Origin: Candidatus Poribacteria bacterium
GTDB taxonomy: Bacteria > Poribacteria > WGA-4E > WGA-3G
NCBI GenBank assembly: GCA_003635315.1
Contig: PYJD01000036.1
Location: 1 to 64,000, forward strand
DNA length: 64,000 bases
Direction: 5' to 3'
The position numbers and the translations under genes are program-made. The notes under the pieces are model-generated. The model was given only the letters and a program-made list of their open reading frames with translations, was not told the DNA's origin and did not search any database. How positions within the stretch are numbered: position 1 is the stretch's first letter; the number at the start of each line of letters is the position of its first letter. Positions 1 through 64,000 of the stretch are shown here, piece by piece.

Positions 1-558
1 ATAAGTGTGAATCAAACAACATATTCTGTCGTTGACAAAGTTGTGCGAACAAAGATGTGTCCTCAACCTGTGAGGCTTGTTGTGATACGCACAAAGCCAA
101 ATCCATCTAAAAAGTATAAGTATTTTTGCCTGTTCACATCTGATTTACAACTCCCTGTAGCCGATGCCATCACACACTATATAAATAGATGGCAGATTGA
201 AACGGCGTTCCGGGATGTCAAACTGAACTTTGGGTTTGATACATATCAACTCCAAAATCGTGAGAGTTTGAACCGACACGTGCAACTCAGTTTTGTCGCA
301 GCAAGTCTGACACAACTCTGTTGGGTAAACACGATGGATACACCATCAGACAAATCATCTGAAATAGAGAATGAAGTTCCTGATGTAAAGGTAGTGCTGC
401 AAACACTCGGTATCCATTGGTATAAACCGGAATATCTAACACGCGGGTTGATGGTCGCTTTTTTACGACACTGTCTTCAGCAACAGTATTTTTCTGCGAG
501 TAAAGATCGAAAACAAAACTCAACAAAAAATCTAAAAATAGTGGAAGATACGACTTGA
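1..558 (+). CDS. IS4-type transposase, C-terminal part (5' cut by window edge)
   Basis: The frame is open to the window edge, so the start lies upstream; the GTG at 7 is only the first start codon in frame. Numbering from that GTG, Y58-R61-E65-K72 fits the IS4-family Y-(2)-R-(3)-E-(6)-K signature exactly, in the context YINRW..E..FRDVK. E65 would be the last acidic residue of the DDE triad; the two Asp residues would be in the missing part. The product is a DNA-cutting and strand-transfer enzyme of an insertion sequence. A Lys/Asn-rich tail follows. No partner gene follows, and the terminal inverted repeat of the element could not be fixed. Whether it is intact cannot be judged here. Confidence 0.85.
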   Translation: MSVNQTTYSVVDKVVRTKMCPQPVRLVVIRTKPNPSKKYKYFCLFTSDLQLPVADAITHYINRWQIETAFRDVKLNFGFDTYQLQNRESLNRHVQLSFVAASLTQLCWVNTMDTPSDKSSEIENEVPDVKVVLQTLGIHWYKPEYLTRGLMVAFLRHCLQQQYFSASKDRKQNSTKNLKIVEDTT

Positions 559-1172
559 CCTATGCAAAGTGATGTATATTCAAGATTTTATTCAAAAAAT
601 AGTCCAAAATGCTGTGATTTCTAACAGAAAATGAGATAAAAAAGTGCTTACATAACAATTTTTTTTGGCTGTTACAAGTCCTGACAGGCAAAAACTGTCC
701 AAACTATAGTAATTTATTAGGTTAGGATACCATTTTTATAATAATTCTCAAAATCAATTCATGCGAAAACTATACACACCCAAATCTATTGCCAATAGTC
801 ACGTTGAATTAAATCCTCCTTAGCGATTTCAACACCGAATGTTAGTCAGGGATTCTGATTGTTGTAGACGGTGACAAAACCTATCGTGTTCGTCGAATGA
901 TGTTTATATGTTATAAAATATCTTAGAAAGGATATTACCATGTATTCTATGTTGAACTAACGATCTCTTTGGTAGGAGGGGATTCCGAACACCGATCTTC
1001 TTTACAACGACTAATGGTGAAACTATTATTAGAAATGGTATAAGATCACTATATTACTTCAGAATATTCATTGCAATCAGATACACTATAAGTATATTTA
1101 GGAAAAATTGTATTGTATTCTGATTTTGTTTTATGTAGAATTTAACATCATTTCGTGTTAAGGAGCGATTGA
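559..1172. other. Non-coding stretch between transposase and first PhyH gene
   Basis: No convincing ORF is present. The first ~160 bases probably hold the right end of the transposase-bearing insertion sequence, but I could not delimit its terminal repeat. Most of the rest is the TIR-bounded element at 727-1041. The last ~130 bases are AT-rich leader for the PhyH gene and end in a good ribosome binding site (AAGGAG, 1160-1165). Confidence 0.5.
727..1041. repeat. MITE-like element, copy 1 (TIR ATACCATTTCT)
   Basis: The left end ATACCATTTTT (727-737) and right end AGAAATGGTAT (1031-1041) are inverted repeats with 10 of 11 matches. The same terminal repeat brackets two shorter non-coding segments at 22196-22308 and 35234-35311. 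No transposase is inside. This looks like a small non-autonomous transposable element, but at 315 bp it is the longest and least perfect of the three, so its limits are less certain. Confidence 0.45.
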
Positions 1173-1961
1173 ATGACACCTGAAATTGCTATAGAGAAAC
1201 GTGAACAGATGCTTCGTGATGGATTCTGTGTGGTTGAAGATGTTCTATCGGATGAATTCTTACAAGAGCTGCACGATGAATCAGAGAGATTAATTTCTAC
1301 ACATACAGAACCCGCTGAAATGGTCTATCAAGGGCAGCATGTTAATGTACATGGTGCAGATAACCCATATATTCAAAGATTATTAGAATGGAAACCATCT
1401 CGTGATGCACTTCAAGAACTTGGTTTCGGTGATTTCGCTGCATCAGGTGGTATTATCATTCTAACAAAAGAGGCAGGTGGACCTCCACTCTATTGGCACC
1501 AAGATTGGATGCGTTGGAATGATCCACTCAGCTGTACACCGTGGCCACAAACCATTTTTCTAAATTATTACCTATCAGACACAACTCGAGAAAATGGGTG
1601 TTTAAAGGTAATACCCGGCACACATTTAAAAAGGATAGATCTACATAACCAACTTGTACCTGCACATGAACAGGGCGCGAGGTTTATTGAAGAAGATCAT
1701 CCAATTATGTTTTGTAATCACCCCGACCAAGTTGATATATGTGCTAAAGCAGGTTCATTAGTTATGGCTGATGCACGTTTATTACATGCTGCACATAATA
1801 ATCTTACAGATACACGTAGAACACTTATCTTAGCATGGCATAGTAGACCAAACACTATTCCTGATTATTGGGATAAAGAAATTCCTGACGTTATTGCGAA
1901 TAGAGATGAAAATGGAAACTATCCCGGTTCACGTATTCCCGGTGATTATTTACAACCGTAG
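1173..1961 (+). CDS. Phytanoyl-CoA dioxygenase (PhyH) family protein
   Basis: Probable Fe(II)/2-oxoglutarate-dependent oxygenase of the PhyH family, cytoplasmic, 262 aa, close to the usual 250-300. The metal-binding HxD is H109-Q-D111 in YWHQDWMRW; the distal ligand is probably H205 in the segment ARLLHAAHNN, and R216 of DTRR should bind the 2-oxoglutarate carboxylate. The start is supported by AAGGAG seven bases upstream. A second PhyH gene begins 25 bases after the stop, so the two are probably co-transcribed. PhyH paralogues are very numerous in Poribacteria; substrates are mostly unknown and cannot be predicted here. Confidence 0.88.
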   Translation: MTPEIAIEKREQMLRDGFCVVEDVLSDEFLQELHDESERLISTHTEPAEMVYQGQHVNVHGADNPYIQRLLEWKPSRDALQELGFGDFAASGGIIILTKEAGGPPLYWHQDWMRWNDPLSCTPWPQTIFLNYYLSDTTRENGCLKVIPGTHLKRIDLHNQLVPAHEQGARFIEEDHPIMFCNHPDQVDICAKAGSLVMADARLLHAAHNNLTDTRRTLILAWHSRPNTIPDYWDKEIPDVIANRDENGNYPGSRIPGDYLQP

Positions 1962-1986
1962 GATAATATTGAAATTGTGAGTAGTT

Positions 1987-2820
1987 ATGAATAAACATAC
2001 CATTCATTATAATGTACTCAATGATCATAATCCAAATGAAACCGGTACAAATTGGGATGTTGATGTTCATGCGACAACAGATGAACTTCAGTCATTTGCT
2101 GAAACTGGTTTTCTGATCCGGGAAACACTCATTGCGGGAGAAACGCTTCAAAATCTAAGAAATGCACTGGATCGATTAGAGAATAGAGAATCAGAAAACC
2201 CAAATAGTGCTATGACATCTAAGAAGGGCTGGGGTTTTATTCCGCGCCATCTTATGGATAAGGATAAGGTGTTTTTAGATCTACTAAAATTTCAACCAAC
2301 ACTCTCAATTGCTCGTGCCATGATGGGACCACTTGTTAGAATTCGCGGGTTGAGTGCGCGAATTACATATCCAGGTGAAGACCGACAACATCAAACACCT
2401 TGGCATCAACATTTGAGAGTTGTTTCAAACCCAATTCCACCTTGGTTTTCAAGACCACACTGTATTGACTGTCTAATCTATCTTGACGATATTAACGAAA
2501 ATACGGGAAAAGTTGCTGTTGTGCCAGGGTCTCATAACTGGCTTGATAAAGCTACTCTCAGTAATTATGAGCCAATAGAAAATGAAGTACAATTTGATCT
2601 TAAAGCCGGAGGTGCAGTGCTCATACATGGTAATCTATGGCATCGAGCATTACCTACCTTGAAGAAAAAACGTAGAATGTTGATACTCGGTTATACACCA
2701 ACATGGTTACGGAAATCACCCCATGGAGGAAAACCGCCAAAAGACGGATTAACAAAAGAAATCATCGAACATGGTGATAGGGAAGAACGGATGTTGTTAG
2801 GGATTGGAGGTTATTCATAA
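1987..2820 (+). CDS. PhyH-family protein with HxH in place of HxD
   Basis: Divergent member of the Fe(II)/2-oxoglutarate PhyH family, 277 aa. The cupin-like core is recognisable: a W-H-Q-H stretch at H140-H142, the segment around 171-182 (GKVAVVPGSHNW), a distal H219 in HGNLWHRA and R229/R230 in KKKRRM. The metal site reads H140-Q-H142 rather than HxD (codons CAT CAA CAT), so either His replaces the usual Asp ligand or the true carboxylate lies elsewhere. It follows the first PhyH gene closely and precedes the LamG pair. No strong Shine-Dalgarno is visible before the ATG at 1987. Substrate unknown. Confidence 0.8.
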   Translation: MNKHTIHYNVLNDHNPNETGTNWDVDVHATTDELQSFAETGFLIRETLIAGETLQNLRNALDRLENRESENPNSAMTSKKGWGFIPRHLMDKDKVFLDLLKFQPTLSIARAMMGPLVRIRGLSARITYPGEDRQHQTPWHQHLRVVSNPIPPWFSRPHCIDCLIYLDDINENTGKVAVVPGSHNWLDKATLSNYEPIENEVQFDLKAGGAVLIHGNLWHRALPTLKKKRRMLILGYTPTWLRKSPHGGKPPKDGLTKEIIEHGDREERMLLGIGGYS

Positions 2821-2868
2821 ATCAAATAGATTAGAAGAGAAAAGCATGATCACAATGGGAGGCATATA

Positions 2869-3690
2869 ATGAGAACATACATGACTTTCATAGTAAAAAC
2901 GTCCGCAATATTTTTCTTGCTCATTACGTCAACAATATACGGGTCAAATGTGGATAAAGCAGATCTTGTCTTCTATTACAGTTTCGATGCTGAGACACTT
3001 AAAGGTGATGATGTCTTAGATCTGTCCGATAATGAAAATGATGGATTTCTTCATGGGAACAATCTCAAAATAGTAGATGGTAAAGTTAATGATTGTATGG
3101 AATTTCCGGGTGCAGGTACAGAATATATTGCAGTTAGAAAAGTACATTATACAGAGGGTATTCCAGAACTGAGTATTGCTGTTTGGATTAAGACTGCTGA
3201 GAGAGGAATGATAGCATCATGGGATAGGAGTGAGTTTTTTCGTTTTGCGGCTGGAGATGCAGTACTCGGTAATACGACATTCGTCGCATTTGATATATGT
3301 TGTCCAATTGCTGATTGGCACGGTAAGATAAAAGTTACAGATGATAAATGGCATCATGTTGCTGTTACATTCGATGCTGATATGAGACGAATCTATGTTG
3401 ATGGAGAATTGGATGTAGAAGCCCCTACTGAGACAAATAATAAAATGATTGGTCCAAAAGCAAAAAGATTCGGTTTCATAGGAGTTGGATCGGAAGCAGA
3501 CGTTTTTAATGGAAATGCAGCACCAACTGGTTGGGCTTTTAAAGGTTTAATGGATGAATTACTTTACTTTCATCGTGCCCTAACTTCTGATGAAATTAAA
3601 CATCTTTCGAATGCCCCTGAAGAACCATTTGATGTTGTTCCATATGACAAACTGAGTGTTTTATGGGGAAATATTAAGACATACTACTAA
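2869..3690 (+). CDS. Secreted LamG-domain (concanavalin A-like) protein 1
   Basis: Exported protein of 273 aa: a hydrophobic signal segment (about residues 5-25), then one LamG/concanavalin A-like jelly roll filling most of the rest. Typical LamG features are YYSFDAE near the start, DLSDNENDG, WIKTAERGMI, WHHVAVTFD, RIYVDGELD and GLMDELLYFHRALT. GGGAGG before the ATG fixes the start. LamG domains bind carbohydrate or protein ligands; no catalytic domain is attached. The next gene is a tandem paralogue 12 bases downstream, so both probably share one transcript with the upstream PhyH genes. Exact role unknown. Confidence 0.85.
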   Translation: MRTYMTFIVKTSAIFFLLITSTIYGSNVDKADLVFYYSFDAETLKGDDVLDLSDNENDGFLHGNNLKIVDGKVNDCMEFPGAGTEYIAVRKVHYTEGIPELSIAVWIKTAERGMIASWDRSEFFRFAAGDAVLGNTTFVAFDICCPIADWHGKIKVTDDKWHHVAVTFDADMRRIYVDGELDVEAPTETNNKMIGPKAKRFGFIGVGSEADVFNGNAAPTGWAFKGLMDELLYFHRALTSDEIKHLSNAPEEPFDVVPYDKLSVLWGNIKTYY

Positions 3691-3702
3691 AGGAGTTTTG
3701 AA

Positions 3703-4518
3703 ATGAAGAAATCATTAATTTGCATGAATTTTCTTTTATTTCTATTATTGATTGTGTCTTCTTTGTGTGCGTTTGGTAAGAATCTTGATATGAAAGGTTT
3801 AGTTGTTTACTACAGTTTTGACGCAGATACACGCAGCGATACTGATTTCTTAGATATTTCGGGAAACGAAAACCACGGGTTAGTCCAAGGAAATAACATC
3901 AAGAATGTAGAAGGACGTGTCAATGAAGCAGTAGAATTTCCTGGCTTAGGTGGACAATATATCGCTGTTCGTAATGTACTGTATGCAGCAGGTATTCCTG
4001 AATTGAGTATTTCTGTTTGGATTAAAACAGCTCAGAAAGGACTCATTTCCTCTTGGGATCGTAGTGAATTTTTTCGATTTGGTGTGGGAGATGACCAATT
4101 GGGAAATGAAACCTTTGTTGCTTTTGATGTATGTTGTCCAATAACTGATTGGCATGGAGATACTGCTGTGACAGATAATCAATGGCATCATTTAGTGGTG
4201 ACATTTGATGGAGAGAAGAAACGTATTTACGTTGATGGTAAATTAGATGCTGAAGCAGCAGCACATGGGGAATTCATTGGTCCAAAAGCACAACGTTTCG
4301 GTTTTATTGGTGTTGGGTCTGAAGCACCAGATTTTAATGGTCCTCGTGGTCCTACAAATTTCCCATTTAAGGGTTTGATGGATGAGTATATTATGCTACA
4401 TCGGGCATTAACCGAAAAAGAGGTAGAGAAGATAGCAAGTTTAAACAGCAACCCATTTAATGTTGAACCCAGTAATAAACTGACGACAGCATGGGGAAAT
4501 ATCAAGAGATTAAAGTAG
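3703..4518 (+). CDS. Secreted LamG-domain (concanavalin A-like) protein 2
   Basis: Tandem paralogue of the preceding gene (271 aa). The two align end to end without large gaps: signal segment (about residues 4-26), VVYYSFDAD, DISGNENHG, WIKTAQKGLISSWD, FFRFGVGD, WHHLVVTFDG, RIYVDGKLD, GLMDEYIMLHRALT, and the same ending (LTTAWGNIK). Aggagt seven bases upstream of the ATG supports the start. As with its twin, only a single LamG fold is present, so a binding or structural role outside the cytoplasm is more likely than catalysis. This looks like a local duplication that has diverged moderately. Confidence 0.85.
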   Translation: MKKSLICMNFLLFLLLIVSSLCAFGKNLDMKGLVVYYSFDADTRSDTDFLDISGNENHGLVQGNNIKNVEGRVNEAVEFPGLGGQYIAVRNVLYAAGIPELSISVWIKTAQKGLISSWDRSEFFRFGVGDDQLGNETFVAFDVCCPITDWHGDTAVTDNQWHHLVVTFDGEKKRIYVDGKLDAEAAAHGEFIGPKAQRFGFIGVGSEAPDFNGPRGPTNFPFKGLMDEYIMLHRALTEKEVEKIASLNSNPFNVEPSNKLTTAWGNIKRLK

Positions 4519-4562
4519 ATTAGACATGGATGTCATTATTCTACTTCAATAACAATTGCTGT

Positions 4563-5339
4563 TTATTCATTTTCTGATTCTATTGCCTTTTGAATCCCAG
4601 GAAATTCTCTCCAGATATCTGTGTAACAATCGTATCCATTCTCCTCACAGTCTACATGGCGAAGACGAAATATAACAGCATATCTAATGTCAGCCGAGGC
4701 ATTCTGGGCAGCAGAATGGACAACTTGATGATGTGTTAATACCACATCCCCTGCGTTTCCTATAATCTGTTCCGGTCCTTCAGGTAGATCTGGACGAGGC
4801 ATACCTTCTGCTAAAACTTCATGTCCTTCCTTTTCGAAATAGTTCGCAAAGAAAGAGTGTGATTTTGGCCATACAGTAAAGTTACCGCTATTGGTTTCTG
4901 GAACATCTGCAAGATATACAACCGCTAAGGCAGAAAACCCTCGTTTGTAAACACCTTTTGGCATACCGTTAGACCCACTACCCAGACCATCCAGATGTCC
5001 ATTTGGCGCGTTTGCGTCACGGTCTAACGGCATTGGAAATCTTAAAGCTATCTGTGCAGACCCAGGTGTTTGCACATTTCCTTCACCTAATAAGGATTCA
5101 GCGATATTCTGTACGGGTGTCTTGCGATATATATCTACAATTTGAGGTGCATTTCGTATTTCATTACAATAAGATTGTGCCCTGAATTTTTCTAAGTCCC
5201 CTTCATGCATCCCAACTGCACCAATTGAATGGTTAATTAATTTACGCGCAGAATCGACCATTAACTTAGGCACAGCACCAGGAACTGTAATATATCCATT
5301 TTCATGAAATTCTAACTTCTGTTTCTGTGTTAACATCAT
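4563..5339 (-). CDS. Phytanoyl-CoA dioxygenase (PhyH) family protein
   Basis: Third PhyH-family Fe(II)/2-oxoglutarate oxygenase in the region, 258 aa, on the opposite strand and convergent with the LamG genes. The metal triad is intact: H115-L-D117 in NGHLDGLG and H208 in HHQVVHSA; R219 in ADIRYAV is placed to bind 2-oxoglutarate. GGAG lies six bases before the first of two adjacent ATG codons. It differs clearly from the other two PhyH genes and is not a recent copy of them. The substrate cannot be told from the sequence. Confidence 0.87.
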   Translation of the reverse strand: MMLTQKQKLEFHENGYITVPGAVPKLMVDSARKLINHSIGAVGMHEGDLEKFRAQSYCNEIRNAPQIVDIYRKTPVQNIAESLLGEGNVQTPGSAQIALRFPMPLDRDANAPNGHLDGLGSGSNGMPKGVYKRGFSALAVVYLADVPETNSGNFTVWPKSHSFFANYFEKEGHEVLAEGMPRPDLPEGPEQIIGNAGDVVLTHHQVVHSAAQNASADIRYAVIFRLRHVDCEENGYDCYTDIWREFPGIQKAIESENE

Positions 5340-5415
5340 ACGCTCCAGAATGAGTTTTCTTAAATTCGATATAATGTTTAGACAATTTATTCTCTAAATT
5401 AGTTTAACACAAAAC

Positions 5416-5474
5416 AATACCTTCGCCAATAACAAACTATCTATTATTGGCGAGTGTAATTTCACAAGGTATTA
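5416..5474 (-). terminator. Inverted repeat after the metallophosphoesterase gene
   Basis: A perfect 9-bp stem (CGCCAATAA 5424-5432 with TTATTGGCG 5444-5452) is flanked by an outer match AATACCTT/AAGGTATT (5416-5423 and 5467-5474). It lies 24-80 bases past the stop of the minus-strand his operon and ahead of the PhyH start. The trailing T run on the minus strand is weak, so this could be a terminator or an operator. Confidence 0.4.
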
Positions 5475-5497
5475 TGAATTCTTGTTTCATATCAAAC

Positions 5498-6697
5498 TCA
5501 CCTTGATTTTAACCAATGATGAAACACAACCTTCTCACCGATTGGTTCAATTACCCTGAGGAGTATTCCCCCATCTATAAGAAAATCTATTGACATAAAA
5601 CCGGTGTGTTGATGAGCAAAAAGTGTATTATCTCCATGAGAAACAGGGGATGCTTTTACTGTGGAGCCAAGTCCACTGATAAGTAAATAATCTGTAACAT
5701 CCCCTTGAAGTACTTGTAAGGAATGATCGTGACCGGATGCATATATTAAGAGTGAAGATTGTTTAGATGTTTTGAAAGCCTGTTTGAACTGATCAATCAT
5801 CTGAGCATATCTTTCACTATTTAAATCTTGAGTATTATCAATTACATGCCAACGAGATAGTGGGAATATTGATCCAAGAATAGGGATTGGTACCCATAAC
5901 CATTTCTTATACATCCTACCGGGGAAAATATGATCTTTCCAGTCGAAGAAACCACCGTGTTGTCCATAACTCGCAATCGGATGATGTCCTACAACAATTA
6001 TAGGTAGATCGGTCTGTAATAATCTCTTAAGTTCTGATATGACTGACGTAGATGTTTCACTGGAATGAGGATTTTCCTGTAGCCACCATTGCGTATCCAA
6101 GACTATTAAACGAAGAACAGGTGAAGATTCTGGTAGGTCAACTTGTATTGGACCTGGAGATCCATTCTTTGGGAGAAAAGCAGGTCTTTGAGATAGTCTG
6201 TTTTCTATAAACTTCTGCTGTTCAAGTAGCGCGTGATAACCTTCTTCTCCACCATTTGTCCAATCATGATTACCAGGTATAAATATGCCATGTGTCTTTG
6301 ATAATGTAATGGTATCTAATTGAGGTACTAATTTCTCTTCAACCTCGTCGCGTCTTTTCTCTGTCATACCATCAGGATACATGTTATCACCTAAGAATAC
6401 GACAGTGGTTTTATCATGTTCTAAAGCAGACCAGTTCTTTAGTGATTTTAAAACGGGTTCATCAGGTTTCGGTTGTCCTGCATCTCCGATTAGTATGATG
6501 CGATAATCTATTAGAGTATCGGTAAATACTTCAGTTTTAGCATCTAATGATATATCTGGATGGTAATAAGGTGATGTATGACTACACCCGATAAAGGAAA
6601 GATATACAATCTGAACAATGAAGCCAAGGATAATACAGCTCCATATAATACGAGTACGTTTGTTTGGTATCATTGTAGTATTACCTATTGGTTTCAT
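5498..6697 (-). CDS. Membrane-anchored calcineurin-like metallophosphoesterase
   Basis: Binuclear-metal phosphoesterase, 399 aa, with all five family blocks: GDAG (71-74), GDN (103-105), GNHD (142-145), GHH near 237, and GHDH near 323. An N-terminal hydrophobic segment (about 16-36) ends at C38, which could be a lipoprotein cysteine (FIGC), although the -3 residue Phe is atypical; otherwise it is a simple membrane anchor. The catalytic domain would face outside the cytoplasm. Purple-acid-phosphatase-like spacing is seen, but the substrate is unknown. It is last in the minus-strand his operon, 111 bases after hisS, and may have its own start signal; no clear Shine-Dalgarno is seen. Confidence 0.85.
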   Translation of the reverse strand: MKPIGNTTMIPNKRTRIIWSCIILGFIVQIVYLSFIGCSHTSPYYHPDISLDAKTEVFTDTLIDYRIILIGDAGQPKPDEPVLKSLKNWSALEHDKTTVVFLGDNMYPDGMTEKRRDEVEEKLVPQLDTITLSKTHGIFIPGNHDWTNGGEEGYHALLEQQKFIENRLSQRPAFLPKNGSPGPIQVDLPESSPVLRLIVLDTQWWLQENPHSSETSTSVISELKRLLQTDLPIIVVGHHPIASYGQHGGFFDWKDHIFPGRMYKKWLWVPIPILGSIFPLSRWHVIDNTQDLNSERYAQMIDQFKQAFKTSKQSSLLIYASGHDHSLQVLQGDVTDYLLISGLGSTVKASPVSHGDNTLFAHQHTGFMSIDFLIDGGILLRVIEPIGEKVVFHHWLKSR

Positions 6698-6808
6698 TTT
6701 ACATTCAACACCGGAAATGGAATATTTAGTGAATTCACGAAATCAACAGTATGATGACCTGTTTACGTTCCCAGAGCTGAAATCCACACAATTAAGCACT
6801 AATGACAT

Positions 6809-8146
6809 TTAATCTGTACCATTATATATCATTGTATTTATATGGTCTACTAAGTCATCTAAATGGATATTTTTCTGTACTCTACTTGCAAGTTCCCGTA
6901 CAGCGGCTTTTCCTGCTTCTAATTCATCGGATCCTAAAATTACTGCATAAGGAATACCCTTAGAATCTGCATATTTCAGTTGTGTGCTTATTTTTCCTGG
7001 TCGGAAATATACCTCTGTCCGTATTCCACCTTCACGTAATTGTGTTGCGATTTTAAGGGATTCTTTCATCAAATCATCATCAAAAACCGTCATTAATACC
7101 TGCGTTACAGTCCTGCCAACGGTTGTTGGGAACATATCGAATTCTTCCATTACATCGATAATCCTTTCTATACCAAAACTGGTTCCTGTAGCTGGAAAAC
7201 TCTGTTTACTAAAACTACCGATCAATTCATCATATCTACCACCACCAGTAATACTACCTATTTTCGGTTCTTCAACTACTGTTTCATAAATTGGTCCTGT
7301 ATAGTATTCTAAACCACGTACCATTGCTACATTCACCCGATAAAACGCATCCGGAACACCGAGTATTGAAATGTAATCTATTAACGCTTTTAAGTTTGTA
7401 ATACCTTCATTTGCAGTTTCAAAATCGTTGAGTTGTTGACTCAATTCAGAAAGTATACTATCGGCATCACCCTCAATCTGTAAGAGTGCGAGTAGTTTTT
7501 CTATGACATCTTCTGGTATATTGTTTTCTCTTAATTCTGATGTGACGCCATCCAATCCTATCTTATCCAATTTATCTATAGAGCGATAAAGTCCTCCTAA
7601 CTGTTCTGTTGGTACACCAGCAAATTGTCCAATCCCCGTAATCAATTTTCTCTCATTGATATTTATCTCGAATTGTTTAAACCCAAGTCTCGAAAGTACT
7701 TGATAAACCAGATTGACATTTTCAGCATCAGCTAACATGCTATCACTACCGACGGTATCAGCATCACATTGGAAGAACTGACGGTAACGACCTTTTTGAG
7801 GTCGTTCAGCACGCCATACAGGATCGATCTGATATCTTTTAAATGGTTTAGGTAGTTGGGGATACATCGCAACCACTCTACACAATGGCACAGAAAGATC
7901 ATACCGGAGTGAGATATCTTCCTTACCACCCGTATGTCCTGCTTGATAGATTAATTTCTCTGCATCTGGACCGTATTTTCCAGTCAGGACTTCAGATAAT
8001 TCCATTGCCGGGGTTTGTAACGGTTCAAAACCGAATTCTTCAAATACCTCACGAATTACATCTATTACATACTGTCTACGAATCATCTGTTCAGGTAGAA
8101 TATCACGCATACCTCTGGGTACACGCGGTTTTATGAGTTGTGACAT
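6809..8146 (-). CDS. hisS: Histidyl-tRNA synthetase
   Basis: Class II aminoacyl-tRNA synthetase that charges tRNA-His. Motif 2 is complete (WRAERPQKGRYRQFFQCDAD), the histidine-binding block MVRGLEYYTG is present, motif 3 shows as GTSFGIERI, and a C-terminal anticodon-binding domain (from about residue 340, VLMTVFDDD through KYADSKGIPYAVI) closes the protein. I chose the ATG at 8146, eight bases after AAGGAG, over the GTG one codon earlier. It lies 12 bases after hisG and is third in the operon hisZ-hisG-hisS, so its expression should follow the attenuator upstream of hisZ. This is the true HisRS; the gene at 8976-10409 is the paralogue. Confidence 0.93.
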   Translation of the reverse strand: MSQLIKPRVPRGMRDILPEQMIRRQYVIDVIREVFEEFGFEPLQTPAMELSEVLTGKYGPDAEKLIYQAGHTGGKEDISLRYDLSVPLCRVVAMYPQLPKPFKRYQIDPVWRAERPQKGRYRQFFQCDADTVGSDSMLADAENVNLVYQVLSRLGFKQFEININERKLITGIGQFAGVPTEQLGGLYRSIDKLDKIGLDGVTSELRENNIPEDVIEKLLALLQIEGDADSILSELSQQLNDFETANEGITNLKALIDYISILGVPDAFYRVNVAMVRGLEYYTGPIYETVVEEPKIGSITGGGRYDELIGSFSKQSFPATGTSFGIERIIDVMEEFDMFPTTVGRTVTQVLMTVFDDDLMKESLKIATQLREGGIRTEVYFRPGKISTQLKYADSKGIPYAVILGSDELEAGKAAVRELASRVQKNIHLDDLVDHINTMIYNGTD

Positions 8147-8158
8147 CACTCCTACTCC

Positions 8159-8929
8159 TTATATGTGTCCTGGAAGTCCTTGACTTCTCCGTCTACGAAC
8201 ACCTTTTTCAAGTGTCTCTTTTAATTCTTCAATCTTATCACGTTTCCACGGATCCATAAGTGATTTAGGATTCGCGATGAGAGAAGATTCAGATTCACGT
8301 AATACTTCAACAATCTTCAGGTTGTTTGCTTTTAATGTACGGGCAGAACTACAATTATCAATGATTGCATCTGCCTCCTCTGGCGGTTTCCCCTCTGTGG
8401 CACCAAATGACAACATCAACATGATGGGTGATTGATATGTACCAAGTGTATTTAGACGTTTCCAAGGTGTTAAGATAGCCGGAGCAATTCTGTTTTCTGT
8501 TTGCTGGAGAATGTATTTTTCAGCTATATTCAAATATTCAGTTGAGATTCTAATATTTCTATCAGCAAGATTCACCAAATCCTTAAATGAATTGATATCG
8601 TCTCTCTCTTCACGCACAGCCAAAACAATACTCACAAAACCGTAATCTAAGGGTAATACTTCCTCTACATTTGCATCCGTCTCTTCCACCCAATCTTGTC
8701 CAGTAATACCTAAATCGTAAAAATCGTCCATTCCTACATAAACTGGTATTTCTTGTGGTCTGGATACCTTAATTTGGATTTCTTCATCATTTGTAAAGGA
8801 AGCACGGTAGGATCTATCGGTTGACTTATACCCATTTATTTCATATCCTGCGCGTTGAAACATTTCAAGGGTTTCTGACTGTATTGTTCCTTTCGGTAAC
8901 AGTAAATTCAAAGTCCTTTCTTTCTGCAT
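8159..8929 (-). CDS. hisG: ATP phosphoribosyltransferase, short (HisZ-dependent) form
   Basis: Catalyses the first step of histidine synthesis, ATP + PRPP to phosphoribosyl-ATP. 256 aa; it starts NLLLPKGTIQ, has the periplasmic-binding-like fold marks LGITGQDW and EADAIIDNCSS, but lacks the C-terminal ACT-like regulatory domain of long-form HisG. Short-form HisG depends on the regulatory subunit HisZ, which is encoded directly upstream, so the pair is consistent. Aaggaa precedes the ATG. It is somewhat longer than typical short HisG (about 210), with a basic tail (RRRRSQG). Regulated by the histidine attenuator at 10448-10649 and, by family precedent, by histidine feedback through HisZ. Confidence 0.9.
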   Translation of the reverse strand: MQKERTLNLLLPKGTIQSETLEMFQRAGYEINGYKSTDRSYRASFTNDEEIQIKVSRPQEIPVYVGMDDFYDLGITGQDWVEETDANVEEVLPLDYGFVSIVLAVREERDDINSFKDLVNLADRNIRISTEYLNIAEKYILQQTENRIAPAILTPWKRLNTLGTYQSPIMLMLSFGATEGKPPEEADAIIDNCSSARTLKANNLKIVEVLRESESSLIANPKSLMDPWKRDKIEELKETLEKGVRRRRSQGLPGHI

Positions 8930-8975
8930 AATAAAGTATTCCTTCTATATCAGTATAAGCAAAATGCTGTATAGC

Positions 8976-10409
8976 TTAAAGTTCTTCTAATGTTATTTTC
9001 TCAATTAATTTAGTTTTTAGGTCCATACGAATAATTGATTCATCTGCATCTAAACGGATCAAATAATCGAATTTTGCTTTGATCGCATACGCTTGCTGTT
9101 CTTCAAAAGTACGATTCATTAAGTCAATTTCAACAGTCTTACCTTGATTTCTAATAAATTCAGCAGTCTTATATACAGAATTCAATAAATCATCTGATAG
9201 AGAACTAATAAAATAATCTTTAGAAGTCTTTATGTCATTGCTATCTGTATTTAAAAATGCATCAACAAGTAGATCAAATTGGAATGCGAAACCTGCCCCT
9301 GGTATTGATGGTCCTCCGAAACTTTGAATGAGTCTATCGTATCTACCACCCCCACAAATTGGTATATTCTTGTCTGCATCTACAATTTGAAAAACTGTTC
9401 CGGTATAAAAGTCGAATCCACGGGTAATTCCTAAATCGATTTTGTAATCGATTACACCACTCTTTTCCAGTAAATTACATAGTGTTTGTAATTCCATATA
9501 GGATTGTTTAGAAATACCTTCCAATTCTTTTCCATAGTTAGCGACAACAAAATCTTTATCACCATTAATTTTTGAGATATTTATACACTTTTGTGCCATC
9601 TCCTGTGAAATATTGTAATAACGGTTCCACTTGGATATATAGGTTTGCTCAGCAATGGCAGGTAAATTACGTTTCCATTCATCAGAATTAATTTCAGATA
9701 GTTCTTGAATTATACTGGTATCAATCTTGTATTCACCTTGATAATCTATCCCTTGAGAACGTCGTAGCATATTTAATTCATTCCGTAGATTCTCAAGATC
9801 CATTTTTGAATTGTCTATCCGAACTCGTGAAAGGTGATCTATATCCAAGATAATTTCACTTTGGTCTTTTGGATCAAGATCCAATTTTTCTAATAAATGT
9901 CTCAGTATCCCGGTATTTCCTATAACCAATTGTGTATTGTCTATATTCAATTTCTCAAGTATTCTGAAAGGTATCGTTATCACCTCTGCATCAGCTAAAG
10001 GAGAGTCTGATCCAATTAGTTCTATACCGGCTTGTCGAAATTCTCTTCGAATGTTTTCACTGTTTGTCTTTGGTTCATGACGTACACATTGACCAATATA
10101 ATAAAGTTTGTATGGATATGGATATTCATCTAATTCTCCATTTGCAATTATTCGACAAACAGGTGCGGTGAGTTCAGGTCTTAATGCATAGTCAACACGA
10201 TCAGGACCAACGAATGTAAACATTTTATGTCGTATCTCTTCTCCTGCCTGTGCAGATAGTAGCGAGAATGATTCATACAATGGTGTCTGAATCTGTGAAT
10301 ACCCATAACTTTCAAAGGTATTACGAATAATCTTCTCTACATAATTACGTTGAACCATCTGTTGGGGTAAAAAATCGTTAGTTCCAATCGGTTTTATAAA
10401 TGTCTCCAT
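8976..10409 (-). CDS. hisZ: ATP phosphoribosyltransferase regulatory subunit (HisRS paralogue)
   Basis: HisRS-like protein, 477 aa, most simply HisZ, the regulatory subunit needed by the short HisG encoded next. It keeps the class II core: motif 2-like VRHEPKTNSENIRREFRQ, the histidine-binding block TRGFDFYTGTVFQ and the GGGRYDRL loop, then a C-terminal alpha/beta domain of ~90 residues resembling the HisRS anticodon domain that many HisZ lack. Motif 2 departs from the ERPQ.GR consensus that the true HisS downstream keeps. ATG 10409, eight bases after AAGGAG, is preferred to the ATG two codons earlier, which is too close. First structural gene after the attenuator. A second active HisRS is the alternative. 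Confidence 0.75.
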   Translation of the reverse strand: METFIKPIGTNDFLPQQMVQRNYVEKIIRNTFESYGYSQIQTPLYESFSLLSAQAGEEIRHKMFTFVGPDRVDYALRPELTAPVCRIIANGELDEYPYPYKLYYIGQCVRHEPKTNSENIRREFRQAGIELIGSDSPLADAEVITIPFRILEKLNIDNTQLVIGNTGILRHLLEKLDLDPKDQSEIILDIDHLSRVRIDNSKMDLENLRNELNMLRRSQGIDYQGEYKIDTSIIQELSEINSDEWKRNLPAIAEQTYISKWNRYYNISQEMAQKCINISKINGDKDFVVANYGKELEGISKQSYMELQTLCNLLEKSGVIDYKIDLGITRGFDFYTGTVFQIVDADKNIPICGGGRYDRLIQSFGGPSIPGAGFAFQFDLLVDAFLNTDSNDIKTSKDYFISSLSDDLLNSVYKTAEFIRNQGKTVEIDLMNRTFEEQQAYAIKAKFDYLIRLDADESIIRMDLKTKLIEKITLEEL

Positions 10410-10447
10410 AGTCATTACTCCTTAATTAATTCCTATACTTCTTAAAC

Positions 10448-10523
10448 AAAAAACCCGGTAAACAGGATGCTCCTTATTCTCTACGTATGCATAGAATGCA
10501 CGTAGAAGAGCGGTTAGTTTACC
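10448..10523 (-). terminator. Histidine-operon attenuator terminator
   Basis: On the minus strand GGTAAAC and GTTTACC close a long hairpin (inner arms CTACGT/ACGTAG and GCAT/ATGC) that is followed by GGG and six T residues, 33 bases before the hisZ Shine-Dalgarno region. It lies between the His-rich leader peptide and hisZ, where a transcription attenuator belongs. A second GTAAAC at 10576-10581 could pair with the same GTTTAC arm and so disrupt the terminator. Confidence 0.75.
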
Positions 10524-10582
10524 AGGGATACATTAGCAAGTTATCCTTGCAAATTGTCCACTATGATGTATGTATGTTTACT

Positions 10583-10626
10583 TCATCATTCTAATCCGCC
10601 CAACTCAGGAATGGACAGAATGATGA
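10583..10626 (-). promoter_or_regulatory. Attenuator hairpin covering the His codons
   Basis: On the minus strand TCATCATTCT (within the His codons of the leader peptide) pairs perfectly with AGAATGATGA 24 bases later, a 10-bp stem. In attenuation terms this is the 1:2 pairing: a ribosome stalled on the His codons would cover the first arm and free the second, which runs directly into the GTAAAC that competes for the terminator. TGTCCA in the loop can also pair with TGGACA about 50 bases downstream. Confidence 0.65.
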
Positions 10627-10649
10627 TGTATATAAAGTATTCTTTTCAT
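10605..10649 (-). CDS. Histidine leader peptide (14 aa, four His codons)
   Basis: The minus-strand ORF ATG...TGA encodes MKRILYIHHHSVHS: three consecutive His codons and a fourth near the end, 4 of 14 residues. It begins about 31 bases after the predicted transcription start of the hisZ promoter, overlaps one arm of a stem-loop and is followed by a T-tailed terminator before hisZ. This matches the organisation of the enterobacterial his leader, where ribosome stalling at His codons during tRNA-His shortage prevents termination. No strong Shine-Dalgarno is visible. The peptide is presumably regulatory only. I cannot test conservation here. Confidence 0.78.
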   Translation of the reverse strand: MKRILYIHHHSVHS

Positions 10650-10686
10650 CGGTATATTTAGGTCAAAAATTGATATTACCTTTCCA

Positions 10687-10715
10687 ATTATACACGATTA
10701 ATTTGTGTATGTCAA
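10687..10715 (-). promoter_or_regulatory. Consensus sigma70-type promoter of the his operon
   Basis: Minus strand: TTGACA (10710-10715), a 17-base spacer, then TATAAT (10687-10692); both hexamers match the consensus fully. Predicted start near 10680, giving a leader of about 270 bases that holds the leader peptide and attenuator. Confidence 0.8.
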
Positions 10716-11613
10716 AAAATAAAATGAAGAAAATATCTATAACTATCATCTAACAATACAAAAAGCTACTTTTTTAGCTCTTACAGGACTTACACAGAAG
10801 TAAATATTCAGATGATAGGATGGTAGGTAGGGAAGGATGAAACCCGTCTTCCACAATTCCACCCTTCCAATTTTGCAGGAAAGTAAAGAATTTTGTGTAT
10901 GTCCAATCACATATTACAAAACACAAAAACATGAAACATCAATAGATGATATGAGGAGATTCTACTTCAAAATCAGAACTTTTATGAGAAGTGAAAAATT
11001 AGAAAATAAATGATGAATACCTATAAAAACGATCCTAAATACAGCAACTTTATTTATGTCAAAAAATCAGCTTTATTATGCAGGTTGGAATTGTCAAAAT
11101 TCGCAAAGACAACAAAACACAAAATCACACTTTTTGGAAATTCTTATAAAGTCAATTCAAAGTGGCGTAAAGTCAGTCTATGACAGGGGTTAGAGGGGTA
11201 ATTTTCACCAATTTCAATGACACACAATGTGTCAAAAAGTGTAACTTTTTTCACTTTTTAAGCGAATTGAAAAATTCAACATTTTCACAATTTTTCATTG
11301 GGGAATTTAGGATTAAAGGTCTGTTTTTGCACCCTATTAATTAGTCGGGATATTAGGATTAAAAGCTAAATTTACGACTATTAATTCTAATACAATTTTG
11401 AAATGAAAATGTCTTTTTTTTTTGCATAACCTTTAAGTTGTAAGGTGAGACGGTTCCACAATGTCGAAGAAATTACCGGTATCGGAATATTTGCTGTGAA
11501 TTAAGATGATGGGATGATTATCGAAGAGGGTAAATTCAAGTAAATGACTTGGATGATTCTGGGTCTATAGCAATTGAGATATTGCTATTCTCATGTGTTG
11601 TTATATCTCATTG
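10716..11613. other. Non-coding stretch between his operon and small membrane-protein gene
   Basis: About 900 bases with no supportable gene. It contains GGAAGG/CCTTCC arms near 10836-10868, and a repeat copy at about 11111-11247 that recurs near 54362-54486. Several runs of A and T; no tRNA or known riboswitch pattern recognised. Confidence 0.5.
11111..11247 (+). repeat. Dispersed intergenic repeat, copy A
   Basis: Shares the 28-base core TGACACACAATGTGTC + AAAAAGTGTAAC (11218-11245) exactly with the reverse complement of 54363-54390, and weaker matches on the upstream side (AAAACACAAAAT, AAATTCTTATA, GGTAATT..ACCAAT) in the same order. The core holds the palindrome GACACA-CAA-TGTGTC. No coding content. 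Possibly a remnant of a mobile element. Confidence 0.55.
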
Positions 11614-12039
11614 TTAGTGATTACGACCAAGTTGGTCTATGATATTGTTTAATTTATTTTGATTAGTTAAAACTATATCATTGAATTTTGTTATTGAATT
11701 TGAGTTCATTTTAATGGTGTCCGATAGGCTCTTTATAGAATTCGTGTTTGTTGATACAGCACTGCTAAGTTTATCAATCTCAAGAAAAAACCTTTCGAAT
11801 CCGTTGTCAAATTTTTCATTTAGGTTATTGAATTGGTTCTTCCGTGCTTCAGACTCATTGTCAATTTTTAAGTTAAGGTTTTCTAATTTTGAATTAAGAA
11901 TTGATATATTGTTTGTTAGTTGGGTATATTCATTCTCTTTCGCATCAGATAATCTTTTACGGTTATACCATAGAGAAATTAAATACAATAATCCCCCAGC
12001 AATCACAGATCCACCTGAACCTATTAGTAAATTCCACAT
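11614..12039 (-). CDS. Small membrane-anchored coiled-coil protein
   Basis: No family recognised. 141 aa: one N-terminal transmembrane segment (about residues 4-24, GSGGSVIAGGLLYLISLW), a short basic stretch (YNRKRL) and then a long predicted coiled coil rich in Asn, Ser, Leu and Lys (NISILNSKLENLNLKID; SSAVSTNTNSIKSL). The layout, with N-terminus out and coiled coil in the cytoplasm, resembles many small bacterial DUF proteins and phage-associated proteins. AAGGAG lies eight bases upstream of the ATG, so it is probably expressed. It stands alone within an otherwise empty region. Function unknown. Confidence 0.6.
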   Translation of the reverse strand: MWNLLIGSGGSVIAGGLLYLISLWYNRKRLSDAKENEYTQLTNNISILNSKLENLNLKIDNESEARKNQFNNLNEKFDNGFERFFLEIDKLSSAVSTNTNSIKSLSDTIKMNSNSITKFNDIVLTNQNKLNNIIDQLGRNH

Positions 12040-12342
12040 GGTTTTGACTCCTTATTATTGAACTATAGAAAGTATATGTTTAAGATGCCAATATGTCAAG
12101 TATGATTTGAAGTACTGTTATGAGGAAAGATGACGTGAGAGTGGAAATTACTATTCATAGACAAAAGGAAATTAGAGCTTATAGTGATATTCCTTATATC
12201 AGCTACGAATTGAAGAACTCCACCCTAACGAAATTAAACTACTTAGCTCTGTATGGCTATTAATAGTGAGATATTTACTAATTTAATTGACTAATTTATA
12301 GGATCATGTCAAATTGATTGTAAAATTATAGATTCGGAGTAT
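12040..12342. other. Short non-coding divergent region
   Basis: About 300 bases between the divergent coiled-coil and cupin genes. It should hold the promoters of both; I see no convincing consensus pair or repeat. Confidence 0.4.
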
Positions 12343-12978
12343 ATGATGGGATTTCCTGTATATGATTTTCGCAAAGATATAAAGAATGTCCTTGTAACAC
12401 CACAAATCCGTTCACGATTTTTGAAGATGGAACCTGGGCAATCTGCACAATTACATAGCCATGATCTCGGTCATGAAATATTCTTAATTTTAGATGGACA
12501 CGTGGAGTTTGAAATAGATGGTGAAACTGAGGAATTGGGTCCGGGACAAATGTGTATCGCATTAGCAGATCAACCCCATAAAGTACGAGTACTTGGTGAT
12601 GAACCAATGACAATGTATCTGTCCGTTACACCACATATCCATCCAACCCATACACCAAGGAATGATGATGGTGAACGACTACCTCATAACTATGCTCCAT
12701 CGAGTGCGTATGATGTAGAACCAAATTTACAGATAACACTATCTGAATTGGTTACACGCCATATCCATGCAGCGGAACTTCTTGCTGAACTTGCAAAAAC
12801 ATGTTCAACGGTTCAGAATGAGATGGGAGAACAATTATTATCCGAAATCAATGAAGAAAATAAACAAGACGCAAATGAGCTACGTAAAACAATGTGGGAG
12901 TCTCTTTATCCAGTATTTAAAGCGGTGTCGGAGTTAGGTGAAAATTGGAATCAGCTTGCTCCTCGTATAGTTGAATAG
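12343..12978 (+). CDS. Cupin-domain protein
   Basis: 211 aa. Residues 20-105 form a single cupin barrel; motif 1 fits G(X)5HXH(X)3-4E(X)6G as G32, H38, H40, E45, G52, and H79 in QPHKVRV supplies the motif 2 ligand, so a metal site is likely. After a His/Pro linker (HIHPTHTPR) the last ~80 residues are helical (LAELAKTCSTVQNEMGEQLL) and unassigned. GGAG lies six bases before the tandem ATG codons at 12343; either may be used. Cupins of this kind range from dioxygenases and isomerases to sugar-binding sensors; the neighbours do not narrow this down. Confidence 0.8.
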   Translation: MMGFPVYDFRKDIKNVLVTPQIRSRFLKMEPGQSAQLHSHDLGHEIFLILDGHVEFEIDGETEELGPGQMCIALADQPHKVRVLGDEPMTMYLSVTPHIHPTHTPRNDDGERLPHNYAPSSAYDVEPNLQITLSELVTRHIHAAELLAELAKTCSTVQNEMGEQLLSEINEENKQDANELRKTMWESLYPVFKAVSELGENWNQLAPRIVE

Positions 12979-13318
12979 TAGAATATTTAATTTGCGTAAA
13001 TTTTGAGTTATATGTTATAATATCGCTAAAGATTAACCCATATCTCAAAAGATTCATCATTTGAAAACGTAATTGACTTGACAACGTTTATTCTTATGGA
13101 TAAACTTGTTATTAAATACTTTAGTCAGGTGATGATAATTTATAGTAATATATCTTAAGTCACGTTATACGTATTGCTTATGATAGATATATGCAGCGCG
13201 TTAATAAGAATCGTGAATTTAGTCTCTCATTATTACCTCTCCTCTTAAGATTAAGAGACTTAGACTTGTATCGTTTAGTGAGTAAATTACAAAGTTATTG
13301 AATTTTAAGGAGTTTTAT
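12979..13318. other. Leader region of the cohesin/spondin gene
   Basis: About 340 non-coding bases. TTGACA at 13078-13083 with TAAACT 17 bases on (13101-13106) is a possible promoter. A palindrome CTCTTAA-GA-TTAAGAG (13242-13257) lies 60 bases before the start codon and could be an operator. AAGGAG (13309-13314) is the ribosome binding site. Confidence 0.35.
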
Positions 13319-15574
13319 ATGAATATTCAGCTTAACAATAGGAAAATGTTTTTTTCCCTATTGGCTGTTATAATGTGTTTTGGAATTACAGCGTATAGCT
13401 ACGGTGCAGCTACCGTATCTATTGATCCTGCCACGCAAGAATCTCCCGCAGTAGGCGAAGAACTCACCATTAATATCAATATTGCTGACGCTGAAGGTGT
13501 AGCCGGAGGTCAAGCTACAGTTAACTATGATAGTACTGCCCTTGAATATGTCTCCGCTGCAAAAGGTGCTTTTCTTCCCGGTGATCCAAGTGCAGGTACA
13601 TTCTTCCCAATAATTAAACCTGGGGATTCGATGGTAACTGTCGGTGGAACTTCAATCGGAGCAGGAACAGCAAGTGGAGATGGTACACTTGCAACAGTTA
13701 CATTTAATGTGCTTGAAGTAAAAGCGTCTGCTATTACTTTATCAGGTGTCGTTATTTCTGATGCTGAAGCAAATGAATTAGAAGTAACAACTGCTGATGG
13801 AGAAATTACTGTCCCTGCACCACCTGATGATGACACCACGACTGATGATGACACCACAACCGATGATGACACCACGACTGATGATGACACCACGACTGAT
13901 GATGACACCACGACTGATGATGACACCACAACCGATGATATGGTCGACGATTCTGATGATATGGTCGACGATGAAGTTACACCTCCTGTCGTTCCTGAAG
14001 CGCAAGTTTTCAAAATTACGCTTACAAACCTAACATCTGGTGAACCAGGAATGGGTGGACAAATTTTCTCACCCCCCATTTTCGCAGCACATATAGCTGG
14101 TGCAAGAATATATACTGTTAGTGAACCTGCATCTGAAGCAATGGTCCTACTGGCTGAAAATGGTGACACATCAGGTTTGGCTGCAATAGCAGCTGCAGCG
14201 GGTGCTACTCCTGTTATGGGAGACGGATTCGTCTTACCAGGTATGTCTGCCTCCGTAATGGTTTCCGCTGATGCTGTCAATTCTGCTCTTTCGTTTGCAA
14301 CAATGTTGGTCTCTACAAACGATGCATTTATTGGTGCAACTGATGTCGCTCTTTATGATGAAGCAGGTATGCCTGTAACAACTACTCTTAATCTAATGTC
14401 CTATGATGCAGGTAGTGAACAGAATACTGAACGTGCATCTGATATCCCTGGTCCAATTGGTCTAAGTGCTGATGAAGATCCTGAAGGCAGTAATGCCCGC
14501 GTTCCTACCGAAGGTGGTGTCATCACACCTCATGCAGGGATTATGGGTGTTGGACAGGTGGCAGATTCATTTGGATGGACAGAACCGACAGCAACCCTGA
14601 TGATTGAACCTTATGTTCCTGAACCTGAACCCGAACCCGAACCTGTTCTACCCACTTATGATGTCATTCTTGAAGCTGGTTTGAATATGATTTCTGTTCC
14701 TTTAATGCCTGTTGAACCCTACACAGCAAAATCTCTTGCTGAATTGGTCGGTGCAACTGTTGTCATTAAATTAGATCCAGCATCACAAAATTTCGTTGGT
14801 TATGTCGTCGTTGAAGAAGACGATGGATTCGGTATTGAAGGTGGACAAGGTTATATTGTTAATACTCCTGAAGGGGGAATGGTAACATTCTCTGGTAATG
14901 CATGGACAAACGAAACACCTGAAATGATGGAAGATGCAGCCGCTGCCCCATCTATTTCTATACTCAAGAATGCATGGGCATTTATTGTTTCAAGTCAAAT
15001 TAAAGAGATGCAACCCGGGATGTCATATACAGTAGTTGCTAAGAATCTTCGAACTGGAACAGTTGCTACAGAAAAAGTTACAACGGAAGATGTTAGTGCC
15101 TCTGCTGTTTGGGCAGATCTGAATCGTACGAGTGTTGTTGAAGCTGGTGATATAATTGAGATCTCTCTAATTGATCAAGAGGGTTCAATTGTTTCAGGTC
15201 CATTCCAACGCACAGTCCAAACTTCAGATATCCATAATGCCTATCTCACAGTACAATTACGGGTTGGTGATATACGTCCACAAGAGACTATTCTTGGACA
15301 GAATTTCCCAAATCCATTCAACCCAGAAACTTGGATTCCTTATCAACTAAGTAAGGATTCTAATGTAATGATCTCAATATTTAATGTTTCTGGACATTCT
15401 GTAAGATCTATCAACTTAGGTCATCAGTCAGTTGGTTCATACATGCAACCTTCGACTGCAGCTTATTGGGATGGTAAGAACGATACTGGTGAGGCAGTTT
15501 CGAGTGGTATTTACTTCTATACCCTCCAAACAAATAACTTCTCAGCTACACGTCGTATGGTTATCTTGAAGTAA
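13319..15574 (+). CDS. Secreted cohesin / spondin_N protein with FlgD-type C-terminal Ig domain
   Basis: Exported multidomain protein, 751 aa. Order: signal peptide (1-30, cut near YGA); cohesin-like domain (about 31-166, SIDPATQ..GEELTINI..NYDSTALEYVSA); Asp/Thr linker of six exact-length TTDDDT-type repeats; spondin_N domain (about 229-432, FKITLTNLTSG..FSPPIFAAH..ARIYTVSEPASEAM..LVSTNDAFIG); Pro-Glu linker; an uncharacterised region; and a FlgD-type Ig domain (656-751) beginning NFPNPFNPETW, typical of surface proteins in Poribacteria and of T9SS-like tails. The ATG at 13319, after AAGGAG, is chosen over a TTG seven codons earlier. The next gene carries a dockerin, so the two may bind each other. 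Confidence 0.85.
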   Translation: MNIQLNNRKMFFSLLAVIMCFGITAYSYGAATVSIDPATQESPAVGEELTININIADAEGVAGGQATVNYDSTALEYVSAAKGAFLPGDPSAGTFFPIIKPGDSMVTVGGTSIGAGTASGDGTLATVTFNVLEVKASAITLSGVVISDAEANELEVTTADGEITVPAPPDDDTTTDDDTTTDDDTTTDDDTTTDDDTTTDDDTTTDDMVDDSDDMVDDEVTPPVVPEAQVFKITLTNLTSGEPGMGGQIFSPPIFAAHIAGARIYTVSEPASEAMVLLAENGDTSGLAAIAAAAGATPVMGDGFVLPGMSASVMVSADAVNSALSFATMLVSTNDAFIGATDVALYDEAGMPVTTTLNLMSYDAGSEQNTERASDIPGPIGLSADEDPEGSNARVPTEGGVITPHAGIMGVGQVADSFGWTEPTATLMIEPYVPEPEPEPEPVLPTYDVILEAGLNMISVPLMPVEPYTAKSLAELVGATVVIKLDPASQNFVGYVVVEEDDGFGIEGGQGYIVNTPEGGMVTFSGNAWTNETPEMMEDAAAAPSISILKNAWAFIVSSQIKEMQPGMSYTVVAKNLRTGTVATEKVTTEDVSASAVWADLNRTSVVEAGDIIEISLIDQEGSIVSGPFQRTVQTSDIHNAYLTVQLRVGDIRPQETILGQNFPNPFNPETWIPYQLSKDSNVMISIFNVSGHSVRSINLGHQSVGSYMQPSTAAYWDGKNDTGEAVSSGIYFYTLQTNNFSATRRMVILK
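13826..13933 (+). repeat. Six 18-bp tandem repeats encoding the DDDTTT linker
   Basis: Units of GATGATGACACCACGACT or its ...ACAACC variant, repeated six times without interruption inside the cohesin/spondin gene. Eighteen bases keeps the frame, so copy number can change linker length without breaking the protein. Confidence 0.9.
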
Positions 15575-15596
15575 GATTAAGTAATTTGTCATATAG

Positions 15597-15669
15597 AAAA
15601 ACGCCCCGATGGCCGGTTTACCGACTGCAAATCTCTACCGATTAGCGTCGGCGGCGGGGGCGTTTTTTT
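15597..15669 (+). terminator. GC-rich branched terminator
   Basis: AACGCCCC (15600-15607) pairs with GGGGGCGTT, followed by a run of T (15663-15669). Inside the outer stem two further hairpins can form, CGGT-TT-ACCG and CCGA-TTAGCG-TCGG, giving a three-way shape that is much richer in GC than its surroundings. It lies 22 bases after the stop of the cohesin gene and 28 before the next start. Strong intrinsic terminator; a structured regulatory RNA is possible but no known class was recognised. Confidence 0.75.
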
Positions 15670-15696
15670 ATGTATATATAAGGATGATTTAAATTT

Positions 15697-18600
15697 ATGA
15701 AATATCTATTTTCTATACTCATTTTATTTTCTTTCATATTCATTGTAAATGGTCAAGTATCCGCATATTCTTTTGATCCTCCAAATGAAAAAACAGGAGC
15801 ACCTGGTGAAAGTAATTGTACTGATTGTCATTCGGGGAATACCTTAAATGCCTTTGGTGGATCTTTGGTCTTAACTGTACCAAATACTTATCTACCTGGA
15901 ATGGTATATGATATAGTCGTCAAATTAGAAAGAGATGGTCAAAAACGTTGGGGTTTTGAAATGACTGCGTTAAATGATACTAATACTCGTGCCGGAACTT
16001 TCTCTACAACTGATGCAAACACCCAAGTAAAAAATGAAAATAATAAACAATACATAAAACAGACTTCAGTTGGAACTGCACAAGGTACAGAAGACATGCA
16101 CAGTTGGATGTTTAAATGGACTGCACCTACATCAAATATTGGTCCAATTACATTCTATGCAGCAGGAAATGCTGCCAATGGTGATTCTGGAACCAGTGGT
16201 GATTATATTTATACACAGAAAGCAACTTCAGAAGTCATCACTCACGGTGTGGCAATATCCAGCGATAAAATAAAAAAAGAAACAACTGATGCAAATACGG
16301 GGGTAGAATACACACTAAAGGTCACAAACACGGGTAATGTTGAAGATACATTTAAACTCAGTTCCTCTGCTGAGATCAGTATTGGTGGTGTTGTTCATGG
16401 TTCATTTAAACAAGTAAACTCTCAAGATATTCCTACAGCTCAGTTAGAGATAACAATTGACCCAGGAGAATCTAAGAATGTCATTTTCATCGTATCCGGG
16501 GATTTGCTTACAAGACCAGGAACATTTCCAATAGAGGTAACCGCAACATCGAATGGTGATACTTCAAAGTCCGATAAGATTAATACAATTACAACAATTA
16601 AAGCAGTATACGGTGTATCAATTGAAGGTATAGGAACATTGACTCAGGAAATAGCAGATGTAAGCACAGGTGTGAATTATACAGTTCGAATTACGAATAC
16701 AGGTAATGACAGAGATACAATTATTCTAACTACATCTGGTGATATTACTGCTAAATTGAGCAATACTTCAATTACTCTGAATTCTGGTGCATTTAGGGAT
16801 GTCTCTATTTCTATCCCAAATGAAGCACTTTCCAAAGCAGGTGAATATGAAGTTAAAATTACTGCCTTGTCACAATCAGACATTTCTAAAACAGATGAGA
16901 TTATAACCAGAACTGTAGTTCTACCTGTATATAATGTAACTTTAGAAGGTATAGGCGACCTGACATCTGAAATATCTGACGCAAGTGGGGGTGTTACCTA
17001 CAAGTTTACTGTTTCTAATACTGGAAATACGGATGATGTCATAGATCTATCCACTTCAGGTGATGTTTCAGCGACATTAAGTCAGACAACCGTTTCACTA
17101 TCCTATGGATCTTCAACAGAGGTCACCTTATCAATACCTGGGTCTGAACTTACAAGAGCAGGCGAGTATTCTGTAAAAGTGACTGCTTCATCCCAAGGTA
17201 ATTCAGATAAGACAGCAGAAGTATCCACAACTACAAAAATCCTACCCGTATATAATGTAACTATAGAGGGAATTGGAGATGTGACTTCTGAAACTTCTGA
17301 CGCAAGTGATGATATTTCTTACAAGTTTACTGTATCCAACACAGGAAATACAGATGATGTCATAGACCTATCCATTTCAGGAGATGTTACAGCTACATTA
17401 AGTCAAGATTCTGTATCTCTTGACTCTGGCGCTTCAACTGAAGTTACACTGACAATTGACGAGACATCCCTTGCCAATGCTGGTGATTATACCGTAAAAG
17501 TTACCGCTACTTCTCAAGGTGATACAGATAAAACAGCAGAAGTATCCACAACAACAAAAATACTTCCTGTATATAATGTAACTATAGAGGGTATAGGAGA
17601 TGCGACTTCTGAAACTTCTGACGCAAGCGATGGTATTACTTACAGATTTACTGTATCCAACACTGGAAATACGGATGATGTGATAGACCTATCCACTTCA
17701 GGAGATGTTTCAGGGGAGTTAAGCCAAACTTCCGTAGCTCTTGCTTCTGGGTCTTCAATTGTAGTCATACTAACAATTGATGGGGCATCCCTTGCCAATG
17801 CTGGTGATTATACGGTAAAAGTTACCGCTACTTCGCAAGGTGATACAGATAAGACAGCAGAAGTATCCACAACTACAAAAATCCTACCTGTATATAATAT
17901 ATCTATAGAGGGTATAGGAGATGTGACTTCTGAAACTTCTGACGCAAGTGATGGTGTTACTTACAGATTTACTGTATCCAACACTGGAAATACGGATGAT
18001 GTGATAGACCTATCCACTTCAGGAGATGTTTCAGGGGAGTTAAGCCAAACTTCTGTAGCTCTTGCTTCTGGGGCTTCAATTGTAGTCATACTAACAATTG
18101 ACGGATCATCCCTGGTCAGTGCAGGTGATTATACTGTAAAGATTACCGCTACCTCGCAAGGTGATATTAAGAAGATTAGTGAACTAACAACGACAACTAC
18201 AATTCTTCCTGTTTACGGTATATCTTTATTTAGTGACGATAATTTGGTGACAGAGACCACTGATGCAGGTGATGGAGTTATCTATAAAATCACTGTTACA
18301 AACACAGGAAATACAGAAGATACTATAAAATTATCTTCATCCGGAGATGTAACATCTACATTGAGTCATACCTCAGTAACACTTGCCTCTGGGTCTTCAA
18401 CTGAAGTTATACTAACAGTTCCTGGTAATTTTCTCACTATCGCTGGGAATTATAAAGTTAGTATTACAGCAACATCAGGAGGTGACAACTCAATAACAGA
18501 TGAAATCACGACCACTACCACTATTCTTTCTGTCTATGGTGTTGTCGTTGAAGGTGTTGGAGACTTGATTACCAAAACGACTAATGCAAGAAATGGTGTC

Positions 18601-19731
18601 AGTTATATATTCAAAATTACTAATACAGGTAATACAGAAGATACATTCGTTTTAACACCCTCAGACAATACTGCATCCATAGATCAAACTTCTATTACTC
18701 TTGCGTCAAATGCTTCAGTAGAAGTCATGCTCAGTATTCCTGCTTCGACTTTAGCTTTTGCTGGGGACTATAATGTCACTGTAACAGTGACATCTCAAGG
18801 TGATAATACACAATCTACTGAGATTTCAACTACAACCACTATTCTACCTAATTATGATATTACGATTACTGGATTAATGAAATTGAGTACAGACGCATCG
18901 GGCGCAGATGCTGGTATCCAGTATAAGTTCATAGTCACAAATAATGGTAATACGGATGATGTGGTCAATCTATCTATATCAGATGAGGCAATTGCTACAC
19001 TAAATTTAAATTCAATTTCGTTGGAATCAGGAACTTCACAAGAAGTGATTCTAACAATATCACCAGAGGCGATCTCAACTGCAGGTGAGTTAGAAGTCAT
19101 TGTCACAGCCACATCGAAAGGGAATCCAGAGATAACAGCTGAAACGACAATTTCAACATCAATTGATCCCGTTTACGGAATTATGTTTGAGGGGACTGAT
19201 CAGCGGGAAGGTTCCACAGTTGATGTCTTGGAAGGGGTTAGTTATGAACTCACGTTAACAAACATTGGTAATATTAAAGATACGATATTACTTGGCTCTT
19301 CAGCTGAAATCGGAATTGAAGGTAGTTTACTTGGGTCATTTATGGCTTCAACCAATCAAGATATATCAACAAGCCAAGTTGAAGTCACACTAAATCCAGG
19401 AGAATCTGTAACCGTAACATTTACAACTGCTGGAGATTTCTTCACCAAACCTGGTAACTATGAGATTTTTGTTACTGCTACATCATTAGGTGATGATACA
19501 AAAACAGACGAGATCAAAATTATCACTACTATAGATCCTGTTGTTTGGGATCTCAATGCTGACGGTATTGTGAATATCTTAGATTTAGTAACAATAGCAA
19601 ATCAGTTTGGGGAAACAGGAGAAGGTCTTATTGGGGATGTCAATATGGACGGCACAGTCAATATCCTTGATCTTGTTGAGGTGGCTTCCTATTTCGGAAA
19701 ATCCCAAGTTGAGATAATCGAAGCATTGTAA
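15697..19731 (+). CDS. Large secreted repeat protein: CxxCH/Reeler-like head, ten NEW3-like repeats, dockerin tail
   Basis: Exported protein, 1344 aa. A signal peptide (1-23) is followed by a Reeler/choice-of-anchor-like domain (about 25-185) opening with the Cys motif CTDCHSG, which has the CxxCH form of a c-type heme site. Then ten ~107-residue beta-sandwich repeats of NEW3/CARDB-like type (pattern VYxVxIEGIGD..SDA..YxFTVSNTGNTDDVIDL), of which repeats 4-6 are near-identical in DNA. The tail (1282-1344) is a type I dockerin with two calcium loops, DLNADGIVNILDLV and DVNMDGTVNILDLV. The neighbouring gene carries a cohesin, so a cohesin-dockerin surface assembly is a reasonable inference. Heme attachment is unproven. 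Confidence 0.85.
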   Translation: MKYLFSILILFSFIFIVNGQVSAYSFDPPNEKTGAPGESNCTDCHSGNTLNAFGGSLVLTVPNTYLPGMVYDIVVKLERDGQKRWGFEMTALNDTNTRAGTFSTTDANTQVKNENNKQYIKQTSVGTAQGTEDMHSWMFKWTAPTSNIGPITFYAAGNAANGDSGTSGDYIYTQKATSEVITHGVAISSDKIKKETTDANTGVEYTLKVTNTGNVEDTFKLSSSAEISIGGVVHGSFKQVNSQDIPTAQLEITIDPGESKNVIFIVSGDLLTRPGTFPIEVTATSNGDTSKSDKINTITTIKAVYGVSIEGIGTLTQEIADVSTGVNYTVRITNTGNDRDTIILTTSGDITAKLSNTSITLNSGAFRDVSISIPNEALSKAGEYEVKITALSQSDISKTDEIITRTVVLPVYNVTLEGIGDLTSEISDASGGVTYKFTVSNTGNTDDVIDLSTSGDVSATLSQTTVSLSYGSSTEVTLSIPGSELTRAGEYSVKVTASSQGNSDKTAEVSTTTKILPVYNVTIEGIGDVTSETSDASDDISYKFTVSNTGNTDDVIDLSISGDVTATLSQDSVSLDSGASTEVTLTIDETSLANAGDYTVKVTATSQGDTDKTAEVSTTTKILPVYNVTIEGIGDATSETSDASDGITYRFTVSNTGNTDDVIDLSTSGDVSGELSQTSVALASGSSIVVILTIDGASLANAGDYTVKVTATSQGDTDKTAEVSTTTKILPVYNISIEGIGDVTSETSDASDGVTYRFTVSNTGNTDDVIDLSTSGDVSGELSQTSVALASGASIVVILTIDGSSLVSAGDYTVKITATSQGDIKKISELTTTTTILPVYGISLFSDDNLVTETTDAGDGVIYKITVTNTGNTEDTIKLSSSGDVTSTLSHTSVTLASGSSTEVILTVPGNFLTIAGNYKVSITATSGGDNSITDEITTTTTILSVYGVVVEGVGDLITKTTNARNGVSYIFKITNTGNTEDTFVLTPSDNTASIDQTSITLASNASVEVMLSIPASTLAFAGDYNVTVTVTSQGDNTQSTEISTTTTILPNYDITITGLMKLSTDASGADAGIQYKFIVTNNGNTDDVVNLSISDEAIATLNLNSISLESGTSQEVILTISPEAISTAGELEVIVTATSKGNPEITAETTISTSIDPVYGIMFEGTDQREGSTVDVLEGVSYELTLTNIGNIKDTILLGSSAEIGIEGSLLGSFMASTNQDISTSQVEVTLNPGESVTVTFTTAGDFFTKPGNYEIFVTATSLGDDTKTDEIKIITTIDPVVWDLNADGIVNILDLVTIANQFGETGEGLIGDVNMDGTVNILDLVEVASYFGKSQVEIIEAL
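17261..18223 (+). repeat. Three near-identical 321-bp in-gene repeats
   Basis: CTATAGAGGG recurs at 17261, 17582 and 17903, exactly 321 bases (107 codons) apart, with long identical stretches between copies. Recent unequal crossing-over or gene conversion within the dockerin protein gene; other repeats in the gene are more diverged. Confidence 0.85.
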
Positions 19732-19752
19732 AATACGGATAGATAATCCAGA

Positions 19753-19778
19753 ATAGGCACACAGAAATGTGTGCCTAT
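19753..19778 (+). terminator. Hairpin after the dockerin protein gene
   Basis: ATAGGCACACA and TGTGTGCCTAT form a perfect 11-bp stem closed by a GAAA tetraloop, 21 bases after the stop codon. There is no clear T run, so it may act as a terminator or as an mRNA-end stabiliser. Confidence 0.5.
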
Positions 19779-19814
19779 CATATATTGGTATTTATAACTT
19801 TTAGGGAGAAATTT

Positions 19815-20888
19815 ATGGCATCAAAATACCGTGTAGGAATTATTGGATGTGGAGGCATAGCAAGAGCTCATGCAGGGGGTTATCAGGGTGTTGATGAAAC
19901 AGAGATCGTAGCACTTGCAGATCCTATTCAAGCAGCCCTTGATAGCTTTTCAAATTCTTATGGTGTTTCTAAAGACAACTGTTATTTGGATCCAAGAGAG
20001 ATGCTTGACAACGAAAATCTTGACATCGTTAGTGTAGCAACTTGGCATAAATTACATGCTCCCATGACTATTGCAGCATGTGCAAGATCCCCTAAAGCTG
20101 TTTTATGTGAAAAACCGATGGGAGTGAGTCTTGGTGAATGTGATGATATGTTGATAGCTGCAAGACGGAATAATGTAAAGATCGTCATAGGACACCAACG
20201 TCGATTTAATTCTGCATGGACTGATGCTCGAAATCTCATTGCCGATGGTGCAATTGGTGAACCGAGACAGATCGTCTGTCATGGCGGACAAGGGTTATTG
20301 AATGATTGTTCACATCTATTTGATATGATGCGATATGTCTTAGGAGATCCTAATCCCGAATGGGTCATTGGAAATGTTGAACGGAAAACAGAACGGTATG
20401 AACGTGATATTCAGATTGAGGATAGAAGTGCTGGGATTGTAGGTTTTGAAGGTGGATGTATTGGTATGTTGATGCAGGAGATTGGAAGACCGAATTATCA
20501 GGGTGGGATTGTATATGGAACAGATGGAATTGCAGATGTAACTGAAGGAAGAGTTCGACTATTAAATAATAAATCAACAGACTGGGAAGAACGTCCATCA
20601 GACGGAATGAATCAACATGTTGCACAAGCTAAAGAATTAGTAGAATGGATTGAAGATACCACTGAACACAGGGGTGCAGCTATACACGGACGCGCTGCAG
20701 TTGAAATAATTATGGCTATCTATGAGTCCGCACGCATGCATGAAGTTGTCCAATTACCATTACGAACACACGCGAACCCATTAGATTTAATGATTGGGAA
20801 TGGAGACCTACCTGTAGAACGACCAGGTCGATACGATATCCGCGCTTTCTTACTACACGGAGAATCCATGAAACCAAATGAAGAATAA
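19815..20888 (+). CDS. Gfo/Idh/MocA-family oxidoreductase
   Basis: NAD(P)-dependent oxidoreductase, 357 aa. N-terminal Rossmann fold with GIIGCGGIARAH as the dinucleotide loop; the EKP motif (LCEKPMG) that carries the catalytic lysine; then the alpha/beta C-terminal domain, with a probable catalytic HLFDMMRYV block. The ATG at 19815, after aggga, is chosen; the frame extends 16 codons upstream through the hairpin but without a binding site. Members act on sugars, inositols and related polyols, often in catabolism of host glycans. The next gene, an ABC permease, begins 22 bases on, but no functional link is evident. Confidence 0.88.
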   Translation: MASKYRVGIIGCGGIARAHAGGYQGVDETEIVALADPIQAALDSFSNSYGVSKDNCYLDPREMLDNENLDIVSVATWHKLHAPMTIAACARSPKAVLCEKPMGVSLGECDDMLIAARRNNVKIVIGHQRRFNSAWTDARNLIADGAIGEPRQIVCHGGQGLLNDCSHLFDMMRYVLGDPNPEWVIGNVERKTERYERDIQIEDRSAGIVGFEGGCIGMLMQEIGRPNYQGGIVYGTDGIADVTEGRVRLLNNKSTDWEERPSDGMNQHVAQAKELVEWIEDTTEHRGAAIHGRAAVEIIMAIYESARMHEVVQLPLRTHANPLDLMIGNGDLPVERPGRYDIRAFLLHGESMKPNEE

Positions 20889-20910
20889 TGGCTGATGAGA
20901 ATTCGATACT

Positions 20911-22152
20911 ATGCAAATTTCACAAGGGTTCAGTGTAGGTTTATCTGCCCTCCGTAGAAACAAATTACGGTCAGTTCTAACTACTCTCGGCATTATCATA
21001 GGTATAGCCGCAGTTGTATCAGTAGTTTCTGTCGGTGGTGGCGCGGAACATCTAATTCTTCTTGAAATGGAACGGGCAGGTGGGGCAGGTATGATTGTAT
21101 GTTTCCGTAAAGAATTTATTCGGAGAGATGATGGCAGATATATGCGTAATAAGGTACCAGAATATATTGAATACGAGGATTTAGAGTTTATTCTGGAGTA
21201 CTGTCCATCTCTGAAAACTGCCACAGTACAAGCAAGTCAAGATAAACGTGTCTCCTATCGACATCAGAATCAATCTCTTCAGGTTCAAGGGGTTACCCCA
21301 TTCTACCAAGATGTAAATAACTGGTTTTTTGAGTATGGAAGATTTATCACTGAAGATGATATTAATCGTATTGATCCAGTCTGTGTAATTGGGTCAGAAG
21401 TCCATAAAGATCTGTTTGATATGGAAGATCCAATTGGTCGAGAGTTAAAAATTGGATCAGAAAGATTTACAGTCGTTGGCATCATGGAGGAAAAAGGGAA
21501 TATGATGGCGACAGAGGGATGGGACAATCGAGTGATAATACCCATCTCTACTATGCAGTCCCGTTTTCTGGGTCAAATGAGAGGCTGGTTAGTTCTCTTC
21601 GCACAAGCAAAAAGTTACGATCTTGTAGAGCAAGCTGTCGCTGAAATAAAAATCGCCTTTAGACAACAACATAATGATGAAAAATATTTCGATTTCTTTA
21701 CTGCAAAGCAGATAATTGAACAGGTAGGAAATGTCAGTAATATTGTTCAAATCTTGCTTGGGGCTGTAGCAAGTATTGCCTTATTCGTAGGAGGAATTGG
21801 AATCATGAATATCATGTTGGTATCCGTGACTGAAAGAACTCGTGAAATCGGTCTAAGAAAAGCCCTCGGGGCAAGAAGATTGGATATTCTATTACAATTC
21901 CTTATTGAAGCAATTGTGCTGAGTATCTGTGGAGGATTAATTGGGATTTTCATTGGGAGTGGACTTGCCACAGGTTCGGGTTGGGTCATCTCAAAATTCC
22001 TCATAAAAGATGCTGACTGGCCAGCTGTTGTATCCTTACAGGCAGCCCTAATAGCATTTGGTGTGTCAGCATTTATCGGAGTATTTTTTGGGTTATACCC
22101 AGCCAACAAAGCAGCAAGTCTCACACCTACGGAAGCATTACGACACGATTAA
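20911..22152 (+). CDS. MacB/FtsX-family ABC transporter permease
   Basis: Membrane protein, 413 aa: first transmembrane helix at about 20-42 (SVLTTLGIIIGIAAVVSVVSV), a periplasmic MacB_PCD domain (about 45-270), then the FtsX domain with three helices in the last 140 residues, carrying the typical block ERTREIGLRKALGARR. MacB-type permeases work as mechanotransmission exporters with a MacB ATPase and often a MacA-like adaptor; neither is encoded beside this gene, so the ATPase must be elsewhere. No strong Shine-Dalgarno before the ATG; it may be translated with the upstream oxidoreductase. Confidence 0.88.
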   Translation: MQISQGFSVGLSALRRNKLRSVLTTLGIIIGIAAVVSVVSVGGGAEHLILLEMERAGGAGMIVCFRKEFIRRDDGRYMRNKVPEYIEYEDLEFILEYCPSLKTATVQASQDKRVSYRHQNQSLQVQGVTPFYQDVNNWFFEYGRFITEDDINRIDPVCVIGSEVHKDLFDMEDPIGRELKIGSERFTVVGIMEEKGNMMATEGWDNRVIIPISTMQSRFLGQMRGWLVLFAQAKSYDLVEQAVAEIKIAFRQQHNDEKYFDFFTAKQIIEQVGNVSNIVQILLGAVASIALFVGGIGIMNIMLVSVTERTREIGLRKALGARRLDILLQFLIEAIVLSICGGLIGIFIGSGLATGSGWVISKFLIKDADWPAVVSLQAALIAFGVSAFIGVFFGLYPANKAASLTPTEALRHD

Positions 22153-22165
22153 ACAATATCTTCAA

Positions 22166-22186
22166 ATCTATTTCCTGTAAATAGAT
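22166..22186 (+). terminator. Small hairpin after the permease gene
   Basis: ATCTATTT-CCTGT-AAATAGAT, a perfect 8-bp stem 13 bases after the stop. AT-rich and without a T run, so only a weak terminator candidate. Confidence 0.3.
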
Positions 22187-22195
22187 AAGTACGTT

Positions 22196-22308
22196 ATACC
22201 ATTTCTATTAATTTTTGTTCCATTACCTATTATTAGATATGAAGCGGAATGTGGCACAAACTGGAAAGTTTATGCTACAAGAGAGACATTATATATCAGA
22301 AATGGTAT
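22196..22308. repeat. MITE-like element, copy 2
   Basis: Bounded by perfect 11-bp inverted repeats, ATACCATTTCT (22196-22206) and AGAAATGGTAT (22298-22308), total 113 bp, between convergent genes. Same terminal repeat as 727-1041 and 35234-35311; interiors differ. Confidence 0.6.
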
Positions 22309-22346
22309 TATATAAGCTATTTAACAGTATATAAACACAGCACCGA

Positions 22347-23474
22347 TTAAGTGTTATTAATATCCTCCACTGTTTTAAACATATTTTCTTGTTCCTCTAA
22401 GGAATTCAATCTATCACTTATTTCAGTGATATCTTCTCTCCTCTCATCAATAAGGGCTTTTGCAATAAGCTTTAATGCATTAAGATTAGTTTCATCTGCA
22501 TTGTCCATAGAATCATAGGCGGTTGTTAAAACAGGTTGAAAACGATAGTATTGAGTGGTACCACCTTGCTTGGGTAGCAATTGTTGGAGTTGATAATGCA
22601 CCGTATCACTTGCCCCATCAAGTATCATACTGATTAATGGTCTTGCCCATTCAAGCTTACCCCAATCCTTAGCTTTCTTATATTTTTGTTCTTCAAATGT
22701 ATCACCTGTTCCGATAGATACAAGTAGAAAATCCTTCTGTTCAGGAAAATATCTACGTGCCTCAGCATACGCGCACATGGCTGGATTATTTGCGAAGATT
22801 CCACCATCAATCAAAGTTTCATACTGATGCCGGGTAACTGTTTTATCCTTGCTTCTCGCTTTGTATTCAATTTTATGAGGTTCAAAATAGGTTGGTACTG
22901 CAGCAGTAGCATGTGCGACATCTCGCATTAGGTAATCTGTATCAGTTGGACCTTCAGATCTGTAGCTTTTAAAGAATCTTGGATGCCCCCCTTTATTTCT
23001 TTGCGGATTCTTACTGTAAGGACTTTCTTTATCTGCTGTATTAATACGTCGTGTACCCCGCATATCATAAGTTGTAATGAGTACAGGTGTAAGTGCATCT
23101 CCTAAACGGGTATCACCAAATCGTTTCCTTAAAACCTTTTTTAATCCTTTTGAACTGTATCTTTCATCTAACCATCCATCCCCTGAAGTAATCTTTCTCA
23201 GTAATGACCTATCAAAAATCTTCTTTCCATCCTTTTTGTAAAATCTAAACAACTCATCCTCTGTATAGTCTGGTGTGTCTTTATTATATGGATTAGGCTT
23301 AGTAAGTCCTAATGTAAGCAATCCTCCTGTTGATGTGCCAGCAATCAAATCGAATAACTGGCAGAGAGGTTTATTTGTTCCCTTTCTTATGTTTTTTAGT
23401 ATAGTGGCTGGAATAATACCTCGTATTCCACCACCATCAATAGACAATATTCGGAAAACTTTATCATTTGACAT
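22347..23474 (-). CDS. Patatin-like phospholipase
   Basis: Patatin-family acyl hydrolase, 375 aa. The oxyanion loop is GGGIRG (14-19), the nucleophile elbow is GTSTG with Ser48, and the catalytic Asp is D223 in LIDGGIFANNP; so the Ser-Asp dyad is intact. No signal peptide, so probably cytoplasmic. A helical C-terminus with a short acidic coiled segment (ISDRLNSLEEQEN) follows. It is alone on its strand; no cyclic-nucleotide synthase lies nearby to suggest a CBASS-type role. Lipid acyl hydrolysis is the family activity; the physiological substrate is unknown. Confidence 0.88.
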   Translation of the reverse strand: MSNDKVFRILSIDGGGIRGIIPATILKNIRKGTNKPLCQLFDLIAGTSTGGLLTLGLTKPNPYNKDTPDYTEDELFRFYKKDGKKIFDRSLLRKITSGDGWLDERYSSKGLKKVLRKRFGDTRLGDALTPVLITTYDMRGTRRINTADKESPYSKNPQRNKGGHPRFFKSYRSEGPTDTDYLMRDVAHATAAVPTYFEPHKIEYKARSKDKTVTRHQYETLIDGGIFANNPAMCAYAEARRYFPEQKDFLLVSIGTGDTFEEQKYKKAKDWGKLEWARPLISMILDGASDTVHYQLQQLLPKQGGTTQYYRFQPVLTTAYDSMDNADETNLNALKLIAKALIDERREDITEISDRLNSLEEQENMFKTVEDINNT

Positions 23475-23697
23475 TTATATTATTTCCTTATCTTTGAATT
23501 ATTTTCAATGGCAGCATCTACAATGTTGTGCTTTCTATATAATATAGACGCGAATTAAACTGTGAAAATTGCATTAATTTGAATTATCTACAACTTTATA
23601 TCTAATTCTTTGCCAAACTCAAAAGAATAAGGAAATAAGATTAGGAGGGAAAGTGATTCTGTATTAATAGGAAATTAGAATTTAATGGAATGGAAAT

Positions 23698-23718
23698 GGT
23701 GCGGTTAACAACCGCACC
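23698..23718 (-). terminator. Hairpin after the sialate O-acetylesterase pair
   Basis: GGTGCGGTT-GTT-AACCGCACC on the minus strand, a perfect GC-rich 9-bp stem 37 bases after the stop at 23755. Only a weak T tract follows. Confidence 0.5.
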
Positions 23719-23754
23719 AATATTGACGAATAGAAGAGAATTCTTAAGAATAAA

Positions 23755-25293
23755 CTACCAAGAATCAGAACGGAATGGCGAGGCAGGAAGTCCTTCTTTG
23801 TTGATTAAATTTGGTTCGGCAATCTGATCCCATCCAAACCTAACAGCAACTGGTGACGGAACCGATTCACTACTAACGACGACTGTATCACCCTCTACAA
23901 TTGCATTTGCTTTATAAAACTGCTTGTCTTCACCAGCAATCTCAAACCAAGTCAAAGCTCCACCATCCGAGGACATAAGACCTCCACCGATATGGTCAAA
24001 ATGACAACGAATTGAATCTTCTTCAATCTCCATTGACTTATACAAAGGACCAGAATATACAATATCACTTTTCCCATAAGTCTTCCCAAGTGCCCAATAA
24101 GCCAATCTCAAACCTACCGCTTGCTTATTCCTTGGATGAATATCTCTGATATTTCCTACATCCGTTGTTACAACCATACCTGTATTCGGAACAGTTAATG
24201 TTGCAGCTTGGGCTTCCCAGAGTCTTGCTAACCTTGCAGTTTCATCTCCTTGACCACCATAATTAAAAGGAGCAAGTTGTACAAAGTAAAATGGAAAATC
24301 TCCCTGTCCCCAAACATTACGCCAACCATTGATGAGTGCTTTCATTTTCTCATGATAGGTCATTCCTTCAGGCATATTAGATTCACCTTGATACCAGAGA
24401 GCACCCCGAATAGCATAAGGTACAATTGGGTATATCATCGCATTATACAGTGAAGTCGGTCTCCCAGAATTCGTTAATGGATGCTCATTTTCAGGCATTT
24501 GTATGATAGTAGAATTGTCCTGAATTGCCTCTTTAGTTTCAGCAATCCATTCCTCTATTTCTGAAATCTTTTCGGATAGTTGAGTCCTATAGTTGGTATC
24601 AATATCCCTGATTTCATCCGATATGGATGAAAGTGCTGGAACAGAGTCAAAACCAACTGGAGGGGTCCAAGGTTCAATTCGTGTTCCACCCCACGATGTA
24701 TTTATGAGACCTATCGGTATATCTAACTCATTATAAAGATGTCTACCGAAATAGTAGGCTACTGCAGAAAAATGTCTAATATTATCTGGTGTCGTTAAAC
24801 GCCACTGGGCATCCATATCAAGCATTGGCAAACCAGAGGCGACTCTTGGAATATGAAATAGTCGTATATCAGGATAATCGGCAGCAGCGATTTCCTCTTG
24901 ACTATTATCAGACGCATTGACTGGCCACTCCATATTTGATTGGCCTGAACAAACCCATACCTCACCGAATAGGATATTAGATAACTCAATAGTGTTACCT
25001 CCTTTGACCGTGATTGAATACGGTCCTCCTGCTCCGGTTTTAGGTAATGTTGAATTCCAATTACCCTTTACATCGGCAATTACTTCCTGGGATGATACAA
25101 TTTCACCATCAGAATCTCGTATTAATGTAATTAAAACTTCTTCACCAGCATTTGCCCAACCCCAGATAGGCACAGACATATCACGTTGCAATACCATGTT
25201 ACTACCAAAAACACGTGGTAGTCTTACCTCAGCAAAGGCATATAGATGGGATAATAAAAACATTGAACTGATTACCACAATAAGTACTTTCAT
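23755..25293 (-). CDS. Secreted sialate O-acetylesterase family protein (copy 1)
   Basis: SGNH-type carbohydrate esterase, 512 aa, exported (signal peptide 1-21). It shows the family pattern FGSNMVLQRDM..PIWGW near the start, the nucleophile block VCSGQSNMEWP (Ser119 within GQSN), GTRIEPWTPP, LWYQGESN and a C-terminal Asp-His pair candidate in DIHPRNKQ. It would remove O-acetyl groups from sialic acid or other glycans in the periplasm or outside. The ATG at 25293 after aagga is chosen, dropping 19 codons without a binding site. A paralogue lies just upstream; together they probably form an operon. Confidence 0.88.
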   Translation of the reverse strand: MKVLIVVISSMFLLSHLYAFAEVRLPRVFGSNMVLQRDMSVPIWGWANAGEEVLITLIRDSDGEIVSSQEVIADVKGNWNSTLPKTGAGGPYSITVKGGNTIELSNILFGEVWVCSGQSNMEWPVNASDNSQEEIAAADYPDIRLFHIPRVASGLPMLDMDAQWRLTTPDNIRHFSAVAYYFGRHLYNELDIPIGLINTSWGGTRIEPWTPPVGFDSVPALSSISDEIRDIDTNYRTQLSEKISEIEEWIAETKEAIQDNSTIIQMPENEHPLTNSGRPTSLYNAMIYPIVPYAIRGALWYQGESNMPEGMTYHEKMKALINGWRNVWGQGDFPFYFVQLAPFNYGGQGDETARLARLWEAQAATLTVPNTGMVVTTDVGNIRDIHPRNKQAVGLRLAYWALGKTYGKSDIVYSGPLYKSMEIEEDSIRCHFDHIGGGLMSSDGGALTWFEIAGEDKQFYKANAIVEGDTVVVSSESVPSPVAVRFGWDQIAEPNLINKEGLPASPFRSDSW

Positions 25294-25451
25294 ATAAGCA
25301 TCCTTGTATAAGTTTAGAGTTATATTATAGATTGGCTTGCTATATACCACATTACAATTTTGCTAAGATTAAAATAGAAACTCTCAATTTCTATAGAGTA
25401 CCAAACACCAAACAATCATAAGTTGAAAACTATCTCAAATTTATAAGTACT

Positions 25452-27008
25452 TTACCATGAATCTGTTCTAAAAGGTGAAGCAGGTAATCCTTCTTTGTTC
25501 ACCAGATTCGGTTCAGCAACTTGATTCCAACCAAATCTTACAGCAATTGGGTTTGTTACAGATTGACTTGAGACGATAATCGTATTCCCCTCAATTGTAG
25601 CTTCAGCATCATGGTATTGTTTGTCTTCACCGGCTATTTCAAACCAAGTAAGTGGTTTACCATCACTTGACATCAACCCACCACCTACATGCTCGAAACG
25701 AATATGGATTGTATCCGCTTTTACCTCAAAATCCTTATATAAAGGACCTGAATAAACAAGACTCTCCTTATCATAGGTCATTGCTAATGCCCACAATGCC
25801 AATCTAAAACCAACATCCTGTTTATTCCTTGGATGGATATCATTAATATTACTTATATCTGTGGTTACAACCATACCAGTATTAGGTATAGATAATGAAG
25901 CTGTTTGAGATTCCCATAATTTTGGCAACACAAATGGATTTGGTTTTATTCCACGTCTGGCTGCATTTCTATTATAATTGAAGGGGGCAAGCTGTACAAA
26001 ATAAAATGGGAATTCTCCTTGTTGCCACACCTCTCGCCATCCATGAATGAGTGCTTTCATCTTTTTGTGATACAGCATTCCTTCTCGGACATTTGATTCA
26101 CCTTGATACCAAATTGCGCCACGAATTGCATAAGGAACGAGTGGGTGTATCATATTATTGTATATCGAGGTCGGTCTGGTATGGTTATTAAATGGATGGT
26201 TAATGGTTGGTAACTGAGATAGGGTTGCATCAGTTTCTAAAGCTATCTTCGTTTTATCAACCCATTCTTCAATCTCTTTTATCTTTGAAGGAAGATTCTG
26301 TCGATAATTTGACTGCACCCTTTCAACTTCTTCAGAAATTGTTTTCAATGCAGGAACTGCAGCAAAACCGGCTGGGGGTGTCCAAGGTTCAATACGAGTT
26401 CCTCCCCATGAAGTATTTATTAGTCCAATTGGTACGTTCAGCTCCTTGTGTAACTTTCTGCCAAAGTAATAGGCAACAGCAGAAAAATTTGGGATTGTTT
26501 CAGGATTTGTCTCTTTCCAATCTGCTGTTACATTATGCTGTAGGAGACCAGAAGATCTTCTCGGTACATAGAACAGTCGAATATTTGGATATTTTGCCGC
26601 AGCAATTTCCTCTACATTGTCTTTTGAGGCGTTGACAGACCATTGCATATTTGATTGTCCTGAACAGATCCAAACTTCTCCAACGAGTATATTCTTTAAT
26701 TCCAGAGTGTTGTTTCCAACAATCCGCATTATGAATGGACCACCAGCTTCCATTGATGGGAATTTCACTTGCCACTTTCCATCGTCACCAGCGACTGTAG
26801 TAAGTGTATGAAGGGTTGTTCCCTCTTCTGAATTTAGTGTAAGACTAATTTCTTCACCTGGAGATCCCCATCCCCATATCGGTACTTCTATATTCCGTTG
26901 CATTACCATGTTACTGCTTATAAGATTTGGTAATGTAACTTCTGAATACACCACGACTATTGGAAAAAGTAATAAGCAGACAAAGTAAATTAATAAGATA
27001 CGTTTCAT
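25452..27008 (-). CDS. Secreted sialate O-acetylesterase family protein (copy 2)
   Basis: Paralogue of the next gene on this strand, 518 aa, similar along its whole length. Signal peptide about 1-22; SSNMVMQRNIEVPIWGWG; nucleophile block ICSGQSNMQW; GTRIEPWTPP; IWYQGESN; DIHPRNKQ. It has a small insertion (NRNAARRGIKPNPF) relative to copy 1. It begins 4 bases after the stop of recD2, so it may be co-transcribed with it, although the functions do not match. Expected activity is deacetylation of O-acetylated glycans, possibly of host or detrital origin. Confidence 0.88.
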   Translation of the reverse strand: MKRILLIYFVCLLLFPIVVVYSEVTLPNLISSNMVMQRNIEVPIWGWGSPGEEISLTLNSEEGTTLHTLTTVAGDDGKWQVKFPSMEAGGPFIMRIVGNNTLELKNILVGEVWICSGQSNMQWSVNASKDNVEEIAAAKYPNIRLFYVPRRSSGLLQHNVTADWKETNPETIPNFSAVAYYFGRKLHKELNVPIGLINTSWGGTRIEPWTPPAGFAAVPALKTISEEVERVQSNYRQNLPSKIKEIEEWVDKTKIALETDATLSQLPTINHPFNNHTRPTSIYNNMIHPLVPYAIRGAIWYQGESNVREGMLYHKKMKALIHGWREVWQQGEFPFYFVQLAPFNYNRNAARRGIKPNPFVLPKLWESQTASLSIPNTGMVVTTDISNINDIHPRNKQDVGFRLALWALAMTYDKESLVYSGPLYKDFEVKADTIHIRFEHVGGGLMSSDGKPLTWFEIAGEDKQYHDAEATIEGNTIIVSSQSVTNPIAVRFGWNQVAEPNLVNKEGLPASPFRTDSW

Positions 27009-27012
27009 ATTT

Positions 27013-29334
27013 TTATCCTTCTATCAGTTGATTGTTTAGACGTTCAGCCAGATAACTGTTACGTTCCATAACCTGATTATTACGAATACAGATACCTAAT
27101 GCTTGCTTTGTACCTACTATTATAACACGTTCCTTAGCACGAGTAATTCCTGTATAGAGTAAATTGCGTTGTAGCATAAGATAGTGTTGCGTATGTATAG
27201 GTATGACAACGGCAGGATATTCACTTCCTTGCGCTTTGTGTATTGTAGTAGCATAAGCCAACACCAATTCATTCAAATCAGCCATATCATAAGCAACGAT
27301 TTTTTCAGGAAATCTGACTTTCACTGTTTTCTCTACTTGGTCTATCCCTGCAATCCTACCTATATCACCATTATACACATCATAATCATAGTTATTACGT
27401 ATCTGCATTACCTTATCCCCAACACGAAATGTATGCCATCCTCTGACTGCTTGTTCAGCATTTGGATTTAGTACTTCTTGGAGTTGTTGGTTAAGGTTTT
27501 CTGATCCAAGACTCCCTTTACGCATAGGGCATAAAAGTTGGATATCATCTATAGGATGATAATTATAATGTTTTGGCAACCTTTTTGATATCAAAGTTGT
27601 AATAAGTTCTACAGATTCTTCGTCATCATCTGATTCAATGAAGAAGAAATTCCTATCTTTTGGTCCAGAAAGCTTAGGGAATTCACCGGTATTAATCAGA
27701 TGTGCATTCGTCACTATCATGCTCTGTTGGGCTTGTCTAAAAATTTCAGTGAGTTTAACAATCGGTATCTTCATAGATTGAATTAAACTATTCAGTACAT
27801 TTCCAGCACCTACAGATGGAAGTTGATCAGTATCTCCTATAAGGATTAATGATGCATCTGTAGGTACAGCCTGCATCAAACGATTCATCAAGACAATATC
27901 TACCATTGACATCTCATCCAATATGACTACGTCCGCTTCTAACGGATTTTCTCGATTACGTTTGAATCCATTATCTTGTGGGGAAAATTCAAGGAGTCTA
28001 TGGATCGTCTTCGCTTCTCTACCAGTGGTTTCACTCAATCGTTTTGCTGCACGACCAGTTGGGGCAGCCAATACTATAGAGTTCCCAAGGGATTCAAACA
28101 TCCGTATCATTCCTACGGTGGTTGTGGTTTTTCCTGTACCTGGACCTCCGGTTAAAATCATCGTGCGTTCTGTAACAGCAGTATGTATTGCCTCTCTCTG
28201 TTGCGATGCAAATTCAATACCCATCTCATGCTGTAAGTTATCCAATTTTGAATCAATATCTAATTGTTTTGTATCTATTCTTCCATTGGATAGCAATCTT
28301 TGAAACTGATTAGTAATTCCCATCTCAGCATAGAAAAAGGGAGCAAGATAGATTGCCCCCTCCTCTGGAATTATTGGTATTTCATTAATTTCAGGATTTT
28401 CATCCATTACATCGTTTTCAACAATTTCAATATAATCTGGTTGACTCTCTGAGAGTAAACCTAATGTTGAATTTTCAGTAATACTATTAAAATTACTGTT
28501 TTCAATTAATAATTCTGCCTGTCCACTCTCATCAGATAATATTATTTCTTCATTGATTCTTAACGCATAAATACCTTTCTCAATTGCTTGGTCATCTAAT
28601 TCAAGCATATCTTGGCATGCTTCAGACAATTCTTTCCCATGTTGAAACACATGTCCGTCATCTGCTTTTTGACTTAGTACATACTTTATACCCGCTTGCA
28701 CACGATGTGGGTCATCCTTACTCATCCCCAGTTTCTGGGCAATAGTGTCTGCAGTTACAAAACCGATTCCATAAATGTCGTCAGCAAGACGATACGGGTT
28801 TTCAGTTACAATCTGAATTGCTTCATTTTGATATGTCTTAAAAATCTTCGCTGCATGCGCAGTACTTACATTATGAGACTGTAGGAATAACATAACGTTC
28901 TTAATTTCACGTTGTTCTTCCCAGGCATCCTGAATCATTCGTACGCGTTTGCGTCCAATACCTTCTACTCCAGCAATCTTATCCGGTTCTTGTTCTATTA
29001 CATCAATTGTATCCATCCCAAATTTATTCACTATTCGGGATGCCATTTTAGGTCCTATTCCTTTTATCAGTCCAGAACCAAGGTATTTCTTAATACCAGC
29101 AATGTTGGCAGGAAGTATAGTCTCGTATTTATCAATTTGAAACTGACGTCCATATTTCGGATTATTAACCCATTCACCCTTCAGAATAAGACTCTCACCA
29201 GCATATACACTTGCCAAATTACCTACGATTGTTATTAGTTCTGAATGACCACGCGCAGAAAATCTACCAATGGTATAACCGTTATCTGGATTTTCAAAAA
29301 CTATTCGTTCAAGAATCCCATTCAACGTTTCCAT
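27013..29334 (-). CDS. recD2: RecD2-type DNA helicase
   Basis: 5'-3' superfamily 1B DNA helicase without a RecBC partner, 773 aa. N-terminal OB-like domain and helix-hairpin-helix region (LIKGIGPKMASRIV; VEGIGRKRVRMI), then the motor: Walker A GGPGTGKT (396-403), AAPTGRAAKRL, Walker B DE at 473-474, GDTDQLPSVGAG, a 1B/2B region and the C-terminal motif VLAYATTIHKAQGSEYP. Between about 267 and 326 there is an acidic, Asn/Glu-rich stretch that I do not recall from typical RecD2 and which may be a lineage-specific insertion. RecD2 proteins act in replication-fork repair and mismatch repair. Confidence 0.92.
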   Translation of the reverse strand: METLNGILERIVFENPDNGYTIGRFSARGHSELITIVGNLASVYAGESLILKGEWVNNPKYGRQFQIDKYETILPANIAGIKKYLGSGLIKGIGPKMASRIVNKFGMDTIDVIEQEPDKIAGVEGIGRKRVRMIQDAWEEQREIKNVMLFLQSHNVSTAHAAKIFKTYQNEAIQIVTENPYRLADDIYGIGFVTADTIAQKLGMSKDDPHRVQAGIKYVLSQKADDGHVFQHGKELSEACQDMLELDDQAIEKGIYALRINEEIILSDESGQAELLIENSNFNSITENSTLGLLSESQPDYIEIVENDVMDENPEINEIPIIPEEGAIYLAPFFYAEMGITNQFQRLLSNGRIDTKQLDIDSKLDNLQHEMGIEFASQQREAIHTAVTERTMILTGGPGTGKTTTTVGMIRMFESLGNSIVLAAPTGRAAKRLSETTGREAKTIHRLLEFSPQDNGFKRNRENPLEADVVILDEMSMVDIVLMNRLMQAVPTDASLILIGDTDQLPSVGAGNVLNSLIQSMKIPIVKLTEIFRQAQQSMIVTNAHLINTGEFPKLSGPKDRNFFFIESDDDEESVELITTLISKRLPKHYNYHPIDDIQLLCPMRKGSLGSENLNQQLQEVLNPNAEQAVRGWHTFRVGDKVMQIRNNYDYDVYNGDIGRIAGIDQVEKTVKVRFPEKIVAYDMADLNELVLAYATTIHKAQGSEYPAVVIPIHTQHYLMLQRNLLYTGITRAKERVIIVGTKQALGICIRNNQVMERNSYLAERLNNQLIEG

Positions 29335-29559
29335 CTGTATTTCCTACTCAAACATTTATTTAAATGTAATGGGGATTTTATATCAAGATTTATGGACAGG
29401 CAATCTAAAAATTAGCGATCAATATAACATGGCACAACCAATGAATTTACACCAAAGCTTTGAAGTCAAATCAGAACGGCTGCAAACTATTCCTATAGTT
29501 ACGAAGAAATGGTTTAAGTCAGTTTGAATCTTAAAATCTAAATACTAATATAACGCAAC

Positions 29560-30792
29560 TTATTCAATGTTCGCCATTAACTTACGAAAAGCATTTAGTT
29601 GTGGAGGTATAATATGAGGTTCAGGCATACTGTCTTCTAAGGCTTCGATTGTTTTGAAACCATTACCTGTAATAGCTACCACAATTCGTTCATCACGAGC
29701 TATCACGCCATCCTCAATCAATTTCTTGGTTACTGCAAGGGTTACCCCACCAGCAGTTTCTGTGAAAATACCTTCTGTTGCAGCAAGTAATTGAATAGCT
29801 TCAATTATCTCTTCATCATCCGCATGTTCACCAACACCACCTGATTTCCTCACAGTATCCACTGCATATATCCCATCTGCAGGATTACCAATTGCCAAGG
29901 ATTTAGCAATTGTTTCGGGTTTTACAGGTTTAACATAATCACTATTCTCTTTGAAGGTATTTACTATCGGTCCACATCCTTCTGCTTGAGCAACATGTAC
30001 TTTAGTATTCGGTTCATCTATTAAACCTAATATATGAAATTCCTTTAATGCCTTACCAATTTTAGTAATTAATGAACCACCAGCAGCAGGAGCAACTATA
30101 TGATCGGGTGCTTCCCAACCTAATTGTTCAATTAATTCAAAACAGAGGGTCTTTGATCCTTCAGCATAATACGGACGGATATTTATATTCACAAATGCCC
30201 ATGGATGTATACCAGCTATTTCACTACATAACCGATTGACATCATCGTAATTCCCCATAATACCAACAACAGTAGGTGCATATACGAGTGATGCTACTAC
30301 TTTACCCAATTCTAAGTCAGCCGGTATGAATATGAAACAGTTCAAATTCGCAATCGCTGCATGGGCTGCAACTGCGTTAGCTAAATTCCCCGTTGATGCA
30401 CAAGATACTATATCAAAATCGAATTCTTTAGATTTACTTAAAGCAATCGCTACAACTCGGTCTTTGAAAGACAATGTTGGATGGCAAACTGAATCATCTT
30501 TGATATAGATTTCCTTAACATCCAAGGCATCACCAAGATTCTTTGCTCTAATTAATGGTGTAAATCCAGATTTTAAACCATCAGTCGGTTCACCATCTAT
30601 CGGTAAAAGATCAATATATCTCCACAAACTATCTGGTCCATCTTCTATTGACTTTCTCGAGATTGATTTCTGAATTGCTTCATAGTTATAATCTACTTCT
30701 AAAGGACCGAAACAAAATTCACAAACATGAAGCGGCTCCTTCGGATATTTTCTTTCACATTCACGACATTTTAAACCTAAAACCTTATCCAT
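29560..30792 (-). CDS. thrC: Threonine synthase
   Basis: PLP-dependent enzyme making threonine from O-phosphohomoserine, 410 aa. An N-terminal zinc ribbon (C9, C12, C24, C27) precedes the fold-type II core; the PLP lysine is K110 in LSFKDRVV, and the phosphate-binding loop is PAAGGSLI. The ATG at 30792 lies nine bases after GGAGG; a TTG four codons earlier overlaps that site and is rejected. Preceded on the same strand by the 467-aa unknown gene with a 72-base gap. Threonine-synthase-like paralogues with other substrates exist, but no conflicting feature is seen. Confidence 0.88.
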   Translation of the reverse strand: MDKVLGLKCRECERKYPKEPLHVCEFCFGPLEVDYNYEAIQKSISRKSIEDGPDSLWRYIDLLPIDGEPTDGLKSGFTPLIRAKNLGDALDVKEIYIKDDSVCHPTLSFKDRVVAIALSKSKEFDFDIVSCASTGNLANAVAAHAAIANLNCFIFIPADLELGKVVASLVYAPTVVGIMGNYDDVNRLCSEIAGIHPWAFVNINIRPYYAEGSKTLCFELIEQLGWEAPDHIVAPAAGGSLITKIGKALKEFHILGLIDEPNTKVHVAQAEGCGPIVNTFKENSDYVKPVKPETIAKSLAIGNPADGIYAVDTVRKSGGVGEHADDEEIIEAIQLLAATEGIFTETAGGVTLAVTKKLIEDGVIARDERIVVAITGNGFKTIEALEDSMPEPHIIPPQLNAFRKLMANIE

Positions 30793-30864
30793 TAACGCCT
30801 CCAAATATTACTTTTCTAAAATGCCTAATAAAATTCATCTAATTCTATAATTCGTAGATAATTC

Positions 30865-32268
30865 TCATATCGTCAATACTATTTCAAAGTCATTTTGTCC
30901 ATGTTGTAATGCCAAACGAATAAAAAGAAGGTATTCATCTACCCAAGTCACACTTTTGGCATTTGAGCTTGCTAATTCTAATCCTAAATGATTTCCCCAG
31001 ATAGCAATTCCGTATGGCATCGCTTTAGTAGATTCTATTGTAAAGGATAGATGCAGACGAGAACGTTTTCGAGTAGGACGAAAACCAACCACCTTTGGTA
31101 AATGATATTCCACGCCATGCATAGAAGTTCCTTCCATTGAAACTCCTAAACCTGTATTTTCAACTACTGGTGGAGTGATATAATTCTTCATCTCCTCTGG
31201 TTCCATACTACCAGTGTTAAAAGTAAACTGACATTCAGAATCATAAAAAAATAGTGTTCTTTTTACTTTAAGATCATCTGAATTATTTACTTCAGGTAGA
31301 GTTGATTCACTTTGGTCCAATTCATTTGGAGTCACATTATCTGGAGTATCTACGATCAAGAATGTAGGTTCAGTTTGTTGGCAACTTGACCAATATTCAT
31401 CAACCATTTCTGAGAGAGGGTATACTCTTGTATTCTCATTTTCACAAACATTAGCAAAGTATACATCAAGTCGATCTAAGGATTCCTGTCCTAATTGTGA
31501 AACCTCTATGGCGTTAATGTGTTGTATATATCCTAACCAACTATTCCATTTCTCGTTTTCTACATATATATTAAAGTTCTGAATGTATAGATCGTTGATT
31601 AATGCTGCTCTTAGGTTTGTTGCTTCTGGAACAAGGTGGGATACTGTATCGTATGGAATAGCAGCTATACTACCTGAAGTGGGTGCACTAAAATTGTGTT
31701 GTTCATTTGACGGATAAAAGAAGCCGAATGGACAACCCCGATCATTTTCTGCTAATGTTTCTCGTTCATTCCAACGATAACCCCATAATCCACGAAAACC
31801 TTCCTGTTCAATGGCGTGAATTAATACTTGGTTCTTCCATTCTGCCCCTACTACACTCGGATTTGCCCAATCAAGAGATCTTTCAACTTTTTTCCATTGT
31901 GTTCGAATATATCCCGGCAATGTTTCGCGCATTCTAACAAGATGTTCAGCAACGATTTCAGGTGAGGATGAATGGGACTGAAGGGATATGTCATTTCCTT
32001 CTTCTACACCTTCGTCAGAAATACCAGTCAAATTCATCCATTGTGAATCCCATAATGACTTTATATCAATCATTAATAGGAAATCGTCACCATACTCGTT
32101 ATGCCAGTCTGTCAATTCTTTGGCATGAAATTGAATATCATCCGCTACAATTGCCCAAGTAATTGGAATCTCATACTTATGTGCATAACCTGCTATCTGA
32201 CGCATTCCCTCTTTAAGTTGCTGTCGTTCTTCAGAAATAGCTGTGCAAACAAGACCATAATATAACAT
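30865..32268 (-). CDS. Uncharacterised protein, possible polysaccharide-deacetylase-like barrel
   Basis: Not recognised with confidence. 467 aa, no signal peptide. The first ~230 residues read like a NodB/glycoside-hydrolase-type alpha/beta barrel that handles a linear argument of strands (YGLVCTAIS; EIPITWAIVADD; DDFLLMIDIKSLW; GFRGLWGYRWNE), but I do not see the DD/HxxxH metal motif of true deacetylases. The last ~140 residues look like a beta-sandwich (KRTLFFYDSECQFTF..; RKRSRLHLSFTIEST..). It starts 8 bases after the aldolase gene and overlaps its end region, so the two are co-expressed. Might act on a sugar or a sugar-like substrate; function unknown. Confidence 0.55.
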   Translation of the reverse strand: MLYYGLVCTAISEERQQLKEGMRQIAGYAHKYEIPITWAIVADDIQFHAKELTDWHNEYGDDFLLMIDIKSLWDSQWMNLTGISDEGVEEGNDISLQSHSSSPEIVAEHLVRMRETLPGYIRTQWKKVERSLDWANPSVVGAEWKNQVLIHAIEQEGFRGLWGYRWNERETLAENDRGCPFGFFYPSNEQHNFSAPTSGSIAAIPYDTVSHLVPEATNLRAALINDLYIQNFNIYVENEKWNSWLGYIQHINAIEVSQLGQESLDRLDVYFANVCENENTRVYPLSEMVDEYWSSCQQTEPTFLIVDTPDNVTPNELDQSESTLPEVNNSDDLKVKRTLFFYDSECQFTFNTGSMEPEEMKNYITPPVVENTGLGVSMEGTSMHGVEYHLPKVVGFRPTRKRSRLHLSFTIESTKAMPYGIAIWGNHLGLELASSNAKSVTWVDEYLLFIRLALQHGQNDFEIVLTI

Positions 32269-32276
32269 TCTTCTGG

Positions 32277-32984
32277 CTATTCTAAAAAAACTGTTACACC
32301 CATTTCAGCATACTTTTCACGTGTACTCGGGTTACCATTTCTAAAGCAAACAGCGGTGGGTGAATCTTCTAACTCCTTTACAACATAACGTACACACTCA
32401 TCAACGGATTGGAGTGCGTGATTAGGATGCCCTTCCATACTGAATGTCAAATCTGTTGGTCCAAATGAAAGACAATCTACGCCAGACTTTGCAAGCCGTC
32501 GTGCATGCGTAACAGATTCAATTGATTCAATCTGCATCCATAGCATGCCATAATTATTCCACCAGTCAGCATATTCTAATCTCTCCCGATCATGAGAGTC
32601 CTTCCTCGCTCCTCCACCCCAGCTGCGGATTCCTTGCTGCGGATAGTAAAAATAAGCAACAGATTCATCAACCGTTTCCTCTAATTCAACCTGCGGTACT
32701 TCAATACCTGATGGTCCTAAGTCAAGATAATTCCCAATTAAGTAAGCGTTTCGGGTGTGTTTTATCCTGAAATTCACGGGGATATCTATTGAATCTGCCA
32801 TATTACAGAATTCAACTAAACGATCTTCACTATAAGCAGAATGCTGACTATCTACTGCCACAAAATCATAATTACCATTAATCACTCTTGATGCAAGACT
32901 GTCTCTATCTATCATCATAGAAACAGAAACACCATATATGTGTTCCCCATTACGGATACGTTGTTTCAAGTTATCATTAGACAT
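32277..32984 (-). CDS. HpcH/HpaI-family aldolase
   Basis: Class II-type (metal-dependent) aldolase/citrate-lyase-like barrel, 235 aa. Family features: DFVAVDSQHSAYSED near the N-terminus, the catalytic/proton-relay region PVNFRIKH, the metal-binding stretch MQIESIESV with a Glu ligand, and LSFGPTDLTFSMEG. Members cleave 4-hydroxy-2-oxoacids. I choose the ATG at 32984, six bases after GGGG; a TTG 7 codons earlier is possible. Transcribed with the 467-aa unknown gene downstream. The substrate is not predictable from sequence alone. Confidence 0.85.
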   Translation of the reverse strand: MSNDNLKQRIRNGEHIYGVSVSMMIDRDSLASRVINGNYDFVAVDSQHSAYSEDRLVEFCNMADSIDIPVNFRIKHTRNAYLIGNYLDLGPSGIEVPQVELEETVDESVAYFYYPQQGIRSWGGGARKDSHDRERLEYADWWNNYGMLWMQIESIESVTHARRLAKSGVDCLSFGPTDLTFSMEGHPNHALQSVDECVRYVVKELEDSPTAVCFRNGNPSTREKYAEMGVTVFLE

Positions 32985-33005
32985 ACCACACCCCATACAT
33001 GTCAA

Positions 33006-33442
33006 TTCAAGTCTTACAATTATGTAAATCTGTATATAGAATTATCTATATTTAATAAGGACAATTCTCATAATTATACCACATTTCATACTCTTTGCCA
33101 AAGACATTTAGACCCAATAACAGAGTCATTCATATATCAATTATTGACACATTTTGATAATTAAGTTCTCTATGATACTTTCCAATTCCTGACCAGCAAA
33201 ACACAAAAGAAGTTATTGACGTTATTCGGGATATATGAAATTTCGATAGGTGAATTGTAGCGATCTCTAAGTTTGTTCAGTTTCAGTCGACAATAAAATG
33301 CCTATGCACCAAAATAAATCTGTACACCCTACCGATAAATCCCGGTATATTATTCTTGTCAATTGAGTCTATTAATGATATTCTTATACCTCTCTAAGAC
33401 CCATTTTTCTTAACAAAATCGCTTTATTCAAGGAGCTTTCAA
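33006..33442. other. Divergent intergenic region upstream of the Gfo/selenoprotein pair
   Basis: About 440 non-coding bases. Besides the promoter candidate at 33356-33384 it shows TTGACA at 33144-33149 without a well-spaced -10. No repeat or RNA gene recognised. Confidence 0.4.
33356..33384 (+). promoter_or_regulatory. Promoter candidate for the Gfo/selenoprotein pair
   Basis: TTGTCA, 17-base spacer, TATTCT, 59 bases before the ATG at 33443. Five and four of six consensus positions. Confidence 0.4.
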
Positions 33443-34468
33443 ATGTATCGTGTCGGTATTATAGGATTAGGAAGTATTGCTGCTCGTTATTCAAATCCAG
33501 ATGATGCTTATCCTTACTGTCATGCTGGGGGAATACGTCATTGTCAGACAACTGAATTGGTGGCAGTTGCAGATATGTCTAAAGAACGACAATCCGATTT
33601 TCAGCAAACATGGGGACCCGGTTTTCCTGATGGATCAATCAACTATTATGATTCCGATATTCAAATGCTTGAAAGTGAAGAATTGGATATCGTGGCTGTT
33701 TGTGTTAGAGGACCCCACCATTTTCCTGTAATGCAAAATGTTCTGAAGGCTGATATTAAGGCAATATTCCTCGAGAAACCTGCAGGATGTTCCCTTGAAG
33801 AAGTTGATACAATGACAGCAGGTGCGGATGCTAAAGGAATTCCTATCATTGTTGATTATACAAGGCATTGGGGACCACATCTTATACATCTACAAACTCT
33901 TATTGAAGACGGTTTAATTGGTGAAGTTCAAACTGTAATTGGTTATTGCGGTGGAGGTGTTCTATCCTTCGGTATCCATACTACGGACATGATATGTCAA
34001 TTCGCAGGTTATGATCCTATATCTGTATCTGGAATAGTCACGGGAGAAGGTCATCCCCCTGAACCTTACGAACATGAACCTTCAATTGTCAGTGCTACAA
34101 TAAAATATCAAAGTGGTGTTATCGGTTTTCAGGTTGGACACCATGGTGTACGAGGTAGTTTTTCTGTTGATATTCTCGGCAGTGAAGGTACAATTCAGAC
34201 CGGATTTTATACTGGTGTGTCAGTCCAGAAAGGTGGTCAGCAAGTTGATAATGATACGCTTAATTTACCTGAGAATGCTGGTCCATTCAAAATAGCCTAT
34301 CAGCAGATTACTGACTATCTTGAGGGTGGACCATTACCGCACTGTTCACGGGATCATTATACGGCTGTAAATGAAATTGGTTTTGCTGTAATTGAAAGCG
34401 CCATTACTGGACAGATTATCGAACTACCATGTCAAAATAGGACACGTCTTATCTATGCAAATGGATAA
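33443..34468 (+). CDS. Gfo/Idh/MocA-family oxidoreductase
   Basis: NAD(P)-dependent oxidoreductase, 341 aa. Rossmann loop GIIGLGSIAARYS at the N-terminus; EKP motif as LEKPAGCSLEEVD; C-terminal beta-sheet domain with GIHTTDMICQFAG as the probable catalytic-histidine region. AAGGAG precedes the ATG. It stops 12 bases before the selenoprotein gene and shares its promoter, so the two should be made together. Similarity to the copy at 19815-20888 is limited to the fold motifs. Substrate unknown; sugar or polyol derivatives are usual. Confidence 0.88.
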   Translation: MYRVGIIGLGSIAARYSNPDDAYPYCHAGGIRHCQTTELVAVADMSKERQSDFQQTWGPGFPDGSINYYDSDIQMLESEELDIVAVCVRGPHHFPVMQNVLKADIKAIFLEKPAGCSLEEVDTMTAGADAKGIPIIVDYTRHWGPHLIHLQTLIEDGLIGEVQTVIGYCGGGVLSFGIHTTDMICQFAGYDPISVSGIVTGEGHPPEPYEHEPSIVSATIKYQSGVIGFQVGHHGVRGSFSVDILGSEGTIQTGFYTGVSVQKGGQQVDNDTLNLPENAGPFKIAYQQITDYLEGGPLPHCSRDHYTAVNEIGFAVIESAITGQIIELPCQNRTRLIYANG

Positions 34469-34480
34469 TTTCTGTTTATA

Positions 34481-35224
34481 ATGGCTTCCTTTAATGACCT
34501 CGGTTTCTTAGATCGTCATCTTATACGGTTATACCCATTTAAGAAATATAACACATCACCTAATTCTCCACTCAATAAACCATTAGATCAAACACGAATT
34601 GCACTTATCACTACGGGTGGGTTTTATATGGATGGACAACAACCATTTAATATAAAAAAATTAGGGGGTGATTGTTCTTTCCGTGAAATTGCAAATTCAA
34701 TTAATATACAAGACCTATTAATTCAACATAGTAGTAGTGTTTACGATCCAAGTGATACTAAAACTGATGTCAATCTTGTATTCCCATTGGTTAGATTTCG
34801 AGAATTAGAGGATAAAGGAATTATTAAATCATTAAACCATAGACATTTCAGTTTTATGGGGTCAATCTCCAGACCAAAACAGCTTATCAATCATACAGCA
34901 CCCCAAGTAGCCAAATTATTGATTGATGATAAAGTGGATGTGGCATTTCTAACTCCTGTATGACCCTTATGTAATCAGTCCGTAGGATTGATTCAACGTG
35001 CTATTGAAGATGTTGGTATTACAACAGTATCAATTACACTTGTTGAAAATGTAGCGAAAAGGATAAAACCACCTCGTGTTTTATCTGTCCCGTTTGGTTT
35101 TGGACATCCACTTGGGGAACCTAATAATCCGACCTTACAACATACAGTAATTTCAGAGGCACTGGGACTATTAGAAAATAATGAACCACCACCAATCTTA
35201 AAAAGAAGTCTGATATCAACATAG
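34481..35224 (+). CDS. GrdB/PrdB-like selenoprotein (in-frame TGA = Sec161)
   Basis: Read as one 247-aa protein whose codon 161 (34961-34963) is TGA. The two halves lie in the same frame with no shift, and together they look like the glycine/sarcosine/betaine reductase selenoprotein B family: YPFKKYN, LITTGGFY, FPLVRFRELEDKG, then FLTPV-U-PLC, NQSVGLIQRAIEDVGI and FGFGHPLGEP. Sec161 and Cys164 form the UxxC redox pair. A hairpin with a GU-bearing loop lies just after the TGA. Inside the family this pair makes a reductase or thiol-redox site; the full grd operon is not present. No clear Shine-Dalgarno; translation may be coupled to the upstream gene. A nonsense pseudogene is the alternative. 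Confidence 0.82.
34961..34993 (+). promoter_or_regulatory. Sec codon (TGA) with SECIS-like stem-loop
   Basis: Directly after the TGA, AATCAGTCC (34973-34981) and GGATTGATT (34985-34993) pair over nine positions including one G-U, closed by the loop GTA. Bacterial SECIS elements sit within ~15-40 bases of the Sec codon inside the coding region and carry a GU or GG in the apical loop; this one starts 9 bases after the TGA and its loop is 18 bases after it. Confidence 0.7.
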
Positions 35225-35233
35225 TATTTATTC

Positions 35234-35311
35234 TTATACCATTTCAAAGATATATTATGACATATAAAATCATTCACCCAATCCGGTAGGAGTGGTTTGG
35301 AAATGGTATAA
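35234..35311. repeat. MITE-like element, copy 3
   Basis: Only 78 bp, bounded by perfect 12-bp inverted repeats TTATACCATTTC (35234-35245) and GAAATGGTATAA (35300-35311), right after the selenoprotein gene. Same ends as 727-1041 and 22196-22308. Confidence 0.65.
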
Positions 35312-35458
35312 CTTGAAATGCATCATTATACAGATGTAACCTAAAGCCTTCAACTAAACCAAAGAACATGACGTTATTCTTGATGAAAGGAGTTAATTAA
35401 TTTATATGTGAATATATTGATGAAATTTGGAATACGATTATACTCATCAATACTTAAT

Positions 35459-36010
35459 TCACTCCTTCTTCTTATCATCCTTCTTATCCTTTTTTGAACG
35501 AAGTTCCTGAAGAATCTCTACGACAGTTTCCATCTGTTCTTCAAGTTTATCAAGACGTGGTTCTACTGAATCTACAGTTATATCGTCACCATCCTCTATT
35601 TCAACACTTTCAGGTCCATCAGCGGATGTAGTCCTATCCTTATCACTGAAAAAGGAACGTGTGAACATATCACCGAAATTCCGCATCTCATCCCCAATAG
35701 TCTTTTTTGCCTCTCGAATATCAAAGTCAAATTCAATACCCGTTCCTTCTTTTAAATAGGTTGCAACCTGATGATATGCATAACCAATGTCACCAACAGA
35801 GGCACTGCTATCCAATGGTTGAAAAAATCCGTCAGGTAACGCTTCTAATTCATAAAGACGTTCTAAGGCATTATTAAACTGGAGAATACAACGGTTTTCA
35901 CCATCAGAAAAATTGTCTAATACAGATGGTTTTTCAAGAAATTTTGTTGTTGCTTCTAACATCCTTACTATTTTCCGTATTTCAGTTCTAATTTCACGAT
36001 CATTACTCAT
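35459..36010 (-). CDS. Hypothetical acidic, coiled-coil protein
   Basis: Not recognised. 183 aa from the ATG at 36010, eight bases after GAGGAG; the frame continues 16 codons upstream without a binding site. The first ~115 residues are helical with alternating charge (REIRTEIRKIVRMLEATTKFLEK; FNNALERLYELEALP), followed by an acidic linker (SVEIEDGDDITVD), a short coiled coil (LDKLEEQMETVVEILQEL) and a Lys/Asp tail (KKDKKDDKKKE). No signal or membrane segment. It looks like a cytoplasmic, oligomerising protein. No informative neighbours. Confidence 0.55.
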   Translation of the reverse strand: MSNDREIRTEIRKIVRMLEATTKFLEKPSVLDNFSDGENRCILQFNNALERLYELEALPDGFFQPLDSSASVGDIGYAYHQVATYLKEGTGIEFDFDIREAKKTIGDEMRNFGDMFTRSFFSDKDRTTSADGPESVEIEDGDDITVDSVEPRLDKLEEQMETVVEILQELRSKKDKKDDKKKE

Positions 36011-36147
36011 GATAATACTCCTCGGTATTTTATGGATACTTTGAGAATATAGAGTCACCTATAAAATAAAAGGATAGTAAAAAATCAATATAATTCTGAA
36101 GGACTTGATATCAGTCATTACAATAAATGATATGTAAGTGAATATTC

Positions 36148-37356
36148 TTATTCTTCCTTCAATTCTCCTACGTTCCTTCGTATCTTAATTGCAGCTTTTA
36201 CGATATCTTCCATATCTTCCTCAGAACCCATTAGAATATTCTGACTTAGAGCAAGACCTGAATCACATATTTTTTCTGTCTCGGGACAGTCTGTATTTGA
36301 AAAATCCAGTTTATCACCAAATGTGTTGGACTCCAGAAAGGTAGAACGATACATAGGCGTACTATACCAATACCCTATTGGTATTCCTTCTGCACGCATA
36401 GCAGAAATAAAAGTAGCACGTGATATATCCTCAAATTCTTCTGAATCAAAGATAGCTTTATAACCATGTGAACCCCCTCGCGTTGCACGCGGATCAAGTG
36501 GGGTGACTTTTATTCCAGGAATTTCCCCAAACCAACCATCTAACCAACGCATATTCATATGTCTGTGGTTAGTTTCACTTTCCAATCTTGTTAATCGGGA
36601 AAGTAAAATTCCAGCTTGCCATTCAGTCATTCTGAAATTTGCACCAAAAGGCTCAATATTACCGTGTTCAGCATCAGGAGTTGTACGTCCACAGTTATGT
36701 AGAGAATACACCCGTTCATATAACTCACGGTCATTCATCAAGACTATACCACCCTCACCAGCACAAAGGTTTTTTGATGATTGAAAACTGAAACACCCAA
36801 AATCTCCCCAACTGCCTACACCTTTGCCACGCCATTCAGCTCCATGTGCTTGTGCACAATCCTCAATTACTCTAAGATTGTGCCTTCCAGCTATTTCAAT
36901 AATTGAATCCAGATCGACGGGATAACCTGCGATATGAACTGGTAGGATTGCTTTTGTTTTTTCTGTGATTGCTGCCTCAACCTTTGATGCATCAAGTAAA
37001 AAACTATCTGGTAATGTATCTACAAAAACAGGAATTGCATGTGTCATTAATATTGCAACAACTGTAGCTTGAAATGTATATGCAGTGGTAATTACTTCAT
37101 CCGCCGGACCGACACCTGCAGCTTTTAAGGCAAGATATAGGGCAGTTGTACCACTATTAACACATACTCCATATTTTGCACCTTGGAATTCAGCAAAACT
37201 ATCAGCAAATTCTGGTATATGTTTACCACCAACTCCCCAAACTTTACTGTTATAGATACGCTCGAATGTCTCTAAATCTTTAGGATCAAGAGTAGGCCAA
37301 GATGGAAAAGGTTTATCTCTTACAGGTTCACCACCATATATTGCTAATACGGACAT
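36148..37356 (-). CDS. DegT/DnrJ/EryC1/StrS-family aminotransferase
   Basis: PLP-dependent sugar aminotransferase, 402 aa. The PLP lysine is K195 in FSFQSSKNLCAGEGG; D166 in EDCAQAHGA would contact the pyridine nitrogen; NSGTTALYLALKAAG is the N-terminal phosphate loop. Members transaminate keto-sugar nucleotides for LPS, antibiotics or cofactors, or in some cases act as dehydratases. There are no sugar-nucleotide genes beside it, so the substrate is open. A 91-base gap separates it from the DUF402 gene on the same strand. Confidence 0.9.
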   Translation of the reverse strand: MSVLAIYGGEPVRDKPFPSWPTLDPKDLETFERIYNSKVWGVGGKHIPEFADSFAEFQGAKYGVCVNSGTTALYLALKAAGVGPADEVITTAYTFQATVVAILMTHAIPVFVDTLPDSFLLDASKVEAAITEKTKAILPVHIAGYPVDLDSIIEIAGRHNLRVIEDCAQAHGAEWRGKGVGSWGDFGCFSFQSSKNLCAGEGGIVLMNDRELYERVYSLHNCGRTTPDAEHGNIEPFGANFRMTEWQAGILLSRLTRLESETNHRHMNMRWLDGWFGEIPGIKVTPLDPRATRGGSHGYKAIFDSEEFEDISRATFISAMRAEGIPIGYWYSTPMYRSTFLESNTFGDKLDFSNTDCPETEKICDSGLALSQNILMGSEEDMEDIVKAAIKIRRNVGELKEE

Positions 37357-37447
37357 ATTTTACTCCAGTGTTAACTCTAAATTATATGGTTAGATAGGGT
37401 TCTTATTTTACGACTTGAGATTAGTTGGATGTAGAAAATGAATATTA

Positions 37448-37963
37448 CTATATTTGAACTATATGGTCTCTTACAAATTGTGGTGGGAATCTATTCTCCG
37501 TTACTTCCTCAATCAGATAATCCAAAGTTTTCCTTGCTTTATCTGCAATTTCTCCAGAAATCACACCATTTTTGACCGCCTCATCGAATTCGTGCTCATC
37601 TTGAATGGCAAAACCACCTTCAAGTGATATCCACAAATCTAAGAATAAATCTACAATCTCAAATTTTGTCTCACTTCTGGTGACTGGCATTATTATATCA
37701 CAATAATATCCTGTCAATTCACTTTCCAAATTATAGATTTTGCCAATATCATACCATAAATCTGTGAATACAAACCAAATAGCAGTATAATTATCAGCCA
37801 AGACTTCTCGTCCATTTAGTATTATTGGTGAAGACGGACTGATTTTTTGGGTTGTTATTATCATATCATCATTCTCGTACAGGAGAATCTGTTTATAGTA
37901 GCTGATGTGATCTGGCAGTCTCTTATATGTTAGCGTAATTTCTTCAGATATTGTTCTTTTCAT
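37448..37963 (-). CDS. DUF402-family protein
   Basis: 171 aa. Contains the DUF402 barrel pattern: a W-rich central stretch (WFVFTDLWYDIGKIYN), GYYCDIIMPVTR, the acidic metal-binding run VDLFLDLWI, and DEHEFDEAVKNGVIS near the C-terminus. Characterised relatives include FomD and nucleoside di/triphosphatases. The sequence shows the acidic residues required for metal binding but does not tell the substrate. It is 9 bases after trpF on the minus strand and thus probably co-transcribed. Confidence 0.78.
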   Translation of the reverse strand: MKRTISEEITLTYKRLPDHISYYKQILLYENDDMIITTQKISPSSPIILNGREVLADNYTAIWFVFTDLWYDIGKIYNLESELTGYYCDIIMPVTRSETKFEIVDLFLDLWISLEGGFAIQDEHEFDEAVKNGVISGEIADKARKTLDYLIEEVTENRFPPQFVRDHIVQI

Positions 37964-37972
37964 ATCTACTAC

Positions 37973-38587
37973 TTACAAAGTTGTTTCAGTTTTTCTAACT
38001 TCCTGAATGAATAAATTCATTTTACAATGATCTTTTCTTCCCTTTTCGTATTCCACACCACTTGCAACATCAACAGCATAAGGTTTAACATATCGTATTG
38101 CTTCTGATACATTCTCAGGTGTTAATCCCCCTGCAAGTATCAATCTGTTGGAATATCGTTTAGCAGATACAGCTACATTCCAGTTTGCAGTTCCTTTTTT
38201 AGATTTGGGTTTATCAACAAGATGAGCATTCACATTGTATGAATCTAAAATACTCAGGTTAGATTTCTCATTAAATTCAAAAACCTTAATTACAGGTAGA
38301 CTGAATTCTTCACAATATTCTGGTGTTTCGATACCGTGTAATTGAATGTAAGTAATACCTGTTTCAATGACAAATCTTTGAACTTTTGATTTTTCTTCAT
38401 CTTTAAATACACCTACAGTAGATATGAACGGTGGAATAGAACCAATAATATTAGCTGCATCTGAAGGATCAATATAACGTGGAGTTTCAGGTACAAAAAT
38501 AAAACCGAGAGCATCTGCTCCAGCTTCAACTGCATGGACAGCATCTTTTAGGTTAGTTATTCCACAGATTTTTACACGAGTACGCAT
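37973..38587 (-). CDS. trpF: Phosphoribosylanthranilate isomerase
   Basis: Amadori isomerase of tryptophan synthesis, 204 aa, single alpha/beta barrel. Catalytic Cys8 in KICGITN and Asp125 in LVDKP are present, and the phosphate-binding loops LAGGLTPENV and VDVASGVEYEKG complete the site. No other trp gene is in the window, so the pathway is scattered in this genome. DUF402 gene follows after 9 bases. Full length and intact. Confidence 0.93.
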   Translation of the reverse strand: MRTRVKICGITNLKDAVHAVEAGADALGFIFVPETPRYIDPSDAANIIGSIPPFISTVGVFKDEEKSKVQRFVIETGITYIQLHGIETPEYCEEFSLPVIKVFEFNEKSNLSILDSYNVNAHLVDKPKSKKGTANWNVAVSAKRYSNRLILAGGLTPENVSEAIRYVKPYAVDVASGVEYEKGRKDHCKMNLFIQEVRKTETTL

Positions 38588-38762
38588 GAAATGTATCGTA
38601 AAATAGAAAACAAGATATATACTATCTATGTTGATTTATAGAGCATTATATTGAATTTGAAAATCCAATAAAAGTGTAACTCTTTGTATTACTTTCACAG
38701 AAAGCAGTAAGGTAGATCCGCCAGGTATATTGTCTTTATCATAAATAGAGATATTATAGAGA

Positions 38763-39758
38763 CTAAAGGGAATCTATACGTTCTCTGAATGCAGCTATGT
38801 GCTTGGGTGTTGTGCCGCAGCATCCACCAATAAAGAATGCACCAACATCTAATAGTTCAGGTACATATTTTGCCATGTCTTCTGGGGTTTGTGTATATAT
38901 AGTTTTATAGTCTTCATCAAGAATAGGCATTCCGGCATTTGGATATGCCATCATCTTTTTATTCTCGATATTCATACTAACACATGCATCTCTTAGTTGT
39001 ACAGTACCCATAATTGCATAAGGCATGCCAGTATGTTGTTCATGTTTAGATTCAGCACCACAGTTTAACCCTATAATATCAACATAGTCCACAAGTGAGT
39101 CACCATTTGAGAATTCTCCACTTGATAGAATTTCGAGTAGGTTAAGAGCACTATGTCCCCAGTCTGTCTTATATATTTCCATCCCAGTTCGACGTTCTTT
39201 TGTCCATTTATAGGTTAGATTAACGGCAATTGGTAGACCTGTTTCCCTTGCTATATCAACAGCAATTGCAGCTTCTTTAGCAGAGAACATTGTTTCTAAA
39301 CAAAGAAAATCAACACCTTCATCTGCAAGTGTATTGATGATAAGTTTATGCGCTTCTCGAACTTTCTTATTTGCAATACCGAATGTAGTATCTCCGCTAT
39401 CTGCCTCTATTGCACCAGGAGATGGACCAACTGAACCAGAGATATACACCGGTTGATTCATTTTTTCAACTGCAGATTTTGCATGCTGCACGGCAAGTCG
39501 TGTTAAACGTTCAGCATCAACTTCGTTTTGATCTGCCATTTCAAGGTGAAGGGGAGAAACAACAAAAGTATTCGTTCCAATCGCTTCTGCACCAGCAAGA
39601 ATATAATCTGAATGAATTCCAACAACATCATCAGGATGTGATTCATTCGCTATAGCACTATTCGCAAGTTGAATATCACGAGCAAATAACTGTGAACCAA
39701 AGCCTCCATCATATAAAATAGGAATCTCAGAATTTAGACGATCTCTAAAATCTACCAC
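38763..39758 (-). CDS. Homocysteine S-methyltransferase family protein
   Basis: Zinc-dependent methyltransferase barrel like BHMT/MmuM and the N-terminal part of MetH, 331 aa. Zinc ligands C233 (LNCGAE), C313 and C314 (GGCCGTTP) are all present. It stands alone as a catalytic barrel but follows the RACo-type and corrinoid-protein genes on the same strand with 20 bases between, so it probably passes methyl groups to or from that corrinoid protein. Likely methyl donor: betaine or another methylated compound; not determined by sequence. Confidence 0.85.
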   Translation of the reverse strand: MVDFRDRLNSEIPILYDGGFGSQLFARDIQLANSAIANESHPDDVVGIHSDYILAGAEAIGTNTFVVSPLHLEMADQNEVDAERLTRLAVQHAKSAVEKMNQPVYISGSVGPSPGAIEADSGDTTFGIANKKVREAHKLIINTLADEGVDFLCLETMFSAKEAAIAVDIARETGLPIAVNLTYKWTKERRTGMEIYKTDWGHSALNLLEILSSGEFSNGDSLVDYVDIIGLNCGAESKHEQHTGMPYAIMGTVQLRDACVSMNIENKKMMAYPNAGMPILDEDYKTIYTQTPEDMAKYVPELLDVGAFFIGGCCGTTPKHIAAFRERIDSL

Positions 39759-39778
39759 TGTTTTTTGAATCTACTCCA

Positions 39779-41683
39779 CTAACTTATATCTTTAGGCATA
39801 GGTTTAAATTGACAACCCTCAACAAATACTTCAAAAAAGTCAGGTGTTGTCTCCAATTCAATATGCTCAATCTTTCTCACTAATGCTTCTATTTCTTCAC
39901 GTTTTTCCTTAGATAGTAAAACTGATTTTGCCCCTGCTAAGGCGGCATTGCCAATTTTCTCTATACGTTCATCAGGAACTGGTGCCAGAAATCCAATATC
40001 TATTGCATCACAAGAATTTACGTAATTGGCAAATCCACCTGCTAAATACAGTCTACTGATCTCTTTTGGGGATACACCGATATGTCTTAGTACTATATAT
40101 TGACCACAATAATTTGCTGCTTTTGCTTGTGCTAAATTACTTGCATCCTCGCGTGAGAAAGTTATACCATAGTCAGGTAAGATAGATAATTTCCTCTGTT
40201 TTCTATCGGCAAAGACCCCCTTTGGATTCATCTGATTTGTACGTAAAAGTTCAGCAAGCAATGAAATTAAGCCTGATCCACAAAATCCTTCCGGTTTTAC
40301 ATCCTCTACAGTTTTAAAATCAATCTCACCATTCCTCCATTTTACAAATTCGATTGCTCCAGGATAGGCAGGCATTCCATATTCAATTCCACCACCCTCA
40401 AATGCAGGACCAGCAGGACACGATGCTGCAATCATTCGATCTTTGTTCCCAACAATTACTTCCGTATTTGTTCCGACATCTACTAACATGACTATTTCAT
40501 CTTGATTTTGCATATCAATTGAAATTAGATCTGCCGCAACATCAGCTCCAACGTGACTGGCTATTAATGGTAAACTATAAACCATTGCCTTCGGATTGGA
40601 TCTTATTCCAAGTCGTCGAGATTTTTCAATTAGTGAAGTCTTGATACGCAACCCATCGTTAAACTCATGCTCAATAATTGATTTGTACGGTTTTTGACCA
40701 ATACTCTGAACATCATATCTAAAGAAGATCTCCCTCATAGTAGTGTTACCGACAACGACTATTTCATAAATCTCCTGACGCACGATATCCAATCTGTCAC
40801 ACATGTCCATAATGTCACTGTTTAATGCAGCCAATAATGATTTTCTCAATTCTCCTTCAAACTCTGCATCGTATGAGATACGGTGCATAATGTCACTACC
40901 ACCAAAACGTTGTGGGTTTTCAAATGAACTCACGTATATAGTCTCACCATTTTCTAAATCAATTAGATTTGTTACGACAGTTGTTGTACCAATATCTATA
41001 GCGAGACCATATATATGTCCACGAAATTTATCGATTGGTTCATCATTATAATACACTACACCTTCATGATGTGTAACCAATGGATTAATTGGATATAATG
41101 TTTCTTGGTCAATTGAATTTTGAGTAAGTATTCGGGGAGAACGACGAAGGGGTGCAAATTCTATATCCTGATCAACTTCAAGAACAACAGATTGACATGC
41201 TAAGCGATAGTTATCACGAAGGAAGGCTTCCGCTTCGTTTGGGGGTCGTAAACTATCCATTCCACTTTTAATTTCAACAATACATTCATGGCATTGTCCT
41301 GTACGGAAGCAGGAGGTAGGAACTTGAATAGCCAAATCATCAGCATAATCGAAGACCGTTTTACCTTGTGTTAGTTGATATACCTTACCGTCACAGGAAA
41401 TAGTAGCGTTATTTTTTTCGATTAAATTGTCTAAAGTGGTAGAGTCTTCTGTTTCCCATGCAGTACGATAATCCAATTTATCGTCACCAACACATTTTAA
41501 ACCTGTACCTTCATTAATCTTGCGTTGATTTTGACATCCAAATTTAGCAGTACATTGGTCATCCCTGTTTTTGTATGGACAGCGATAAGTAGCTTGTTCA
41601 TCGGCATGAGTTACAAGTTCTTCAAAGATCTTTGTAATTTTGTTGAGTCGTTTTTCATACTCTGTTTTATCAACTTTTTTCAT
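39779..41683 (-). CDS. RACo-type corrinoid reductive activase (2Fe-2S, ASKHA)
   Basis: 634 aa. An N-terminal Cys cluster (C35, C44, C50, C64) of unknown metal content precedes a plant-type [2Fe-2S] domain, C125-x5-C131-x2-C134 and C163; then the long ASKHA ATPase part with the actin-like loops LAIDIGTTTVVTNL and VVVGNTTMREI, and a C-terminal DUF4445-like region. Such proteins use ATP to reduce inactive Co(II) corrinoid back to Co(I). It lies between the corrinoid protein (16 bases upstream) and the homocysteine methyltransferase, which makes that role very likely. Confidence 0.87.
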   Translation of the reverse strand: MKKVDKTEYEKRLNKITKIFEELVTHADEQATYRCPYKNRDDQCTAKFGCQNQRKINEGTGLKCVGDDKLDYRTAWETEDSTTLDNLIEKNNATISCDGKVYQLTQGKTVFDYADDLAIQVPTSCFRTGQCHECIVEIKSGMDSLRPPNEAEAFLRDNYRLACQSVVLEVDQDIEFAPLRRSPRILTQNSIDQETLYPINPLVTHHEGVVYYNDEPIDKFRGHIYGLAIDIGTTTVVTNLIDLENGETIYVSSFENPQRFGGSDIMHRISYDAEFEGELRKSLLAALNSDIMDMCDRLDIVRQEIYEIVVVGNTTMREIFFRYDVQSIGQKPYKSIIEHEFNDGLRIKTSLIEKSRRLGIRSNPKAMVYSLPLIASHVGADVAADLISIDMQNQDEIVMLVDVGTNTEVIVGNKDRMIAASCPAGPAFEGGGIEYGMPAYPGAIEFVKWRNGEIDFKTVEDVKPEGFCGSGLISLLAELLRTNQMNPKGVFADRKQRKLSILPDYGITFSREDASNLAQAKAANYCGQYIVLRHIGVSPKEISRLYLAGGFANYVNSCDAIDIGFLAPVPDERIEKIGNAALAGAKSVLLSKEKREEIEALVRKIEHIELETTPDFFEVFVEGCQFKPMPKDIS

Positions 41684-41699
41684 ATATTAGAATAGGAAA

Positions 41700-42458
41700 T
41701 TACCAATCATCATCTGTTTCTTGAAGGAATTCTTTTGCTAATGTAACACATTCTAAAGCATCTTTACCATATCCATCAGCACCCATATCGTCTGCGAATG
41801 TTTGTGTTACTGGTGCACCACCAACCATAATCTTCACATCTTCACGTAAATCCTCATCAATAAAGGCATCTATAGTCTTACCCATGTTTGGCATGGTTGT
41901 AGTTAGTAATGCAGACATGCCTAATATAGGTGCTTCAAATTCCTCAACAGCATCCATGAATTCCTCTTCAGAGGTATCCACTCCCAAATCGTGTACCACA
42001 AATCCGGCTCCTCTAAGCATCATAATACACAGGTTTTTACCAATATCGTGCAAATCACCTTTCACGGTACCCATAATTACAGTACCTATAGGATCTATCC
42101 CTGAATCTGATAGAATCGGTTCTATGTGGGACATTCCAGCCTTCATAGCACGTGCACATGCAAGAACTTCAGGTACAAATATGAAGTTCTCTCTAAACTT
42201 AATTCCAACGATACCCATCCCTAATATAAGACCATCATCCATTATCTCAAGTGCTTCAACTCCTTCGTTAAGTGCTTGCTCAGTTAATTCATCAACGGTA
42301 TGATGATCACCATCTATCAATGCAGCTGCAATATCCTGCATTTTGGATGAAGCTTCTAAGAACATATCCACGAATCTGGTTTTTTCTTCTGGACGTTCAA
42401 GATATTCTTCAATTTCTTCTCGAATGAATTCATTCGAGATATCACTTATTGATCCCAC
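41700..42458 (-). CDS. Corrinoid (B12-binding) methyl-carrier protein
   Basis: 252 aa, MtaC/MtbC-like. A helical cap (about 25-115) precedes the Rossmann-like B12 domain with the DxHxxG motif D135-L-H137-D-I-G140; H137 is the lower-axial cobalt ligand. Further binding segments are GMSALLTTTMPNM and VGGAPVTQTFAD. GTG start (42456-42458), 13 bases after AAGGAGG. It is the first gene of the methyl-transfer cluster and holds the methyl group between a substrate-specific methyltransferase and homocysteine. A promoter candidate lies just upstream. Confidence 0.92.
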   Translation of the reverse strand: MGSISDISNEFIREEIEEYLERPEEKTRFVDMFLEASSKMQDIAAALIDGDHHTVDELTEQALNEGVEALEIMDDGLILGMGIVGIKFRENFIFVPEVLACARAMKAGMSHIEPILSDSGIDPIGTVIMGTVKGDLHDIGKNLCIMMLRGAGFVVHDLGVDTSEEEFMDAVEEFEAPILGMSALLTTTMPNMGKTIDAFIDEDLREDVKIMVGGAPVTQTFADDMGADGYGKDALECVTLAKEFLQETDDDW

Positions 42459-42485
42459 AGGTTTGGTGTTCCTCCTTGAAGATAT

Positions 42486-42514
42486 AGGATAACATACCCA
42501 TGATAAATTGGCAA
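42486..42514 (-). promoter_or_regulatory. Promoter candidate of the corrinoid cluster
   Basis: Minus strand: TTGCCA (42509-42514), 17-base spacer, TATCCT (42486-42491); 28 bases before the GTG start. Five and four of six consensus positions. Confidence 0.45.
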
Positions 42515-42586
42515 TTAAATTGGCTTATAATTGGGAACTTAGTATATGGGAATTTGGATGATTTATGAGAGTCTATTAACGGTGGA

Positions 42587-43171
42587 TTACCATCGCATTG
42601 CTGCTTCACGATAAAGTTGGATCTGCTCCATATTTCGAGGTACTGCAACTTGGAGAGATTTACGTTTCCTATTTAGATCTTTAATTACAATTGGTGCACG
42701 TAATATATTTGTCAAAGTTACAATCCCAGACTCATAATAGACCCACATTTTTTGTTCGGTAAATGGATTAAGTACATAGGATGAGGTAATATTTTCAGAT
42801 TTACTAACAATTTCAAAATAAGAATCGTATTCAGGGAGAACTAATTCGACTGTTTTGTCATATCCTTCTAAAAACATCTGTTCTGGTGGAATTTTTGGTG
42901 AATATCCACTTAATTTACATCTATGTATTTGAATTGGTGAACTTGACATATTTGTAAAATGAAGTGATATTATGATAGCTAATTTATTATTGTCATCTCG
43001 ATTGATAAACCATGTTTCGTCTTTGATTAATTCTACTGTCAGACCTGGTATTTGTTTCCATCTATGGTATAGGAATAATGTGGCAATAACACATCCCAAA
43101 CTTAGTAAAAACCAATTTCCATTCGTGGATGTAAGGAAGGTTAGGAGTTCTTTAAAAGTCTGTTGTAACAC
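42587..43171 (-). CDS. Hypothetical membrane-anchored protein
   Basis: Not recognised. 194 aa with one N-terminal transmembrane segment (about 19-37, WFLLSLGCVIATLFLYH) and a beta-rich soluble domain (AIIISLHFTNMSSSPIQIHRC; VELVLPEYDSYFEIV). The rest is probably outside or in the periplasm if the N-terminus is cytoplasmic. GTG start, with GGAA nine bases upstream. Its first 31 bases overlap the 3' end of tsaC, so it is translated from the tsaC message. The pattern of strands resembles small Ig-like modules, but no family could be named. Confidence 0.55.
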   Translation of the reverse strand: MLQQTFKELLTFLTSTNGNWFLLSLGCVIATLFLYHRWKQIPGLTVELIKDETWFINRDDNNKLAIIISLHFTNMSSSPIQIHRCKLSGYSPKIPPEQMFLEGYDKTVELVLPEYDSYFEIVSKSENITSSYVLNPFTEQKMWVYYESGIVTLTNILRAPIVIKDLNRKRKSLQVAVPRNMEQIQLYREAAMRW

Positions 43172-43764
43172 GCTAATTCCATATTAAGTGTTTCTCTGGA
43201 TATGATACCTTCACGTCGTATCACTGGTGGAGAAATAGAGATATCGTATACCGTTGATGGTATAGGTCCTGGTGTGTTACCATCATCAACAATATAGTCA
43301 AGCTTTTTGGTCAATTCACAACCGAATTCCTGTGGTGATGTGGATGCAGGTTCCCCTGATAGATTTGCACTTGTTATAGCCATCGGACCACCAAATTCAT
43401 TGAGGATTTTTAGTAAGAGGATATGATTTGGGATTCGTAATCCTACAGTATTCCTACCAGCAGTTAGTTCTGATAATAAATCTTTAGACTCGACAATTAT
43501 TGTTAATCCACCTGGCCAGTATTTTTCGGTTAGGTGATAGAAGAAGGCAGGAATATTTTGTGCAACTTTATCTATATCATTTACTGATCCAAGAATTAAT
43601 GGTATCGGTTTTTCTTCTGGTCTACCTTTAATATGATATAACTTCTGAATAGCATCAGCATTAAATGGATCAGCCCCCAAACCATAAACAGTATCCGTAG
43701 GAATTGCTATAACCCCACTATTTCTTAAAGACGAAACTGCATTTTGAATCCGTGAATCAGACAT
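43141..43764 (-). CDS. tsaC: Threonylcarbamoyl-AMP synthase
   Basis: Sua5/YrdC/YciO family, 207 aa, first step of N6-threonylcarbamoyladenosine (t6A) formation in tRNA. Typical PTDTVYGLG, KGRPEEKPIPLIL, WPGGLTIIVES, RIPNH and TSANLSGEPA are present. ATG 43764 lies eight bases after AAGGA; the longer TTG start eight codons upstream would overlap tsaD and lacks a binding site. The tsaD gene, for the next t6A step, ends 13 bases upstream, so the two are one operon. Confidence 0.92.
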   Translation of the reverse strand: MSDSRIQNAVSSLRNSGVIAIPTDTVYGLGADPFNADAIQKLYHIKGRPEEKPIPLILGSVNDIDKVAQNIPAFFYHLTEKYWPGGLTIIVESKDLLSELTAGRNTVGLRIPNHILLLKILNEFGGPMAITSANLSGEPASTSPQEFGCELTKKLDYIVDDGNTPGPIPSTVYDISISPPVIRREGIISRETLNMELACYNRLLKNS

Positions 43765-43777
43765 TAAGTTATTCCTT

Positions 43778-44800
43778 TTATACCTCAACTAAAGACCCAT
43801 TCGCAGCAGCGTTAAGAGATAGGCTATCTCGAAGTCCTTGTTTATGTTTTTCAAAGGCAATACCCGCGATCATAGCTCCGTTATCTGTACATAATCCTAT
43901 CGGGGGATAGTAAACTCTTGAGTCAATTTCATTTGCAGCTGAAGTGAGTGAGGACCGTAGTTGACTGTTAGCAGCAACACCTCCAGTTAATGTAATAGAA
44001 CTAACACCTTCTGTTTTTGCAGCTTGAATAGTCTTTGCTACAAGTACATCCACAACCGCAGCTTGAAAACTTGCAGCGATATTTTGGATTATTAATTCAT
44101 TATATACATCAGTTCCATTACTTTTTGTTTTTTCAATATAATATCGAACAGATGTTTTTATACCACTAAAACTAAATTGGTAATTCCCACTATGTAACAT
44201 AGGTCTGGGAAAGTCAATGGCAGTAGGATCACCTTCTTGAGCCAATTCGTCTATGATTCTCCCCCCAGGGAAACCGAGTCCAAGATATTTAGCAACTTTA
44301 TCGTATACTTCTCCAGCAGCATCATCCTGTGTAGTTCCTAAAACGGTATATTTCCATCCTTCATATACCTTTACGAGTAGTGTATGTCCTCCAGAGACAG
44401 TCAAACAGATATGTGGGAAAGTTACGGAATCATGAACCATATAATTTGCATAAATGTGCCCTTCAATATGGTTGATTCCAAGTAAAGGTAGATCATGTGA
44501 GTATGCGAGACCTTTTGCAGCGGCAACACCTACAAGTAATGCCCCGATTAATCCTGGACGATTTGTAACTGCTATTGCATCTATATCGTCAAAAGTAAGA
44601 TTGACATCATTTAAAGATCTGTGAATGATATAGTTGATTGCTTCAATATGTTTACGCGATGCCAACTCTGGAACAACACCACCATATTCTTGATGGTCTG
44701 TGATCTGGGATGCGATAATATTTGATAAGACTTCACGACCATTTTCAACTACAGCTGCTGCTGTTTCATCACAAGATGTATCAATTCCAAGTATTTTCAT
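43778..44800 (-). CDS. tsaD: tRNA t6A transferase
   Basis: ASKHA-fold Kae1/TsaD protein, 340 aa, which moves the threonylcarbamoyl group to A37 of ANN-reading tRNAs. MKILGIDTSCDET at the N-terminus, iron ligands H111 and H115 in HIEGH, the nucleotide loop SFSGIKTSV, TGGVAANSQLR and D near the C-terminus in LCTDNGAMIAG are all present. It is followed by tsaC. The partners TsaB and TsaE are not in this window. Confidence 0.95.
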   Translation of the reverse strand: MKILGIDTSCDETAAAVVENGREVLSNIIASQITDHQEYGGVVPELASRKHIEAINYIIHRSLNDVNLTFDDIDAIAVTNRPGLIGALLVGVAAAKGLAYSHDLPLLGINHIEGHIYANYMVHDSVTFPHICLTVSGGHTLLVKVYEGWKYTVLGTTQDDAAGEVYDKVAKYLGLGFPGGRIIDELAQEGDPTAIDFPRPMLHSGNYQFSFSGIKTSVRYYIEKTKSNGTDVYNELIIQNIAASFQAAVVDVLVAKTIQAAKTEGVSSITLTGGVAANSQLRSSLTSAANEIDSRVYYPPIGLCTDNGAMIAGIAFEKHKQGLRDSLSLNAAANGSLVEV

Positions 44801-44837
44801 AGTTAATCTCTATCAGTAAATTTGTAGAATCAGATGT

Positions 44838-44876
44838 AAATACATAGACATAGTCTAATACCATGCCTATGTATTT
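44838..44876 (-). terminator. Hairpin between the BCCT and tsaD genes
   Basis: AAATACATAG (44838-44847) and CTATGTATTT (44867-44876) form a perfect 10-bp stem with a 19-base loop, 108 bases after the BCCT stop on the minus strand. The stem is AT-rich; weak candidate. Confidence 0.3.
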
Positions 44877-44983
44877 TAATATGATTACTGGTTAACTACA
44901 TTAGGAAGGAGTAAAACCGTAATTAGACTGAATTTGCATGATTTACCGACTTACTGGTAAGAGTGTAGTAATTAACATTCCCT

Positions 44984-46615
44984 TTATTCATTCTTATTAC
45001 TCTGATATTCTTGAATTAAGCCATACAAAGCACATGCCCCCATTCCTAAAAGTACAATTGAAAATGGGAATCCAGTTACCAGTGAGGCTGCTTGTAAGGC
45101 TGTTAATCCACCACCGAGTAAGAGTGAGATAGCAACTAACCCCTCTGCTGTACACCAAAATACACGTTGTGGTATTGGTGCATCTATCTTCCCACCTGCA
45201 GCCATGATATCAATGATCAGAGATCCAGAGTCTGATGAGGTGACAAAGAAGATTATTGTTAGCAACATACCGATGCATGATAGAAGTGTGGACCAAGGAA
45301 GTCCTTTAAACATTGCATACAGTGCGAGTTCAGGTTTATATGCCTCAACTATTTCAGTTACTTCGGTGTATCCTTCTGTGAAGAATTGATGAAGAGCAGT
45401 TCCTCCAAAAGTGCTAAACCATATCAAACATAATAACGTTGGCAAGAGGAGAACAAAGATAACGAACTGACGAACCGTACGTCCCTTTGAAATTCTTGCG
45501 ATGAAAGTACCAATGAATGGTGCCCATGCAATCCACCATGCCCAGTAGAATGTAGTCCATCCATGAAGGAAACCGGTATCCTCCCGACCAATCCAATTAC
45601 TCAATGGAACAATCTTCATTGTATAAGTAAACAGACTTGAGAACATACTTTTAAAAATATAAGAAGTTGGACCAAGTATGAATACGGCAGATAACAGGAA
45701 AAAAGCGAGGATAATGTTAAACTGACTCAATCTTTTAATTCCTACATTTATACCTGTCATCACGGATATAAGTGCAATCGATGTTATCCCTACAATTAAT
45801 AATACCATCGATAGAGTGTTTGCAGGAATATCGAATAGGTAGTTAAGTCCAGAGGTAACTTGTTGTACTCCCAATCCGAGAGAAGTTGCCAGACCAAAAA
45901 TACCAGCAAATATAGCGAATGTATCAATGATATGTCCTGTCCAACCCCAAATACGATCACCAAATATGGGATAAAACGCAGAGCGAATTAGGAGTGGTAA
46001 TCCTCGGTTATATGCATAAAACCCTAATGCCAATCCTACCACGCCGTAAATTGCCCAACCTTGTAGACCCCAGTGAAAGACTGTTGCAGCTAAACCCAAT
46101 GAACTTGCTTTTTGAACTATTGTATCTGAGATATCTGGTACATTTTCAGCAGTATAGACAGTATCTGTGTCATAGACAGTACTCTCACCGAGTGGGGGAC
46201 TCTGATAATAGGTAACAGGTTCTAAAACACCAAAAAACAGAAGTCCAATTCCAATTCCAGCTGCAAAGAGCATTGCCAGCCAAGTGATGTAAGAATATTC
46301 TGGTTCTGCATCTTTACCACCTAACCTAATTTTTCCGAGTGGTGAAATGGCAACGAATAAACAAAAGAGAAAGACGATATTCGCAGTTCCCATGAATAAC
46401 CAGTCAAGGTTGGTCGTTAACCATTTTCTTAAATCACTAAAGATTGTTGTTGCTTGTTCTTGAAAGACAAGTGAACAAACGATAAAAAATACTATTGTGA
46501 TGCTTGAAATTATAAACACAGGTGTAAGGTAGATCTCTAATCCGAATAACCTCTTGTACTTACCTTCATCAATTTGATGAGGCATCTGTTGGGGTTGTTT
46601 TTCTTCTTCGTGCAT
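44984..46615 (-). CDS. BCCT-family betaine/choline/carnitine transporter
   Basis: Integral membrane carrier, 543 aa, about 12 transmembrane helices. Signature pieces: YITWLAMLFAAGIGIGLLFF, VFHWGLQGWAIYG, FYWAWWIAWAPFIGTFIARISKGRT, and ISVMTGINVGIKRLS. BCCT proteins import betaine, choline, carnitine or ectoine with Na+ or H+. It is 67 bases after the porin on the same strand, so porin and carrier may give an uptake route across both membranes, and a corrinoid methyl-transfer cluster lies 2.5 kb away. Substrate not determined. Confidence 0.9.
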   Translation of the reverse strand: MHEEEKQPQQMPHQIDEGKYKRLFGLEIYLTPVFIISSITIVFFIVCSLVFQEQATTIFSDLRKWLTTNLDWLFMGTANIVFLFCLFVAISPLGKIRLGGKDAEPEYSYITWLAMLFAAGIGIGLLFFGVLEPVTYYQSPPLGESTVYDTDTVYTAENVPDISDTIVQKASSLGLAATVFHWGLQGWAIYGVVGLALGFYAYNRGLPLLIRSAFYPIFGDRIWGWTGHIIDTFAIFAGIFGLATSLGLGVQQVTSGLNYLFDIPANTLSMVLLIVGITSIALISVMTGINVGIKRLSQFNIILAFFLLSAVFILGPTSYIFKSMFSSLFTYTMKIVPLSNWIGREDTGFLHGWTTFYWAWWIAWAPFIGTFIARISKGRTVRQFVIFVLLLPTLLCLIWFSTFGGTALHQFFTEGYTEVTEIVEAYKPELALYAMFKGLPWSTLLSCIGMLLTIIFFVTSSDSGSLIIDIMAAGGKIDAPIPQRVFWCTAEGLVAISLLLGGGLTALQAASLVTGFPFSIVLLGMGACALYGLIQEYQSNKNE

Positions 46616-46682
46616 TACAAAATTCTCCTTTTATAACTGAATGTATTGTAAAGAGCATAAATAATAGGAAGGAATAAAATAT

Positions 46683-47954
46683 TTAGAAATAATATCCAAA
46701 ATTAATATTAAGTCGCCAATGCCAAATGTTATTCCCATTGGCACCAACATGATTTACACCAGTAAGGATATTATCGTAAACATCGTCAGTATTCCCAACG
46801 AAGAAGTTTCCGTCTGTTAGACCAATATCACTATAGACATACAAAGCACTGAATAATGTCCAACTTGCCCCAATTGTTACAAGTGTGCTGTTATTATATT
46901 CCTCTACAGTCTTTAGGATAGAACTCCACTCAATATAAGGTGTAACACTATCCACCCATGAAATACTTGAGGTATCTAAACCAGTATAGCGTAAGGATAA
47001 TGCAGGTATCAATCCAGTAGATGCAACTGGCCATGCAAAATCGTATGCCCCCATAGGAATTAGATCACCAGTGCTCCATGGAGTTTCATCAGAAATATTA
47101 TGTGTATAATATGAAAATTGTGAATAGAGTGCAAAGTCGGAGATAGTATTTTTCATATGACCAGATACAGCATAGTGATTACCACTATCATCTTCTCCTA
47201 CATCAGTTCCCATCAACATACCGTATTGAAGAGATAAGCCTATATCTCCAATCTTATCAATACTATAGATTGTACGTATGTTAATTTGATGTCTTTCATC
47301 ATATCCATTTTCTCCAGCCCCCCATTCTATCTTTCCATTACTATCCGCTTTTTCTTTCCATTTTACAATATCATAACCATATCGTGAACTATTAAGGCTA
47401 TCACCATCAGTCTGGAATTCACTACCATAAAAGTATCCTAAATCCAAACTTAACTTATCAAAAGTAGTACTCCAGCTGATTCCTAAATCCGGATCATCTG
47501 CAAGACCAACATAAAAATGCTGATCAAAAAACCAACTTGTAGATACACCATATGCGGTAGGACCGAAAGGTACTCTAACAATTCCCATCTTCAGTGTTCC
47601 TAATTTCTCAAGATTATATCCTAACCATGCGGTGTGTATAAAACTATAGTTATCATACCAACGGTATTCAATTCTACTAATTATATTGTGATAGTCAAGA
47701 TCAGAATTTAATCTGAATATTTCAAGATCCACATCGCCGATTTTCTGTCCTCTCCGATGTGGATTATCTTCATTACCGTATGCACCGTATGCGTAATTGA
47801 CACGCATTGCACCACCAATCTTAATTGGACTTTTTTCTGGTTCAGTATCAGCACTAATAGGTATCGTTAGAGATAGTAAAAAGACTAATACTAAGATTAC
47901 CATGGATATATCAATAACCCTTTTGTATCCCCTATTGACATATAGATTGCTCAT
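46683..47954 (-). CDS. Outer-membrane porin-like beta-barrel protein
   Basis: 423 aa with an N-terminal signal anchor (about 14-36), then alternating amphipathic strands rich in Tyr, Trp and Asp and a C-terminal beta-signal ending in aromatic Phe (NINFGYYF). No inner domain is seen. The fold suggests a general or specific porin, which supports a diderm cell. CAGGAG ends seven bases before the ATG. It lies upstream of the BCCT carrier in the same direction, and a 10-bp inverted repeat stands 100 bases before its start. Confidence 0.7.
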   Translation of the reverse strand: MSNLYVNRGYKRVIDISMVILVLVFLLSLTIPISADTEPEKSPIKIGGAMRVNYAYGAYGNEDNPHRRGQKIGDVDLEIFRLNSDLDYHNIISRIEYRWYDNYSFIHTAWLGYNLEKLGTLKMGIVRVPFGPTAYGVSTSWFFDQHFYVGLADDPDLGISWSTTFDKLSLDLGYFYGSEFQTDGDSLNSSRYGYDIVKWKEKADSNGKIEWGAGENGYDERHQINIRTIYSIDKIGDIGLSLQYGMLMGTDVGEDDSGNHYAVSGHMKNTISDFALYSQFSYYTHNISDETPWSTGDLIPMGAYDFAWPVASTGLIPALSLRYTGLDTSSISWVDSVTPYIEWSSILKTVEEYNNSTLVTIGASWTLFSALYVYSDIGLTDGNFFVGNTDDVYDNILTGVNHVGANGNNIWHWRLNINFGYYF

Positions 47955-48398
47955 ATGAATTATACTCCTGTGTAGTAAAATACCATGATATGAAACTACA
48001 GTTATGACAGGTATTCGTGAGTTAGTTCAATTTGGATTCAATCAATGTATTTAAGTAAGTAAACATTAAGATGTTTACTTCTTTTACGAGTGAGTGATTA
48101 TATCATAATCAAATTATAAAATATATAATAAAACGTTTCAGTTAGTTAAACTATGTATTTTGAATTAATTATAGTTGGTAATCAATTAACTTAATTTGAA
48201 ATTGTTTAGATTAAAAGACAATTATATTCCTATATGTCTTCTACCAAAAGTGCAACTGAATAAGAATATCTATCGTTCTATATTTGTTGTAAAAATTAAC
48301 AAGTTATATATTCTTCTGTTCGCAATGAACATATACCTATTATATAAAGAAATAAATTCACTTGTTTATGATTTATAAATTTTAAAGGAGTCGATGAA
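47955..48398. other. Divergent control region between porin and VOC array
   Basis: About 440 AT-rich non-coding bases. The only clear structure is the inverted repeat at 48057-48080. A short plus-strand ORF (48196-48378) has no binding site and is probably chance. AAAGGAG (48384-48390) serves the first VOC gene. Confidence 0.4.
48057..48080. promoter_or_regulatory. 10-bp inverted repeat, possible operator
   Basis: AAGTAAACAT-TAAG-ATGTTTACTT: a perfect palindrome with a 4-base centre between divergently transcribed genes. The size and symmetry fit a repressor site; no protein is identified. Confidence 0.4.
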
Positions 48399-48764
48399 AT
48401 GGGAAATCCTGTAACCTTTTTTGAAATTGCTGGTAGAGAAGGAGAGAAGTTAAATGAATTTTATACTTCAGTCTTTGGATGGCATACCGAGGTAAATCCG
48501 TTTGGTGGTACATATATGATACATGCTGATGAAGGAATACATGGACATATCTTTTCTGAATCTGAGGAGATGGGTTTTAATAACCATGTGACCATTTATG
48601 TTGAGGTAGATAATTTACAATCATCACTTGATCAGGCAGAGAATTTAGGAGGAAAAACACTCATACCGCCACAAGTGATTCCAGATAATAATGGTTCATT
48701 TGCTATTTTTCTGGATCCCAGTGGAAATTATATCGGTCTATATAAGCAACCAGATACTAACTAA
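48399..48764 (+). CDS. VOC-family (glyoxalase/bleomycin-resistance fold) protein 1
   Basis: 121-aa single VOC module of the small antibiotic-resistance/glyoxalase type. Opens NPVTFFEIAG, middle NEFYTSVFGWH, and closes GSFAIFLDPSGNYIGLYK. VOC proteins bind a metal or small ligand and often work as dimers. AAAGGAG lies eight bases upstream of the ATG. First of six tandem copies, four intact, with the same opening and closing motifs; they differ in the middle. Metal ligands and substrate cannot be fixed; members include glyoxalases, fosfomycin- and bleomycin-resistance proteins. Confidence 0.82.
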   Translation: MGNPVTFFEIAGREGEKLNEFYTSVFGWHTEVNPFGGTYMIHADEGIHGHIFSESEEMGFNNHVTIYVEVDNLQSSLDQAENLGGKTLIPPQVIPDNNGSFAIFLDPSGNYIGLYKQPDTN

Positions 48765-48851
48765 TATTCAAATTTATAGTAATAATTATTTAGGTTGTAA
48801 AAATGAATACACAACTCAAAGAATAATTAAAGGATTTAAGGAGAAAAAACT

Positions 48852-49208
48852 ATGCCAAATCCGGTAACTATCTTTGAAATAGCAGGTAAAAAAGAAGATT
48901 CCTTGTGTGATTTTTATGGATCATTATTTAGTTGGACGATCAATCAAGATGATGACTGTGGTAATGATGTTAATACTGGATCAGAACAGGGGATTAATGG
49001 ACATATAGTGCAAACTACAGAAGATATGCCAATTACGAATCATGTAACTTTTTACATTCAGGTAGATGATATACATGAATATGCTAAGAAAGTAGAAAGT
49101 AATGGCGGACAAGTGATCATGGGACCTATGTCAGTTCCTCAAGGAGAAGGTACATTCGCAATGTTCCTTGATCCATGTGGTAATTGCTTGGGTTTATTCC
49201 AATCCTAA
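48852..49208 (+). CDS. VOC-family protein 2
   Basis: 118 aa, same architecture as copy 1: NPVTIFEIAGK, DFYGSLFSW, TNHVTFYIQVDD and GTFAMFLDPCGNCLGLF at the end. Unlike the other copies it has Cys in place of Ser and Tyr in the last motif (DPCGNCLG). AAGGAG supports the ATG. The stop lies 34 bases before the start of copy 3. Function as for the other VOC modules, unknown. Confidence 0.8.
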   Translation: MPNPVTIFEIAGKKEDSLCDFYGSLFSWTINQDDDCGNDVNTGSEQGINGHIVQTTEDMPITNHVTFYIQVDDIHEYAKKVESNGGQVIMGPMSVPQGEGTFAMFLDPCGNCLGLFQS

Positions 49209-49242
49209 TAATAAGCAGTTTTCCCTCATTGGAGTCATTTAT

Positions 49243-49605
49243 ATGTCAAATCCTGTTCCTCATTTTGAAATTGGTGGTAAAGAAATAAACAAGTTGATTA
49301 ACTTCTATAGAGACGTCTTTGGCTGGGAAATTACACCACTTGTTGACGAACTCTATATTGCTGACCCACAATCAATTAATGGGATTGAAGGACATTTATT
49401 TGAAATAGATCAGTCAGAAGGCTTCGACAATCTTGTACTAATTTATATTTCTGTTCATGATATATACGGCACACTAAATACTGTTGAACAACTTGGTGGA
49501 GAAATTCTCATTCAACCGCAGGAAATACCAGGAAATGCAAGTCACTATGCGCTGTTTAAAGATCGAAGTGGGAATAGCATTGGCTTATTACAACCAAGAT
49601 TATGA
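49243..49605 (+). CDS. VOC-family protein 3
   Basis: 120 aa from the ATG at 49243, seven bases after TTGGAGT; the longer frame from 49168 overlaps copy 2 and is rejected. NPVPHFEIGGKE, NFYRDVFGWE and HYALFKDRSGNSIGLLQ are the family marks; the last motif reads KDRSGN rather than LDPSGN, so it has diverged more than its neighbours. Likely co-transcribed with the other copies. Confidence 0.8.
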   Translation: MSNPVPHFEIGGKEINKLINFYRDVFGWEITPLVDELYIADPQSINGIEGHLFEIDQSEGFDNLVLIYISVHDIYGTLNTVEQLGGEILIQPQEIPGNASHYALFKDRSGNSIGLLQPRL

Positions 49606-49666
49606 TGTATCTTTGCTTTTATATGTCATTCACCAATCAGATGTAATAGACATAGGAGATTAGTCA

Positions 49667-50080
49667 ATGGAAAATCCTGTAATGAATTTTGAGATTGTTG
49701 GATCTAATACAGAGACTCTACACCAATTCTATAGTAATGTGTTTGAATGGAAAATAAATGAATATGAAAAAGGTTATTATTGGTTTGAAACTGGTTCAGA
49801 ATCTGACGATGGAATAGAGGGTCATATTTATCCACCTAATGATGAGATCCCGCTTGAGGATGGTGTTGAATTTGCAAACAACATTACAATCTATGTAACT
49901 GTAAAGGATATTAATTCAACAGTGAATCAAGTACAAGGTTTAGGTGGTGTAATCCTCATGAAACCTGTCGTTGTCTCAGAAGAAGGTCAGCAACTTGCTA
50001 TGTTTATTGACCCCAGTGGAAATCGTATAGGATTATATCAAGCAGGTAATGAAAATCAAGAAGAATTGCACAATAAGTGA
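49667..50080 (+). CDS. VOC-family protein 4
   Basis: 137 aa, the longest copy, with a charged tail (AGNENQEELHNK). ENPVMNFEIVG, HQFYSNVFEWK, FANNITIYVTVKD and QLAMFIDPSGNRIGLYQ follow the common plan, with a ~13-residue insertion (PPNDEIPLEDGVE). GGAG precedes the ATG. The decayed copy 5 starts 6 bases after its stop. Ligand unknown. Confidence 0.8.
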   Translation: MENPVMNFEIVGSNTETLHQFYSNVFEWKINEYEKGYYWFETGSESDDGIEGHIYPPNDEIPLEDGVEFANNITIYVTVKDINSTVNQVQGLGGVILMKPVVVSEEGQQLAMFIDPSGNRIGLYQAGNENQEELHNK

Positions 50081-50086
50081 GATTTA

Positions 50087-50217
50087 ATGGAAAACCCAGT
50101 ATTGTTTCTTGAAGTGGTCAAGTATTTCTTGAACCACAAATACTACCAGAAAACATGGGGTCTATTGCAATGTTCGTTGATCCGAGTGGGAATATCGTAG
50201 GCTTATATCAAATGTAA
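50087..50217 (+). pseudogene. Decayed VOC gene, internal deletion
   Basis: Begins ATGGAAAACCCAGTA (MENPV-LFLEV) in one frame and ends MFVDPSGNIVGLYQM in another. The two VOC ends are kept but the middle ~70 codons are gone, leaving 131 bp. The product would be a nonfunctional fragment. Confidence 0.75.
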
Positions 50218-50250
50218 ACTGTATTACAAGAGTTAAAATCAATCCAATTT

Positions 50251-50280
50251 AAACAGAGTAGTTTTTTAGCTACTCTGTTT
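50251..50280 (+). terminator. Hairpin between the two decayed VOC copies
   Basis: AAACAGAGTAG-TTTTTTAG-CTACTCTGTTT: a perfect 11-bp stem with 8-base loop, but no T run follows. It may end the intact VOC transcript. Confidence 0.45.
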
Positions 50281-50298
50281 GCTTTAAGGGGTGATGAA

Positions 50299-50411
50299 AT
50301 GTCTAATCCTGTAATACATTTCGAACTATCAGGTGAGGATGGTAAAAACTAAGTGAGTTCTATAAGACGGTGTTTGGATGGAATATTAATAATAATTCCC
50401 ATAATTTATAG
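50299..50411 (+). pseudogene. Decayed VOC gene, 5' remnant with frameshift
   Basis: AAGGGG and ATG are kept: MSNPVIHFELSGEDGKN, then a one-base shift after ~17 codons, after which the frame reads LSEFYKTVFGWN before a stop. The C-terminal half is missing. Sixth member of the array. Confidence 0.75.
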
Positions 50412-50438
50412 AGTTACCAGTTAAGGTAATAGATTGAA

Positions 50439-53400
50439 TTATCTTAATAATGGTTTAAGCCATTTTTTTGCCTTTTCAACATCCATTCCTGAACGTTTTG
50501 AGTAATTTTCTACTTGATCATCACCGATTCTTCCTATGCTGAAGTATCTTGAATCAGGATGTGAAAAATACCACCCACTGACTGAGGCAGCAGGAGACAT
50601 TGCTAAACTTTCGGTTAATTCTATTTTGGTATGCTTGGTTACATTAAGCAGATCAAAAATTATCTGTTTCTGATTATGGTCTGGACATGCTGGATAACCT
50701 GGAGCAGGACGAATACCTTGATATTTTTCCTTTATTAACCCCTCATTGTCTAAGGTCTCATTTTCAACATATCCCCAAAGTGTGGTTCGAACATATTCAT
50801 GTAGATATTCAGCAAAAGCTTCTGCCAGTCTATCAGCTAAAGCTTTCACCATTATACTGTTATAATCATCATGTTTATCTTCAAATTCAGTACAGAACTC
50901 AGTCACTCCAATACCTGTGGTAACTGCAAAACATCCTATATAGTCATTGATGCAAGAAGATTTTGGGGCAATATAGTCACCAAGACTGAGATTAGGTCTT
51001 GAGAATGGTTGTTCGGATTGTTGACGAAACTGATGGATTGTTGCAATTATATCTGTTCTGCTGTTATCAGCAAATATTTCAGTGTCTTCTCCTACACTAT
51101 TTGCTGGAAATATACCAGCAACCCCATGTGCTTGTAACTTATTTTCATCTACAATCTTTTGAAGCAGTTCCTTTGCATCAGAAAAGAGGGAACTTGCCTG
51201 TTCTCCCATTTCCGGATGGTTCAATATCTTGGGATATTTGCCTGACAATTCCCATGTAGTAAAAAATGGTGTCCAATCAATATACTTAACTAATTTCTCT
51301 AATGGAAAATTGTTCAAAACCTTGACACCTATTTGATTCGGTTGGACTGGGTTGTAATCCTTCCAATCGAGTTCTAATTTACGTTGGACTGCAGTAGCAT
51401 AAGGTAATAATCTTGTTTTCTTTTCATTCTTTGATCTGCGTTTACGTACATCTGAATACTCTTCCCGTATCTTATTAATAAAGGTCTTTTGGTTAACAGC
51501 GTTCATCAGTTGGCTTACAACACCGACACTTTTTGATGCATCAATTACATGTATGGTTGCCCCACTATAATTTGGTTCAATTTGAACTGCAGTATGGACC
51601 TTCGATGTGGTAGCACCCCCAATTAATAAAGGTATATTAAAACCTTGTCGTTCCATTTCAGATGCAACATAGACCATTTCGTCTAACGAAGGTGTAATGA
51701 GTCCACTTAATCCGATGATATCTACATTTTCCTTCTTCGCTGTATCCAATATATCTTCTGCTGGAACTTTCACACCTAAATCAATAATATCGTAATTATT
51801 ACAACCAAGAACGACACCGACGATATTCTTTCCAATATCATGCACATCGCCTTTAACAGTTGCCATCACGATTTTTCCTCTGGAGGAAAGGCCACCTTCA
51901 GATTGTTCCTTCTCAATATATGAAATAAGATGTGAAACCGCTTTTTTCATCACACGAGCACTTTTGACAACTTGAGGCAGGAACATTTTTCCGTCCCCAA
52001 AAAGCTTACCAACACGATCCATGCCATCCATTAAAGGACCTTCTATAACCTGTATTGGACGATCATATTTTAGACGTGCTTCCTCTGTATCAGCTTCTAT
52101 ATATTCAATTGTCCCTTCAACTAATGCGTAACTTAATCTTTCTTCAACTGACAACTTCCGCCATTGTATATTTTTTCTTCTTTTCTTTCCTTTTCCTTGA
52201 ATTGTCTCAGCAAGAGTAACCAATCTATCTGTACCATCTTTACGTCTATTAAATAATACATCCTCTATTGCATCTAACAAATCTCTTGGTATGTCATCAT
52301 ATACTGCTAGTTGACCTGCATTTACGATCCCCATATCCATACCTGCATTAATGGCATGATACAGGAAAGCGGCATGCATTGCTTCACGGACAGTGTAGTT
52401 CCGTCCAAATGAAAAGGAGATATTACTGACACCACCGCTAACCAGAGCGAATGGACATGTTTTCTTTATTTCTTTACATGCCTGAATAAACGCTTGTGCA
52501 TATTCATTATGTTCTTCAATCCCCGTAGCCACTGTTAGTATATTAGGATCAAAAATTATGTCTTCAGGAGGAAAATCGACCTTATCAACCAATATATTAT
52601 ATGCCCTTTGACAGATTTCCACCTTCCTTTCAAAAGAATCTGCTTGACCAGTTTCATCAAATGCCATGACTATAACAGCAGCACCGTATTTTTTTACAAG
52701 TTTGGCTTGTGCAATGAATTCTTCCTCACCATCTTTTAAACTAATAGAATTAACAACACCCTTTCCTTGAAGACATTCTAAACCGGCAAGAATCACATCC
52801 CATTTACTTGAATCTATTACTATGGGGACTTTACTTATATCAGGTTCAGAAGCGATGAGATTAAGGAATTTAACCATTGCTGCCTTGGAATCTAACATTC
52901 CTGCATCCATGTTGATATCTATGAGTTGTGCTCCGTTTTCTACTTGATCCCGTGCCACATCAAGAGCAGACTCGTAATCTTCATTTTCAATTAATGATGC
53001 GAATTTCCTCGAACCTGTGACGTTTGTTCGTTCACCTATATTTACAAAAAGGGAATCTGGTGTAATATTAAAAGCCTCTAATCCGCTTAATCTACATGAC
53101 TGGTCTCTTTCAGTAGGTTTTCTGGGAGGGTATTCTTCTGCAACCTTTACAATTTCATGAATATGTTCAGGTTGACTACCACAACATCCGCCAACAATAT
53201 TCACAAATCCGTTCTGAGCAAATTCATGCATCCATTTTGCCATTTCATCAGGCGATTGTGTATAATGACCAAGTTCATTTGGGAGACCAGCATTTGGATA
53301 ACATATTGTAGGAATGTCTGCAAGTTTAGACATTTCAGCAATATAGGGTCTAATTTGTTCGGAACCGAATCCACAATTTAACCCTACTGCCAGTAGGTCT

Positions 53401-54113
53401 GCATGCCGTACTGAATTCCAGAATGCCTCAACTGTCTGTCCTGAGAGGTTTCTTCCACCACCACCACTTCTATCAGAGGATACAATTATTGGAATATCAA
53501 TATTCATGTCTTCTGAGATACTCTGAATTGCATACAAGGCTGCTTTACAATTGAGAGTATCCATAACGGTTTCAACTAATAGTAGATCTACACCGCCATC
53601 AATCAATCCTTTTGCTTGAATGGTGTATGCGGTCACCAAATCTGAAAAAGTAATATTTCGAAAACCGGGATCATTCACATCTGGTGAAATTGTACAGCTT
53701 CGGTTTGTAGGTCCCATACTCCCCGCAACAAAACGAGGTTTTTTCTCAGTAGAGAACTGATTTGCAACCTCATGTGCAATTCTTGCTGCAGCGAAGTTTA
53801 CCTCATAGGAATAGTCTTCTAATTGGTAATCTAACATTGAAATAGTTGTACTTGTGAAAGTATTTGTTTCAATGATATCTGCGCCAGCTTCACAATAATT
53901 TCTATGAATTTCTTGCACAATATCGGGTTGTGTAATTGATAAAAGGTCATTGTACCCTTTCACATCAGATGAATGATTAGAAAACTGGTCTCCTCGAAAA
54001 TCCTCCTCAGTCAGTTGATATGTCTGGAGAAGTGATCCCATTGCCCCGTCCAAGACAAGAATTCGCTGATTAAGTTCATATTTGAGGTGTTTTATTCGTT
54101 CTGGTTTTGTCAT
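50439..54113 (-). CDS. metH: Cobalamin-dependent methionine synthase
   Basis: Full-length MetH, 1224 aa. Order: homocysteine barrel with zinc Cys ([21 protein letters not shown]); pterin-binding barrel ([29 protein letters not shown]); B12 domain with DVHDIG in [11 protein letters not shown]; and the C-terminal S-adenosylmethionine activation domain ([22 protein letters not shown]). It takes methyl from methyl-tetrahydrofolate to homocysteine. The ATG at 54113 leaves a ~40-base leader from the promoter candidate; an ATG at 54140 is also possible. Same strand as, but 3 kb from, the porin. No cobalamin or SAM riboswitch pattern was recognised upstream. Confidence 0.94.
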
Positions 54114-54160
54114 TATAGTTCTAAAATATCCTATATTCATCAAATTGTATCAACCTATAT

Positions 54161-54190
54161 ATTATACTATTGTCAGAATGGATTTGTCCA
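54161..54190 (-). promoter_or_regulatory. Promoter candidate for metH
   Basis: Minus strand: TGGACA (54185-54190), 18-base spacer, TATAAT (54161-54166). Five and six of six consensus positions; start predicted near 54154. Confidence 0.45.
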
Positions 54191-55201
54191 TTTCCTATGA
54201 AAAATAGGTATGTGAAACTGGAATCATAAAATCGATTTCGTTGTATTGATGTATCTTGAATTTACAATTTATTTTTACGCAACCAAGGGATTTTATTCTG
54301 TAAATTTGCTCCTTCAAACTAATTAACGATAGTAATATAATAATTTCTTATATGTTTAAAATGTTACACTTTTTGACACATTGTGTGTCATTGGTAATTC
54401 CCTTCTCCTGCCAGTGCTACACTGGGTTTACAGCCATTTTTTTTAAGTGTATAAGAATTTGTGAAAATGACGTATTTTGTGTTTTTTAGTTTTCTTATAA
54501 TCCATTGATTTTGTATAGTTTGCGTGTGAAATATCGTGTCTATCCATGCTGTCATAATAAACCAATATTTCATTAGTTGTTTTCTCATAATACAAAGTTC
54601 CCCAAGTCATAATTATTATTGATCTAAGGTTTGTTATAGTGAGTTTATGTTTTTTATGATTTTCGACAGACATTTCACACTTTTCCCATATATCATCGTG
54701 ATTTACTTAGTAAAGGTATATATCTTATACACAATATAATATTATATCTATATTTTACCATTATGACAAGTATTTTTTAGCAATTGCAAGTCTTATATAT
54801 ATTTTAGTTGTAAGTTGATTCAGTTTTCTTCATTAAATTTTATTGAGTATTGGATTTTTGTTTAATTAGACACATCTCATTAATCATATTGTTATAGAGA
54901 TCTCGGATTTTATTCTCTACTATTTTCAAGCACTTGTTGGGAAACCCGAACATACGTAGATAAACTATACCAGTACAAACAATTTGTAGCTGTGAGATAC
55001 ACTGTAGTATTATGATCATGCTAAATTCAGAAGTGTAATATTTAATATTTGATAATAGATTGATAGGAACATTCATTAGGAATTCAATGTGAAAATAAAT
55101 ACAGACTGATTTCTTATTTCAGTTGTTTATTGAAGTTCTATTTCTATATGGTTTATGTTAGAATTACCGATATACTCCATTTATAAGGAAACTATGTTGT
55201 C
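54191..55201. other. Long non-coding stretch upstream of metH
   Basis: About 1 kb of AT-rich DNA with only weak minus-strand ORFs (54388-54588, 54443-54673, 54840-55076) that lack ribosome binding sites and recognisable motifs. It holds the repeat copy at 54362-54486 and little else. Confidence 0.45.
54362..54486 (-). repeat. Dispersed intergenic repeat, copy B
   Basis: Inverted relative to copy A at 11111-11247: an identical 28-base core at 54363-54390 and weaker collinear matches (AAATTCTTATA, AAAACACAAAAT on the minus strand). See copy A. Confidence 0.55.
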
Positions 55202-55654
55202 ATGTTAATTGATGATAATACAATTCCAGATAAAGATGATCTACCTGATCTAATTACATACAAATTTGCTATTCATTTTGATGTTATACCTGAGATAACA
55301 TACCTAAATCAGTCTATACCAATTTTAATTGCTGAGTTATTGCCGATTATAGAGGGGTACCCAAATGACGTCTGGGTCTCACAACAATATGTTGATGAAG
55401 GATTGGATTTCTGTAGAGTTGTATTTTGGGTATTTTCTGAATCCACAGATGCTATGAAAAGGTTTACAATCTGGTTTCAAGCTATATTTCGTGATGAGAA
55501 AGTATCGATGATTTTGGAACAGTTAATAATTTGTGCCTTGGAAGATCCTGATGAAGTTGATATCAACTTGACTGATTGGACGCGTATCTACACATCCAGG
55601 GACGATATGCAAACTGCTATTGACATAGAAGTATCGAATATGAAACTTCTTTAG
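55202..55654 (+). CDS. Hypothetical protein
   Basis: Not recognised. 150 aa, acidic (IDDNTIPDKDDLPDL; ALEDPDEVDINLTDW), with hydrophobic strands (AIHFDVIPEITYL; FCRVVFWVFSES) but no signal peptide or clear membrane helix. AAGGAA 12 bases before the ATG could serve as binding site. It is flanked by non-coding DNA on both sides and its codon use does not look foreign. Small soluble protein of unknown role. Confidence 0.5.
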   Translation: MLIDDNTIPDKDDLPDLITYKFAIHFDVIPEITYLNQSIPILIAELLPIIEGYPNDVWVSQQYVDEGLDFCRVVFWVFSESTDAMKRFTIWFQAIFRDEKVSMILEQLIICALEDPDEVDINLTDWTRIYTSRDDMQTAIDIEVSNMKLL

Positions 55655-56154
55655 TCAAATTTTATATTTATCCTTGTTTCGGTTTCAAACTGCACTATGG
55701 GTGTAAATAAAGAAACACTTTCCTTAGATCAACGATGAATCAGTAGAAAAAAGAGAACAAACGCCGAATTCACGGAATCACGGCATTCGGTAGATATGTA
55801 TGTCATAATGACATTCACCCAATCAACTTCGAATCCGCTTATTCTTCGGTATGAATGCTATTTAGAATACCCCGGTGTGAATGTAATTAATTTTCTGAGA
55901 AATGACATGCCAAAGTGGAATGGGATAAGATAATTGTATAGAAAACACATGATACCTATAGTATGGCATTTAACCCACTGAAACATCAGATTTTGTTTTA
56001 TCAAACTCATGTTATAGTATCAATAGAATTGCTATAATATTAGGTTAACTTGTACTTTAATAAATTGGTTTTTATCTGGACATTTTGTATGTAAGATTCA
56101 ATATCCGTGCATATTTTACCATCATCAATCATTCTAAATATAAAGTAAAATCCT
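55655..56154. other. Non-coding stretch with nested inverted repeats
   Basis: About 500 bases. GCCGAAT..ATTCGGt arms at 55762-55791, the palindrome GTCATAATGAC at 55802-55812, and CATTCAC..GTGAATG arms between about 55812 and 55882. No coding potential and no known RNA class. Confidence 0.4.
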
Positions 56155-56183
56155 TTGACACATCAATCCTGTTATGTTATACT
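56155..56183 (+). promoter_or_regulatory. Promoter candidate of the lolA-pgsA-thpR-recA group
   Basis: TTGACA (56155-56160), 17-base spacer, TATACT (56178-56183): six and five of six consensus positions, 37 bases before the lolA start. Confidence 0.65.
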
Positions 56184-56220
56184 TTATCAAATGTAAAATA
56201 CCAATAATAGGGGTTTTATT

Positions 56221-56937
56221 GTGATTCGTCTGTATTTGAGATCTCTTGTAATTTTATCATCTTTATTATTTTTAGCTAATGGGTATACTTATACAGTTGA
56301 AGAGATATTTACGAATTTTCAAACGGCATATAAGAAATCTGAGAATTTCTCTGCATCTTTTGAAGAAACTACCTTATACAGAAATAGAAAGAGTGTTACA
56401 TTTGGTCGTTTTGCTTTCGCTAAGCCTAATTTACTACGAAAAGAATATGTATCAAAGAGTGACGATAAGAAAATTACTAAGACTATAGTAATTGATGGCT
56501 TATATGCTTGGTCACATGTGCCTTTACTCAATCAAGTTAATAAAATGCGTTGGAATGATCCGAGCAGAAGGGAACTCCTACCTGGTGCTGGTGCATCTCT
56601 TGAAGATATATCCAAAAACTATTCGATGAAATTAGTTCCTGATGAAGATGTGAATCCAATAGGGATCTATTTGATACAACTCATTCCAAAGAGGTTAATA
56701 TCAGAAGAGAATGAAAATATACAACAAGAATCCTCTAATAAAGAGATACTTGAAATTTGGTTAAAAAAAGATGACTGGTTACCGGTACAATTCGGTTATA
56801 TCAATGAATTTGATGATGGCAGTAGGCGTAGTGTAATCTTCAAAATGACTAATATAGAACGTGATAAGAAATTACCAACAAATATCTTTGAGTTTGAAAC
56901 GCCAAAAAATGCAGAGGTAATTGACCTTTCAAATTAA
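56221..56937 (+). CDS. lolA: Outer-membrane lipoprotein carrier protein
   Basis: Periplasmic chaperone that moves lipoproteins from LolCDE to the outer membrane, 238 aa. Signal peptide (1-21, cut near ANGYT), then the LolA half-barrel: FSASFEETTLYRNRK, GRFAFAKPNLLRKEY, DGLYAWSHVPLLNQV. A GTG start ten bases after AGGGG. Its presence supports an outer membrane, in line with the porin. The pgsA gene starts 7 bases after the stop, so transcription is shared. Confidence 0.82.
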   Translation: MIRLYLRSLVILSSLLFLANGYTYTVEEIFTNFQTAYKKSENFSASFEETTLYRNRKSVTFGRFAFAKPNLLRKEYVSKSDDKKITKTIVIDGLYAWSHVPLLNQVNKMRWNDPSRRELLPGAGASLEDISKNYSMKLVPDEDVNPIGIYLIQLIPKRLISEENENIQQESSNKEILEIWLKKDDWLPVQFGYINEFDDGSRRSVIFKMTNIERDKKLPTNIFEFETPKNAEVIDLSN

Positions 56938-56944
56938 TAGGTTT

Positions 56945-57544
56945 ATGAATTTTCGCTCATATTTTCCATTAGCTAACATACTGACTTTTTCTCGTTTATT
57001 ACTGACGTTACCTTTTATTTATTTTTTTCACACAAAAATGATGTTTCTTGCATGCGTCATATTTGGTCTGGCATCACTTACAGATTATTTCGATGGTATA
57101 GTTGCAAGGAGACAAGGAGTTACAAGTTTTGGTAGTTTTATGGATTCAGTTGTAGATAAAATCCTTATTGGAGCAGCATTAATTAGTCTATACCTTTATC
57201 AAAATGAGAATTTACTTGAAAATGAAACACTTATCCCAATGTGGATGGTAATTGTAATACTGGGGCGTGAAGTTTTAGTGACCTTATTTCGAAGTATAGT
57301 TGTTGCAAAACGTGGAGAAGTGATTTCTGCTAATCGATGGGGGAAATATAAGACTACATCACAGGTCATAGTCATCTTTATATGTTTATTGTTGTTAATG
57401 CTTATGACAGACTCACATTTTGTAATTCAGCAATTTGGACCAATTTACTTCTTAATGTTTATCCCATTGATATTAACTGTTGCATCTGGTTTAGAGATAA
57501 TCATAGGAAATAGTAGTTCCTTATTAACCAAACAGAGTGATTAG
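56945..57544 (+). CDS. pgsA: Phosphatidylglycerophosphate synthase-like CDP-alcohol phosphotransferase
   Basis: Membrane enzyme joining CDP-diacylglycerol and glycerol-3-phosphate, 199 aa, about four to six helices. The CDP-alcohol motif is D47-x2-D50-G-x2-A54-R55, G63-x3-D67-x3-D71, with seven residues rather than the usual eight between R55 and G63. PgsA is the closest assignment; other CDP-alcohol transferases are possible. The ATG at 56945 is preferred to a TTG that overlaps lolA. The thpR gene follows after 20 bases. Confidence 0.85.
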   Translation: MNFRSYFPLANILTFSRLLLTLPFIYFFHTKMMFLACVIFGLASLTDYFDGIVARRQGVTSFGSFMDSVVDKILIGAALISLYLYQNENLLENETLIPMWMVIVILGREVLVTLFRSIVVAKRGEVISANRWGKYKTTSQVIVIFICLLLLMLMTDSHFVIQQFGPIYFLMFIPLILTVASGLEIIIGNSSSLLTKQSD

Positions 57545-57564
57545 TCTCTTTTTTGGAGCCAAGA

Positions 57565-58137
57565 GTGAGTAAACCTGATTCCATTCGGTGTTTTATAGCA
57601 ATAGAAATACCAGAGAAGATTCAGAACATAATATTAGAAATACAGAATAAATTAAGAAGTAAGGTAGTGGGTGCAACATGGACTAAATCTGGAAATCATC
57701 ATCTAACTTTAAAATTCTTAGGACAAGTTGAGCGACCTCAATTATCAAGAATCGAGTATATCTTAAGTAAGATCGCAAAGCAGAATGGACAATTCACTAT
57801 AGAATTTGGTGGATTAGGCGTATTTCCGAATTGGGAGCGTCCACGGGTTCTGTGGATCGGACTTACAAAAGGTGAATCTAAGATTAGAGCGTTGTCTGTA
57901 TCTATAAACAAAGGACTTAATGAGTTACTCTATCCAATTGATAACCGTTTCCATCCTCATCTAACATTGGCGAGATTTAAGAAACAGGTTAATAAATTGA
58001 ATAGGCCTGACTCATTCAGGGAATATGAAACACTTGCAACTTCAGGTTTTTTGATAGAAGAATTTACACTGGTAATGAGCGAATTACATCCCAAAGGTGC
58101 AATCTATACACCAATCAATACATTTAAAATGAGTTAG
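57565..58137 (+). CDS. thpR: RNA 2',3'-cyclic phosphodiesterase
   Basis: 2H phosphoesterase family, 190 aa, with the two tetrapeptides H46-L-T48 (NHHLTLKFLG) and H132-L-T134 (FHPHLTLARF) that form the active site. It opens 2',3'-cyclic ends and can ligate 2'-5' RNA. GTG at 57565, six bases after GGAG, is preferred to the TTG that starts the longer frame. Next to recA with a 13-base gap, an arrangement seen in many bacteria. Confidence 0.9.
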   Translation: MSKPDSIRCFIAIEIPEKIQNIILEIQNKLRSKVVGATWTKSGNHHLTLKFLGQVERPQLSRIEYILSKIAKQNGQFTIEFGGLGVFPNWERPRVLWIGLTKGESKIRALSVSINKGLNELLYPIDNRFHPHLTLARFKKQVNKLNRPDSFREYETLATSGFLIEEFTLVMSELHPKGAIYTPINTFKMS

Positions 58138-58150
58138 GAGATAATTTATT

Positions 58151-59302
58151 ATGGCAAAAGATGATTTAAAGAAAAATGAGAATGAAAAAGATCCTGAAGA
58201 GGAAAAAGAGGATAAAGAAAGAAAGAAAGCCGTTGATGATGCCATTGCTCAGGTAGAACGTGCGTATGGTAAAGGCTCTATAATGCGTTTTACAGACAAT
58301 GAGGTTGTTCCAGTAGAGGTGATACCAACAGGAGCACTTTCTCTTGATATTGCATTAGGTGTTGGTGGCGTACCCAGAGGGAGAATCATAGAAGTATTTG
58401 GTCATGAAGGTACGGGTAAGACAACATTAGCACTTCACATTGTGTCCGAAGCCCAAAAAATGGGTGGAATTGCAGCATTTATAGATGTTGAACATGCATT
58501 AGATACAAGTTATGCGCGTAATATAGGGGTAAATCTTGAGAACTTATTAATTTCACAACCAGATGCTGGTGAACAAGCACTTGAAATTGTAGAAACACTC
58601 ATACGGAGTGGCGCGATTGATGTGGTGGTAATTGATTCCGTAGCAGCATTAACACCTCAAGCAGAAGTAGAAGGTGAAATGGGTGATGCTCATGTAGGAT
58701 TGCTTCCAAGATTAATGTCTAAAGCATTGAGAAAACTGTCTGGTGTAACAAATAAATCAAAAACTTGTGTTATTTTTACGAATCAGATTCGTCAAAAAAT
58801 TGGAGTAATGTTTGGCAATCCTGACACAACACCGGGTGGACTTGCCCTTAAGTTTCATGCATCTGTAAGATTAGAAATACGTCGTGCTCAACAAATAAAA
58901 GAAGGGTCAGATGTACTTGGTAATAGAGTTCTAACTAAAGTTGTGAAAAACAAAGTTGCACCACCCTTTAAAGAAGCAGAATTTGATGTTACATTTGGTA
59001 AAGGTATCTCTAAAGAAGGTAATTTATTGGATATTGCTGTTGAAGCTGGTATGGTAGAAAAAAGAGGATCTTGGTTTTCATATAACAATGAACGTATAGG
59101 TCAAGGTAGAAATAGTGCGAAGACATATCTTGAAGAGAATCCTGAGGTTACCGCTGAACTTGATAAGAAAATTAGAGAAAACTTAACATCTCTTTCAACA
59201 GATTCAGGAATCGGTAAAATACCCGGTATAGATATTGAAGGTGAGATAGAAACAGAATTTGAAGAATCTAATGATACCGATATGGACGATGAAGAATTTT
59301 AG
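58151..59302 (+). CDS. recA: Recombinase RecA
   Basis: Strand-exchange ATPase of recombination and the SOS response, 383 aa. A charged extension (residues 1-25, [18 protein letters not shown]) precedes the core. The Walker A loop is G84-HEGTGKT rather than the common GPESSGKT; the loop shape GxxxxGKT is kept. Further marks: [54 protein letters not shown] and an acidic tail (DDEEF). Ends the lolA-pgsA-thpR-recA group. A ~200-base gap with its own promoter candidate follows. Confidence 0.95.
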
Positions 59303-59399
59303 TAGACTTTATCCATTGTCCATATACTCCCTACACACCAGATTTTTGGATATGGGTATTATTGTATAGATTCAGTTATGTTCCATTAATTGATTTTTC

Positions 59400-59428
59400 T
59401 TGATGTTATTCACATTCAGTGCTATACT
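59400..59428 (+). promoter_or_regulatory. Promoter candidate of the Pup-proteasome operon
   Basis: TTGATG (59400-59405), 17-base spacer, TATACT (59423-59428), 74 bases before the arc start. Four and five of six consensus positions. Confidence 0.45.
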
Positions 59429-59502
59429 ATACGCACATTATCTTATTTTATTATCATTATTTTCTTTAATTACTATTCAATGTAAAGTGAGAAAACCTTC
59501 CT

Positions 59503-61299
59503 ATGGCAAGCAAAACAGAAACCTCATTTGAATTCCCAAAAGATCAAGATGTTGAGGATACATCATCTGTTAACGATGATAACACTCCAAATGTCAGTGA
59601 ACTTAATTGGCAGATTGAAATGCTCCAGAATGAAGTATCGGATCTAAGACGACAACTTCGTACTGCTCCAGATGAGGATGTGGATGCACGTTTGTATGAT
59701 ATGACCCGTGAACTGATGCAAGCCCACCGACGTAATCGCAAACTAACCACAACACTACAAGAAGCGAAAGAGAAGCTTGAATTGCTCAAAGAGAAGGTTA
59801 AGCAGTTAAGTGAACCTCCGAATAATTATGGTATATTCTTAACTGCCAATGAAGATAATACCGTTGACATTGATATTGGTGGAAAGAAGTGGCGTGTTAA
59901 TCTTGATCCGACAATAAAGGTAGAGGATTTACACACAGGACAAGAAGTTATAGTTAACAGTAGTTTAAATGTAGTCGCTATTAAGTCTCCCGAAAAACAT
60001 GGTGATGTTGTAAAAATCAAAGAAGTTTTGGAATCTGATAGAGCAGTTGTAAGTCTGCGAACAGATGAGGAGCAAGTTGTCCGCATGTCCGCAGCCTTGA
60101 AAGATGAACCGTTGAAAACTGGTGATAGTGTCTTGTTAAATCATTCGAGTGGGATGCTTCTTGAAAAGTTGCCACAAAGAGAACTTAATGACTTACTGCT
60201 TGAGGAAGTTCCAGATGTTGGTTACACAGATATTGGGGGTTTGGATTCTCAAATTGAAGCGATTCGTGATGCCATTGAGATGCCATATCTATATCCAAAT
60301 GAATATAAGGAATTTGATCTTACACCACCGAAAGGTGTGTTACTTTATGGACCACCAGGATGTGGAAAAACACTCATAGCCAGAGCAGTTGCAAATAGTC
60401 TTGCAGAACGGATACGACAACAATCCAATAGAGAGGATATAAAAGGATATTTCATCAATATCAAGGGTCCAGAACTATTGAATAAATATGTAGGAGAAAC
60501 GGAAAGAAAAATCCGAGAGGTATTTGAGAAAGCGCGTGAAAAATCCAGAGAAGGTTTCCCAGTAGTGATCTTCTTTGATGAAATGGATTCTCTATTTCGT
60601 TCACGTGGTATGGGTATTTCATCCGATATGGAATCCACACTTGTACCTCAATTCCTTGCAGAAATAGATGGTGTTGACAACCTAAGAGATGTCATTGTAA
60701 TTGGTGCGAGTAATCGTCAGGATCTTCTGGACCCAGCAGTTCTCAGACCGGGAAGGTTGGATATAAAAATCAAAATAGATCGTCCAAATATGGATGGTGC
60801 CAAAGATATTTTCAGAATTTATTTAACACCAGAATTACCATTCTCTCATGTTGAATTAGAAAAATTTGACGGTGATCCTCATCAAGTTTCTGAGAATCTT
60901 ATTGATAAAGCGGTAGATGAGATGTATGCAACAACTGAAGATAACCGATTTATTGAAGTCACCTACACGCGTGGAGAAAGAGAAACACTCTTCTTTAAAG
61001 ATTTTGTTAGTGGTGCAATGATTAAGAATATTGTGTCTCGTGCTAAAAAAACCGCAATAAAGCGTTTAATCAGTTCTGAAGGGAGAGATAAAGGATTGAA
61101 CCTTGAGGATCTGAAAATGGCTATACGTGAAGAGTATCGTGAGAATGAAGATCTGCCAAATACAACCAATCCTGATGATTGGGCAAAGATATCTGGTAGA
61201 AAGGGTGAAAAAATAGTCAATATTCGCGCACTTATTAATGAACCTGAATCACGAAAGAAACCTGATGTTAGGGTGAGTAAAGGTGGAACTTATCTATAA
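59503..61299 (+). CDS. arc: Proteasome-associated AAA ATPase (ARC/Mpa)
   Basis: Hexameric unfoldase of the bacterial proteasome, 598 aa. Coiled coil (about 31-103) that recruits Pup, then two OB folds (about 105-225), then one AAA module with Walker A GPPGCGKT (283-290), pore-loop KYVGE (328-332), Walker B FFDEMD (357-362), and DPAVLRPGRLD. The C-terminus ends TYL, with the penultimate Tyr that lets Mpa/ARC dock onto the 20S core. Followed by dop, pup, prcB and prcA on one strand. Confidence 0.95.
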   Translation: MASKTETSFEFPKDQDVEDTSSVNDDNTPNVSELNWQIEMLQNEVSDLRRQLRTAPDEDVDARLYDMTRELMQAHRRNRKLTTTLQEAKEKLELLKEKVKQLSEPPNNYGIFLTANEDNTVDIDIGGKKWRVNLDPTIKVEDLHTGQEVIVNSSLNVVAIKSPEKHGDVVKIKEVLESDRAVVSLRTDEEQVVRMSAALKDEPLKTGDSVLLNHSSGMLLEKLPQRELNDLLLEEVPDVGYTDIGGLDSQIEAIRDAIEMPYLYPNEYKEFDLTPPKGVLLYGPPGCGKTLIARAVANSLAERIRQQSNREDIKGYFINIKGPELLNKYVGETERKIREVFEKAREKSREGFPVVIFFDEMDSLFRSRGMGISSDMESTLVPQFLAEIDGVDNLRDVIVIGASNRQDLLDPAVLRPGRLDIKIKIDRPNMDGAKDIFRIYLTPELPFSHVELEKFDGDPHQVSENLIDKAVDEMYATTEDNRFIEVTYTRGERETLFFKDFVSGAMIKNIVSRAKKTAIKRLISSEGRDKGLNLEDLKMAIREEYRENEDLPNTTNPDDWAKISGRKGEKIVNIRALINEPESRKKPDVRVSKGGTYL

Positions 61300-61354
61300 T
61301 ACTTAGTTCTATCAGTAATAAACCGTAATTAGTATTAATTTGAAATTAAGATAA

Positions 61355-62842
61355 ATGTCTGTACCAACAATAATCGGAACTGAAACAGAATTCGGTATTT
61401 CAGTTAAGAATGCACGAGAACAAGATCCTATTGCAGCATCAACCTTAGTGGTTAATGCATATAAGAGTCGTAACTTAACATCGGTTTCTTGGGATTATGG
61501 ACAAGAAAGTCCATTAATGGATGCCAGGGGGTATATTGCAGAGACAGATACAATTCAAAATGATGAATCAAATAATAATGTCATTAACGATATTCTAATC
61601 AACGGTGGTAGGTATTACGTTGATCATGCACATCCTGAATATTGTACACCAGAATGTACAAATGCGAGAGATCTTGTAAAATACGAAAAAGCTGGTGAAC
61701 TTATTTTAGAGTTAAGCCGTCTTTCTGCAGAAGAACTCTTACTTGATAATCAAGAAATTATAATCTATAAGAACAATACTGATTATAAGGGTCATAGTTA
61801 TGGTTCCCATGAAAATTACTTGATGTCAAGGGAAGTTCCATTTTCGGATATTGTGGACGGTCTTATACCCTTTTTCGTTACTCGACAGATCATCACAGGA
61901 AGCGGTAAAGTTGGCGCAGAAAATGGTGCAGATGAAACAGAATACCAGATATCCCAAAGGGCAGATTTTTTCGAAAAAGAGGTTGGGTTGAGCACAATGG
62001 TTGAAAGACCATTGATCAATACAAGGGATGAACCCCATGCTGATTCAAAAGAATATAGACGGTTACATGTAATTGTAGGTGATTCTAACATGTCTGAATT
62101 TTCTATATATCTTAAGGTAGGAATAACATCTATTGTATTGCAACTGATAGAAAAAAGAATCATTGGTAAGAAATTCTGTTTACAGAATCCAATCGCAGCT
62201 ATCAAAACTATCTCACGGGATCTATCTTGTAATGAAAAGATTGAACTCCAAGATGGACGGAAATTAAGTGCTATAGAAATACTACAAGAATATCTATCAC
62301 TTGCACATCAACATTTGACGCAGGAAGAACGGACACCTATAGTTGAGGATATATTGAATAAATGGGATTTTGTGTTACAAAGTCTTAAGACCGACCCTTT
62401 GAGTATGGGGCAATATTTAGATTGGGTAATCAAGAAAAAGTTGATTGATGCCTATGTTGAAAGACATGGATTTGATTGGACGGATGCTCGAATACGTATG
62501 CTGGATCTACAGTATCATGATACTCGCCCTGAAAAAGGTCTCTATGCAAGATTGCAGAAGAATGGACATGTCAAGCGTATATTGACACATGAAGAAATAG
62601 TTAATGCAATTTCACATCCACCAATGGACACACGAGCATATTTCCGTGGAACATGTCTTCGTAAGTTTGGTAGTGATATTCATAGTGCAAGTTGGAACTC
62701 AATCATATTTAATGGTCCTACCGGTTTTGATAAGATTATGATGGAGCGTCCTCATTTTGGCACACATGAAATAGTTGGAGAACTGTTAAACAATAGTACG
62801 GTCGTTGAACTTGTCAATAAGATAAAAGCTGACTGTAATTAA
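61355..62842 (+). CDS. dop: Pup deamidase/depupylase
   Basis: 495 aa, glutamine-synthetase-like fold. GTETEFGIS at the N-terminus, the Dop-specific loop present (about 40-65: SWDYGQESPLMDARGY), and D90 in YYVDHAHPEYCTPE as the probable nucleophile or general base. The Dop loop separates it from the ligase PafA. Dop turns the C-terminal Gln of Pup to Glu and can remove Pup from targets. The GGQ end of the Pup encoded next requires exactly this step. PafA is not in the window. Confidence 0.92.
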   Translation: MSVPTIIGTETEFGISVKNAREQDPIAASTLVVNAYKSRNLTSVSWDYGQESPLMDARGYIAETDTIQNDESNNNVINDILINGGRYYVDHAHPEYCTPECTNARDLVKYEKAGELILELSRLSAEELLLDNQEIIIYKNNTDYKGHSYGSHENYLMSREVPFSDIVDGLIPFFVTRQIITGSGKVGAENGADETEYQISQRADFFEKEVGLSTMVERPLINTRDEPHADSKEYRRLHVIVGDSNMSEFSIYLKVGITSIVLQLIEKRIIGKKFCLQNPIAAIKTISRDLSCNEKIELQDGRKLSAIEILQEYLSLAHQHLTQEERTPIVEDILNKWDFVLQSLKTDPLSMGQYLDWVIKKKLIDAYVERHGFDWTDARIRMLDLQYHDTRPEKGLYARLQKNGHVKRILTHEEIVNAISHPPMDTRAYFRGTCLRKFGSDIHSASWNSIIFNGPTGFDKIMMERPHFGTHEIVGELLNNSTVVELVNKIKADCN

Positions 62843-62929
62843 TTTGGTAATTATCAGTCATCGGTATTGTTTTTCCTATATACATATGTAAACAGGTTTT
62901 ATTTACACTACTTATAGAAGGAGTACAAC

Positions 62930-63127
62930 ATGCCAAGCGAAAAACAGCAAGAATACAGAGATCATCCCATGAATGAAAATGAGGAGATCCAGACGAATCC
63001 TGAACATGATGATTCTGTTGATGAATTAACTGATGATTTAGAAACACTTCTTGATGAAATTGATGAGATTCTGGAAGAGGATTCTGAAGAATTCGTAGAG
63101 AATTTTATCCAACGGGGAGGACAATAG
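62930..63127 (+). CDS. pup: Prokaryotic ubiquitin-like protein Pup
   Basis: 65 aa, acidic and mostly disordered, with a helix-forming middle (DELTDDLETLLDEIDEIL) that binds the ARC/Mpa coiled coil and a C-terminus ending in FIQRGGQ. The GGQ end is the hallmark; Gln must be deamidated by Dop before PafA attaches Pup to lysines. Good binding site (AGAAGGAG) before the ATG. Between dop and prcB, as in actinobacterial loci. Confidence 0.96.
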   Translation: MPSEKQQEYRDHPMNENEEIQTNPEHDDSVDELTDDLETLLDEIDEILEEDSEEFVENFIQRGGQ

Positions 63128-63129
63128 GA

Positions 63130-63921
63130 TTGGTGAAACTTCGTGACTTTGAATCTACCGATTTTTTTGAAATTCTTAAAGACCGTCATCCTGATAAATT
63201 GGGGGATTGGTCACGACTCAATGGAACATACGATTCCAATAACCATAATTTTCTTGAAGGGACAACAGTTCTTGCCCTTGTTTATAAAGATGGGGTAATA
63301 ATGGCAGGGGATCGTCAAGCCACAGAAGGTTATCAGGTTGGAGAACGTCGTATTCAAAAAGTCTATAAAATTGATAGACATTCCGCTATTGCAGTCGCCG
63401 GAGTTGCTGGACCTTGCATTGAAATAGCAAAACTATTTCAAGTTCAGATTGAATTCTACGAAAAAATAGAAGGTGTTCCACTTAGTCTTGATGGACAAGC
63501 AAACTATTTATCAAGTCTTGTGAGGTCCAATCTGAGTTTAGCCATGCAAGGTTTAATCGTACTACCACTATTTTCTGGGTATGACTTAAACCATCATATT
63601 GGTAGGATATTTAAGTATGATGCCCTTGGTGGTCGATATGAAGAAGACACCTATTATGCTATCGGATCTGGTGGAAAAGATGCTCGTTCCACCCTTAAGA
63701 AACTATATCAGACTGAACTTGATAAGGAAACCGCACTAAGCATTGCAGTAGAAGCCTTGTGGGATGCTGCAGATGAAGATATTGCTACTGGGGGACCTGA
63801 CTTAATTCGGAAAATCTTTCCAACATTCACCATAATTACAGAAGAGGGCGTATCTGAAGTATCAGAAGATATAATTGGTGAATTATTTCAAGACCTTATC
63901 TCAAGATTAGAACAATCTTAA
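63130..63921 (+). CDS. prcB: Proteasome beta subunit
   Basis: Catalytic 20S subunit, 263 aa. Propeptide of 44 residues is followed by T45 in EGTTVLALVY as the N-terminal nucleophile; GVIMAGDRQATEG and AVAGVAGPCIEIAKLF are also typical, and YYAIGSGGKDARSTL lies further on. It starts two bases after the pup stop; TTG at 63130 has better spacing to GGAGG (63116-63120) than the GTG one codon later, but either may be used. Translation is probably coupled to pup. Confidence 0.95.
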   Translation: MVKLRDFESTDFFEILKDRHPDKLGDWSRLNGTYDSNNHNFLEGTTVLALVYKDGVIMAGDRQATEGYQVGERRIQKVYKIDRHSAIAVAGVAGPCIEIAKLFQVQIEFYEKIEGVPLSLDGQANYLSSLVRSNLSLAMQGLIVLPLFSGYDLNHHIGRIFKYDALGGRYEEDTYYAIGSGGKDARSTLKKLYQTELDKETALSIAVEALWDAADEDIATGGPDLIRKIFPTFTIITEEGVSEVSEDIIGELFQDLISRLEQS

Positions 63922-63957
63922 TCCAATTATTGTAAGAAATTATATTGCAGGAGAAAA

Positions 63958-64000
63958 ATGTCCACACCGTATTACGTTTCACCTGATCAAATTTGGGAAG
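63958..64000 (+). CDS. prcA: Proteasome alpha subunit (3' cut by window edge)
   Basis: Only the first 14 codons are inside the window, MSTPYYVSPDQIWE, preceded by AGGAG. The YYVSPDQ stretch is typical of the N-terminus of bacterial 20S alpha subunits, whose N-termini gate the core, and its position after prcB matches. It completes arc-dop-pup-prcB-prcA. The rest must be read from the next window. Confidence 0.82.
   Translation, partial: MSTPYYVSPDQIWE

Follow-up and report, generated by a model that had tools for sequence, protein, structure and literature searches.

Two open reading frames that share one frame and are separated by a single TGA raise the question whether this Poribacterial locus encodes two short proteins or one selenoprotein and, in the latter case, which reaction such a protein might carry out. 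We analysed the 64,000-nucleotide stretch of DNA in which they lie (the window), together with the rest of its genome and with related genomes. A previous inspection of the letters, the sequence-only reading, had proposed a single gene that is broken only by the TGA and that a standard gene caller would split. The reading-frame check agrees with this: between the ATG at 34481 and the TAG at 35222–35224 the frame is open except for one in-frame TGA, and a plain ORF listing indeed returns two ORFs. When the TGA is read as selenocysteine the product is a protein of 247 residues with U161 in the context LTPV-U-PLCNQSVGLIQRAIEDVGI, and the translation reproduces the proposed motif LTPV-U-PLC followed by NQSVGLIQRAIEDVGI. 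The coordinates of the features are collected in Table 1.

Table 1. Features of the selenoprotein locus; positions refer to the window.
Feature	Position	Strand	Evidence
Gfo/Idh/MocA-family dehydrogenase gene (gfoA); encodes 341 aa and ends 12 nt ahead of the selenoprotein start	33443..34468	+	Pfam GFO_IDH_MocA
Predicted selenoprotein gene of the PrdB/GrdB superfamily, TGA read as selenocysteine, 247 aa	34481..35224	+	Frame, family profiles, relatives, one-domain model
In-frame TGA, predicted selenocysteine 161; UxxC motif with Cys164	34961..34963	+	TGA in 80/80 named loci; 61/61 clade rows Sec
Putative SECIS hairpin: 9-bp stem 34973–34981 / 34985–34993 with one G-U pair; loop GTA 34982–34984	34973..34993	+	Folding, codon choice, covariation, published constraints

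The TGA is conserved among the relatives of the gene. In named public genomes 509 places were found, and in the best 80 of these the aligned codon is TGA without exception; 49 of the 80 loci are Poribacterial and 31 come from Acidobacteriota, Chloroflexota, Actinomycetota, Latescibacterota, Nitrospirota, Bacillota and others. More distant forms are under-counted by this choice of the best 80. A search of 97 genomes, the window's own included, gave matches in 68, and 67 of the matches span residue 161, of which 66 contain a TGA and one, from the distant genome G091, has Cys; the position of the TGA at the site itself was confirmed for 30 + 7 of these loci. Within the family group of the window (f1) the gene is present in 55 of 57 genomes, and the two without a match consist of 720 and 750 contigs. 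The protein is conserved on both sides of the codon, with an identity to the window of 70% 3′ of the TGA and of 63% in the 80 codons 5′ of it (49 ungapped Poribacterial comparisons). An AlphaFold2 model built with 42 sequences (mean pLDDT 95.2, pTM 0.93) predicts a single alpha/beta domain that runs across the TGA, in which a strand (154–158) leads to Sec161 and into a helix (162–177) and the part after the TGA adds strands and helices. Searches of the PDB gave no clear match. Two relatives show peculiarities of their own: locus L045 (4969–5616) has a second in-frame TGA 5′ of the Sec codon at a position that is Arg in most aligned relatives, likely a point mutation or a sequence error, and L134 seems to carry another homologue of the selenoprotein gene ∼2 kb further downstream.

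Nine bases past the TGA the sequence-only reading had placed a 9-bp hairpin with one G-U pair and a GTA loop, in the spot and form expected for a bacterial SECIS. All of these details were recovered, and the distance from the TGA to the loop is 18 nt. According to the parts of the source that were available, the bacterial SECIS model has a loop of 3–9 nt with an early G, a stem of 4–16 bp, a distance of 16–37 nt from the UGA and an MFE of at most −7.5 (PMC13188914), and the hairpin lies within all four limits (GTA, 9 bp, 18 nt, −11.2 kcal/mol). On energy alone it is mildly unusual, with a z of −1.89 and an energy equalled by 10 of 200 shuffles. Energy by itself is thus not decisive, and the hairpin appears to be more than chance because it is conserved. 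Since the stem falls within a nearly invariant peptide, codon choice was compared by redrawing synonymous codons from the same genes (500 redraws, 81 sequences, that is, the window and 80 others). The stem is paired at 7.77 of 8 positions versus 5.21 (sd 0.13) in the resamplings, and 80 of the 81 sequences have at least seven pairs, where the redraws give 10 on average and 21 at most. The Leu codon of the stem is NTG in 81/81 sequences, including all 50 Poribacterial hairpins; elsewhere in the same Poribacterial genes NTG makes up 23% of the Leu codons. The pair that joins codon position three of Gln (or Arg) to codon position one of Leu is G-C, G-U or A-U in 81/81 sequences and never A-C, and at four distant loci where Ile is replaced by Val the opposing base is C instead of U.

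A covariation test was carried out with 39 of the 81 sequences and 500 shuffles, and these sequences are related and not independent. In it 95.5% of the cells are paired, the covariation score is 0.203 versus 0.152 in the shuffles, and 10 cells are changed on both sides versus 3.0; none of the 500 shuffles reaches any of the three values. Two other measures are not unusual in the same 39 sequences: 2 pairs are changed on both sides, a count that 286 of 500 shuffles reach, and 6 pair types occur, which 486 of 500 reach. When the stem was slid by −1 as a control, 12 double changes were counted, more than the 10 of the real stem, yet only 49.7% of the cells were paired. The codon resampling is the stronger test of selection on the hairpin. 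Judged by sequence, the hairpin is a SECIS of the bacterial type.

Reading of the TGA as selenocysteine also requires the respective machinery, and the absence of selB or selC from the genome had been named as the observation that would speak against the proposal. All four sel genes are present: selA (518 bits), selB (368.5 bits, contig C41), the tRNA-Sec with anticodon TCA (76.5 bits), which adjoins selB on the same contig and strand, and selD (365.5 bits, C37:19883–20809, locus L143). The selD gene has an in-frame TGA of its own near 1531 of L143 (KCAGUASK, translated by eye) and is for this reason probably a selenoprotein gene too. Among the 97 genomes searched, 80 have selB above the cut-off. 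For sponge symbionts an enrichment of SelA and SelB is described in the sections available of one study (PMC5649159).

To which family does the protein belong? The sequence-only reading had matched the selenocysteine site to the GrdB/PrdB family. This holds at the level of the superfamily, as Pfam GRDB (PF07355) is matched with 32.9 bits (gathering cut-off 22) over residues 19–158, but it does not hold for PrdB or GrdB in the strict sense. The best NCBIfam match is TIGR04483 (PrdB) with 151.3 bits and an E-value of 2.8e-44, below the equivalog cut-off of 300, and the glycine reductase selenoprotein B models TIGR01917 and TIGR01918 score 45.9 and 46.1 bits and fail their cut-offs of 602 and 65; two relatives (L119 and L133) exceed the latter with 72.5 and 76.3 bits. 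As a reference for true PrdB we used eight regions in other genomes that also have a PF09338-type (PrdA-like) frame. The three of these eight that were scanned with TIGR04483 score 331.4, 425.5 and 431.7 bits, the scores of five relatives of the window's protein range from 142 to 174 bits, and the Cys form of G091 has 76. In the trees the eight PrdBs group among themselves, apart from the window's protein, whose clade has 61 rows (SH-aLRT 99, quick tree with arbitrary root), all of them Sec forms, under the labels Poribacteria, Latescibacterota, Acidobacteriota, Chloroflexota and Actinomycetota. The tree comprised 23 of the 50 Poribacterial sequences, 27 of the other 31 named loci, four sequences from further genomes, 58 of 62 loci from a sample of the phylum Acidobacteriota and the eight PrdBs; L161–L164 were omitted as repeats of named-locus genomes, whereby L117 was left out. 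Three of the four clade rows labelled Chloroflexota or Actinomycetota (L112, L115, L125) come from contigs 3 to 5 kb long, so that binning errors are possible.

The Acidobacteriota-phylum sample comprises 247 genomes, and 71 of these contain a match to the gene. The rows that were read are the top 30, which all have TGA, and 32 of the 33 without a stop, the 33rd missing the site. At the Sec site these 32 stop-free homologues (L191–L222) have Cys in 11, Ser in 16 and Asp or Glu in 5 cases. The Ser forms retain the second Cys and form one clade, and the Asp/Glu forms have Ser instead of the second Cys. A sense codon unrelated to Cys or Sec in close relatives had been named as a further observation that would count against selenocysteine; the close relatives that were read have TGA, and the Cys, Ser and Asp/Glu forms all fall outside the 61-row clade, so they do not speak against the selenocysteine reading. 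These forms show that the wider family swapped its active-site residue more than once. Because of these forms outside the clade and of the 110 Cys homologues of the GOS collection (see below), the Sec-only state of the 61-row clade may reflect sampling. Sixteen positions are invariant in both the 61-row clade and the eight true PrdBs, among them R68, H83, D96, N98, U161, C164, E176 and R199. From these shared positions, which include the Sec and the second Cys, we think that the chemistry of the clade is related to that of true PrdB.

PrdB and glycine-type GrdB act together with a pyruvoyl-forming subunit that activates the amine substrate. A domain of this kind (PF09338, GrdE/PrdA type) was found in none of 59 genomes of the window's class (its own among them; 46 of the 59 match the gene) and in none of 31 genomes from elsewhere that have the gene; the same search was positive for 50 of 149 genomes from a different phylum. 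The search for GrdA (PF04723) was likewise negative in 25 genomes that have the gene, again including the window's own, and positive in all seven controls. The claim that the gene occurs without any other grd or prd gene is thus borne out for PF09338 and GrdA, the two families searched in the window's own genome (an assembly that is ∼90% complete). The selenoprotein could possibly have a partner that is unrelated to PF09338.

The pairing with a Gfo/Idh/MocA oxidoreductase, which the sequence-only reading had regarded as unusual, was confirmed and is recurrent in Poribacteria. An orthologue of the upstream gene gfoA (>60% identical, same strand, at most 5 kb away) is present at 42 of 50 Poribacterial loci, in 38 cases no more than about 150 nt from the selenoprotein gene. 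In the sequence available it is missing at the eight loci L062, L067, L079, L086, L094, L100, L102 and L103. At L061, L064 and L076 ∼3 kb separate the Gfo gene from the selenoprotein gene; in L061 and L064 this stretch is a long ORF, and the one of L064 resembles by eye a restriction-modification protein. At 44 of the 50 loci another Gfo gene, which shares ∼27% identity with the first, follows downstream at a distance of up to 5 kb. The window lacks this downstream gene, and an orthologue of 88% is found on contig C23 of the same genome (L159, 5191–6252), where it adjoins a phosphofructokinase-like gene (by eye) that follows the downstream Gfo gene in some other loci. As both genes are together on C23, a rearrangement has probably split the locus in this genome. 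Four loci lack both Gfo genes (L094, L100, L102 and L103); three of them form a sister clade in the tree and the fourth was not placed. Outside Poribacteria neither Gfo gene was found at any of 31 loci (E 1e-10; several contigs are short). The linkage is suggestive of a functional relation between the two genes, but the genome has 79 Gfo-like matches and for this reason the linkage may also not be functional. In L114 the next gene, an ORF located 577 to 2041 nt past the TGA, resembles by eye the MttB-type trimethylamine methyltransferase family, and positions 38763–42458 of the window (minus strand) hold a corrinoid methyl-transfer set with a homocysteine S-methyltransferase, a RACo-type protein with a 2Fe-2S domain and a B12-binding protein.

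With these results the explanations for the locus can be weighed. If the TGA were a true stop, or else a sequencing or assembly error or a product of decay, two short proteins or a pseudogene would be left, just as the standard ORF listing with its two ORFs has it. Such an origin is barely conceivable for a TGA that recurs at one site in all of the 80 named loci (best 80 of 509), with a protein conserved on either side, a codon choice that preserves the hairpin, a complete Sec machinery in the genome and a predicted domain that continues across the codon. We are therefore practically certain, as far as comparison and prediction go, that the gene encodes a selenoprotein, and from the computed Sec codon, hairpin, machinery and fold we infer that selenium is incorporated. 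Automatic naming would make this selenoprotein a D-proline reductase PrdB or a glycine-type GrdB, and TIGR04483 as the best NCBIfam match together with the Pfam GRDB score above cut-off would speak for it. We rejected PrdB because of the 151 bits against a cut-off of 300 (331–432 bits in the three scanned true PrdBs), the clade separate from the eight PrdBs and the PrdA-type partner that was not found; in addition, the PrdB loop FMGGGG and the motif LTAG-U-GTCHR are absent. Glycine-type GrdB was rejected on the TIGR01917 and TIGR01918 scores and because neither a GrdE-type gene nor GrdA was found. Either identity is, in our view, very unlikely.

More serious is the proposal that the selenoprotein is a general thiol-based redox enzyme that acts on disulfides, peroxides or oxidised small molecules and that the neighbouring dehydrogenase is incidental. 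UxxC is just as well a generic redox motif, no common gene context was seen outside Poribacteria, and a study of the Sargasso Sea, in the parts available, places PrdB among the thiol-dependent redox selenoproteins (PMC1088965). On the other hand, the sixteen invariant positions that the clade has in common with PrdB, an amino-acid reductase, go beyond U and C, and the 50 matches listed per structure search contain no thioredoxin-fold entry, a missing match that proves nothing. Furthermore, none of the 61 clade rows has Cys, whereas most of the Sargasso Sea selenoproteins, according to that study, occur sporadically beside widespread Cys homologues (PMC1088965). A general thiol enzyme is thus a possibility to be taken seriously, albeit one that we would not expect to prove right. 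Our own explanation as a whole, in which the selenoprotein is a partnerless reductase of the PrdB/GrdB superfamily that depends on its selenol and acts on a carbonyl-activated metabolite, has in our judgement an even chance of being correct.

As a partnerless reductase the protein would work in the following way. SelB and the Sec-tRNA would decode the UGA at 34961 as selenocysteine, helped by the hairpin 9 nt downstream, and the product would fold into a single alpha/beta domain in which Sec161 lies where a strand passes into a helix, with Cys164 three residues later. The selenolate of Sec161 would attack an electrophilic carbon of a small metabolite, next to its carbonyl or carboxyl group, and thereby expel a leaving group; Cys164 would resolve the selenium adduct under formation of an Se-S bond, which a cellular thiol system would then reduce. 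Because no pyruvoyl-type subunit was found, the substrate should bring its own activating group and would arrive already bearing it. In Poribacteria the Gfo/Idh/MocA dehydrogenase could make the carbonyl group of the substrate or could process the product. Clade separation, gene linkage and the search for partners were computed, and we infer which reaction takes place, on what substrate, and what the dehydrogenase does. A further generalization is that the whole Sec-only clade, filed as 'proline reductase' and found under five phylum labels, carries out a new selenium-dependent reductive cleavage without a pyruvoyl partner and that the Poribacterial substrate is made a keto compound by the linked dehydrogenase; this we put forward only tentatively and regard as rather doubtful.

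Comparison with known systems shows what would be special about the protein. With PrdB (TIGR04483) it shares 31–39% identity over the aligned part, the Sec in UxxC at the aligned site and the sixteen invariant positions. It differs in having PLC-NQ in place of GTC-HR after the Sec and FMGS in place of FMGG, besides the score below the equivalog cut-off, the separate clade and the PrdA-type gene that was not found. It aligns to the C-terminal half of GrdB (PF07355) including the Sec site, but with 247 residues it is much shorter than the models of 431–435, and neither a GrdE-type gene nor GrdA was found in the genome. Of interest for the proposed chemistry is FarB of Cloacibacillus porcorum MFA1, a GrdB homologue for which, in the available parts of the report, cleavage of the C-F bond of monofluoroacetate by attack of the Sec is proposed; its partner FarE is GrdE-like, yet is no pro-protein and forms no pyruvoyl group (PMC10838667). 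Like the window's protein, FarB contains Sec and belongs to the superfamily; its substrate is no amino acid, and it offers a precedent for superfamily chemistry without pyruvoyl. In contrast to FarB, which is encoded together with FarE, no GrdE-like gene was found for the window's protein.

UxxC selenoproteins named PrdB are as such already known, with catalogues of ocean metagenomes listing them from 2005 on. The available parts of the respective papers give 42 'proline reductase PrdB' genes with UxxC from the Sargasso Sea (PMC1088965), 235 'PrdB' Sec genes (pfam07355) besides 110 Cys homologues from GOS (PMC2398784) and a share of 6.4% for 'proline reductase' in a sea-water selenoprotein count (PMC9402790). 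Like the window's protein they belong to the PrdB/GrdB superfamily and have the Sec in UxxC and a bacterial SECIS, so that both possibly belong to the same wider group; in contrast to our reading they are named proline reductase, and neither a partner gene nor a Gfo linkage is discussed in those parts of the papers (PMC1088965, PMC2398784). The open-access literature searched, a set outside which most subscription journals lie, holds no earlier description of the Poribacterial gene. In the literature examined, available in part, we did not meet partnerless members, a Sec-only clade apart from PrdB or the linkage to a dehydrogenase in Poribacteria.

The gene is a clear example of how a plain ORF listing cuts a likely enzyme in two. 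Moreover, the selenoprotein families counted in larger numbers in sea water include 'PrdB', whose name implies the reduction of proline. If the sea-water genes fall into the partnerless group, this reading would be wrong and a common selenium-dependent reaction would be left without assignment. The linkage to the dehydrogenase in Poribacteria and the invariant residues offer handles for finding this reaction.
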